NCBI GenBank assembly: GCA_903959175.1 | Contig: CAJBVW010000122.1 | Span: 1-38,270 of the forward strand | Source of the DNA: an uncultured Pseudomonadota bacterium | GTDB taxonomy: Bacteria > Myxococcota_A > UBA796 > SXON01 | Direction of reading: 5' to 3' | DNA: 38,270 nucleotides | Shown here: in pieces, positions 1 to 38,270 of the stretch | How positions within the stretch are numbered: position 1 is the stretch's first letter | Layout: every line of letters begins with the position of its first letter | The notes under the pieces: generated by a model | Databases searched by the model: none | Told to the model about the DNA's origin: nothing | The model's input: the letters and a program-made list of their open reading frames with translations, nothing else | Translations under genes and position numbers: made by a program

Positions 1-454
1 AGCGCCGCCGTGCCCCTCGTGTGGGGCCGAGGGCGCGTCCCTCCGCGGGATCGGCTCGGCCGAGGCGCGTCTCGCCATCGTGGCCGCGGGCCCCCAGGGT
101 CGCCGCCTCCAGGGGGACGCGGGGGTGATGTTCGACAAGATGCTCATGCACGTCCTCGCGCTCGAGCGGGCGGACGTGTGGATCTTCGAGGCGAACGCGT
201 GCGCGGCCACCGGAGGTGGGGGCACCTGCCGCGACCTCCTGTTGCGCCAGCTCGCGGTCGCCGCCCCGCGGCTCGTGCTCGCGATGGGCGCCGCCGCGCC
301 CGCGATCGTCGGCGCGTCCGCGGTGGGAGGGGAGTGGTCGCACGCGCGCAATGCGGACGTGCTCACGACGTTCCATCCGGAGGACCTGTTGGCGCGCCCC
401 GGAGAGAAGCGCGCCGCGCTCGACCACCTGACCGCGCTCCGCCAGAGGCTCTGA
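1..454 (+). CDS. Uracil-DNA glycosylase superfamily protein (family 4-like), 5' end outside window
   Basis: The reading frame is open from base 2 to the TGA ending at 454, so only the last ~150 residues are visible. Features of Fe-S (family 4/5) uracil-DNA glycosylases are seen in order: a CPSCG pair near the window edge, GVMFDKML (like the GxxLDKML after motif A), a second cysteine pair NAC...TC followed by RDLLLRQL, a GAAAPAIVGA segment, and TTFHPEDLLARPGEKR, which matches the HPxxLLR motif near the C-terminus. The catalytic motif A (GEAPGxxED in the family) reads AAGPQGRRLQGDAG, so the usual acidic residues are missing, and the second Cys pair is spaced by only 8 residues. It may be a diverged or inactive paralogue. 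The fold assignment is fairly firm; glycosylase activity is doubtful. Confidence 0.7.
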   Translation, partial: APPCPSCGAEGASLRGIGSAEARLAIVAAGPQGRRLQGDAGVMFDKMLMHVLALERADVWIFEANACAATGGGGTCRDLLLRQLAVAAPRLVLAMGAAAPAIVGASAVGGEWSHARNADVLTTFHPEDLLARPGEKRAALDHLTALRQRL

Positions 455-473
455 CGGCGCGCGGTCGGAGGGT

Positions 474-1595
474 CTACTTCCGCTTCTTCGCGACCTGCAC
501 GCCCTGGAGGAGCGCGCTGAGCGTGCCGAAGGTCCCGCCCGTGGTGAGCGCCTCCGCGCGGCGGGGCTGCTTGTCGCCGACGCTCGTGTCGGCCTCTTCC
601 ACCTGACGGATGCCGAGGTCGACGCGCTTGCGCTCGAGATCCACCGAGAGGACGCGCACGCGCACGGCCTGGCCCTCGGTCACGGCGGACGCCGCGGACT
701 CGACGCGCTTCTTCGAGAGGTTCGGCAGGCGGACGAGCCCTTCGACGCCGGAGGCGATGCGCACGAAGGCGCCGAACTCGCGGATCCCGGTGACGACGCC
801 GTCGTAGACCTCGCCCTCGACCACGGTGGTCAGCGCGGCGTCCGCCAAGGCGCGGGCCTCGATCTCGGCGATGGCGCGGTGGGACACCTTCGCTTCGCGG
901 CCGCGCGTGTCGAGCACGCGGAACGAGAGGGAGCGTCCGATGTAGGCGTCGAGATCGGCCTCGGGCTGGTGGTCGATCTGGGAGTTCGGGCAGTACGCCT
1001 TCACGTCGCCCGAGAGCAGCACGATGAAGCCGTTCTCGTTGCGGCTGATGACCTTCCCCTGGACGGGGATCTTGTTCTCGACGGCCTCGTCGAGGAGCAG
1101 TCGGGTGCTGTCGCCGCCGAGGCTGCGGGACAGGCGGATGTCGCCGTCCTTCACCGACACCACGTAGGCGTCCAGCACGTCGCCGAGGGCGATCGTGGAT
1201 TTCAGCTCGGCGCGCTCGATGCTCGCGTCGGACTTGGCGCCGACGCTCACGAAGGCGAGGGTCGGCGTGATGCGGGAGATAGCGCCGCGTACGCGCTGGC
1301 CGGGGCGGAGCGGCCCGGTGTGCTTCGCCGGGGCGAAGGCGGCCATCATCGCGGCGACCTCGGCGGGATCCATCTCGCCGATGGACCTCAGGCCCTCGAA
1401 GTCGGTCGGCGCGCGCGGCGTCGGGGCGTCGAGCTCGGGCACGACCGGCGTGCGGGGCCCGGCGGCCGGCTCCGTTCGCATCCACGAGGTGACGGTCTCC
1501 CCCTGCCCGTCAGGGCCCGGCGCCTCGGGGGCACCCCCCGAAACGTCCCTTTGTGACTTCCGGCGCAGGATTCCGCGTACCCGTTGCTCGTCCAT
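474..1595 (-). CDS. S1-domain RNA-binding protein (three S1 repeats, ribosomal protein S1-like)
   Basis: This 373-residue protein has a disordered, Pro/Gly-rich N-terminal ~90 residues followed by three OB-fold S1 repeats. Repeat 1 (~100-160) begins GQRVRGAISRI, repeat 2 (~175-250) begins VQGKVISRNENGFIVLL, and repeat 3 (~260-335) has VYDGVVTGIREFGAFVRI and GVEGLVRLPNLS, the best match to the consensus. S1 repeats bind single-stranded RNA; three-repeat proteins of this kind act in translation or RNA decay. It is shorter than the six-repeat housekeeping RpsA, so it is more likely an accessory S1 protein. The ATG has GGAG nine bases upstream. It is divergent from the csrA-like gene, sharing a ~160-base control region, which pairs two RNA-binding proteins. 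Domain content is certain; the exact role is not known. Confidence 0.85.
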   Translation of the reverse strand: MDEQRVRGILRRKSQRDVSGGAPEAPGPDGQGETVTSWMRTEPAAGPRTPVVPELDAPTPRAPTDFEGLRSIGEMDPAEVAAMMAAFAPAKHTGPLRPGQRVRGAISRITPTLAFVSVGAKSDASIERAELKSTIALGDVLDAYVVSVKDGDIRLSRSLGGDSTRLLLDEAVENKIPVQGKVISRNENGFIVLLSGDVKAYCPNSQIDHQPEADLDAYIGRSLSFRVLDTRGREAKVSHRAIAEIEARALADAALTTVVEGEVYDGVVTGIREFGAFVRIASGVEGLVRLPNLSKKRVESAASAVTEGQAVRVRVLSVDLERKRVDLGIRQVEEADTSVGDKQPRRAEALTTGGTFGTLSALLQGVQVAKKRK

Positions 1596-1635
1596 TGAAG
1601 AAAACTCCGTGGATCGTTCGACCCGAACGGCGCGG

Positions 1636-1663
1636 ACTATCCCCGCGGGCAGCGAAACCGCAA
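1636..1663 (-). promoter_or_regulatory. Possible sigma70-type promoter of the S1-domain gene
   Basis: On the minus strand TTGCGG (1658-1663) and GATAGT (1636-1641) are separated by 16 bases and lie about 40 bases upstream of the S1 gene ATG. Both boxes are only partial consensus matches, so this is tentative. Confidence 0.3.
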
Positions 1664-1714
1664 GCTGCCGATGGCTCGTGCTCGTCTTGTGGAACCGCGG
1701 AGGACGACGTACGT

Positions 1715-1745
1715 TTGTCTCGTCACGAACCTACTGTTTTATACA
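1715..1745 (+). promoter_or_regulatory. Possible promoter of the csrA-like gene
   Basis: TTGTCT (1715-1720) and TATACA (1740-1745) sit in a locally AT-rich stretch just before csrA. The 19-base spacer is longer than optimal, and the -10 box lies only 12 bases before the start codon, so the leader would be nearly absent and overlap the ribosome binding site. Tentative. Confidence 0.3.
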
Positions 1746-1757
1746 CGGGAGTTCGAT

Positions 1758-1958
1758 ATGTTGGTAGTTTCCATGAAAGAAGCTGGCATTCTTCGGATTG
1801 GAGAGGCCACGATCTATATCCGTGAGATCCGGGGCGGCGAGGTGCGCATCTCGGTGGCGGCGCCCCAGGAGATAAAGATCAAACATCTCGAGCCGGTTGC
1901 CGGGGATGAAGTGCCGAGGGCCGAGGTCGTTCGCCGCGGCCGGATGGGGCGGCGATAA
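1758..1958 (+). CDS. csrA: CsrA/RsmA-family post-transcriptional regulator, divergent
   Basis: The 66-residue protein aligns along its first ~45 residues with CsrA: MLVVSMKEAGILRIGEA for the usual MLILTRRVGETLMIGDE, then GGEVRISVAAPQEIKIKH for GNQVRIGVNAPKEVSVHR. CsrA dimers bind GGA motifs in mRNA leaders and control translation and stability. I chose ATG 1758 because GGGAG (1747-1751) lies six bases upstream and because it begins exactly at the family N-terminus; a longer in-frame extension from 1671 has no homology. Residues that contact RNA in characterised CsrA differ: R6 is Met, R7 is Lys and the critical R44 aligns with His. The tail is Arg-rich (RRGRMGRR). The family call is good; normal RNA specificity is doubtful. 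It is followed after 35 bases by queA. Confidence 0.82.
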   Translation: MLVVSMKEAGILRIGEATIYIREIRGGEVRISVAAPQEIKIKHLEPVAGDEVPRAEVVRRGRMGRR

Positions 1959-1993
1959 CCACGCTTGGGAGCGGCAACGTAGGCGAGGCGGAG

Positions 1994-4175
<2,182 letters not shown>

Positions 4176-4177
4176 AC

Positions 4178-4519
4178 ATGCCCCTCTCTGATGGCCTCCT
4201 CCTCTCGCAACAGGCCGCTGGCGGTCAGGGGGGCATCCTGAACTCCCTGATGCTCTTCGCCCCGTTGGCGCTGATCTTCTACTTCGTCATGTGGCGCCCC
4301 CAGCAGAAGGAGGCGAAGGAGCAGGCCGCGCTCCTCGCGTCGCTCCAGAAGGGCGATCGCGTCGTGACGGCCGCGGGCGTGCACGGCAAGGTGAGCGAGG
4401 TCAAGGCGGACACGCTATCCCTCGAGATCGCGCCGAACGTCGTGATCGTCGTCGAGCGCGACGCCGTGCGGCGCAAGGTCACCGAAGTCAAGGCCGAGAC
4501 GCCGACGAAGGGGTCCTGA
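4178..4519 (+). CDS. yajC: Sec translocase accessory subunit YajC
   Basis: This 113-residue inner-membrane protein belongs to the SecDF-YajC complex that associates with SecYEG. One transmembrane helix (residues ~25-42, LMLFAPLALIFYFVMWRPQ) is followed by the typical QQKEAKEQ and LQKGDRVVTAAGVHGKV cytoplasmic segment. ATG 4178 lies two bases after the tgt stop and gives a standard-length protein. Its TGA overlaps the ATG of secD (TGATG), implying translational coupling. The ending TEVKAETPTKGS is unremarkable. Confidence 0.95.
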   Translation: MPLSDGLLLSQQAAGGQGGILNSLMLFAPLALIFYFVMWRPQQKEAKEQAALLASLQKGDRVVTAAGVHGKVSEVKADTLSLEIAPNVVIVVERDAVRRKVTEVKAETPTKGS

Positions 4520-6279
4520 TGGAAGGCGGTCTCGTTGCACGCATCGGCGTGTGTGTGGGCTCGCTCCTTGTCGCCGTCTGGCTGCTCCTGCCGACGTTTC
4601 TCGGCAAGGAAGTCCAAGACAACCTCCAGCTTGCCGCGGATCGCGCCAAGATGGACGACCCTCCCGAGCTCGCCGAGCCCCTTCCCGGCTACGTCCAGTG
4701 GCTCCCGAACGTCAAGGTGAACCTCGGCCTGGATCTCCAGGGCGGGATCGACCTGACGCTCGAGGTCGAGACGGACGAGGCCGTGCTCTCCACGGTCCAG
4801 CGGGACGTGGCCCCGGTGAAGAGCGCCGCCGAAAAGGAAGGGGTCAAGCTCGACGACGTGAAGCGGGACCGCAAGCGCCCCTCGCTCCTCATCGCCCCTG
4901 GCCCCGGGACCGACCTCCGAGCGGTCCAGGACCTCCTCCGCAAGCAGTTCGGGGCCTACGCGTACGAGCGCACCGAGTCCGAGGACGGCAAGGACTGGAT
5001 GGTCTTCACGATGACGGACACGGCGAAGGACGCCGTCTCGAAGTCCGCCGTGGACCAGGCGCTCGAGACCATCCGCAACCGCATCGACGAAACCGGTGTG
5101 AAGGAGCCGAACATCACCCGCAAGGGCGAGCGCGGCATCGACGTGCAGCTCCCGGGCGAGACCAACGTGGAGACCGCCGTTGCGGCGGTCGGCACCACTG
5201 CGCAGCTCGAATTCATGCTCGTGGACGAGGATGCCGATCTCGGCAGAATCGAGACCGGCCTCACCGCCGCGCGAGAGGCGCTGCCCCCCACCGAGTTCGC
5301 GAACGACCGCAGCCTCTCCGAATGGCTCGGTGACAACGGCTACCTCCCCGCCGGGCGGCGGCTGCTGTGGCAGTACGGCAAGACCGACAAGGTCGAGACG
5401 CGTGGGCAGTCCTACGTCATCAAGGAGGAGGTCCTCCTCTCCGGCGACGACGTGAACGACGCCCAGACGAGCCCCAACCCGCAGACCGGCATGTACTACG
5501 TCGCGCTGGAGTTCAAGCCGCGCGGCCAGAGCATCTTCGCCAACGTCACCGGGGACAACGTCGGGAAGCGCTTCGCGATCGTGCTCGACGACAAGGTGCG
5601 CTCCGCGCCGATCATCAACGAGCGCATCAACGGCACCGCCAGCATCTCGATGGGCGGCCAGAACATCGATGAGCAGGTCAAAGAGGCGGGCATGCTCGCC
5701 CTCGTGCTCCGCTCGGGCGCCCTGCCCGCGCCAGTCAGCGTCGGCGAAGTGCGCACGGTCGGAGCCTCCCTCGGCGCGCGGGCCATCAGCGAGGGCATGT
5801 TCGCGGCGTTCCTCGGATCGATCTTCGTGCTCAGCTTCGCGGCGATCTACTACAAGGTGAGCGGCCTGCTGGCGGACATCACGCTGCTGTTGAACGGCGT
5901 GATGCTCGTGGCGCTCCTCGCCCTCGCGGGCGCGACGCTCACGTTGCCGGGCATCTGCGGCATCGCGCTGACCATCGGCATGGCGGTGGACTGCAACATC
6001 ATCATCTTCGAGCGCATCCGCGAGGAGCTGAGGGCAGGAAAGTCGATCCGCGCGTCGATCTCGGCCGGGTACGACCGTGCGACCGTCGCCGTCGTGGACA
6101 GCAACGTCACGACCCTCCTCGCGGGTGTCGTGCTCTACAGCTACGGCACGGGCCCGATCAAGGGCTTCGCGGTGACGCTGATGATCGGCATTCTAACCAC
6201 CCTCTTCACTGGCGTGTTCGTCTCCCGGACGCTCATCGAGCTGGTCAACCGCGGGCAGCGCGCCCGCATGAGCATCTGA
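4519..6279 (+). CDS. secD: Protein translocase subunit SecD
   Basis: SecD is an RND-family membrane protein that uses the proton motive force to pull secretory proteins through at the periplasmic face. The 586-residue protein has TM1 at ~7-29 (VCVGSLLVAVWLLLPTFLG), the conserved VNLGLDLQGGIDLTLEV, the P1 region with RNRIDETGVKEPNI, VALEFKPRGQ and FAIVLDDKVRSAPII before the second membrane block, then five C-terminal TM helices. GMAVDCNIIIFERIREEL carries the conserved Asp of TM4, and GPIKGFAVTLMIGILTTLFT ends the RND core. The start ATG overlaps the yajC stop. secF begins seven bases downstream. Length and motifs are normal for the family. Confidence 0.97.
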   Translation: MEGGLVARIGVCVGSLLVAVWLLLPTFLGKEVQDNLQLAADRAKMDDPPELAEPLPGYVQWLPNVKVNLGLDLQGGIDLTLEVETDEAVLSTVQRDVAPVKSAAEKEGVKLDDVKRDRKRPSLLIAPGPGTDLRAVQDLLRKQFGAYAYERTESEDGKDWMVFTMTDTAKDAVSKSAVDQALETIRNRIDETGVKEPNITRKGERGIDVQLPGETNVETAVAAVGTTAQLEFMLVDEDADLGRIETGLTAAREALPPTEFANDRSLSEWLGDNGYLPAGRRLLWQYGKTDKVETRGQSYVIKEEVLLSGDDVNDAQTSPNPQTGMYYVALEFKPRGQSIFANVTGDNVGKRFAIVLDDKVRSAPIINERINGTASISMGGQNIDEQVKEAGMLALVLRSGALPAPVSVGEVRTVGASLGARAISEGMFAAFLGSIFVLSFAAIYYKVSGLLADITLLLNGVMLVALLALAGATLTLPGICGIALTIGMAVDCNIIIFERIREELRAGKSIRASISAGYDRATVAVVDSNVTTLLAGVVLYSYGTGPIKGFAVTLMIGILTTLFTGVFVSRTLIELVNRGQRARMSI

Positions 6280-6286
6280 GGTCGCC

Positions 6287-7471
6287 ATGATGGAAATTCT
6301 TCCCAAGGGCCTCTACATCGACTTCGTCGGGAAGCGGGCCATCTTCGGCTCGATCTCGGCCGTCCTGGTCGCCATCAGCATCGCGCTGTTCGTGTTCGTC
6401 GGCCCCAACTGGAGCATCGACTTCACGGGCGGGACCGAGGTGCAGTTCAAGTTCAAGGACGATGCCGAGATCGGGGAGGTCCGCGAGGCCCTCGGAACCA
6501 TCGGCATCGGCGAGGACGCGATCCAGCAGGTCGGAGACGTCGCGGACGACCGATTCCTCGTCCGCCTGCAGGGCGCCTCGAGCGCGAACGAGAACGAGGT
6601 CGCTGCGGTACGTGCGGCTCTGCTGAGCGCATTCGGGCCGGACTGGATCGACGAGCTGCGCGTCGACAGCGAGGTCGGTTCGCGCGCCTCCGTCAGCTAC
6701 AAGGGTGACCAGGTCTCGATCGGTCGGATCACCAGCGCGCTCGCGTCCCTCCCCGGCGTAACCGTACAGTCTTCCCCGGAAGACAACCAGTTCTACGCGC
6801 GGCTGCCCGGCGTGGCGGAAGAGATCCGCGCCGCGCTCACCGCGCAGCTCGGCGACAAGGCCTTCGACGTGGAGCGCACCGACTCCGTCGGCCCGAAGGT
6901 CGGCGGGAACCTCCGAGTCGCCGGCCTGACCTCGATGCTCGTGACGATGGCGCTGCTCACCGTCTACGTCGGCGTCCGCTTCGACTTCGCGTTCGCGCCC
7001 GGAGCCATCCTCTGCCTGTTCCACGACGCCGTCCTCACCTGCGGGTTCTTCGTGCTCACGCAGCAGGAGTTCGGCCTCTCGATGATCAGCGCGATCCTCA
7101 CGCTCGTCGGGTATTCCATCAACGACACGATCGTCATCTACGATCGCATCCGCGAGAACAGCGAGAAGTACCGGCGTCAGGACCTTCACAAGCTGATCAA
7201 CGACAGCATCAACCAGACCCTTTCGCGCTCGATCATCACCAATGGCGCCACATCCCTCGCGCTCCTGCCCTTCCTCGTGTGGGGCGGTCCGGTGCTGCGC
7301 ACCTTCGCGACGGCGATGCTCATCGGCATCGTAGTCGGCACCTACTCGACGATCTACGTCGCCAGCCCGGTGATGATCATCTTCAAGGAGAACCAGGACA
7401 GGATCCTCGCCCTCCTCGGCTTCCAGAAGAAGCCTCCCTCCGGCTCCGAGCCGGCGGCGCCTCCCGCGTAG
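6287..7471 (+). CDS. secF: Protein translocase subunit SecF
   Basis: Partner of SecD. The 394-residue protein is longer than the ~320-residue enterobacterial form because the periplasmic loop between TM1 and TM2 is extended (~45-205). Landmarks: TM1 IFGSISAVLVAISIALFVFV, then WSIDFTGGTEVQFKF, the middle TM block with VYVGVRFDFAFAPGAI, the motif VGYSINDTIVIYDRIREN that matches the SecF proton-path Asp region, and SRSIITNGATSLALLPFLVW near the end. The C-terminal tail is Pro/Ala-rich. ATG 6287 is used; the adjacent ATG 6290 would differ by one residue. This is the last gene of the queA-secF run, since a promoter follows. Confidence 0.97.
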   Translation: MMEILPKGLYIDFVGKRAIFGSISAVLVAISIALFVFVGPNWSIDFTGGTEVQFKFKDDAEIGEVREALGTIGIGEDAIQQVGDVADDRFLVRLQGASSANENEVAAVRAALLSAFGPDWIDELRVDSEVGSRASVSYKGDQVSIGRITSALASLPGVTVQSSPEDNQFYARLPGVAEEIRAALTAQLGDKAFDVERTDSVGPKVGGNLRVAGLTSMLVTMALLTVYVGVRFDFAFAPGAILCLFHDAVLTCGFFVLTQQEFGLSMISAILTLVGYSINDTIVIYDRIRENSEKYRRQDLHKLINDSINQTLSRSIITNGATSLALLPFLVWGGPVLRTFATAMLIGIVVGTYSTIYVASPVMIIFKENQDRILALLGFQKKPPSGSEPAAPPA

Positions 7472-7487
7472 ACGCCCACAATTCGCC

Positions 7488-7516
7488 TTGACCGGACCTT
7501 CCTCGGCCGGTATACA
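7488..7516 (+). promoter_or_regulatory. Strong sigma70-type promoter of the IHF/HU gene
   Basis: TTGACC (7488-7493) and TATACA (7511-7516) are separated by exactly 17 bases in the secF-ihfB gap. Each box matches the consensus at five of six positions. This is the best promoter-like sequence in the window and fits a highly expressed nucleoid protein; transcription would start near 7523, about 18 bases before the ATG. Confidence 0.75.
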
Positions 7517-7540
7517 TCGGCCAAACCTTTCGAGTTTCTG

Positions 7541-7834
7541 ATGACGAAGAGCGAGCTGGTCGACGCCGTGGCCCGCCGGCAGAACCTCCCCCGACAGACC
7601 GCCGAGCGCGTGGTCAACGTCCTGTTCGACTCCATCCGGGACGCCCTCCTCCGGGGCGACCGGGTCGAGATCCGCGGCTTCGGGTCCTTCAAGGCCCGGG
7701 AGTACGAGGGGTACACCGGGCGCAACCCTCGCACCGGCATCCCGATCTTCGTGTCGCCCAAGGTGCTCCCCGTCTTCAAGGTGGGGAAGGACCTCCGGGT
7801 CAGGGTCAACGGGGGGACGGACCCCGAGGAATGA
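7541..7834 (+). CDS. ihfB: Integration host factor beta-like (HU/IHF family) DNA-binding protein
   Basis: The 97-residue protein begins MTKSELVDAVARRQ, close to IHF-beta (MTKSELIERLATQQ), and has the DNA-binding signature VEIRGFGSFKAREYEGYTGR followed by the beta-arm tip RNPRTG, whose Pro intercalates DNA in this family, and FKVGKDLRVRVNG at the end. IHF bends DNA sharply and assists recombination, replication and transcription. Homodimeric HU-like use is also possible because the partner subunit is not in the window. It has its own strong promoter. Its TGA overlaps the ATG of the next gene (ATGA), so a secreted protein is co-transcribed. Confidence 0.9.
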   Translation: MTKSELVDAVARRQNLPRQTAERVVNVLFDSIRDALLRGDRVEIRGFGSFKAREYEGYTGRNPRTGIPIFVSPKVLPVFKVGKDLRVRVNGGTDPEE

Positions 7835-8430
7835 TCCCCTTCGCGCTCCTCCCTGCTGTGCTGGCTGGCAGTGTGTACATCAACGGGGTGCGTGCAGATC
7901 TGCTCCCCGAGTTGACGCTCTCGAACGCGACCGTTCGCTTCGACGCGCAAGGAGACGTCTGGATCGAAGCGCCGGGCTACCACGTTCAGGTGCTCTCCCC
8001 CGGGGAGCCTGCGGTGCCCGTGCGCACGCCCGCGCCGTCCGTCTCCTCCGCACAAGCGGCGTCGACGAACGACACCGGGAGCCGCACCACCCCCGTCGCC
8101 ACCTGGTGGCTCGTCACAGAAGATGATGGTTCGACCGGCCACACCCTTGAGGTGCTTGTCAACGGCACACTCGTCCGGCGCGTGGCCTCGGGCCAGCCCC
8201 AGCTCATCCTCGACGTGGGGTCGTACCTCCGCCGGGGAGCAAACACCGTCGTCGTCCAGGGGGTCCCCGGCGGGAGCCCGGCCGGCGGCCCGCTGAGCAT
8301 CTACCTCGGGCGGGGCAACACCCTCTCCGGGACGCTTCGACTCGACAACCCCGAGGTCGCCTTCAGCGCGCGCGCCTCCGACGGCGCGGGCGGCAGTCCG
8401 ACACGGCAGTACACCCTCACCGTTCCTTAG
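7831..8430 (+). CDS. Predicted secreted beta-rich protein of unknown function
   Basis: I do not recognise this 199-residue protein. The N-terminus (MIPFALLPAVLAGSVYING) is hydrophobic and may be a signal peptide, but it has no basic residue before the hydrophobic stretch. Residues ~20-50 are beta-like (VRFDAQGDVWIEAPGYHVQVL), ~52-85 are a Ser/Thr/Pro/Ala linker, and ~88-199 contain LEVLVNGTLVRRVASGQP and LDVGSYLRRGANTVVVQGVP. These resemble beta-sandwich domains of carbohydrate-binding type, but this is only a pattern impression. The four-base overlap with ihfB and the position just before phoH imply translational coupling to ihfB. No cysteine or catalytic motif is visible. Confidence 0.7.
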   Translation: MIPFALLPAVLAGSVYINGVRADLLPELTLSNATVRFDAQGDVWIEAPGYHVQVLSPGEPAVPVRTPAPSVSSAQAASTNDTGSRTTPVATWWLVTEDDGSTGHTLEVLVNGTLVRRVASGQPQLILDVGSYLRRGANTVVVQGVPGGSPAGGPLSIYLGRGNTLSGTLRLDNPEVAFSARASDGAGGSPTRQYTLTVP

Positions 8431-8447
8431 AACGTTCGTGGAGCGTC

Positions 8448-9824
8448 GTGGCAGCATCCTCTCAGCACCGTGGCACGGGAAAGCGTACCTACGTCCTGGA
8501 CACCAACGTGCTGCTGCACGATCCGGGCGCCCTGATGGTCTTCCACGAGCACGACCTCGTGCTCCCGATCACGGTCATCGAGGAGATCGACAAGTTCAAG
8601 CGGGAGCTCACCGAGCTGGGCCGCGCGGCGCGCATGATCTCGCGCCAGCTCGACGCGATGCGGGCCACCGGCCGGATCCGCGATGGCGTGCCGCTGCCGG
8701 GCGGCGGGAAGCTCCGGGTGGAGCTCGGCACCCCGGGTGACGTGTCCGAGCTCTTCGCGGGCGCCACGAAGACGAACGACAACGTCATCCTCCAGACCGT
8801 GATGCGCCTCCACCGCGAGGCCAAGAACGGCATGGTCGTGTTCGTCAGCCGCGACGTGAACATGCGCATCAAGGCCGACGCGCTGGGCGTCGTCGCCGAG
8901 GACTACGAGCACGCGCACGTCGAGATGGACGAGGCCTACACGGGCGTCATCGAACGCGAAGTCGACGGCGACGTCGTCAGCGAGGTCTACACCCGAGGCT
9001 GGATGCCGGACGAGGGGGAGGGCCTCTGCCCGCACCAGTTCGTCATCCTGAAGAACGCCGCACAGCCGGGGCAGACCGCCATGACGCGGTACGACGCCAA
9101 ACAGAAGCGCCTCCAGTTGGTGGGCCGCTTCAAGGAGGGCGTCTGGGGCATCTTCGCGCGGAACCGCGAGCAGATCTTCGCGCTCGACCTGTTGCTCGAC
9201 GACAACGTCCCCCTCGTGACGCTCGACGGCATGGCCGGCACCGGCAAGACGCTGCTCGCCATCGCGTGTGGCCTGCAGCGCGTCGCCGACGACAAGCGCT
9301 ACCGCCGCCTCGTCGTCGCCCGCCCGATCTTCCCGCTCGGCAAGGACGTCGGTTTCCTGCCCGGCACCCTCGAAGAGAAGCTGAACCCCTGGATGAAGCC
9401 CATCTTCGACAACCTCGACCTCCTGCTCGGCGGCGAGGAGGGCAGGGAGAGCGGCGGTGGCGGCGGGCGCGGCAACAAGTCCCAGGCGCCCAACTACCAG
9501 GCGTTGATCGACCAGAAGATCATCGAGGTCGAGCCGCTGACCTACATCCGCGGACGCAGCCTGCCGCGCCAGTATCTCGTGATCGATGAGGCCCAGAACC
9601 TGACGCCGCACGAGGTCAAGACGGTCATCACGCGTGCCGGGGAGGGGACCAAGGTCATCCTGACCGGCGACCGCTACCAGATCGACAACCCGTACGTAGA
9701 CGCCACGTCCAACGGGCTCTCCTACGTGGTGGAGCGGTTCCGACTCTCCCCGATGGCGGGTCACGTCACCCTCCGGAAGGGCGAGCGCAGCCCCCTGGCA
9801 GAGACCGCCGCCGCGCTGCTGTAG
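8448..9824 (+). CDS. PIN-PhoH family ATPase/ribonuclease (PhoH2-like)
   Basis: The 458-residue protein joins an N-terminal PIN nuclease domain (~10-145) to a C-terminal PhoH ATPase (~230-455). PIN acidic positions are seen in YVLDTNVLLHDP, VIEEIDKFKREL, KTNDNVIL and VSRDVNMRIKADALG. The ATPase has Walker A LDGMAGTGKTLLA, VVARPIFPLGKDVGFLPG, and Walker B LVIDEAQNLTPHEVKT followed by ILTGDRYQIDNPYVD. Related PhoH2 proteins are RNA helicase/RNases. A Gly-rich insert (~328-345, GGGGGRGN) lies within the ATPase. GTG 8448 follows GGAG by four bases. It is distinct from the second PhoH protein at 13156, which has no PIN domain. birA starts on the next base after its stop. Confidence 0.92.
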   Translation: MAASSQHRGTGKRTYVLDTNVLLHDPGALMVFHEHDLVLPITVIEEIDKFKRELTELGRAARMISRQLDAMRATGRIRDGVPLPGGGKLRVELGTPGDVSELFAGATKTNDNVILQTVMRLHREAKNGMVVFVSRDVNMRIKADALGVVAEDYEHAHVEMDEAYTGVIEREVDGDVVSEVYTRGWMPDEGEGLCPHQFVILKNAAQPGQTAMTRYDAKQKRLQLVGRFKEGVWGIFARNREQIFALDLLLDDNVPLVTLDGMAGTGKTLLAIACGLQRVADDKRYRRLVVARPIFPLGKDVGFLPGTLEEKLNPWMKPIFDNLDLLLGGEEGRESGGGGGRGNKSQAPNYQALIDQKIIEVEPLTYIRGRSLPRQYLVIDEAQNLTPHEVKTVITRAGEGTKVILTGDRYQIDNPYVDATSNGLSYVVERFRLSPMAGHVTLRKGERSPLAETAAALL

Positions 9825-10478
9825 GTGCTGCTCCACCGCTACGACGTGGTCAGCTCCACGCAGACCGTGGCGCGAGCCCTCGCGGAGGAGGGGGCGCCGC
9901 ACGGCACGGTCGTGCTCGCCGAGGAGCAGACCGCGGGTCGCGGGCGCCTCGACCGGCGGTGGGACAGCGCGCGCGGGCTGAACCTGACGTTCACGCTCGT
10001 GCTCCGGCCGCGCATCGCCGCGCGGGATGCTCCGCTGCTCACCCTCGGCGCCGCCGCGGGGCTCGCGACCGCCTTCGACCTTCGCGTGAAGTGGCCGAAC
10101 GACCTCGTGACCGCCGAAGGGTGCAAGGTCGCCGGGCTCCTCGCCGAGATGGACACGATGGGCGACCGCATCGCCTTCGTGCTCCTCGGCGTCGGGCTGA
10201 ACGTGAACCAGGTCGACTTCCCCGAGTGGCTCCCGAACGCGACGAGCCTCGCGCTCCTCGGCGGGCCGCAGGACCGCGACGAGGTGCTCGAGCGCGCCGT
10301 CGCTGCGATCCTGGCGTGGGCCGACCACCCCGACCGGCTCTCCCTCTGGCGCCACCGCGCCCACACCCTCGGAAAGCACGTCCGCATCGGGGCCGTGGAG
10401 GGCGTCGCCTCCGGCCTGAGGGACGACGGCGCCCTGATCGTCGGCGGCGTCCCCATCCTCGCCGGCGAGATCGGCTAG
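9825..10478 (+). CDS. birA: Biotin--[acetyl-CoA-carboxylase] ligase
   Basis: BirA adenylates biotin and transfers it to a lysine of the acetyl-CoA carboxylase carrier protein. The 217-residue protein shows DVVSSTQTVARALAEE, AEEQTAGRGRLDRRWDS with the GRGR biotinyl-AMP loop, LRVKWPNDLVTAEGCKVAGLL with the catalytic Lys, and GVGLNVNQ. The C-terminal SH3-like domain (~170-217) is short but present (GVASGLRDDGALIV). There is no N-terminal HTH, so this is a class I (non-repressor) ligase. GTG 9825 abuts the stop of the PIN-PhoH gene. Its 3' end overlaps the opposing histidine-phosphatase gene by four bases. Confidence 0.95.
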   Translation: MLLHRYDVVSSTQTVARALAEEGAPHGTVVLAEEQTAGRGRLDRRWDSARGLNLTFTLVLRPRIAARDAPLLTLGAAAGLATAFDLRVKWPNDLVTAEGCKVAGLLAEMDTMGDRIAFVLLGVGLNVNQVDFPEWLPNATSLALLGGPQDRDEVLERAVAAILAWADHPDRLSLWRHRAHTLGKHVRIGAVEGVASGLRDDGALIVGGVPILAGEIG

Positions 10479-11104
10479 GCGCGCCCGGTCGTCTCCCCGA
10501 AGCTCTCGATCACCGCGCCCGCCTCCGCGAGCAGGACGCGCGAGTGGCTCGCGTACCCGGGCGCCCACCTGAGCGCCTGGTCGGGACCCATCCCCATCCA
10601 GTGGCACGCCAGCGCGCGGATGACGCCGATGTGCGTGACGACGACGACGCGCTTGTCCCCGAAGTCCTGCGCGCTCCACCAGTCGACCGCGCGCGCGAAG
10701 CACTCGGCGTAGCTCTCGCCGCCGGGCGGCCTGGCGTTCACGTAGTCGTCCCAGTAGGCGGTGGTACCGGCGGGGTCCTCGAGGGTGAGCTGCTCCCAGC
10801 CGCGGCCGTCCCACCGGCCCATGTCCTGTTCCCGCAGGGCGGGCACGAGGAGGGGGGTGTCCGAGAGGAGGCGCGCGAGCGCGGTGCAGCGGCCGAGGTC
10901 GCTCGAGATCACGAGGTCCGGCGTGGGGTAGGTGGCGCGGAACCAGGCGGCGGCGGCCTCGGTCTGGGCCTCGCCGCGGGGCGACAGGGGCGCGTCGTGA
11001 TGGCCGCGGCACACGCGGCTCCCGGCGACCTCGCCGTGGCGGAACAGGTGCGCCCGCACGACGGTCGAGGAAGGGATGATCCGCATGGTGGGCTTGTCGA
11101 ACAT
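10475..11104 (-). CDS. Histidine phosphatase family protein (phosphoglycerate mutase-like)
   Basis: The 209-residue protein has the RHG motif with catalytic His in AHLFRHGEVAGSRV, LSPRGEAQTEAAAAWF, a second Arg in VISSDLGRCTALARLL, the acid/base Glu region ALREQDMGRWDGRGWEQL, and the late catalytic His in VVVVTHIGVIRALACHW. The family covers alpha-ribazole phosphatase (CobC), phosphoglycerate mutases and others; the substrate cannot be read from the sequence. ATG 11104 is used, but an internal ATG at 11086 is equally possible. It lies on the opposite strand between birA and coaX, two genes often adjacent elsewhere, and overlaps the end of birA. Confidence 0.88.
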   Translation of the reverse strand: MFDKPTMRIIPSSTVVRAHLFRHGEVAGSRVCRGHHDAPLSPRGEAQTEAAAAWFRATYPTPDLVISSDLGRCTALARLLSDTPLLVPALREQDMGRWDGRGWEQLTLEDPAGTTAYWDDYVNARPPGGESYAECFARAVDWWSAQDFGDKRVVVVTHIGVIRALACHWMGMGPDQALRWAPGYASHSRVLLAEAGAVIESFGETTGRA

Positions 11105-11127
11105 CCTCCGCCGGTTATCCCGGCGCG

Positions 11128-11892
11128 ATGCTCCTCGTCGTCGACGTAGGCAACACCAACACCGTGCTCGGCCTCTACGACGGGCCCCGCTTCGTCTACC
11201 AGTGGCGCATCTCGACGCTCCAGCGCACGACCGACGAGTTCGGCATCCTGGTGCTCCAGCTGCTCGCCCACCACAAGGTCACCCCGGCCGACATCCACGG
11301 CGTGGCCGTCTGCACCGTGGTCCCGTCGGTGCTCTACGCGATCGAGAAGGGCGTGCGGCGCTACCTCGACCAGACGGCCCGGGTGCTCGACCACAAGAGC
11401 GTGCTCGGCTTCCCCATCCGCATCGACAATCCCGGCGCCCTCGGGCCCGATCGCGTCGTGAACTGCGTGGCCGCCCGCGAGCGCCTCACCCCGCCGTTCC
11501 TCATCGTCGACTTCGGCACCGCCACCACCTTCGACTGCGTGGACGCCTCGGGCGCCTACGTGGGCGGCGCCATCGCGCCCGGCCTCCAGATCTCGGCGGA
11601 CGCCCTCTTCTCCCGCACCGCTCGCCTCCCGCGCGTGGAGATCCAGCGGCCGGACCACGCCATCGGCACCAACACGACGGCGGCGATGCAGTCGGGCGTG
11701 TTCTGGGGCTACGTCGCCCTGGTGGACGGGCTCGCGCGCCGCTGCAAGGACGAGCTCGGCGGCGAGGTCCCGTGCATCGCGACGGGGGGCCTCGCCAACC
11801 TCGTGGGTCGGGCGTGCAAGGAGATCGACGAGGTGGACGAGCACCTCACCCTCGAGGGCCTGCGCCTCTGGTTCGAACGAGGTGCGCCGTGA
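11128..11892 (+). CDS. coaX: Type III pantothenate kinase
   Basis: CoaX phosphorylates pantothenate in the first step of coenzyme A synthesis. The 254-residue protein begins MLLVVDVGNTNTVLGLYDG (phosphate-1 motif of the ASKHA fold), and has DNPGALGPDRVVNCVAA with the catalytic Asp, FLIVDFGTATTFDCVDASG (phosphate-2), GGAIAPGLQISADALFSRTA, and IGTNTTAAMQSGVFWGY, all typical of CoaX. The start is 23 bases from the divergent histidine-phosphatase start. Its TGA overlaps the GTG of the next gene. Confidence 0.96.
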   Translation: MLLVVDVGNTNTVLGLYDGPRFVYQWRISTLQRTTDEFGILVLQLLAHHKVTPADIHGVAVCTVVPSVLYAIEKGVRRYLDQTARVLDHKSVLGFPIRIDNPGALGPDRVVNCVAARERLTPPFLIVDFGTATTFDCVDASGAYVGGAIAPGLQISADALFSRTARLPRVEIQRPDHAIGTNTTAAMQSGVFWGYVALVDGLARRCKDELGGEVPCIATGGLANLVGRACKEIDEVDEHLTLEGLRLWFERGAP

Positions 11893-13103
11893 CCGACATT
11901 CCCTGGGACAAGCTCGGTATCCCTGACAGCCTGCGCACCGCCGTCGAGCCCGCCGCCCCCCGCGCCGTGCGTCTGGCGGCCGCGAAGGGCGCGCTCCCCG
12001 CCTCGGCCGAGGCGCTGCTGGGGATGCTCTACGTGCTCACCTGCGGGGACGACGCGGACATCCGGACCCTCGCCATCGAGACGCTGTCGTCGATGCCGAA
12101 CCTCGTCGAGACCCTCTCGCAGCGCACGCACACGAAGGTGTTGGAGCTCATCGCCAAGGCGCGGCCCGAGCGCGCGCTCGACGAGCGGATCATGCTCATT
12201 CGGGCGGCGAACGACCGCACCACCACGCTCATCGCGAGCCGCGCGGACGCGAAGTTGTGCGACCTGATCGTGGAGAACCACGAGCGCCTGCTCCTCACGC
12301 CCGCGGTCATCGTCGCCCTCCACCAGAACCCCAATTGCGCCGACGCGCCATTGGAGCGCGCGATCGCGTTCATGCGAATGCAGCAGAGCCTCCCCGAGCT
12401 CCCGGCGAGCCGGCCCACGGCGAGCGCGCTCGGCGCGGCCCCGCCGAAGGCCGCGGTCGCGCCGACGCCTCCGCCTGCTCCCGCCGTCTTCGACCTCGAA
12501 GCGGAGATCGAGGCGGCCCTCTCCGGCAAGGTCTCGCCGCACCTCGAGCAGAAGGCGAAGCTGGACCTCTTCAGCCTCGAGGGCGTGACCGTCGGGGGCC
12601 TGGAGGGCTTCGACTTCGACTTCAAGGACGACGACAACTTCAGCTTCGACCTGCTGGAAGAGGCCGGAGACGGCGCGGACGAGCCCGAGGTGCGCGCGAG
12701 CCTCGAGAAGCGGATCGCCGCGATGAGCGTCGGCAAGAAGCTGAAGCTCGCCTATCTCGGGAACAAGTCGGTTCGAAGCTTGCTTATCCGCGATCGAAAC
12801 AAGCTCGTGTCGGTCGCGGTCGTGAAGAGCGGCCGGCTTACCGACGCCGAGGTCCTCGCGCACGCGGGCAATCGCAACCTCCCGGACGAGGCGCTGCGCG
12901 AGATCGCCACCAACCGCGAATGGACGCGGAAGTATCCGGTGAAGGTCGCGCTGGTGAACAACCCGAAGTGCCCGCCCAGCGTGTCGCTCTCGCTCGTGTC
13001 GCAGCTGCAGATCAAGGACCTCGCGTCCCTCTCGCGCAACCGCAACGTGTCGAGCGTCGTGTTCACCCTCGCGGGGAAGCTCGCGAAGCAGAAGTCCGTG
13101 TAG
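11889..13103 (+). CDS. Unknown protein with HEAT/LRV-like helical repeats and an acidic linker
   Basis: I do not recognise this 404-residue protein. GTG 11889 overlaps the coaX stop and gives MTDIPWDKLGIPDSLR. Residues ~25-165 are helical and look like degenerate repeats (ADIRTLAIETLSSMPNLVET, ALHQNPNCADAPLERAIAF). Residues ~170-200 are Ala/Pro-rich, ~240-266 are strongly acidic with alternating Phe/Asp (FDFDFKDDDNFSFDLLEE), and ~270-404 form helical repeats with recurring hydrophobic-Asn patterns (LAYLGNKSVRSLLIRD, LAHAGNRNLPDEALREIATN, VALVNNPKCPPSVS, LSRNRNVSSVV), like leucine-rich-variant or HEAT proteins. No signal peptide or TM is seen. A scaffolding role is a guess from the fold only. 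Confidence 0.75.
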   Translation: MTDIPWDKLGIPDSLRTAVEPAAPRAVRLAAAKGALPASAEALLGMLYVLTCGDDADIRTLAIETLSSMPNLVETLSQRTHTKVLELIAKARPERALDERIMLIRAANDRTTTLIASRADAKLCDLIVENHERLLLTPAVIVALHQNPNCADAPLERAIAFMRMQQSLPELPASRPTASALGAAPPKAAVAPTPPPAPAVFDLEAEIEAALSGKVSPHLEQKAKLDLFSLEGVTVGGLEGFDFDFKDDDNFSFDLLEEAGDGADEPEVRASLEKRIAAMSVGKKLKLAYLGNKSVRSLLIRDRNKLVSVAVVKSGRLTDAEVLAHAGNRNLPDEALREIATNREWTRKYPVKVALVNNPKCPPSVSLSLVSQLQIKDLASLSRNRNVSSVVFTLAGKLAKQKSV

Positions 13104-13155
13104 GCACGGCCCGCACACCGGGTCCGACGTCGGCCCGGGACGGGGGGCATGGGGC

Positions 13156-14256
13156 GTGCTACGCAGCCAATTCGCGGCCGCCGCGCCCTCTCCCCACGAG
13201 GTTCCCATCGAGACCCCTCCGATCCCTCCCGTCGAGCGCGTGCTGGACTTCAACGACTCGGATCGCCTGCGAGAGGTCGCGGGGGAGCTCGGGAAGAACC
13301 TCCAGTTGATCAGCCGGTTGTCGGGGGCGCGGATCTCGCAGCGGGGCGCGCAGGTGCGCGTGCAGGGGGCCGAGATCGCGGTGGAGCTCGGCGGGCGCGT
13401 GCTGGAGCAGCTCTACGCGCTCTCGGGAACGGGGACGCCCATCACCCTCGTCGACGTGGACCAGGCCTGTCGCCTCCTCCGCACCGAGCCCGAGGCGCAA
13501 CTGGTGGACTACCGCGCCGACGTCGTGATCACTGGCGCGCGCAAGCGCGCGATCTACCCGCGTACGCCGCGCCAGAAGCTGTACGTGCACGCGTTCGAGG
13601 CGAACGACGTGGTCTTCGGCGTCGGCCCCGCCGGCACCGGGAAGACCTACCTCGCGATGGCCGTCGCCGTGGCCGCGCTGCTCAAGGAGCAGGTCCGCCG
13701 CATCGTCCTCTGTCGCCCGGCGGTCGAGGCCGGTGAGAAGCTCGGCTTCCTTCCTGGCGACCTCACGGAGAAGGTCAACCCCTACCTTCGCCCGCTCTAC
13801 GACGCCCTCTACGACATGGTCGACGAGGAGCGCGCCGCGCGCCTCATCCAGAAGGGCGTCATCGAGGTCGCCCCGCTCGCGTTCATGCGCGGACGCACCC
13901 TCAACAACGCCTTCATCATCCTGGACGAAGCGCAGAACACCACCAGCGAACAGATGAAGATGTTCCTGACGCGCCTCGGGAACGACTCGCGCTGCGCGGT
14001 CACGGGTGACCTCTCCCAGATCGACCTCCCGCGCCACACGCGCTCCGGCCTGGTCGAGGCGCTCCGCCTCGTCGAGGGCATCGAGGGCATCGGGATCATC
14101 CGCTTTCGGGACGACGACATTGTGCGCCACCCGCTCGTGGGCGACATCGTGCGCGCGTACGACCGCGAGACCGCGCGCGTAGAGGCCCAGCGCGCCTCGC
14201 GCAGCGGTCCGCCCGAGCGCAGCCGGGACGAGGAGAGCGGTGGCGACGCGTCTTGA
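13156..14256 (+). CDS. ybeZ: PhoH family ATPase (YbeZ-type)
   Basis: The 366-residue protein is a YbeZ/PhoH ATPase. An N-terminal KH-like region (~30-110: [35 protein letters not shown]) precedes the P-loop NTPase. Motifs: [20 protein letters not shown], Walker [40 protein letters not shown], Walker [21 protein letters not shown], and [19 protein letters not shown]. YbeZ works with the RNase YbeY in rRNA processing, and ybeY is two genes downstream. GTG 13156 is used; the first ~25 residues are not conserved, so the start is less sure. Its 3' end overlaps the next gene by 17 bases. Confidence 0.95.
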
Positions 14257-16663
14257 CGCCCTGAGGGTCGCCCTGGCGCCGGAGACCGTCCTGCGCCGGG
14301 CGCTCGCCTTCGCGATCACCTGCCTCGCCTGCGCCGCGTTGCTGACCGACTACGCCTCCACCGGCGACCTCGACCTGCGCGAGGGGGATGTCGCCCGGCA
14401 CGACCTCATCTCGCCCTTCGAGTTCCCGTTCGTGAACGCGGGCGTCACGGCCGAGCGCCAGCGGCTCGCCGAAGCGCAGGTCCCGCCGGTGTTCGACGCC
14501 GATCTGACGCTCTCCAAGCGCATCGAGAACCGCGTCTCCCAGGCCTTCGACATGGCGCGTCGGCGCCTCGAGGCCGCCTCTGGCGTCGGCGCCCGTGGGC
14601 CGCAGCCGCCGTCCGCCGAAGACGCCGCGGCGATCCTCACCGACTTCGCGACCGCCCTCGACCTCCCCATCGAGCCCGCCGACCTCGCAGCCATCGCGAC
14701 CGCCAGCTATTCGCCCGCCATCGAAGAGGTGACGATCGAGCTCCTCGGGGTCGGCATGCGGCGCAACATCATCCAGGATCGAACGTCGCTCCCGGACCCG
14801 CAGCGGCCGGTCACCGTGGTCAACCTCTTCGGGGACGTGCGCGAGGAGTCCACCCTCCAGGACTACAGCCTGATCCGCACCCCGGACGAGGCGCGCCAGG
14901 CCGTCACCCTCCATGTGCTGGAGCGATACGCCGGCGCGGCCGACCCCGCCGCCATCGCCTCCGCCGCCGCGATCGCGCGCGCCGCCGTCCGGACGAACTT
15001 CAGCCACAACGTCGAGCTCACCGAGGAGCGCAAGGCCACCGCCCGCGCCACCGTCGGGGCCGTCGAGGTCGAGGTGCGCCGCGGCACCCGCATCGTCGCC
15101 GCGGGGGACGTCGTCTCCGCCCAGCAGGAGCAGATGGTCTCCGCGATGGGCCGCGCGGACGAGCACACCGGCGGGTTCGGGGGCTTCGTCTCCTGGCTGG
15201 CCTTCGTGTCCGTCGTCATCGGCGTCACGCTCGCCTTCGCCCAGGCCACGATCCGCAAGTTCGCGTCGCGCACCCGGGACCGCGAGGCGCTCGCGTTCGC
15301 CCTCCTCCTCGTGCTCGCCTTCGGGCGCCTTCTTTCGTCCACCGCCGCGATCATCACGCTGCCGACCCTCCTCGAGCCCGCGCTCCTCGCGCTGCTCGTG
15401 CCCGTCGCCGGCGGCGCGATGCTGGTCCGCATCCTCGTGAACAGCGAGAGCGCGCTCATCTGGGCCCTCGTCGCCTCGCTCTTCACCGGCGTCCTCATGG
15501 ATGCCACGCCGCTGATGATGGCCTGGTACGTCGTGACCGCCCTCATCGCGACCACCGCCGTCGGCCCCGCGCGCGAGCGCCTGGTGGTCCTACGCGCCGG
15601 GCTCTGGTGCGGCATCGGCGGGGCCGTGTTCATCCTCGTCGTCGGGGCGCTCCGCGGCCAGGACCCCACCGGAGACGACCCCTTCACCCTCACCGTCGCG
15701 GTGATGGCCTTCTTCACGGCGCTGGCGGCGGGCCTCCTCAACGCGGTGCTCGCGCTCGGCATCGTGCCCGCCTTCGAGCTCTTCGGCTTCGTCACCGACT
15801 ACAAGCTCCTCGAGCTCGCGAGCCTCAACCACCCGCTGCTGCGCCAGCTCATGCTGCGGGCGCCCGGCACCTACCACCACAGCGTCATCGTCGGCACGCT
15901 CTCCGAGGCCGCCTGCGAGACCATCGGCGCCAACGCGCTGCTCGCCCGCGTCGCCTGCTACTTCCACGACATCGGGAAGGGGCTCAAGCCGCAGTACTTC
16001 ATCGAGAACCAGCGGGACACCGGCAATCGCCACGATCGGCTCTCGCCCGAGGCCTCCGCCGCGGTCATCATCAACCATGTGCGCGAAGGCGGCGTCCTCG
16101 CGCTCCAGCACCAGCTCCCGCGGCCGATCGTCGACAACATCTACATGCACCACGGGACGGGGTTGATCCAGTACTTCTACGCCCGGGCGAAGGAAAACGC
16201 GGCCCCCGGCGAAGAGGTGGACGAGCGCCTGTTCCGCTACCCGGGCCCCAAGCCGGACACGCGCGAGGCCGGCATCATCATGCTCGCGGACAAGGTCGAG
16301 GCCGCCTGCCGGACCATCCGCGAGCCGAACGAAGAGCGGATCCGGGCGATGATCCAGCAGATCGTCAACGGCGTGATGACGGACGGCCAGCTCGAGAATT
16401 GCCCGCTCACCCTCCGCGAGCTCTACCAGATCGCCGACACCTTCACGACGGTGCTCCTCGGCATCTACCACCACCGCATCGAGTACCCCGCGACCAAGGA
16501 GATCTCCTCGGGGAAGGGGCGCTTCGTGCCCATCCCGAAGCAGGGGACCATCACGTTGGAGATCATGAACCCCTTGAAAGCCCCGCCTCCCCTGGGGAGC
16601 GGCATCCCCGCTTCCCCCCCGCCGGACGCCACCCCCCTCCCGCGCCGCGTGGATGAGTCCTGA
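14240..16663 (+). CDS. 7TM-HD family membrane phosphodiesterase (PgpH-like)
   Basis: The 807-residue protein has one N-terminal TM (~20-38), an extracytoplasmic 7TMR-HDED region (~45-300, with FPFVNAGVTAERQRLAEAQV), a multi-TM block (~308-530) and a cytoplasmic HD domain (~540-740). HD-domain residues are seen in APGTYHHSVIVGTLSEAA, ARVACYFHDIGKGLKPQYF, and the later IYMHHGTGLIQYFY and MLADKVEAACRTI. Characterised PgpH members hydrolyse cyclic di-AMP; whether that holds here is unknown because no c-di-AMP cyclase is in the window. The order ybeZ-HD-ybeY is widely conserved. GTG 14240 overlaps ybeZ, and its TGA overlaps the ybeY ATG. The tail (~775-807) is Pro-rich. Confidence 0.93.
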   Translation: MATRLDALRVALAPETVLRRALAFAITCLACAALLTDYASTGDLDLREGDVARHDLISPFEFPFVNAGVTAERQRLAEAQVPPVFDADLTLSKRIENRVSQAFDMARRRLEAASGVGARGPQPPSAEDAAAILTDFATALDLPIEPADLAAIATASYSPAIEEVTIELLGVGMRRNIIQDRTSLPDPQRPVTVVNLFGDVREESTLQDYSLIRTPDEARQAVTLHVLERYAGAADPAAIASAAAIARAAVRTNFSHNVELTEERKATARATVGAVEVEVRRGTRIVAAGDVVSAQQEQMVSAMGRADEHTGGFGGFVSWLAFVSVVIGVTLAFAQATIRKFASRTRDREALAFALLLVLAFGRLLSSTAAIITLPTLLEPALLALLVPVAGGAMLVRILVNSESALIWALVASLFTGVLMDATPLMMAWYVVTALIATTAVGPARERLVVLRAGLWCGIGGAVFILVVGALRGQDPTGDDPFTLTVAVMAFFTALAAGLLNAVLALGIVPAFELFGFVTDYKLLELASLNHPLLRQLMLRAPGTYHHSVIVGTLSEAACETIGANALLARVACYFHDIGKGLKPQYFIENQRDTGNRHDRLSPEASAAVIINHVREGGVLALQHQLPRPIVDNIYMHHGTGLIQYFYARAKENAAPGEEVDERLFRYPGPKPDTREAGIIMLADKVEAACRTIREPNEERIRAMIQQIVNGVMTDGQLENCPLTLRELYQIADTFTTVLLGIYHHRIEYPATKEISSGKGRFVPIPKQGTITLEIMNPLKAPPPLGSGIPASPPPDATPLPRRVDES

Positions 16664-17154
16664 TGGGCGTCGCCGTAAGCAAGGCCGGCGTGAAGCACCC
16701 GGTGAAGGCCATCCAGGCCGACGCCCGCGCGCTCCTCAAGCTCCTCGGCCTCCCGAAGGCCGAGCTCTCCATCGTCCTCTGCGACGACCTCTTCATCCAG
16801 GGCCTCAACCTCCAGTGGCGGCAGAAGGACGAGCCGACGGACGTGTTGTCGTTCGCGATGGGGGAGGGGGACGACGCCGACCTGAACCCCGAGTTGCTCG
16901 GCGACATCGTCATCTCCGTCGAGACCGCGGCGCGCCAGGGCCAGGGCCTCGGGCTCACGGTCGAGCAGGAGCTCCGCGTGCTCCTCGTCCACGGGCTCCT
17001 CCACCTGCTCGGCTTCGACCACGTCGATCCCGCCGACGCTCCCGAGATGCGCGCGAAGGAGGCCGAGCTCCTCGCGGCGCTCGGTGGCGGCACGGGCCTC
17101 GTGGACCGCGCCTCCGCCCACGGCGAGGTGGTGGACGCGCCGGACATGGGTTAA
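16663..17154 (+). CDS. ybeY: Endoribonuclease YbeY (16S rRNA maturation factor)
   Basis: YbeY is a zinc-dependent RNase needed for 16S rRNA 3'-end maturation and late ribosome quality control. The 163-residue protein has LNLQWRQKDEPTDVLSFAM (family: LN..yR..d.pTDVLSFp), LGDIVISVETAARQ, and the zinc triad in VHGLLHLLGFDHVDP, matching HGxLHLxGyDH. The C-terminus has an acidic/Gly extension of ~20 residues after KEAELLAALGG. The ATG overlaps the stop of the HD gene, and prfB starts 12 bases downstream. Confidence 0.96.
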   Translation: MGVAVSKAGVKHPVKAIQADARALLKLLGLPKAELSIVLCDDLFIQGLNLQWRQKDEPTDVLSFAMGEGDDADLNPELLGDIVISVETAARQGQGLGLTVEQELRVLLVHGLLHLLGFDHVDPADAPEMRAKEAELLAALGGGTGLVDRASAHGEVVDAPDMG

Positions 17155-17166
17155 ACGCCGGCCATC

Positions 17167-18304
17167 ATGGCAAGCACCGTAGACCTCCCCGCCCTCGCAA
17201 CCTCCCTCCGTGAGCGCCTGGTGTCGCTCCGGGGGCATCTTTGACGTAGACGGGAAGCTCGAGCAGATCGCCGATCTCGACCGTCAGTCCTCCATCGCCG
17301 AGTTCTGGAACGACGCCGCGCGCGCGCGCGAAGTCCTCAAGAAGAAGACGCAGATGGAGAAGGTCGTCCGGCTATTCCAGGAGTCCTGGACCCGCCTGGA
17401 GGACGCCGAGACCCTCCTCGAGCTCGCGGACGAGGCGGGGGACCCCTCGCTCGCCGTCGAGGCCGGGACCGCGCTCGATCGCCTCGAAGGCGAGCTGCGC
17501 GCGATGGAGATCCGGCGGATGCTGGGGGAGGAGGCCGACGAGGCCAGCGCGATCCTCGAGGTCAACGCGGGCGCCGGCGGGACCGACGCGGCCGACTGGG
17601 CGGACATGCTCAAGCGCATGTACCTGCGCTGGGCCGACCGCATGGGCTTCAAGGTCAAGATCGTGGACGAGCAGTTCCACGAAGAGGCGGGCATCCGTTC
17701 CTGCACCCTCGAGATCGACGGCGAGTACGCCTACGGCTACCTCAAGGGAGAGATCGGCGTTCACCGCCTGGTCCGCATCAGCCCCTTCGACTCGAACGCG
17801 CGCCGCCACACGGCGTTCGCGTCCGTCGCCGCCTACCCCGACATCGAGGAGGACATCGAGGTCGTCATCCTCGAGAAGGACCTCCGCATCGACACCTTCC
17901 GCTCCGGCGGTCCGGGCGGGCAGAGCGTCAACACCACCGACTCGGCCGTGCGCATCGTGCACAACCCGACCGGCATCGTCGTGCAGTGCCAGAACGAGAA
18001 GTCCCAGACCAAGAACCGCTCGACCGCCATGAAGATGCTGCGGGTCAAGCTGTACCAGTTGGAGCTCGACCGTCGCCAGTCCGAGCGCGACGCGGTGAAC
18101 GCCACCAAGAAGAAGATCGAGTGGGGCAGCCAGATCCGGAGCTACGTGCTCCAACCCTACCGTCTCGTCAAGGACGTGCGTACCGGCATGGAGACGGGGG
18201 ACACCGACGCCTTCCTGGACGGGCGCATCCTCCCGTTCATGGAGCAGTACCTCGTGGCCCGCGCCAACGGCACCCTCGGCGAGGGCGGCGGGAGCGACGA
18301 CTAA
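17167..18304 (+). CDS. prfB: Peptide chain release factor 2, made by programmed +1 frameshift
   Basis: RF2 terminates translation at UGA and UAA. The first 25 codons (17167-17241, MASTVDLPALATSLRERLVS and on) end at an in-frame TGA (17242-17244). Skipping T17242 continues with DVDGKLEQIADLDRQ to the TAA at 18304, 378 residues in total. The stop recognition motif SPF is in RISPFDSNARRHTAF, and the peptidyl-hydrolysis GGQ is in RSGGPGGQSVNTTDSAVRI. SPF (not PVT) marks it as RF2. A GTG start at 17210 in the downstream frame is also possible by rule-based calling, but it would lose the conserved N-terminus. The gene reads as one CDS joined at 17241/17243. Confidence 0.96.
17231..17245 (+). promoter_or_regulatory. 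prfB +1 programmed frameshift site
   Basis: GGGGG (17231-17235) acts as an internal Shine-Dalgarno-like element, followed three bases later by CTT-TGA-C (17239-17245). This is the classical RF2 autoregulatory slip site: slow decoding of UGA when RF2 is scarce lets the CUU-bound tRNA slip +1 onto UUU. The downstream C after TGA is the poor termination context usual for this site. Confidence 0.95.
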
Positions 18305-18306
18305 CC

Positions 18307-19170
18307 GTGGCGGGCTTCGCGGAGCGGGTGAAGGCGCTCCCGCGGCTGGGGATCGGCGTCTCGACGGAGTACGGCGCGCGCACCGCGCCCGGTGCGCTCG
18401 ATCCCGCGGCGTTGCGGGCGGCGCATCCTCGGTGGGGGGCCTTCCTGGAGGTCGGGGTCGAGGTCGCCAAGGGCCTCGACGCGGACGCTCTGGCCTGGGC
18501 CGCGCGGGGCTGGCCCACGACCTACCACTTCCTCGACGTGAACCTCGACGAGCCCGAGGACCTCGATCCCCGCTGGCTCTCCAAGGTGCGCGCGATCATC
18601 GACGTGCTGCGCCCCGCCTGGCTCTGCGGGGACGCCGGGCTCTGGCACTTCGGCGGACGCGAGCGCGGCCACATGCTGCTCCTGCCGCCGATCCTGACCG
18701 GCGCGGCCGTGCCCGGGATGGCGGCCGGCATCCGGGCGCTCCGCGAGGTCACCGGGCGCGAGGTGCTCCCCGAGAACCCGCCCGGCGTCGCCTTCGTGGG
18801 TGACCTCCACCTCCTCGACTTCTTCGCGCGCGTCGCGGACGAAGCCGACACCGGCCTCCTCCTCGACCTCTCCCACCTCGCCATCTACCAGCACCTTCAC
18901 GGTCACGACGCGCTGACCGCCCTCGACGGCTTCCCGGCCGAGCGGGTGGTGGAGGTCCATGTCGCCGGGGGGATAGAGAAGGAGCAAGGCGGATTCCGGT
19001 GGATCGAGGACGAGCACGGCACCGCGGTGCGCCCCGAGGTGTGGCGCATCCTGGAGGCGCTGCTCCCCCGCATGACGAACCTGCGCGCGGTGGTCCTCGA
19101 GTGCGAGCGCAATGCCCTCGCCGAGGTCGCGCCGCTCTACGCGGACCTCGAACGCAGGCTCGCGCCGTGA
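18307..19170 (+). CDS. DUF692/MNIO family protein (MbnB/TglH/ChrH superfamily)
   Basis: The 287-residue protein resembles the multinuclear non-heme iron-dependent oxidative enzymes (MbnB, TglH, ChrH), which modify cysteines or backbones in ribosomal peptides. It is a TIM-barrel with potential metal ligands in family positions: E48 (FLEVG), H74 (TTYHFLDVNLDEP), D109/H114 (CGDAGLWHFGG), E156 (VLPENPPG), D187/H190 (GLLLDLSHLAIY), H218 (VVEVHVAGG), and E265/E267 (LECERN). The common SEHLAWS motif is altered to CGDAGLWH. GTG 18307 begins three bases after the prfB stop. The next gene overlaps by four bases, like the enzyme-partner pairs of MNIO systems. No precursor peptide gene is visible nearby. 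Family call good; substrate unknown. Confidence 0.82.
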   Translation: MAGFAERVKALPRLGIGVSTEYGARTAPGALDPAALRAAHPRWGAFLEVGVEVAKGLDADALAWAARGWPTTYHFLDVNLDEPEDLDPRWLSKVRAIIDVLRPAWLCGDAGLWHFGGRERGHMLLLPPILTGAAVPGMAAGIRALREVTGREVLPENPPGVAFVGDLHLLDFFARVADEADTGLLLDLSHLAIYQHLHGHDALTALDGFPAERVVEVHVAGGIEKEQGGFRWIEDEHGTAVRPEVWRILEALLPRMTNLRAVVLECERNALAEVAPLYADLERRLAP

Positions 19171-19937
19171 ACGCCCCCGACCTCCAGCGCGTCGTCGTGC
19201 GCATGCTCTACGATCCGGTGCTGGTCGAGCAGATCTACGGGTCCGGCCGCGTGGAAGGCGTCGACGCCGAGGCCCGCGCGCTCCTCACCCGCGTCGACCG
19301 CCGTGCCTGGGGCACCGACCCCTACCGTCGCGCGCGCACGCTCCACGCCCTACTCGAGGAGTACCCGGCCTCAGCCGCCGAGGTCGGCGTTGCGGGGCTC
19401 GACGCCTTCTTCGGAGACCGTGCCTTCCACGCCGCGATCCAGGCGCGCGCGTCGATCGCGGACGCCTTCGGGGCCTGGATCGGGCCCCGTGCGGGCCCGG
19501 TCGCCGCCGTCGAGCGCGCCGTCGTCTCCGTGCGCCGCGGCGCCGAGCGAGCCCCGTCCGCGCCCGCCGCGGGGCTGCTCCTCTGTGCCCCGACCGTGCG
19601 CTCCCTGGCCCTCCCGACGGGCACCTGCGCGCGTTGGCAGGCCCTCCGCGCCGCGCTCGGCCCCGAGCCCGTGTCGCGCCTGCTCGCGGGCTTCCAGGCC
19701 CCCCCGCGGCCTCCCCCCGTGCGCCGCGCCGCCGTCGAGCACCTGATCGTCGAGCGCACCGCCGAGGGCGAGGGGGTGGGCGAGGGCAGCTCCGGTCTGC
19801 ACGCGCTGCTGACCCGGGCGGAGCGGCCGTGTCCGCGCGCCGAGCTCCGCCGGCTGGCCGTGCGCGAAGGAGCAACGCAGGCCGAAGCCGACGAGATCCT
19901 CGACGGCCTCGTCGCCGACGGCGTGCTCCTCGGTTGA
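19167..19937 (+). CDS. Unknown protein, candidate partner of the MNIO enzyme
   Basis: I do not recognise this 256-residue protein. GTG 19167 overlaps the stop of the MNIO gene, so the two are probably co-translated. The N-terminal ~110 residues (NAPDLQRVVVRMLYDPVLVE, YRRARTLHALLEEYPASAAE, LDAFFGDRAFHAAIQ) are helical and recall the short N-terminal helical domain of DUF2063-type MNIO partners, though this is not secure. Residues ~110-210 are Ala/Arg/Pro-rich. The C-terminal ~50 residues (AELRRLAVREGATQAEADEI then LDGLVADGVLLG) look like a winged-helix domain. Three Cys are scattered. MNIO partners usually bind the peptide; that role here is inferred from position and overlap. Confidence 0.7.
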   Translation: MNAPDLQRVVVRMLYDPVLVEQIYGSGRVEGVDAEARALLTRVDRRAWGTDPYRRARTLHALLEEYPASAAEVGVAGLDAFFGDRAFHAAIQARASIADAFGAWIGPRAGPVAAVERAVVSVRRGAERAPSAPAAGLLLCAPTVRSLALPTGTCARWQALRAALGPEPVSRLLAGFQAPPRPPPVRRAAVEHLIVERTAEGEGVGEGSSGLHALLTRAERPCPRAELRRLAVREGATQAEADEILDGLVADGVLLG

Positions 19938-20126
19938 GCGGACAAAACCCGTCCGGCCCGGGAATTCATCACGAAGCTTCACGGTCGCGCCCCAACCTCG
20001 CCGGGCGCCTCCCGGGAGGCCGTCTACCGGTTAGTCCCCCGGCCTCATGGCCCCCCCTGCCTCGGCGTTCCGCACCCGCGTCCTGACCCTCTCCCGGTGG
20101 GGCGCTCGGCGGCCGTGGGGCCGCGC

Positions 20127-21431
20127 ATGAACTTCTCCATGCTCATCGCGTGGTCGCACCTGCGCTCCCGCCGTCAGGACGCGGGGGTGAGCATGATCGC
20201 CGTGCTCTCCGTGCTCGGCGTCACGCTCGGCGTGCAGATGCTCATCATCGTCTTGTCGGTGATGGCGGGCTTCGAATACGACCTGCGGGACAAGATCCTC
20301 GGCAGCAACGCCCACCTCGTCGTCCTCGAGTACGGCGGCCCCATCGACGAGCCCGCGATGGTGGTCGAGAAGGTCGAGAAGATCGACGGCATCGTCGCCG
20401 CCGCGCCCTTCGTCTACACCGAGGTCATGCTCCGGAGCGCCTACGCCACCTCCGGCGGCATCCTCAAGGGCATCGATCCTGTGCAGACCCCGCGCGTGAC
20501 CGACGTGGCGGCCGACATCAAGGTCGGCCCGGCCGGCATGCTCGCCCGTCTTGAGGACAAGCAGGCCGTCCTCGCGTCCCTGGCCAAGCCCGCGGTCGCC
20601 GCGGCACAAGCGGCGGACGACACGGAGGACCTCCCCGGCATGCTCCTCGGCGAGGGCCTCGCGGAGCAGCTCAAGGTCTACCCCGGCGACCGCGTGTGGG
20701 TAATCAACCCCATCGGCGGCGGCGCGGGCCCCTTCGGCGTCCCCATCCCCGTCACGAAGACCTTCCGCGTCGCCGGGATCTTCTACACGGGCATGTACGA
20801 GTACGACACGAAGTGGAGCTACGTCACCATCCCCGACGCTCAGGCCTTCATGTCGCTCGACGGGGACGTGACGGGCATCGAGGCCCGGGTCGAGATGGAC
20901 CGCCTCTACGATGTCTCCGCGATCAGCGCCGCCATCGAGGAGTCGCTGACCTACCCGTACTTCACCAAGAACTGGCTCCAGATGAACGCGGCCCTGTTCT
21001 CCGCGCTCAAGCTGGAGAAATACGTGATGGGGCTCATCCTCGCCCAGATCATCACCGTCGCCGCGGTCGGCATCGTCACCAACCTCATCGTGATGGTCAT
21101 CACCCGCGCGCGCGAGATCTCCATCCTCAAGTCGATGGGCGCGAGCCGCGGAGCAATCCAACGCATCTTCGTGTTGGAGGGCGTGATCGTCGGCGTCGTC
21201 GGCACATGCCTGGGCACGGGGCTCGGGTTAGCTGGCTGCGCCGCGCTCGACCGCTACAAGTTTCCCCTGGACACGAACGTGTACTACCTCGACTCGCTCC
21301 CCGTCGTGGTGGAGCCCGCCACCGTGGCGACGGTCATCGTGGGCGCGTTGGTGACGTGTTTCCTGGCGACGTTGTACCCGGCGGCGCGCGCGGCCTCGCT
21401 CGACCCGGTCGAAGGGCTGCGGTACGAGTGA
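20127..21431 (+). CDS. lolC: Lipoprotein-releasing ABC transporter permease (LolC/LolE)
   Basis: LolCDE extracts outer-membrane lipoproteins from the inner membrane and passes them to LolA. The 434-residue protein has the LolC/E N-terminus LIAWSHLRSRRQDAGVSMIA, TM1 (~20-45, VLSVLGVTLGVQMLIIVLSV), a large MacB-like periplasmic domain (~50-290), then FtsX-type TM helices 2-4. The coupling region ILKSMGASRGAIQRIFVLEG is conserved. ATG 20127 is used because homology begins there; ATG 20097 would add ten residues. One permease gene is found beside lolD, so the transporter may be a homodimer of one subunit, or the second permease is elsewhere. Its TGA overlaps the lolD ATG. Confidence 0.92.
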   Translation: MNFSMLIAWSHLRSRRQDAGVSMIAVLSVLGVTLGVQMLIIVLSVMAGFEYDLRDKILGSNAHLVVLEYGGPIDEPAMVVEKVEKIDGIVAAAPFVYTEVMLRSAYATSGGILKGIDPVQTPRVTDVAADIKVGPAGMLARLEDKQAVLASLAKPAVAAAQAADDTEDLPGMLLGEGLAEQLKVYPGDRVWVINPIGGGAGPFGVPIPVTKTFRVAGIFYTGMYEYDTKWSYVTIPDAQAFMSLDGDVTGIEARVEMDRLYDVSAISAAIEESLTYPYFTKNWLQMNAALFSALKLEKYVMGLILAQIITVAAVGIVTNLIVMVITRAREISILKSMGASRGAIQRIFVLEGVIVGVVGTCLGTGLGLAGCAALDRYKFPLDTNVYYLDSLPVVVEPATVATVIVGALVTCFLATLYPAARAASLDPVEGLRYE

Positions 21432-22111
21432 TGGGGGTCGCCGTCGAGATCCGGGGCTTGTGCCGCCACTTCGACAAGGGTGGGCAGCGGATCCACGTCC
21501 TTCGTGACGCCGATCTCGACCTCGCTCCCGGCGAGTCCGTCGCGCTGCTCGGCCAGTCCGGCTCGGGGAAGTCGACCTTCCTCCACATCCTCGGCGCGCT
21601 CGAGCCGCCCAACGCCGGCGTCGTCAAGGTGGACGGCCGCCCGCTCCATGGCCGCCCGATGTCGGAGCTCGACACGTACCGCAACCGGCACGTCGGCTTC
21701 GTGTTCCAGTTCCACCACCTCCTCCCGGACCACACCGCGGTCGACAACGCCGCGATGCCCGCCATCATCGCGGGGGTGTCCCCGGCGGAAGCGCGGGCGC
21801 GCGCCAGGGTCCGCCTCGAGCAGGTCGGCCTCGGCCACCGGCTCACGCACAAGCCCGGCGAGCTCTCCGGCGGCGAGCAGCAGCGCGTCGCGCTCGCCCG
21901 CGCGCTCCTGATGGAGCCGGGGCTGGTCCTCGCAGACGAGCCCACCGGCAACCTCGACCCCTCCACCGCAGCCGAGGTGCTCGATCTCTTGCTCGATCTC
22001 AACCGTGAACGCAGCGCCACGCTCGTGGTCGTGACTCACTCCGCGGAGCTCGCCGCGCGCTTTCCGCGCCGTCTCCGCCTGGTCGACGGGCGCTTTCAGG
22101 AGGCCGCGTGA
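21431..22111 (+). CDS. lolD: Lipoprotein-releasing ABC transporter ATP-binding protein LolD
   Basis: The 226-residue ATPase has Walker A LLGQSGSGKSTFLHILGALE, the Q-loop VFQFHHLLPDHTAVDN (a hallmark of LolD/MacB-like ATPases), signature LSGGEQQRVALARALLMEP, Walker B LVLADEPTGNLDPST, and the switch His in VVVTHSAELA. Together with the preceding permease it forms the lipoprotein export system. Stop and start codons overlap on both sides (lolC TGATG and bamA GTGA), so lolC-lolD-bamA are probably translated as a unit. Confidence 0.96.
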   Translation: MGVAVEIRGLCRHFDKGGQRIHVLRDADLDLAPGESVALLGQSGSGKSTFLHILGALEPPNAGVVKVDGRPLHGRPMSELDTYRNRHVGFVFQFHHLLPDHTAVDNAAMPAIIAGVSPAEARARARVRLEQVGLGHRLTHKPGELSGGEQQRVALARALLMEPGLVLADEPTGNLDPSTAAEVLDLLLDLNRERSATLVVVTHSAELAARFPRRLRLVDGRFQEAA

Positions 22112-24627
22112 GCCCAGCCTTGCTCGCGGCCGCCCTGCTCGTCCCGGGCGTGCACGCCGAAGCCCCCGCGCCGGTCTCCGGCACTGTCTCCGACGTCGAA
22201 GTGACCGGCCTGCGCCGCGTGGAGGAGGCCGCCCTCCTCGACGTGGTGCGCCTGCGCGTGGGCGAGCCCCTCGAACAGTGGAAGATCCAGCGCGACATGC
22301 GCGCGATCTGGGACACCGGCTTCGTGGACGACGTCGTCGTCAAGACCGTCCCGTCCCCCTCGGGCGGGGTGGTCGTGCGCTTCGAGGTCCACGAGAAGCC
22401 CGCCGTGCGCGAGGTCAAGATCCTCGGCGCGAAGAAGATCAAGGAGGATGACCTCAAGGAGGCCATCGACATCGAGCCCTTCACCGTCCCGAGCGAGGCC
22501 CGCATCGCGGCGAACGTCAAGGCGGTCAAGGCGAAGTACCTCGAGAAGGGCTTCTTCCTCGCCGAGATCGAGCCCGTGATCACCCCCGTCGGGGACGATC
22601 TGGTCGAGCTCGCCTTCAAGATCACCGAGGGCCGCAAGGTCATCGTCCAGACGATCGACATCACCGGCAACGACAACGTGCCGGACGCCAAGCTCCGCAA
22701 GTTCATGCAGACCAAGGCGGGGGGCATCCTCCCCTGGCTCACGAGCTCGGGCACCTTCATCCAGGAAGCCCTGGACAACGACGTCTACATCCTCCGGTCG
22801 GCGTACCTGGAAGAGGGCTACGTCGACGCTCAGGTGGACCAACCGAAGGTCTTCCTCTCGCCCGACAAGCGGTACATCTACGTCACGATCCACGTCACCG
22901 AGGGCCCGCGCTACCGCCTCGGCAAGGTGACGGTCGAGGGCGACTTCGTCCCCGTAGAGGGCCTCACCGAGGGCGCCGTGCGCGCGCTGGTCGAGGGCAA
23001 GAGCCTCAAGGACGTGCAGGAGGCCTACCAGCGCGACGTCGCCGCGGGCCAGACCATCACGCCCGACTGGACGCCCGACGTGAAGCGGCGCGTGCTGGAC
23101 TTCCGCGCGGAGAACCAGCCGCTGCGCACCGGCGATTGGTTCAAGCTCACGACGCTCCAGAACACGATGGCGCGGATCACCGACCTCTACGGCGATCAGG
23201 GCTACGCCTTCGCGAACGCGACGCCCGTGCCCCAGCCCGACCCCGACGCCCGCGTGGTGGACGTCGTGATCGACGTGCAGCGCGGCGAGAAGATGAAGGT
23301 CGGCCGGATCAACATCACCGGCAACGACCCCACCTTCGACAAGGTGGTGCGCCGCGAGATCCCCATCAACGAAGGGGAGATCTACCAGGGGAGCGCCGTA
23401 CGCGAGTCGCGCGAGCGCCTCGAGCGCCTCGGCTTCTTCGAGACCGTCGAGATCTCGACCCCCCGCGGCGAGGGCGCGGACGTCCTCGACATGAACGTCA
23501 ACGTCGCCGAGCGCCCCACGGGCAGCTTCTCGGTCGGTGCGGGCTACGGCAGCGCGGACAGCTTCCTGCTCACCGCCAACATCCAGAAGTCGAACTTCCT
23601 GGGTCTCGGCTGGGTCGTGAGCCTCGCGGGCAACATCTCCGCGCGCACGAAGCAGGGGAACGTCTCCTTCTTCGACCCGCACTTCCTCGACTCGCAGTGG
23701 ACCCTCCGCGTGGACGGGTTCTACAACCAGCGGGAGTACATCGAGGACGAGTACCAGCGCGGCGGCAGCGTCTCGGTGGGGCGCTACCTCGACAAACGCG
23801 ACGATGTGCGCGTCTCGTTGGACTACACGCTCGAGGACGTGGGTCTGCTCTCCCTGGACCAGTACAAGGAGCGCCTGTTCGGCGGCCAGTTGTACCGGAA
23901 CGGCCTCACCAGCTCGCTCGGGGTGTCCCTCGACGTCGACAAGCGCAACAACCGCATCAACGCGACGCGCGGCTTCAAGGCCTCGCTGTCGACGGAGCTC
24001 GCGGGCGGGTTCCGCCTCAACGACGACAAGGTGCTCTCGCTGTTCGGTGGGGACTTCAACTTCTGGGAGACGAAGGCCAACTTCCGCTTCTACCAGCCCG
24101 TCATCGCCAAGAACGACTGGCTGGTGTTCAAGTACAACGGAAGCTTCGGCCACATGGAGTCGACGGACGGCTCGATCGTCCCGTACATCCATCGCTATCG
24201 CGCGGGCGGCATCCTCTCCGTGCGCGGCTACGATCCGTACTCCCTCGGCCCCTCCATCCGGGCCTCCGGGGCCCGTAACTACGGTCAGGATCGCAGCTCG
24301 GTCGTCGGCGCGGACGATCCCGCCTCGGCGGACGATCGCCTCGTCGTCGGCGGGACCAACACCTGGATCAACAACTTCGAGCTCGAGTCGCCGATCATCA
24401 AGTCGGCGGGCATCTCGGTGGTCGCGTTCTTCGACGCGGGGAACACCTTCGGGGACCCCTGGGGCGACGGCCCGATCAACCCCCTCGAACTGCGCCTCGC
24501 CTACGGGTTCGGCGTCCGCTGGTTCAGCCCGATCGGCCCGCTCCGCTTCGAGTACGGGTTCCCGATCAACCCGCGAGAAGACGAGCGCAAGGCCGTCTTC
24601 GACTTCACCATCGGCTCTTCCTTCTGA
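22108..24627 (+). CDS. bamA: Outer membrane protein assembly factor BamA
   Basis: BamA inserts beta-barrels into the outer membrane. The 839-residue protein starts with a signal peptide (~1-17, cleavage near VHA/EAP). Five POTRA domains follow: ~27-97 (VSDVEVTGLRRVEEAALLD), ~98-180 (REVKILGAKKIKEDDL), ~181-270 (TIDITGNDNVPDAKL), ~271-400 (KVTVEGDFVPVEGLTEGA, with an extra ~50 residues), and ~400-475 (INITGNDPTFDKVVRREIPI). The Omp85 barrel covers ~475-839; the lid-loop motif VRGYDPYSLGP corresponds to the conserved VRGF/Y. It ends in FTIGSSF, an aromatic C-terminal beta-signal. GTG 22108 overlaps the lolD stop. Confidence 0.97.
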   Translation: MSPALLAAALLVPGVHAEAPAPVSGTVSDVEVTGLRRVEEAALLDVVRLRVGEPLEQWKIQRDMRAIWDTGFVDDVVVKTVPSPSGGVVVRFEVHEKPAVREVKILGAKKIKEDDLKEAIDIEPFTVPSEARIAANVKAVKAKYLEKGFFLAEIEPVITPVGDDLVELAFKITEGRKVIVQTIDITGNDNVPDAKLRKFMQTKAGGILPWLTSSGTFIQEALDNDVYILRSAYLEEGYVDAQVDQPKVFLSPDKRYIYVTIHVTEGPRYRLGKVTVEGDFVPVEGLTEGAVRALVEGKSLKDVQEAYQRDVAAGQTITPDWTPDVKRRVLDFRAENQPLRTGDWFKLTTLQNTMARITDLYGDQGYAFANATPVPQPDPDARVVDVVIDVQRGEKMKVGRINITGNDPTFDKVVRREIPINEGEIYQGSAVRESRERLERLGFFETVEISTPRGEGADVLDMNVNVAERPTGSFSVGAGYGSADSFLLTANIQKSNFLGLGWVVSLAGNISARTKQGNVSFFDPHFLDSQWTLRVDGFYNQREYIEDEYQRGGSVSVGRYLDKRDDVRVSLDYTLEDVGLLSLDQYKERLFGGQLYRNGLTSSLGVSLDVDKRNNRINATRGFKASLSTELAGGFRLNDDKVLSLFGGDFNFWETKANFRFYQPVIAKNDWLVFKYNGSFGHMESTDGSIVPYIHRYRAGGILSVRGYDPYSLGPSIRASGARNYGQDRSSVVGADDPASADDRLVVGGTNTWINNFELESPIIKSAGISVVAFFDAGNTFGDPWGDGPINPLELRLAYGFGVRWFSPIGPLRFEYGFPINPREDERKAVFDFTIGSSF

Positions 24628-24656
24628 CCCTCTTCCTCTCTGAACAAGGGGCGTAG

Positions 24657-25205
24657 ATGTTCGCTCGATTGCTCTCCGTCTTCGTCCTCCTGTTCGCCTT
24701 CGCCAGCCCCGCCTTCGCCCAGGCGAAGATCGCGACGGTGGACTTCCAGAAGGCGCTCGACAGCGTGTCCGAGGGCACCGCCGCCAAGGCGCGCCTCGAG
24801 AAGATGTTCGCGGACAAGAAGACGGCCCTCGACAAGATGCGCGGGGACCTCGAGGCCCGTCAGACCGAGCTCGAGAAGCAGTCCGTCATCCTCTCCGACG
24901 CCGCGAAGAAGCAGAAGGAGGATGAGTTCTACCAGGCGCAGGCCCAGTTCCAGCAGGCCTACCAGCGCTCCGAGGGCGAGATGCAGCAGGCCTACGTCGG
25001 CGCGATGGAGACCCTCATCGAGAAGATGAAGAAGCTCTCCCAGACCATCGCGACGGAGAAGGGCTACACGCTCGTCATCGAGGTCAACGAGGGCGGCGTC
25101 ATCTTCGCCTCGCCCACCATCGACATGACGCCCGAGCTCATCACCCGCTACAACGCGGCCAATCCGGCCTCCAAGCCGGCGACCACCACGCCCCCCAAGA
25201 AGTAG
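24657..25205 (+). CDS. skp: Periplasmic chaperone OmpH/Skp
   Basis: The 182-residue protein has a clear signal peptide (MFARLLSVFVLLFAFASPAF then AQA cleavage), then AKIATVDFQKALDSVSEG, typical of the OmpH/Skp base strand. A long helical hairpin (~45-130) is Lys/Glu/Gln-rich (QAQAQFQQAYQRSEGEMQQA), and ~130-160 returns to beta (YTLVIEVNEGGVIFASPTID). Skp holds unfolded outer-membrane proteins for BamA. The tail is Pro/Thr/Lys-rich. A 29-base gap separates it from bamA; lpxD follows after five bases. This bamA-skp-lpxD-fabZ-lpxA-lpxB order is the classical envelope operon. Confidence 0.93.
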   Translation: MFARLLSVFVLLFAFASPAFAQAKIATVDFQKALDSVSEGTAAKARLEKMFADKKTALDKMRGDLEARQTELEKQSVILSDAAKKQKEDEFYQAQAQFQQAYQRSEGEMQQAYVGAMETLIEKMKKLSQTIATEKGYTLVIEVNEGGVIFASPTIDMTPELITRYNAANPASKPATTTPPKK

Positions 25206-25210
25206 TCGGG

Positions 25211-26250
25211 GTGTCGGCGACGGGCGGCCGCACGGTCGCAGAGATCGCCGCGTGTGTCGGCGGCACGGTGGAAGGGGAGGCCGAACGGTCGATCCTGGCC
25301 GTTTGCGGCCTGGAGGACGCCGGTGAGGCAGACGTGAGCTTCCTCGCGAACCGTCGTTACGCGAAGCGGATGGCGACCACCCGCGCGGGCTGCGTGCTCG
25401 TCGGGGAGCAGGACAAGTCGTACGGACGCACAGTCATTCGGTGCGCTGATCCCTACCTGGCTTTCGCCAAGGTGCTCCGGCTCTTCTCGCCGGAGGTGCG
25501 CCCGCCCGCCGGCGTGCATCCCACCGCCGTGGTCGAGGGCGTCGTGACCGGCGCAACCATCATGGCGCTCGCCTACGTGGGGCCCGGCGCGATCGTGGGG
25601 GAGGGGAGCGTAGTCCACCCCGGCGTATACGTCGGCGCGGGGGCGCGTGTGGGCCAGGGCTGCACCCTGCTCGCGGGCAGCGTCGTGGCGGACGGCTGCG
25701 TGCTCGGGGACCGCGTCTGGCTCAACCCCGGCGCCGTCGTCGGCGGCGAGGGCTTCGGCTTCGTCACGACCGCCGGCGGCCATGTGAAGATCCCGCAGAC
25801 GGGCCGCGCCGTCATCGGCGACGACGTCGAGATCGGCGCCAACTCCTGTGTCGACCGCGCCGCGATGGGCGACACCGAGGTCCAGCGCGGCGCCAAGCTC
25901 GACAACCTCGTCCAGGTCGGGCACGGCGCCACCGTCGGCCCCGACAACCTGCTCGTCTCCTACGCCGGCGTCGCGGGCTCCACCCGCCTCGGCCGCAATG
26001 TCGTCTTCGCCGCGCGCGCGGGCGCCCTCGGCCACCTCGAGGTGGGCGACGGCGTCATCCTCGGCGCCGACGCCCTACTCACGGAGGACGCCGCCCCCGG
26101 CGAGCGCCGCTCCGGTGTCCCCGCCATCCCCCATCGACGCTGGCTCCGTGTCGCCGCGTCCCTCCCGGAGCTCCCCGAGCTCCTGGCCACCGTGCGCCGG
26201 CTCGAGGCCGAGGTCGCGCGGCTCAAGGCCACCGTTCTCAAGGAAGGTAC

Positions 26251-26254
<4 letters not shown>
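25211..26254 (+). CDS. lpxD: UDP-3-O-(3-hydroxyacyl)glucosamine N-acyltransferase
   Basis: LpxD adds the second hydroxyacyl chain during lipid A synthesis. The 347-residue protein has an N-terminal uridine-binding domain (~1-100: VAEIAACVGGTVEGEA, DVSFLANRRYAKRMATT), a left-handed beta helix with hexapeptide repeats (~105-290), and a C-terminal helix (LATVRRLEAEVARLKA). The active-site His region reads NLVQVGHGATVGPDNLLVS, and VGGEGFGFVTTAGGHVKIPQ matches the acyl-carrier binding segment. GTG 25211 is five bases after the skp stop. Its stop overlaps the fabZ ATG. Confidence 0.96.
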
Positions 26255-26688
<434 letters not shown>

Positions 26689-26699
26689 TCAGGGAGGGC

Positions 26700-27668
26700 T
26701 CACCGGAGCTTGCCCTCGACGAAGGGGACCTCGATCACCTTGTCGTGCGCGATCGGGCCGTGCCCGAAGTAGCCCTTCTCCCCGAAGAGCTCGCCGTGAT
26801 CCGCCGTGATCGTGATCCAGGTGTTGTCGGGCACGATGTCGAAGAGCTCCTCGACGGCGCGGTCGACCCAGCGCACGGCGTCCACCTGGCGCTGGTGGAG
26901 CTCCTTCATCTTCGCGTCGTCGAAGAACTTCGGGGCTTCGTCCTGGGGGATGAAGCCGCCGGCGCGCACATGGTCGTCGAGGTGCTTGAAGACGCCGTTG
27001 ACCCCGGAGATGCGCGGCCACTCGTTCTCGGGCTCGTCGGGGGTGGCGTAGGGGTAGTGGGTCTCCCCGGTGTTGAGCACGAAGAAGCTAGGGCGCTCCT
27101 CGTAGAAGCGCATGCGGCGGATCATCTTCGTCACGTCGTTGTGGTGGTCCATCAACGCGTAGTCGTCGAAGCCGCGGTTGATCGGCGTCGTGGGGTTCAG
27201 CACGGGCATCGACACGTACATGTTCGTGCGGAAGCCGACGGACTGGAGATACGACGGGAGCCACAGGTTCGGGACCATCTTCCCGAAGGAGAGGTCCGGG
27301 AAGTTGAGGCGGTCCTTGAAGCGGAGGAAGTCGTCCTTGTAGTAGTCGGACGCGTAGACGTTCGCCGGCGACACGTGGGGGAGCAGCCCGATCAGCAGGT
27401 TGTAGTGCGACGGGGCGGTCCAGCTGGCGTAGGTCCAACGCTTCTGCACGGGGCCGAGCTTGGTCATCCACTTCGTCTTCGCGCGGACGAAGCTGTCGAA
27501 GCGGCACGAGTCGAGGATCAGGATGACGTAGTTGGAGGCCCCCGGCGGCGGCTCCGGCCGGGCGAAGGCCGGCTCGGGCGCGAGGATGGGGGACACCGGG
27601 GCCGGCGCGGGATCGCCGGTCGGGGAGCGGGAGCGCGTGGCGCCGCGGAGTCGGGAGAGGAGGGACAC
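26700..27668 (-). CDS. Alkaline phosphatase/sulfatase superfamily protein with Thr nucleophile
   Basis: The 322-residue protein shows metal-site Asp53 in NYVILILDSCRFDSF, the nucleophile region YASWTAPSHYNLLIGL, and the late metal site ITADHGELFGEKGYFGHGP. Aligned with sulfatases (C-x-P-x-R), the nucleophile is Thr84 (T-A-P-S-H), as in phosphoethanolamine or phosphoglycerol transferases and some phosphodiesterases, not a formylglycine sulfatase. There is no clear signal peptide or TM, so it may be cytoplasmic. GTG 27668 was chosen because an upstream ATG at 27782 would overlap lpxA and adds only a Pro/Arg-rich non-conserved segment. It lies between fabZ and lpxA on the opposite strand, so a role in lipid A or envelope decoration is possible but unproven. 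Confidence 0.8.
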   Translation of the reverse strand: MSLLSRLRGATRSRSPTGDPAPAPVSPILAPEPAFARPEPPPGASNYVILILDSCRFDSFVRAKTKWMTKLGPVQKRWTYASWTAPSHYNLLIGLLPHVSPANVYASDYYKDDFLRFKDRLNFPDLSFGKMVPNLWLPSYLQSVGFRTNMYVSMPVLNPTTPINRGFDDYALMDHHNDVTKMIRRMRFYEERPSFFVLNTGETHYPYATPDEPENEWPRISGVNGVFKHLDDHVRAGGFIPQDEAPKFFDDAKMKELHQRQVDAVRWVDRAVEELFDIVPDNTWITITADHGELFGEKGYFGHGPIAHDKVIEVPFVEGKLR

Positions 27669-27781
27669 ACCTGCGCATAACCGGGGGTAGACCCGCGGGC
27701 GCCCCTGGGGAGACGTGCCAGGATGGAGCGGGAGGGGGCGCCGCGGGCGCAGTCCGGGATAGAGGGCCTGCCGGAGCGACA

Positions 27782-28582
27782 ATGGCCATTCATCCTACCG
27801 CCCTCGTCGACGTGGGCGCCGAGCTCGGGAACGACGTCGAGATCGAGGCGTACGCTATCGTCCGCGCCGGGGTGGTCCTGCACGACGGGGTCCGGATCGG
27901 GCCGCACGCCGTGATCACGGGCCCCACGGTGATCGGCGCGGGGAGCTGCGTCTTCCCGTTCGCGAGCATCGGAGAGGACGCCCAGGACCTCAAGTACCGC
28001 GGCGAGCACGCGACGCTGGTCATCGGCGAGCGCAACATCTTCCGCGAGAACGTCACGGTCAACCGCGGCACTGCCGGCGGCGGCGGCGTCACCCGCATCG
28101 GGAGTGACAACCTGTTCATGGCCGGTAGCCACGTCGCGCACGACTGCTCGGTGGGGGACCACTGCGTCTTCGCCAACTGCGCCGCGATCGCCGGCCACGT
28201 GACGGTCCACGACCGCGCCATCCTCGGGGGGTTCGCCGGGGTGCACCAGCACTCGCGCGTCGGCCGCTGCGCGATGGTCGGCGCCGCCGCGATGGCCGCG
28301 CAGGACGTGCCGCCCTTCACCATCGCCCAGGGGGACCGCGCGCGCCTCTTCGGCCTCAACATCGTGGGCCTGCGCCGCGCGGGCTACAAGCTCGAGGTGT
28401 TGCAGGCGCTCAAGGCCGCGTATCGCGAGCTCTTCCACCAGGGCATGCCGATGCGCATCGCGCTCGAGCAGGTGCGCGAGGTCTATGCGGACGTGCCCGA
28501 GGTCGTCGAGCTCGTCGACTTCTGCGAGACCAGCCAGCGCGGCATCTGCCGCTCGGCGGGGGCCGAACAGCCCGCGGAGTAG
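27782..28582 (+). CDS. lpxA: Acyl-ACP--UDP-N-acetylglucosamine O-acyltransferase
   Basis: LpxA performs the first step of lipid A synthesis. The 266-residue protein has a left-handed beta helix (IHPTALVDVGAELGNDVEI, IGPHAVITGPTVIGAGS), catalytic-His region MAGSHVAHDCSVGDHCVF, ILGGFAGVHQHSRVGRCAMV, and the C-terminal helical domain starting NIVGLRRAGYKLEVLQALK, typical of the family. ATG 27782 gives MAIHPTALVD. Because the preceding gene is on the opposite strand, lpxA-gfo-lpxB must have a promoter of their own or be read through the antisense gene. Confidence 0.97.
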   Translation: MAIHPTALVDVGAELGNDVEIEAYAIVRAGVVLHDGVRIGPHAVITGPTVIGAGSCVFPFASIGEDAQDLKYRGEHATLVIGERNIFRENVTVNRGTAGGGGVTRIGSDNLFMAGSHVAHDCSVGDHCVFANCAAIAGHVTVHDRAILGGFAGVHQHSRVGRCAMVGAAAMAAQDVPPFTIAQGDRARLFGLNIVGLRRAGYKLEVLQALKAAYRELFHQGMPMRIALEQVREVYADVPEVVELVDFCETSQRGICRSAGAEQPAE

Positions 28583-28585
28583 GCC

Positions 28586-29458
28586 GTGCACCTCGCCGAT
28601 TCGGCACCCCTCCGCGTCGCCCTCTTCGGGCACGGCCACATGGGGCGCCTGCACGCGCAGAAGGTCCTCGGGATGGGGGCAGGGGGGAGCCGAGAGATCG
28701 TGCTCTTCATCGTCGATCCCGCCCAGGGCCTCTCCGCCGTGCCCGCGGACATCGACGCAGCCATCATCGCCAGCCCCACGTCCACGCACGCCGCGGTGGC
28801 CCTCCCGCTGCTCGCGCGGGGCATCCCGTGCCTCATCGAGAAGCCGCTCGCCGCCACCCTGGAGGAGGCGAGGGCGCTCGCGGAGCACACGCACGTCATG
28901 GTGGGGCACGTGGAGCGCTTCAACCCCGCGTACGGCGTGCTCGCCGGCGTCGACGCCCGCTTCGTGCAGGCCGAGCGCGTGGGGCGCTTCACGGCCCGCG
29001 GCACGGACGTCGACGTGATCCTCGACCTGATGATCCACGACCTCGACCTGTTCCTCCACCTGACCGGCGAGGACGTGACCGAGGTGCGCGCGAACGGCGT
29101 CGCGGTCGCGACGGGGCGCTACGACCTCGCGCAGGCGCGCGTGGAGACCGCCTCGGGCCGGGTAGGGACCTTCACCGCCTCGCGGCTCGCGCGGCAGCCC
29201 GCCCGGAAGCTCCGCGTGTTCGGGGCGGGCGAATACTGGAGCATCGACCTGCGGGAGCGCCAGGTCGCGCGCGTGGGCTGGGGCGCCGGCGACCTTGAGG
29301 AGCAGCGCGTGGTGGTGCCCGAGCAGGACGCCCTCGCGGCGGAGATCGGTGCCTTCTTCGCGGCGGTTCGGGGGGACGCGCCCTACGCCGTCACCGGGCG
29401 GGACGGCCTGCGGGCGCTCGAACTCGCGGGGCGCATCCAGGCCGCGATCCGCGGGTGA
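28586..29458 (+). CDS. Gfo/Idh/MocA family oxidoreductase in the lpx operon (GnnA-like)
   Basis: The 290-residue protein has an N-terminal Rossmann fold (VALFGHGHMGRLHAQKVLG, AAIIASPTSTHAAVALPLL), the conserved EKPLA nicotinamide-loop motif (CLIEKPLAAT), and a catalytic His in LDLMIHDLDLFLHL. It lies three bases after lpxA and overlaps lpxB by four. In Acidithiobacillus and Leptospira a family member, GnnA, oxidises UDP-GlcNAc at C3 and with aminotransferase GnnB gives the 3-amino sugar for amide-linked lipid A. No GnnB is seen here, so either it is elsewhere or this protein acts differently. GTG 28586 is used. Family certain, substrate inferred from context. Confidence 0.85.
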   Translation: MHLADSAPLRVALFGHGHMGRLHAQKVLGMGAGGSREIVLFIVDPAQGLSAVPADIDAAIIASPTSTHAAVALPLLARGIPCLIEKPLAATLEEARALAEHTHVMVGHVERFNPAYGVLAGVDARFVQAERVGRFTARGTDVDVILDLMIHDLDLFLHLTGEDVTEVRANGVAVATGRYDLAQARVETASGRVGTFTASRLARQPARKLRVFGAGEYWSIDLRERQVARVGWGAGDLEEQRVVVPEQDALAAEIGAFFAAVRGDAPYAVTGRDGLRALELAGRIQAAIRG

Positions 29459-30501
29459 AGCGGATCCTCGTCAGCGCGCAGGAGGCCTCCGGCGATCGGC
29501 TCGGCGCCGAGCTCTTCGCGGCGATGGCGGCCGAGAGGGCAGGGGAGCCGTTCGAGGTGCGTGGGCTCGTCGGGCCGCTCCTGGCCGCCGCGGGCGCCGC
29601 GCCCCTGCCGGACAGCGCGCCCATGAACCCGGTGATGGGCTTCGTGGAGGTCCTCAAGCACCTGGGCGAGCTTCGCCGCAACACGATGGCGATCCGCCGT
29701 GCCTTCGACGAGGAGCCCGATCTCCTCGTCGTCATCGACGCGCCCGACTTCAACCTCCCGCTCGCCCGTGCCGCGAAGGCGAAGGGGATCCCCGTCCTCG
29801 GCCTGGTGAGCCCGCAGCTCTGGGCGTGGCGCTCCGGCCGCGCCCGCGACATCGCCCGCGCGATGGACCTCCTCCTCTGCCTCTTCCCCTTCGAGCCGGC
29901 GTTCTACGCGCCCTACGGCCTCGACGCGCGCTGGATCGGGCACCCCGCGGTCGACCGCGTCGGCCCCTCCTCCCGCGAGCCCGGCGTCCTCGCGATCTTC
30001 CCGGGCTCCAGGCGCGCGGAGCTACGGCGCCTGCTCGGCCCCTTCCTCGCCGCGGCCGAGCGCCTGGGCGCCCGCGAGGTGCTGCTCCCGCTCGCCGCCT
30101 CGCTCTCCCCGGCCGACCTCGGCCCGCTCCCCGCGCACGTCCGCCTCTGCACCTCCGCCGAGGCCCTCGCGCGCGCCGACCGCGCCCTCACCAAGTCGGG
30201 CACCAGCACGCTGGAGATCGCCCTGGCGGGCATCCCCATGGTCGTGGCGCACCGGGTGCACCCGCTCACCTACTGGCTCGGCAAGCGTCTCGTGCGCGGC
30301 GTGAAGCACCTGGCGCTGCCCAACATCCTGCTCCGTCGCGAGGCGATCCGGGAGTATGTCCAGCACTTTACGGTCGATGAGCTCGTGCAGAGCCTCAAGT
30401 ATGCCGCACCGCCGCCGACCGCCGAATTGCGCGCGATCCTCGGCGCGCCGGGCGTGGCCGGACGCGCCGCCAAGGCGGCCTGGAGCCTGCTGGACCGCTG
30501 A
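29455..30501 (+). CDS. lpxB: Lipid A disaccharide synthase
   Basis: LpxB joins UDP-2,3-diacylglucosamine and lipid X. The 348-residue GT-B glycosyltransferase shows SAQEASGDRLGAELFAAM (family: GEASGD), VIDAPDFNLPLARAAKAKG, LVSPQLWAWRSGRARDIARA, LFPFEPAFYAPYGLDARWIG, FPGSRRAELRRLL, and TKSGTSTLEIALAGIPMVV with YWLGKRLVRGVKHLALPNIL. Length is a little below the ~380 typical. GTG 29455 overlaps the preceding oxidoreductase stop. It ends 12 bases from the convergent dnaK-like gene, with no clear terminator between. Confidence 0.95.
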   Translation: MKRILVSAQEASGDRLGAELFAAMAAERAGEPFEVRGLVGPLLAAAGAAPLPDSAPMNPVMGFVEVLKHLGELRRNTMAIRRAFDEEPDLLVVIDAPDFNLPLARAAKAKGIPVLGLVSPQLWAWRSGRARDIARAMDLLLCLFPFEPAFYAPYGLDARWIGHPAVDRVGPSSREPGVLAIFPGSRRAELRRLLGPFLAAAERLGAREVLLPLAASLSPADLGPLPAHVRLCTSAEALARADRALTKSGTSTLEIALAGIPMVVAHRVHPLTYWLGKRLVRGVKHLALPNILLRREAIREYVQHFTVDELVQSLKYAAPPPTAELRAILGAPGVAGRAAKAAWSLLDR

Positions 30502-30513
30502 TCCCCGCCCGCG

Positions 30514-32325
30514 TCAGTGGACGGCGGAGCTCGGGTTGATCTTGTCCGAGAGGTGCGCATGGAAGCGCTTGAGCCACGCGCCGACCTCTTCGAGGTTGGT
30601 CTTGTCGCTGGACTTCGTCAGCGCCATGCGGCCGCGCTTGAGGGCCTGCTCCAGCTCGGACACGTCGGTCTTGTGGAGGACCGCCTTCTGCTCGCGGGCG
30701 AAGGTCTCCAGCGTCACGAGCTGGCGCTCGACCTGGAAGCGCAGCTCCTTGAGCACGCCCGCCATCTCCTGGTCGCGCTCGTAGGTGGCGGCCTCCTCGC
30801 GGAGCTGCTCCACTTCGAGCTTCGACAGCCCGGTGGGCGCCTGGATGGTGATGTTGCCCTGGGCGCCGCTGCGGGCGTCCCGCGCGCTCACGTTCACGAT
30901 GCCGTTCGCGTCGATGCCGAGCTTGACCTCGATGCGCGGGGCGCCGCGGGGTCCGGGATCGATGCCCGACAGTTCGAACTCGCCGAGGCTCGTGTTGTCG
31001 GCGGCGAGCGGATTTTCGCCCTGGAGGACGTGGATCTTGACGGTGCGCTGGTTCTCCACGACGGTGGAGACGAGCTGCACGCGCTGGGCGGGGATCACCG
31101 TGTTCTTCGGGATGAGCTTCGCGAACTTTCTCCCTTCGACCTCGATCCCGAGCGAGAGGCTGGTCACGTCGAGCAGGGTGACGGACTTGACCTCTCCCTC
31201 GAGGATGCCCGCCTGGATCGCGGCGCCGATGGCGACGACCTCGTCCGGGTTGAAGGCCTGGTTCAACGGGCGCTTGAAGAAGTCGCGGACGAGCTCCTTC
31301 ACGCGGGGGATGCGGCTGCTGCCGCCGACCATGACGATCTCGTCGATGTCGTCCACCGTTAGCTTGGCGTCCGTGAGGGCGCGCCGGCACTCCTCGAGGG
31401 TCTTCTCGAAGAGGGGGAGGGCCATCGTCTCGAACAGGGCGCGCGTGAGCGTGCACTGGAGGTGGAGGGGGCCGTCCTGCGTGGCGGTGAGGAAGGGGAG
31501 TTGGACCTCGGTCTCGAGCGCCGCGGAGAGCTCGAACTTGGCGCGCTCGGCGGCGTCGCGCACGCGCTGGCGCACCACCTTGTCGCCCGAGATGTCGAAG
31601 CCGTGCTCGAGGTGGAACTGCTCGAGCAGCCAGTCCATGATGATCTTGTCGATGTCACCGCCGCCCAGCGCGTTGTTGCCGCGGGTGGAGAGGACTTCGC
31701 CGAGGTCGCGGTCGATCTGGACGATCGAGATGTCGAACGTGCCGCCGCCGAAGTCGTAGACGGCGATGGTCGCGGACTTACGCCGCTCGTGGAGGTAGGC
31801 GAGCGCCGCTGCGGTGGGCTCGTTGATGATGCGAAGCACGTTGAGGCCGGCGATGGTCCCCGCGTCCTTCGTGGCCTGGCGCTGGCGGTCGTTGAAGTGA
31901 GCCGGGACGGTGATGATCGCCTCGGTCACTTCCTCTCCGAGGAAGTCCTCCGCGGAGCGCTTCAGCTTCTGGAGGATCATCGCGGAGATTTCAGGGGGCG
32001 TGTAGGTGCGCCCGCCGACCTCGAACCCGCAGTCCGAGTTCTTCGCCTCGGTGACCTTGTAGTTGACGAGCGGGAGGTCCTTGCCGGCCTCGCGGAAGCG
32101 CTTGCCCATGAAGCGCTTCACGGAGTGGATGGTCGCGTCCGGGTTGATCAGCATCTGACGCTTCGCGATGTCGCCCACGAAGCGCTCGCCGCCACGGCTG
32201 AACCCGACGACGGACGGGGTTATGCGACCGCCCTCCTCGTTGATGATCACCCTGGGCTCGTTGCGGTCCATGTAGGCGCACACCGAGTTGGTGGTCCCCA
32301 AATCAATGCCGATGATTTTGCCCAT
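30514..32325 (-). CDS. dnaK: Hsp70/DnaK-family chaperone
   Basis: The 603-residue protein has the ATPase domain (~1-370): IGIDLGTTNSVCAYMD, VPAHFNDRQRQATKDAG, RIINEPTAAALAYL, VYDFGGGTFDISIVQI, IVMVGGSSRIPRVKELV. The substrate domain (~375-500) has VTSLSLGIEVEGRKFAKLIP and VKIHVLQGENPLAADN. The helical lid is shorter (~500-603), and the C-terminus (KINPSSAVH) lacks the acidic tail of canonical DnaK. No grpE or dnaJ is adjacent, so it is probably one of several Hsp70 paralogues. It has its own promoter upstream (32365-32393). It is convergent with lpxB. Confidence 0.93.
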   Translation of the reverse strand: MGKIIGIDLGTTNSVCAYMDRNEPRVIINEEGGRITPSVVGFSRGGERFVGDIAKRQMLINPDATIHSVKRFMGKRFREAGKDLPLVNYKVTEAKNSDCGFEVGGRTYTPPEISAMILQKLKRSAEDFLGEEVTEAIITVPAHFNDRQRQATKDAGTIAGLNVLRIINEPTAAALAYLHERRKSATIAVYDFGGGTFDISIVQIDRDLGEVLSTRGNNALGGGDIDKIIMDWLLEQFHLEHGFDISGDKVVRQRVRDAAERAKFELSAALETEVQLPFLTATQDGPLHLQCTLTRALFETMALPLFEKTLEECRRALTDAKLTVDDIDEIVMVGGSSRIPRVKELVRDFFKRPLNQAFNPDEVVAIGAAIQAGILEGEVKSVTLLDVTSLSLGIEVEGRKFAKLIPKNTVIPAQRVQLVSTVVENQRTVKIHVLQGENPLAADNTSLGEFELSGIDPGPRGAPRIEVKLGIDANGIVNVSARDARSGAQGNITIQAPTGLSKLEVEQLREEAATYERDQEMAGVLKELRFQVERQLVTLETFAREQKAVLHKTDVSELEQALKRGRMALTKSSDKTNLEEVGAWLKRFHAHLSDKINPSSAVH

Positions 32326-32364
32326 TCAGCGAGCGCTCATGACAGGTGCCAGGCTGTAGAGTGA

Positions 32365-32393
32365 ATCGTAGGCGGCGCCGGGGCCGGCGTCAA
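32365..32393 (-). promoter_or_regulatory. Sigma70-type promoter of the dnaK-like gene
   Basis: On the minus strand TTGACG (32388-32393) and TACGAT (32365-32370) are separated by 17 bases, 40 bases upstream of the ATG at 32325. No CIRCE inverted repeat is visible between the promoter and the gene. Confidence 0.6.
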
Positions 32394-32435
32394 ACATGCG
32401 GGCACAACGAGTCCACGCGGGGACGGAAACAAGGA

Positions 32436-32520
32436 TGCCTCGGGCGGGGCTCGAACCCGCACGCCCCGTGAGGAGCCAGGGATTTTAAGTCCCCCGTGTC
32501 TGCCATTTCACCACCGAGGC
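32436..32520 (-). tRNA. tRNA-Leu (UAA anticodon)
   Basis: Minus-strand 85-nt class II tRNA. The acceptor stem is GCCTCGG paired with CCGAGGC (7 bp), followed by discriminator A. The anticodon stem-loop is GGGGA-CTTAAAA-TCCCT, giving anticodon TAA at 32485-32487 and reading UUA/UUG-type leucine codons. A long variable arm (CTCC...GGGG) is present, and the T-arm is GCGGG-TTCGAGC-CCCGC. CCA is not encoded (TCC follows the discriminator base). Confidence 0.95.
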
Positions 32521-32528
32521 GGCCGACA

Positions 32529-32557
32529 CTCATAAGCCCCGGAACCCCGTGTCGCAA
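32529..32557 (-). promoter_or_regulatory. Promoter of tRNA-Leu
   Basis: On the minus strand TTGCGA (32552-32557) and TATGAG (32529-32534) have a 17-base spacer and end eight bases before the tRNA 5' end. The match is moderate but the position fits a tRNA promoter. Confidence 0.45.
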
Positions 32558-32622
32558 CGCCGGGGTTCGCCCGTGTACGCGTCGGGGCCCTGTCGTCGCT
32601 CTTTCTCGGCGCCGCGGGAGGT

Positions 32623-33168
32623 TCAGGGCGCGAGGGCCGCGCGGAGCGCGACGGCGTCGAGCGTGCCGTCGAAGCGCGCGCGCAGGGCGCCGCCCGGGGC
32701 GATCACGAGGGTGACCGGGATGATGTCCGGCCACGCAGGCACGGTGCGCCGGAGGAGGCCGGAGGCGTCGGTCGTGTCGAGCTGGAAGGTGGGCAAGCTG
32801 CCCGCCTGCGTCGTGAGGAAGCGGAGCACGGCTGCGCGGCTGCGCGGGCTCTCGACGTTCACGAGCGCGAAGCGGACGTCCGTGCGCTCGGCGGCGACGG
32901 CCTCGAGGTCCGCCAGCTCGGCGACGCACGGGCCGCACCAGGTGGCCCAGAAGTTCACGACCAGCGGGGTGTCCCCACTGTTCGCGAGGAGCAGGCTCAG
33001 GGCGGCCTCGTCGAGCGGGGCGAGCGCGTCGGTCGGGGCGCCCGCGGCTACCGCGGTGGGCCCCGCGAGGAGGCCGGGCTCCGAGACGGCAGAGGGCCCG
33101 GGCGTGGCCGCCGGAGCGGGGGGAGGGGGCCGATGCAGGCCGGCGCAGGCCGTCAGGAGCAGGAGCAC
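32623..33168 (-). CDS. TlpA-like thioredoxin-fold lipoprotein
   Basis: The C-terminal ~130 residues form a TlpA/ResA thioredoxin fold with VVNFWATWCGPCVAELADLE (WCGPC redox motif) and the cis-Pro region WPDIIPVTLVIAPGG. The N-terminus from GTG 33168 gives MLLLLTACAGLHRP, a short hydrophobic stretch ending in a lipobox (LTAC), then a Pro/Ala-rich linker. This is 181 residues. The signal peptide is unusually short and lacks a basic n-region; a GTG at 33258 would add RWCAGRRRR-containing sequence but overlap the divergent gene. Such proteins reduce periplasmic disulfides, for example in cytochrome c maturation. The starts of this and the next gene are 44 bases apart. Confidence 0.85.
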   Translation of the reverse strand: MLLLLTACAGLHRPPPPAPAATPGPSAVSEPGLLAGPTAVAAGAPTDALAPLDEAALSLLLANSGDTPLVVNFWATWCGPCVAELADLEAVAAERTDVRFALVNVESPRSRAAVLRFLTTQAGSLPTFQLDTTDASGLLRRTVPAWPDIIPVTLVIAPGGALRARFDGTLDAVALRAALAP

Positions 33169-33212
33169 GCCGTGTCGTACCTCGCGGGCATGCCCCGGGC
33201 TATGCAGCGCCC

Positions 33213-33953
33213 GTGTTGCTTCTCTGGCTCGGCGCCTGCGCCCTGCGCACCACCGCACCGACCATCGACCTCGGCGCCACCCTCGCCGAGGTGGACGCCC
33301 AGTGGGACGCCCGTGCCGCACCGGGCGGCCTCGACGCGGTGATGGAGCGCCTTCTGGCCGCGCTCGCGGCGTCGCCGGACCACCCCGCGTTGCTCGCGCG
33401 CCTCGCGCGGGGCGAGTGGACCCGCGCGCAGCTCGGCGAGGGCGCCGTCCACTTCGAGATCGCCCAGGACTACGGCTACCGCTGCCTCCTCGGCTGGCCG
33501 GGGTTCGCGTCCCGGCTGGACGGCGGTGGTTACCGGGTCGACGCCGCGGCCGCGGCCGAGCTCCCCGCAGAGTCCGCGGGGTGCCTGACCTGGACCGTCG
33601 CCAGCGGCCTGGGGCAGGTGGAGCACCGCGGGCCGGGCGCGGCGCTCGAGCTGGAGTCCCTGCGGGCCCTGCACGGCCGCCTGACGCAGCTCGGCTCCGG
33701 CGAGGCGCCGGGGTTCACCGCGTGGGAGGCGGCCAAGCTGGAGCTGCTGAGCGGCGGAGCCGACAGTCAGCTCGTGCGGAGCCGGCTCGCCGAGGCCATC
33801 GCGCAGGCGCCGGGGGTGCTGCTGTTCCGCGTGGAGCTCGCCGAGGCGATGCCGGACGCGCAGAACGTGGCGGTGGAGGGCTTCGGGCCGCCGGCCTCGG
33901 ACGCGTGGGCGCTGGAGAACGCCGCGTGGAGCGCGCGGCTGACCGCGCCGTAG
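33213..33953 (+). CDS. Unknown predicted lipoprotein
   Basis: I do not recognise this 246-residue protein. GTG 33213 gives MLLLWLGACALRTT with a lipobox LGAC, again with a short signal and no basic residue. The rest is Ala/Leu/Glu-rich and helical (LDAVMERLLAALAASPDHPA, LLARLARGEWTRAQLGEG, LVRSRLAEAIAQAPGVLLFR), which recalls TPR-type repeats such as TatT-like lipoproteins, but no repeat is clear enough to claim. It is divergent from the TlpA-like gene and convergent with rpsU. Confidence 0.7.
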   Translation: MLLLWLGACALRTTAPTIDLGATLAEVDAQWDARAAPGGLDAVMERLLAALAASPDHPALLARLARGEWTRAQLGEGAVHFEIAQDYGYRCLLGWPGFASRLDGGGYRVDAAAAAELPAESAGCLTWTVASGLGQVEHRGPGAALELESLRALHGRLTQLGSGEAPGFTAWEAAKLELLSGGADSQLVRSRLAEAIAQAPGVLLFRVELAEAMPDAQNVAVEGFGPPASDAWALENAAWSARLTAP

Positions 33954-33989
33954 GGGTGGGAGCGGGGGCCGCGGGATCGCACCGCAGAA

Positions 33990-34017
33990 ACACGAAAACC
34001 CACGCGGGTGCGTGGGT
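33990..34017 (-). terminator. Rho-independent terminator of rpsU
   Basis: A perfect 8-bp stem, ACCCACGC (33998-34005) with GCGTGGGT (34010-34017), has a 4-nt loop. Read on the minus strand it is followed by TTTTCGTGTTTC, a U-rich tail. It lies 40 bases past the rpsU stop. Confidence 0.75.
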
Positions 34018-34034
34018 GTTCATGCCTCGATCCT

Positions 34035-34050
34035 GCCGGCCGAAGCCGGC
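34035..34050 (-). other. Stable UUCG-loop hairpin 3' of rpsU
   Basis: GCCGGC (34035-34040) and GCCGGC (34045-34050) pair with a CGAA loop on the plus strand, which is UUCG closed by C-G on the minus strand. This extra-stable tetraloop sits between the rpsU stop and its terminator and could protect the mRNA 3' end. No U-tract follows, so I do not call it a terminator. Confidence 0.55.
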
Positions 34051-34056
34051 GCGGAG

Positions 34057-34284
34057 CTACGCTGCGGTCGGCCCCTTCATGATGGGCTTACGCGCGGCGC
34101 GACGAGCGGCCTTACGGCGACGCTTCTCGGCGAGGCGCTGCTTGAGGCGGCGCTTCTCACCCGGCTTGAGGTAGAAGCTGTTCTTCTTGATGTCCTTGCG
34201 GATGCCTTCGCGCTCGACCTTGCGGCGGAAACGGCGGAGGGCCTTCTCGAAGGGCTCGTTGTCGCGAACGGTGACGATGACCAA
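34057..34284 (-). CDS. rpsU: 30S ribosomal protein S21
   Basis: S21 is the small basic protein of the 30S platform. The 75-residue protein reads MVIVTVRDNEPFEKALRRF then RRKVEREGIRKDIKKNSFYL, the standard S21 core, with a strongly basic C-terminus (KQRLAEKRRRKAARRAARK). TTG 34284 is used because GGAG (34291-34294) lies six bases upstream and the resulting N-terminus matches the family. The TTG at 34296 would overlap that ribosome binding site. It has its own promoter (34315-34343) and terminator. Confidence 0.94.
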   Translation of the reverse strand: MVIVTVRDNEPFEKALRRFRRKVEREGIRKDIKKNSFYLKPGEKRRLKQRLAEKRRRKAARRAARKPIMKGPTAA

Positions 34285-34314
34285 AGCAGGCTCCAATATG
34301 TCGATGCGCGGCGC

Positions 34315-34343
34315 CTATTAGCGGGTCCCGCGTACGTGCGCAA
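34315..34343 (-). promoter_or_regulatory. Promoter of rpsU
   Basis: On the minus strand TTGCGC (34338-34343) and TAATAG (34315-34320) are separated by 17 bases. The promoter lies immediately after the stop of the upstream outer-membrane protein gene and 30 bases before the TTG start. Confidence 0.55.
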
Positions 34344-35144
34344 CTAGAACGTGATGCCAACCGAGGCGCCGCCGTACGGAAGCAGTGCGTGAATGCCCCC
34401 TTCGAGACGGATGCTGGCGCGATCGGAGATGTTGAAGCGGGGGCCGACGTTGATGTCGATGTAGGGGAGGACGGGCGGCGTCTCGATGGTGCCGTCGTCT
34501 TCACACTCCAGGCGCCGCTCGTAGGCCGCGGAGCCCATCTGGCCCGCCGGGCCGCAGTCCACCTCGGTGTTGTTGTTGTTGCCGTCGGGGTTCGCCACGT
34601 CCTCGCCGGGCTGCCACTCGCGCAGCTCGCCGATCTTGATGGCGCCGCCGATGCCCGCGCCGAAGAGGAAGGAGAACCAGTTGTTCGCCTTGAGCTCGTA
34701 CGCGTAGTTGGCGCCGATGAGCACGAGGCCGAGCTTGTCGGGCTCCATCCAGGAGCCGTCCTGGTGGTCGGCCGGCTCTTCCTTGTCGTCCCAGTACCCG
34801 GGCTTGAGGAGCGGGTTCAGGTACTCGACGTAGAAGATGCCGTTGGCCTTCTCGTCCTTGATGACGAACTCGATGCCGAGCGAGTACGCGCTCACGTGCG
34901 GGCGGTCGGGGATCGTGTCGTCATCGTCGTTACGGAAGTACGCGAGGTCGAGGAGGGAGTCCGGGAGGTCCATGTAGCGGCCGCGGAAGCCGACCTCCAT
35001 CAGGAACTTCCGCTTCCGGGGCTCCTTGGCGGGCTCGGCGGCGGCGGTGGCCGCGGTCTCGATCACGGGCGGCTCGTCGGACGAGGGGTCGTCCTGGGCG
35101 AAGGCGGGGGCGGCGAGGGCCAGGAGCGCGGCGGACAGCAGCAT
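34344..35144 (-). CDS. Predicted outer-membrane beta-barrel protein
   Basis: The 266-residue protein begins with a good signal peptide (MLLSAALLALAAPAFA, cleavage before QDD), then an acidic/Ala-rich linker (~17-45) and alternating beta strands: FLMEVGFRGRYMDLPDSLLD, YSLGIEFVIKDEKANGIFYV, LGLVLIGANYAYELKANNWF, FLFGAGIGGAIKIGELREW, DINVGPRFNISDRASIRLEG. It ends in GASVGITF, an aromatic terminus typical of BamA substrates. A loop with two Cys (EVDCGPAGQ, LECEDDG) may form a disulfide. ATG 35144 follows AAGG by seven bases. The function is unknown; it could be a structural or OmpW-like barrel. Confidence 0.82.
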   Translation of the reverse strand: MLLSAALLALAAPAFAQDDPSSDEPPVIETAATAAAEPAKEPRKRKFLMEVGFRGRYMDLPDSLLDLAYFRNDDDDTIPDRPHVSAYSLGIEFVIKDEKANGIFYVEYLNPLLKPGYWDDKEEPADHQDGSWMEPDKLGLVLIGANYAYELKANNWFSFLFGAGIGGAIKIGELREWQPGEDVANPDGNNNNTEVDCGPAGQMGSAAYERRLECEDDGTIETPPVLPYIDINVGPRFNISDRASIRLEGGIHALLPYGGASVGITF

Positions 35145-35199
35145 GGCGGAACCTTGACAAAGGTGGGAGTGGGCGGCATGGTCCCCGACCGGGTGGACG

Positions 35200-35628
35200 A
35201 TGTCAACGCTCTGGGCCTTGCTCATCGGTTGTTCGTTGCATTTCGGCGTCCTGCCGTCCGCCGGCGCGTGGTCCGTCGGGAGCGTCCTGGCGCCGGTCGC
35301 GGAGCCGGATGTGGACGACTGGGCCCGCGAATCCGTGACCTCTGCGCTTGCGTCACGACGCGCGCTCGATCCGGCCGCCCCGGGCGTCACGATCACGGTC
35401 TCCGAGGCCGCCTGGACGCCCGCACGGCGCTCGGGAGGCGTGCTGCTGTACGACGCGCGGCTCACCCTCACCCTCCAGGCGGGCGAGCGCGTGGTGGCGC
35501 GCACGCGCACGCGCACCGTGGTCGATCCCGGTGACGCGGCCGGCGCCCGCGCGCTGCGGGAGGCCACCCTGCGCGCGTTGGCCCGTGAGGTGGCGGACGA
35601 CGCGGTCGCCGGTCTCACCGCGCCCTGA
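35200..35628 (+). CDS. Probable LptE-like LPS-assembly lipoprotein
   Basis: The 142-residue protein has a short signal and lipobox (MSTLWALLIGCSLHFGVLP, L-I-G-C). LptE proteins often start CGFxL after the lipobox, then a conserved small alpha/beta domain. Here DDWARESVTSALASRR, PGVTITVSEAAWTPARRSGG, LYDARLTLTLQAGERVVART, and LREATLRALAREVADDAVAG fit the pattern. It is shorter than typical LptE (~170). The position just before holA is the usual place of lptE (leuS-lptE-holA). The assignment rests on context plus weak similarity. A TTGACA at 35154 with CATGGT 17 bases on could be its promoter. Confidence 0.55.
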   Translation: MSTLWALLIGCSLHFGVLPSAGAWSVGSVLAPVAEPDVDDWARESVTSALASRRALDPAAPGVTITVSEAAWTPARRSGGVLLYDARLTLTLQAGERVVARTRTRTVVDPGDAAGARALREATLRALAREVADDAVAGLTAP

Positions 35629-35697
35629 GGGCCGCCTGGGGCCCCCCGCCGGGTCGTCGCCGGGCTACGTGCGGCGGGTTCCCCCGCACCTACCCGC

Positions 35698-36696
35698 ATG
35701 AACCCGCTCGCCGCCCTCACCGCCTCGCTCGCCGCGCCGCCGCCGGTCTATGTCCTCGTGGGCCCAGAGGGGCTGCTCGTGCGCCAGGCCGAGGAAGAGG
35801 TCCGTGTGGCAATCGCGAGCGGACCGGTGGCCGCGTTCAACCACGCGGTGTTTACCGCCGGGGAGGAGGGCGCGCTGTCCTTCCGGGACGCCGCGTTCAG
35901 CGCCCCGATGATGGCGGCCCGGCGCCTCGTGGTCATCCGCCAGGTCCAGGACGCCAACGCCGCGCTCCTCGACGCGGTGCTCGCCTACGTGGGGGCCCCG
36001 TGCCCGACCACCGTGCTCGTGTTGTCGGGGGAGAAGTTCCCCGGCGCGACCGGCGGGATGGACCGCGGCCTCCGCATCGTGAACGCCGCGAAGAAGGTGG
36101 GGTTGGTCCTCAAGATGGACGGCGAGGGCGTCGACGCCGTCGCCTTCGCCACCGCGCGCGTGAAGGACCGCGGCGCAAAGCTCGAGCGGGACGCTGCCAC
36201 GCTCCTCGTCGAGTTCGTGGGCGGCGAGCTCGCGCTCGTGGCCGCGGACGCCGAGAAGTGCGCGGACTTCGTCGGTCCGGGCGGCGTCGTCACCCGCGCC
36301 GTCGTGGAGGAGGTGTGCGCCTCCACCGCAGAAGCGGACGTGTGGGCCCTCACCGACGCCATCGTGGCCCGGGACGCCGACCGCGGCCTCGCGACGCTCC
36401 ACCACCTGCTCGAGGACGGCGAGGCGCCGCACAAGCTGCTCGCGTCCGTGGCGTGGCAGCTCCGCCAGGTGCTCGCCCTCCAGGACGCCGTGCGACGCGG
36501 CCTCTCCGAGCGCGACGCGAACATCCGCATGCCCCCGCAGAAGCTGCGCATGATCCGCGAGGTGGTTGCGAAGCGCCCGGTGTCCCCGTCGGCGATGCTG
36601 GAGGAGCTCGCGGCGGTGAACCGCGCGATGAACTCGTCCCGCGCCGGCGATCGGCGGATCTTCGAGGCCTTCGTCCTCAGGCTCGTCCAGCGCTGA
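35698..36696 (+). CDS. holA: DNA polymerase III subunit delta
   Basis: HolA opens the beta clamp within the clamp loader. The 332-residue protein shows YVLVGPEGLLVRQAEEEV (family: yll.GdE.ll...a...i), FSAPMMAARRLVVIRQVQDA, TTVLVLSGEKFPGATGGMDR, RDAATLLVEFVGGELALVAA, VWALTDAIVARDADRGLATL, LASVAWQLRQVLALQDAV and a C-terminal helix ending RIFEAFVLRLVQR. These match the three delta domains. ATG 35698 is preceded by a 69-base gap after the LptE-like gene. Confidence 0.92.
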   Translation: MNPLAALTASLAAPPPVYVLVGPEGLLVRQAEEEVRVAIASGPVAAFNHAVFTAGEEGALSFRDAAFSAPMMAARRLVVIRQVQDANAALLDAVLAYVGAPCPTTVLVLSGEKFPGATGGMDRGLRIVNAAKKVGLVLKMDGEGVDAVAFATARVKDRGAKLERDAATLLVEFVGGELALVAADAEKCADFVGPGGVVTRAVVEEVCASTAEADVWALTDAIVARDADRGLATLHHLLEDGEAPHKLLASVAWQLRQVLALQDAVRRGLSERDANIRMPPQKLRMIREVVAKRPVSPSAMLEELAAVNRAMNSSRAGDRRIFEAFVLRLVQR

Positions 36697-36705
36697 CGGC
36701 GTGGG

Positions 36706-36741
36706 GACAGCGGCGCACGGCGGGGGGAGGCGTGCGCTGTC
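36706..36741 (+). repeat. Inverted repeat 3' of holA
   Basis: GCGCACG (36713-36719) pairs with CGTGCGC (36731-36737), and flanking GACA/TGTC extend the stem with a 3-base bulge. No T-run follows on the plus strand, so it is a hairpin rather than a clear terminator. It is nine bases after the holA stop. Confidence 0.5.
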
Positions 36742-36765
36742 GGGCGTACGCGGCCCGGTCAGACC

Positions 36766-36863
36766 GTGTAGTCGCTTCCGGCGTCTACGAGCTGAGCAAA
36801 AACGCCAACGGCACCCCACGACATGTCGTAGGGTGCTGTCGGTGCGAACCCGACGGACTACGC
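36766..36863. other. Four-stem cloverleaf-like structured intergenic element
   Basis: Four pairings close in order: P1 GTGTAGTC (36766-36773) with GACTACGC (36856-36863); P2 GGCGT (36780-36784) with ACGCC (36802-36806); P3 36811-36836, an 11-12 bp hairpin; and P4 GTCGG-TGCGAAC-CCGAC (36838-36854). P1 has a G-U pair only if the plus strand is transcribed, while P3 has one only on the minus strand, so the active strand is unclear. It is not a normal tRNA (no anticodon arm). It may be a structured RNA or a small repeat-type mobile element. P1 ends at the rpsT stop. Confidence 0.45.
36798..36836 (-). terminator. Terminator of rpsT
   Basis: On the minus strand GCACCC-T-ACGA pairs with TCGT-G-GGGTGC (36811-36836) with a CATG loop and a U-G pair that is a mismatch on the other strand. 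A run TTTTT follows at 36798-36802, nine bases past the stem. It lies 28 bases beyond the rpsT stop. Confidence 0.55.
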
Positions 36864-37142
36864 CTATTTGGCGGCGTCGGCCTTGATCGCGTTGACCGCG
36901 TTCGCCAGGCGGCTGATCCGGCGAGCCGCGTTGCGGGGGTGGATGACACCCTTCTGCGCGAGCTTGTGGAGCAGCGAGACGGTCGAGGGCAGATCCGCGA
37001 CGGCGGCGGTGTGATCACCACCGGCGACGAGGGTCTTGAGCGCCTTGACCTTGCTACGCATGCGGGAACGATTCGCACGGTTCCGCTCGTTGGCGGCCTG
37101 GCTGGTGCGAATGCGCTTGATGGCGTCCTTGTGGTGTGCCAC
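36864..37142 (-). CDS. rpsT: 30S ribosomal protein S20
   Basis: S20 is a helical 16S rRNA-binding protein. The 92-residue protein reads MAHHKDAIKRIRTSQAANER, matching the family start MANHKSAIKRIRQ, then NRANRSRMRSKVKALKTLV, and LLHKLAQKGVIHPRNAARRI near the end, all typical. GTG 37142 is used because GGAG (37149-37152) lies six bases upstream and because the protein begins at the family N-terminus; upstream in-frame starts only add a non-conserved segment. It is divergent from scpA. Confidence 0.96.
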   Translation of the reverse strand: MAHHKDAIKRIRTSQAANERNRANRSRMRSKVKALKTLVAGGDHTAAVADLPSTVSLLHKLAQKGVIHPRNAARRISRLANAVNAIKADAAK

Positions 37143-37168
37143 GAGAATCTCCGATTTCTGGGGCACGC

Positions 37169-37196
37169 GCATTATCTCGCCCGTACCCGTTGTCAA
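37169..37196 (-). promoter_or_regulatory. Promoter of rpsT
   Basis: On the minus strand TTGACA (37191-37196, a perfect -35) and TAATGC (37169-37174) are separated by 16 bases. A better -10, GATAAT (37171-37176), would leave only 14 bases. The start codon is 27 bases downstream of the -10. Confidence 0.55.
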
Positions 37197-37221
37197 GGGC
37201 CGACGAATCCTTGTCAAGGGC
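37190..37221. repeat. 11-bp direct repeat in the rpsT-scpA promoter region
   Basis: TTGTCAAGGGC occurs at 37190-37200 and 37211-37221, exactly 21 bases (two helical turns) apart. One copy supplies the rpsT -35 on the minus strand (TTGACA); the other supplies the scpA -35 on the plus strand (TTGTCA). Confidence 0.8.
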
Positions 37222-37239
37222 GTCCGGATCCGGTAGAAA
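37211..37239 (+). promoter_or_regulatory. Promoter of scpA
   Basis: TTGTCA (37211-37216) and TAGAAA (37234-37239) have a 17-base spacer and precede scpA by 66 bases. Confidence 0.5.
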
Positions 37240-37305
37240 CGCTCGACCTCGCGCCCCGTGCACCCGGGGCCTCCACCCTCCCTCGCCGACCGCTCCCCAA
37301 GAGTC

Positions 37306-38136
37306 ATGTACGCGCTTCAGGCCCCGAACCTGTCGAGCGCGGCCCGCGTCGCGGATCCCCCGGTTCACATCGGGGTTTACGACGGGCCGCTCGAGCTGTT
37401 GCTCTTCCTGGTGCGCCGGGAAGGTGTGGACGTGCGCGAGATCCCCGTCGCCCGGATCTGCGACGCGTACCTCGCCTACCTCGACGGAGCCGACGAGATC
37501 GACGTGGATCAGGCGGGGGACTACCTCGTGATGGCGGCGACGCTCTGCCAGCTCAAGGCCCGCGAGCTCCTGCCGCGCGCTGCGGAGACGAAGGAAGAAG
37601 AGGAGGAGATCGACCCGCGCGAGGCCCTCGCCCGGCGTCTCCTCGAGTACGAGCGCTTCCGCGACGCCTCGGAGGAGCTCGGCCACCGCGAGCGCCTGGA
37701 CCGGGACGTGTTCGCGCGCCCCGCCGAGCCCCCCGCGCCCGACGAGCAGCACATCGACCCGGGGATGGACGCCTTCGGGCTCCTCCGCCTTTTCTACAGC
37801 GTGGCCGAGCGCGCCGCGCGGCCCCCGCACCAGCACCGCATCATCCGCGAGCGCTTCTCCTTCGCCGACACGGTGCGCTGGATCCTGGCGCGCCTGCCGC
37901 CGGGGAACGAGGCCCTGCTGGCCGAGCTGATGATGGAGATGAACAGCCGGTCGCGGCGCATCTTCACCTTCCTCGGCGTGCTCGAGATGGCGCGGCTCCA
38001 GTTCGTCGACGTGGTGCAGCACATCCACCTCGGCGCCGTGATGGTGACCGGCAAGGTCAGCCTCGCGGACGCCGATCTGTCGGCGCTGCCCGTCGAAGAG
38101 GGCCACGAGCACGACAACGACGAGCCGGACGCCTAG
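37306..38136 (+). CDS. scpA: Segregation and condensation protein A
   Basis: ScpA is the kleisin that bridges SMC heads in bacterial condensin. The 276-residue protein has the N-terminal SMC-neck-binding region HIGVYDGPLELLLFLVRREG, then VDVREIPVARICDAYLAYL, DYLVMAATLCQLKARELLP, an acidic linker (~85-100, ETKEEEEEIDP), and a C-terminal winged helix (IFTFLGVLEMARLQFVDVVQ). ATG 37306 is used because the family N-terminus starts soon after; GTG 37258 would add 16 unconserved residues. scpB follows after three bases. Confidence 0.95.
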   Translation: MYALQAPNLSSAARVADPPVHIGVYDGPLELLLFLVRREGVDVREIPVARICDAYLAYLDGADEIDVDQAGDYLVMAATLCQLKARELLPRAAETKEEEEEIDPREALARRLLEYERFRDASEELGHRERLDRDVFARPAEPPAPDEQHIDPGMDAFGLLRLFYSVAERAARPPHQHRIIRERFSFADTVRWILARLPPGNEALLAELMMEMNSRSRRIFTFLGVLEMARLQFVDVVQHIHLGAVMVTGKVSLADADLSALPVEEGHEHDNDEPDA

Positions 38137-38139
38137 CCG

Positions 38140-38270
38140 ATGTCCGGCTCCGATGATGACGACAACGTCTTCGTCCTCCGGCCGCTCGCCGTTGAGCGCG
38201 ACGGCGACGGGGAAGGCGAAGCGGAGGGCGGGCCCCCACCGCCCGAGCTGCTCGTCCCCACCATCGAGGC
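38140..38270 (+). CDS. scpB: Probable segregation and condensation protein B, 3' end outside window
   Basis: ATG 38140 starts an open frame that runs off the window (MSGSDDDDNVFVLRPLAVER ... ELLVPTIEA). The acidic N-terminal ~35 residues are not conserved, but ELLVPTIEA fits the start of the first winged helix of ScpB (ELxxxIEALLFAS). The assignment rests mainly on its place directly after scpA. Confidence 0.65.
   Translation, partial: MSGSDDDDNVFVLRPLAVERDGDGEGEAEGGPPPPELLVPTIE

Follow-up and report, generated by a model that had tools for sequence, protein, structure and literature searches.

MNIO substrates are usually read from the next gene, and the locus described here raises the question of what such an enzyme acts on where that gene is missing. 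In the window (the whole stretch of 38,270 nucleotides that was analysed), an MNIO gene at 18307-19170 is followed on the same (+) strand by a partner gene at 19167-19937, the two overlapping by four bases (GTGA); the coordinates and overlap given in the initial annotation, which was made from the sequence alone, are correct, as are the frames and GTG starts. We find that this is a real and conserved MNIO–partner pair that lacks a linked precursor and carries a coordinated change in its metal site, and that it belongs to a coherent, multi-phylum clade without a substrate gene next door. What the present analysis adds is the demonstration of this across the clade, together with the ligand signature. 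We consider it probable (roughly 0.6) that the pair is an MNIO–RRE heterodimer oxidising a trans-encoded peptide or protein, probably at a non-Cys residue, the substrate and the chemistry being the parts that we infer.

The first gene encodes 287 residues from a GTG start, and the protein is a member of the MNIO/DUF692 family, as had been claimed for it: the profile search is significant (PF05114, E = 2.6e-28, 99.5 bits against a gathering cut-off of 25). Its AlphaFold model (pLDDT 92) is a TIM-barrel whose best Foldseek matches are TglH (8hci_B, 7.3e-14), 3bww and MbnB (7dz9_B, 2.6e-11), with endonuclease IV and sugar epimerases also among the related folds. The enzyme misses the NCBIfam equivalog cut-offs for BufB, HvfB, ApyH, ChrH and MbnB by a wide margin; for example, it scores 89.3 bits against 310 for BufB, 72.1 bits against 360 for the HvfB family and 62.6 bits (3.2e-17) against 400 for the ApyH model NF050151. 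Together, Pfam, Foldseek and the tree described below place it in a group of its own, here termed the ‘CGDA’ clade.

The partner (256 residues) has no match in a Pfam search that included the DUF2063 signature, and its AlphaFold model (mean pLDDT 96) combines a helical N-terminal half with a winged-helix/RRE-like C-terminal half, which is the architecture that had been read from its sequence. The C-terminal domain (19734-19937, + strand; residues 190-250) consists of two strands and then three helices. The only significant PDB matches of the model are the TglI chains 8hi7_A and 8hci_A (Foldseek 5.1e-5, probability 1.00), while structures that contain an RRE, TbiB1 and TruD among them, match much more weakly and rank below TglI. 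The partner is a PME-type 2 (TglI-like) protein as defined by Antoine et al. (PMC12452194): it has no DUF2063 signature, its TglI/NGO1945-like fold runs from a helical to an RRE-like part, and its gene directly follows that of the MNIO, overlapping it in the window; direct succession is seen in 60 of 67 loci overall. In relatives, the N-terminal helical segment (19182-19330 in the window, + strand) resembles an NHLP-clan leader; 14 of 56 partner homologues match NF038399 over residues ~1-50 (best 6.6e-8; examples are L094:6873-7010 and L080:5708-5850), all of them below the curated cut-offs and with the window partner itself sub-threshold. Partners of two sister families also match NHLP-type models weakly. 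This resemblance over some 50 N-terminal residues may hint that RiPP leaders and MNIO partners descend from a common ancestor.

Sixty-seven clade loci were found in GTDB genomes; their record labels include Myxococcota, Planctomycetota, Acidobacteriota (Blastocatellia), Krumholzibacteriota and Eisenbacteria, and the loci form one monophyletic clade (support 100/97) apart from the canonical MNIOs of the window's order. Beyond the 60 loci with a partner homologue directly downstream, two lie at a contig edge and the other five have the partner elsewhere in the genome (5/5). Among 285 Myxococcota genomes of at least 90% completeness, the enzyme occurs in 34 and the partner in the same 34, with none discordant (three weaker enzyme matches, with E-values from 1e-33 to 1e-46, come from sister families and were left out), and among 58 relatives both occur in the same 20; related genomes are not independent, so these counts are given without a p-value. 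In some genomes the partner is unlinked, which shows that joint inheritance of a single DNA segment does not by itself account for the co-occurrence. A partner conserved without the enzyme, the pattern named beforehand as telling against the pair, was not seen in the 285 genomes. Strict co-occurrence across the searched Myxococcota genomes, which holds also for genes lying far apart, makes the pair a clean test case for unlinked peptides versus ordinary proteins as MNIO targets. As a separate observation, two related genomes have the unlinked partner directly after a Cys-rich protein with 14 Cys (L109:6554-8405, L110:6322-8086), and at the enzyme loci of the same genomes (L072, L078) the enzyme follows a Cys-rich trypsin-like lipoprotein.

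The neighbourhood of the pair offers no substrate. Gene-family clustering around the 67 loci found no third family recurring beyond close relatives, and neighbour distances and an all-against-all comparison of short ORFs found no conserved short ORF shared beyond near relatives, so that a linked precursor was rejected as a candidate. At many loci the pair directly abuts its neighbours, with no room left on either side, and no Cys-containing signal-peptide precursor of the bufferin type lies next to it in the window or beside any clade member. With no third conserved gene, the absence of a precursor is real, and what the initial annotation had reported for the window extends to the whole clade; its suggestion that the substrate is encoded elsewhere, or is a normal protein, is likewise supported. 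In contrast, the gene directly upstream of canonical MNIOs in the window's order encodes a Cys-rich precursor (EGKCG-type/ACKGxNxC).

In the window the pair is surrounded by YbeY, prfB, an FtsX/LolC-type permease and ABC/BamA-type ORFs. The prfB gene (17167-18304, + strand; PCRF and RF-1 domains) ends 2 nt before the enzyme gene, a setting that had been called unusual; this adjacency is seen in the window and in one congener only (L033/G002), every other locus differs, and we regard it as incidental and rejected a link between prfB and the pair. The prfB gene itself, with its ATG at 17167, contains in the region 17167-17250 the classic programmed +1 frameshift CGG GGG CAT CTT TGA C, with the in-frame TGA at 17242-17244 and reading going on GAC GTA GAC. 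Neighbours in other lineages are heterogeneous and include Der-like, TANGO2, transketolase-like, GST-like, GlmM-like and RsuA-like genes (names other than TANGO2 and prfB were read from the sequences of the neighbours). A TANGO2/NRDE gene lies directly upstream of the enzyme, overlapping it or at most 25 nt away, in L035, L036, L048, L068 and L086, which fall in two separate subclades.

Four candidate substrates failed: the partner itself, discussed below, and three further proteins, each of which was searched for in 58 genomes and does not follow the distribution of the pair. Cys-rich lipoproteins of family A3, found beside L036, L048, L068 and L086, are absent from the window's genome (G000) and occur in 1 of the 58 relatives only. 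The CYNLPC lipoprotein of a sister family, considered as a trans substrate, has strong matches in two sister-enzyme genomes only and none in G000. TANGO2, the most recurrent upstream neighbour, is present in 6 of the 20 relatives with the pair. The plasmid-borne MNIOs most like the enzyme, those that we examined, were rejected as clade members, as they are of the bufferin type with DUF2282 precursors.

The metal site sets the clade apart. In TglH the iron ligands are H71, H107, E151, D184, H216 and E258, with D184, N187, D229 and H231 at Fe3 (PMC10880893). In the alignment, the clade equivalents are His74 (18526-18528, in the motif T-x-H-F-L-D-x-N), Ala110, Glu156 (18772-18774, in PENPP, at the bridging ligand Glu151), Asp187, His218 (18958-18960) and Glu265 (19099-19101), and the Fe3 set is Asp187, His190, Asp235 and His237 (Asp187-x-x-His190 at 18865-18876; Asp235-x-His237 at 19009-19017), all on the + strand. 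Seven of the nine TglH ligands are thus kept, and the two changes, H107 to A110 and N187 to H190, are invariant in the clade. The first falls in the canonical S[DE]HLxW motif, which becomes CGDAGLWH (residues 107-114; 18625-18648, + strand; ligand numbering from PMC10880893 and PMC12257519), with Asp109 retained just before the position of the lost motif His. The alignment of 64 clade members has 46 invariant residues, among them C107, G108, D109, A110, G111, W113 and H114 as well as H74, E156, D187, H190, H218, D235, H237 and E265. The claimed replacement of the SEHLAWS-type motif is borne out, and by this alignment CGDAGLWH is clade-defining. The accompanying statement that the enzyme keeps most metal ligands stands as to the seven kept, but understates an invariant change that matches PbsC and not MbnB, TglH or BufB. 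The change is coordinated and invariant and not a decay, and the other ligands and the partner are retained.

For PbsC, an active oxidase that ortho-hydroxylates Phe, the ligands H97, D133, E178, D213, H216, H247, D260, H262 and E290 come from an AlphaFold 3 prediction and not a crystal structure (PMC12257519). The enzyme has this predicted H-D-E-D-H-H-D-H-E set in identical letters and order and with near-equal spacing, and the set is unlike that of every canonical MNIO aligned. The clade site would be expected to bind metal. Two sister families (L026 with L111-L115; L023 with L024) show the same relocated-His change, as does a Streptomyces MNIO whose plasmid-borne cluster also encodes a YcaO protein and an FPFR-repeat peptide. 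A preference of relocated-His MNIOs for non-Cys targets is no more than suggested, and there is a counter-case, in that the L026-type sister family adjoins a lipoprotein in which NCYGPC and CYNLPC motifs are conserved. As a sequence mark common to PbsC and the sister families, loss of the motif His with DxxN replaced by DxxH may serve to sort MNIOs by chemistry.

Computation establishes the family, the folds, the co-occurrence, the lack of a linked substrate and the aligned ligand identities, and the mechanism that we propose would work as follows. The two genes would encode an obligate heterodimer, in which the first protein would be an MNIO oxidase with a relocated-His site (motif His lost, adjacent Asp kept, DxxN changed to DxxH) and the helical N-terminal part of the partner would dock on it as in TglHI. 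The RRE-like domain may then capture a segment of the substrate as an added strand, the substrate presumably being a peptide or protein encoded at another genomic site, and oxidation would probably take place at a non-Cys residue, for example as a hydroxylation by analogy with PbsC. The Streptomyces MNIO near the FPFR-repeat peptide, which has the same change, and the canonical MNIOs of the same order with their Cys-rich precursors point toward a non-Cys target; the conserved Cys in the candidate substrate of the sister family point against it, as relocated-His enzymes need not avoid Cys.

A special case of this mechanism, which we offer tentatively and with some doubt, is that the target is a conserved housekeeping protein and the pair works like a protein hydroxylase, perhaps in translation. 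The pair is single-copy and without a linked substrate, and prfB, Der-like, RsuA-like (rRNA-modification-like) and GlmM-like genes adjoin it in various loci; however, the neighbours are heterogeneous, a randomly placed pair would meet housekeeping genes anyway, and presence in 34 of 285 genomes is patchy, unlike an essential modification. Equally tentative is the broader form of the idea, in which a widespread MNIO–partner pair oxidising a conserved non-RiPP cellular protein would constitute a bacterial protein hydroxylase that uses the MNIO barrel as its scaffold and has a relocated-His site of its own. A protein substrate had been described as a new use of the family; it is a possible reading, but MNIOs without identifiable precursors, or acting on proteins, have already been proposed (PMC12452194).

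It is also conceivable, and in our estimate unlikely, that the pair is an ordinary RiPP maturase whose small precursor peptide lies at a distant locus and is modified on Cys as in the bufferins. Cys is the target of most characterised MNIOs (PMC12452194), and Cys-rich secreted proteins stand right after the pair in 8 of 61 cases, somewhat more commonly than at most other positions, whereas a bufferin-type precursor lies beside none of the clade members, family A3 is missing from nearly all pair-holding relatives as well as from the window's genome, and the ligand set is not that of any canonical MNIO aligned. The loss of the TglH iron ligand His107, and the presence of endonuclease IV and sugar epimerases among related folds, might suggest a repurposed barrel with a different metal chemistry and no oxidase activity; we judge this quite improbable given that the change is coordinated and invariant, that neither the other ligands nor the partner has been lost and that PbsC, for which the same set is predicted, is active as an oxidase (PMC12257519). 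Still less credible is that the partner is itself the substrate, with recognition and core segments in one protein. Its NHLP leader-like N-terminal part and RRE-like part do stand together in this way, but its homologues share no conserved core motif and vary from 0 to 7 in number of Cys, only D51 and R123 are invariant, and the model has no disordered tail.

Among known systems, PbsC/PbsD (maturation of a biphenomycin-like RiPP) also pairs an MNIO with an RRE-type partner and, like the enzyme, is predicted to use an Asp where the motif His would be, together with DxxH (PMC12257519), but its linked FHAFRF precursors, arginase and B12-radical SAM enzyme have no counterpart beside the window pair. 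TglH/TglI (3-thiaglutamate) resembles the pair in both folds, whereas TglH has His107, Asn187 and the dedicated TglA peptide where the window has Ala110, His190 and no linked peptide. BufB–BufC (bufferin/oxazolin) and HvfB–HvfC likewise combine a PF05114 barrel with a partner, yet their SDH and DVNN motifs, upstream Cys-rich secreted precursor and DUF2063 partner are all missing here. ApyH/ApyI (aminopyruvatide) offers a non-Cys MNIO with an RRE partner, and one partner homologue weakly matches ApyI, but the P450, radical SAM enzyme and precursor of that system are not found with the window pair, and the score is far below the equivalog cut-off. Also similar, by its published description, is the PME-type 2 protein WP_006975235 of Plesiocystis pacifica (276 residues; Antoine et al., 2025), which is similar in length and architecture, lacks DUF2063 and follows an MNIO; the text of that paper describes no substrate for it (PMC12452194). 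Enhygromyxa and Nannocystis, which are relatives of Plesiocystis, both have a window-type pair.

Several related loci carry associations of their own. In one sister family (L026, L111, L112, L113, L114, L115) a conserved cassette consists of the NCYGPC/CYNLPC protein, then the MNIO, then a PME-type 2 partner, which in L115 is fused to the MNIO. The first protein (~165-260 residues, with a signal peptide or lipobox in most cases) has no match in Pfam or NCBIfam, and is a likely substrate. The window's genome also encodes a second, canonical MNIO (L001:1220-2940; G000:C81), and upstream of it lies a 303-residue protein, a putative large MNIO substrate, which has a signal-like N-terminus and a weakly cytochrome c-like C-terminus and contains 11 Cys and an EF-hand-like stretch. 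Finally, the relocated-His MNIO on the Streptomyces europaeiscabiei plasmid (L122:6486-11554) is a fusion of 533 residues, and lies with the YcaO protein, an acyl-CoA reductase and a 53-residue peptide with four FPFR repeats, which may be a RiPP precursor.
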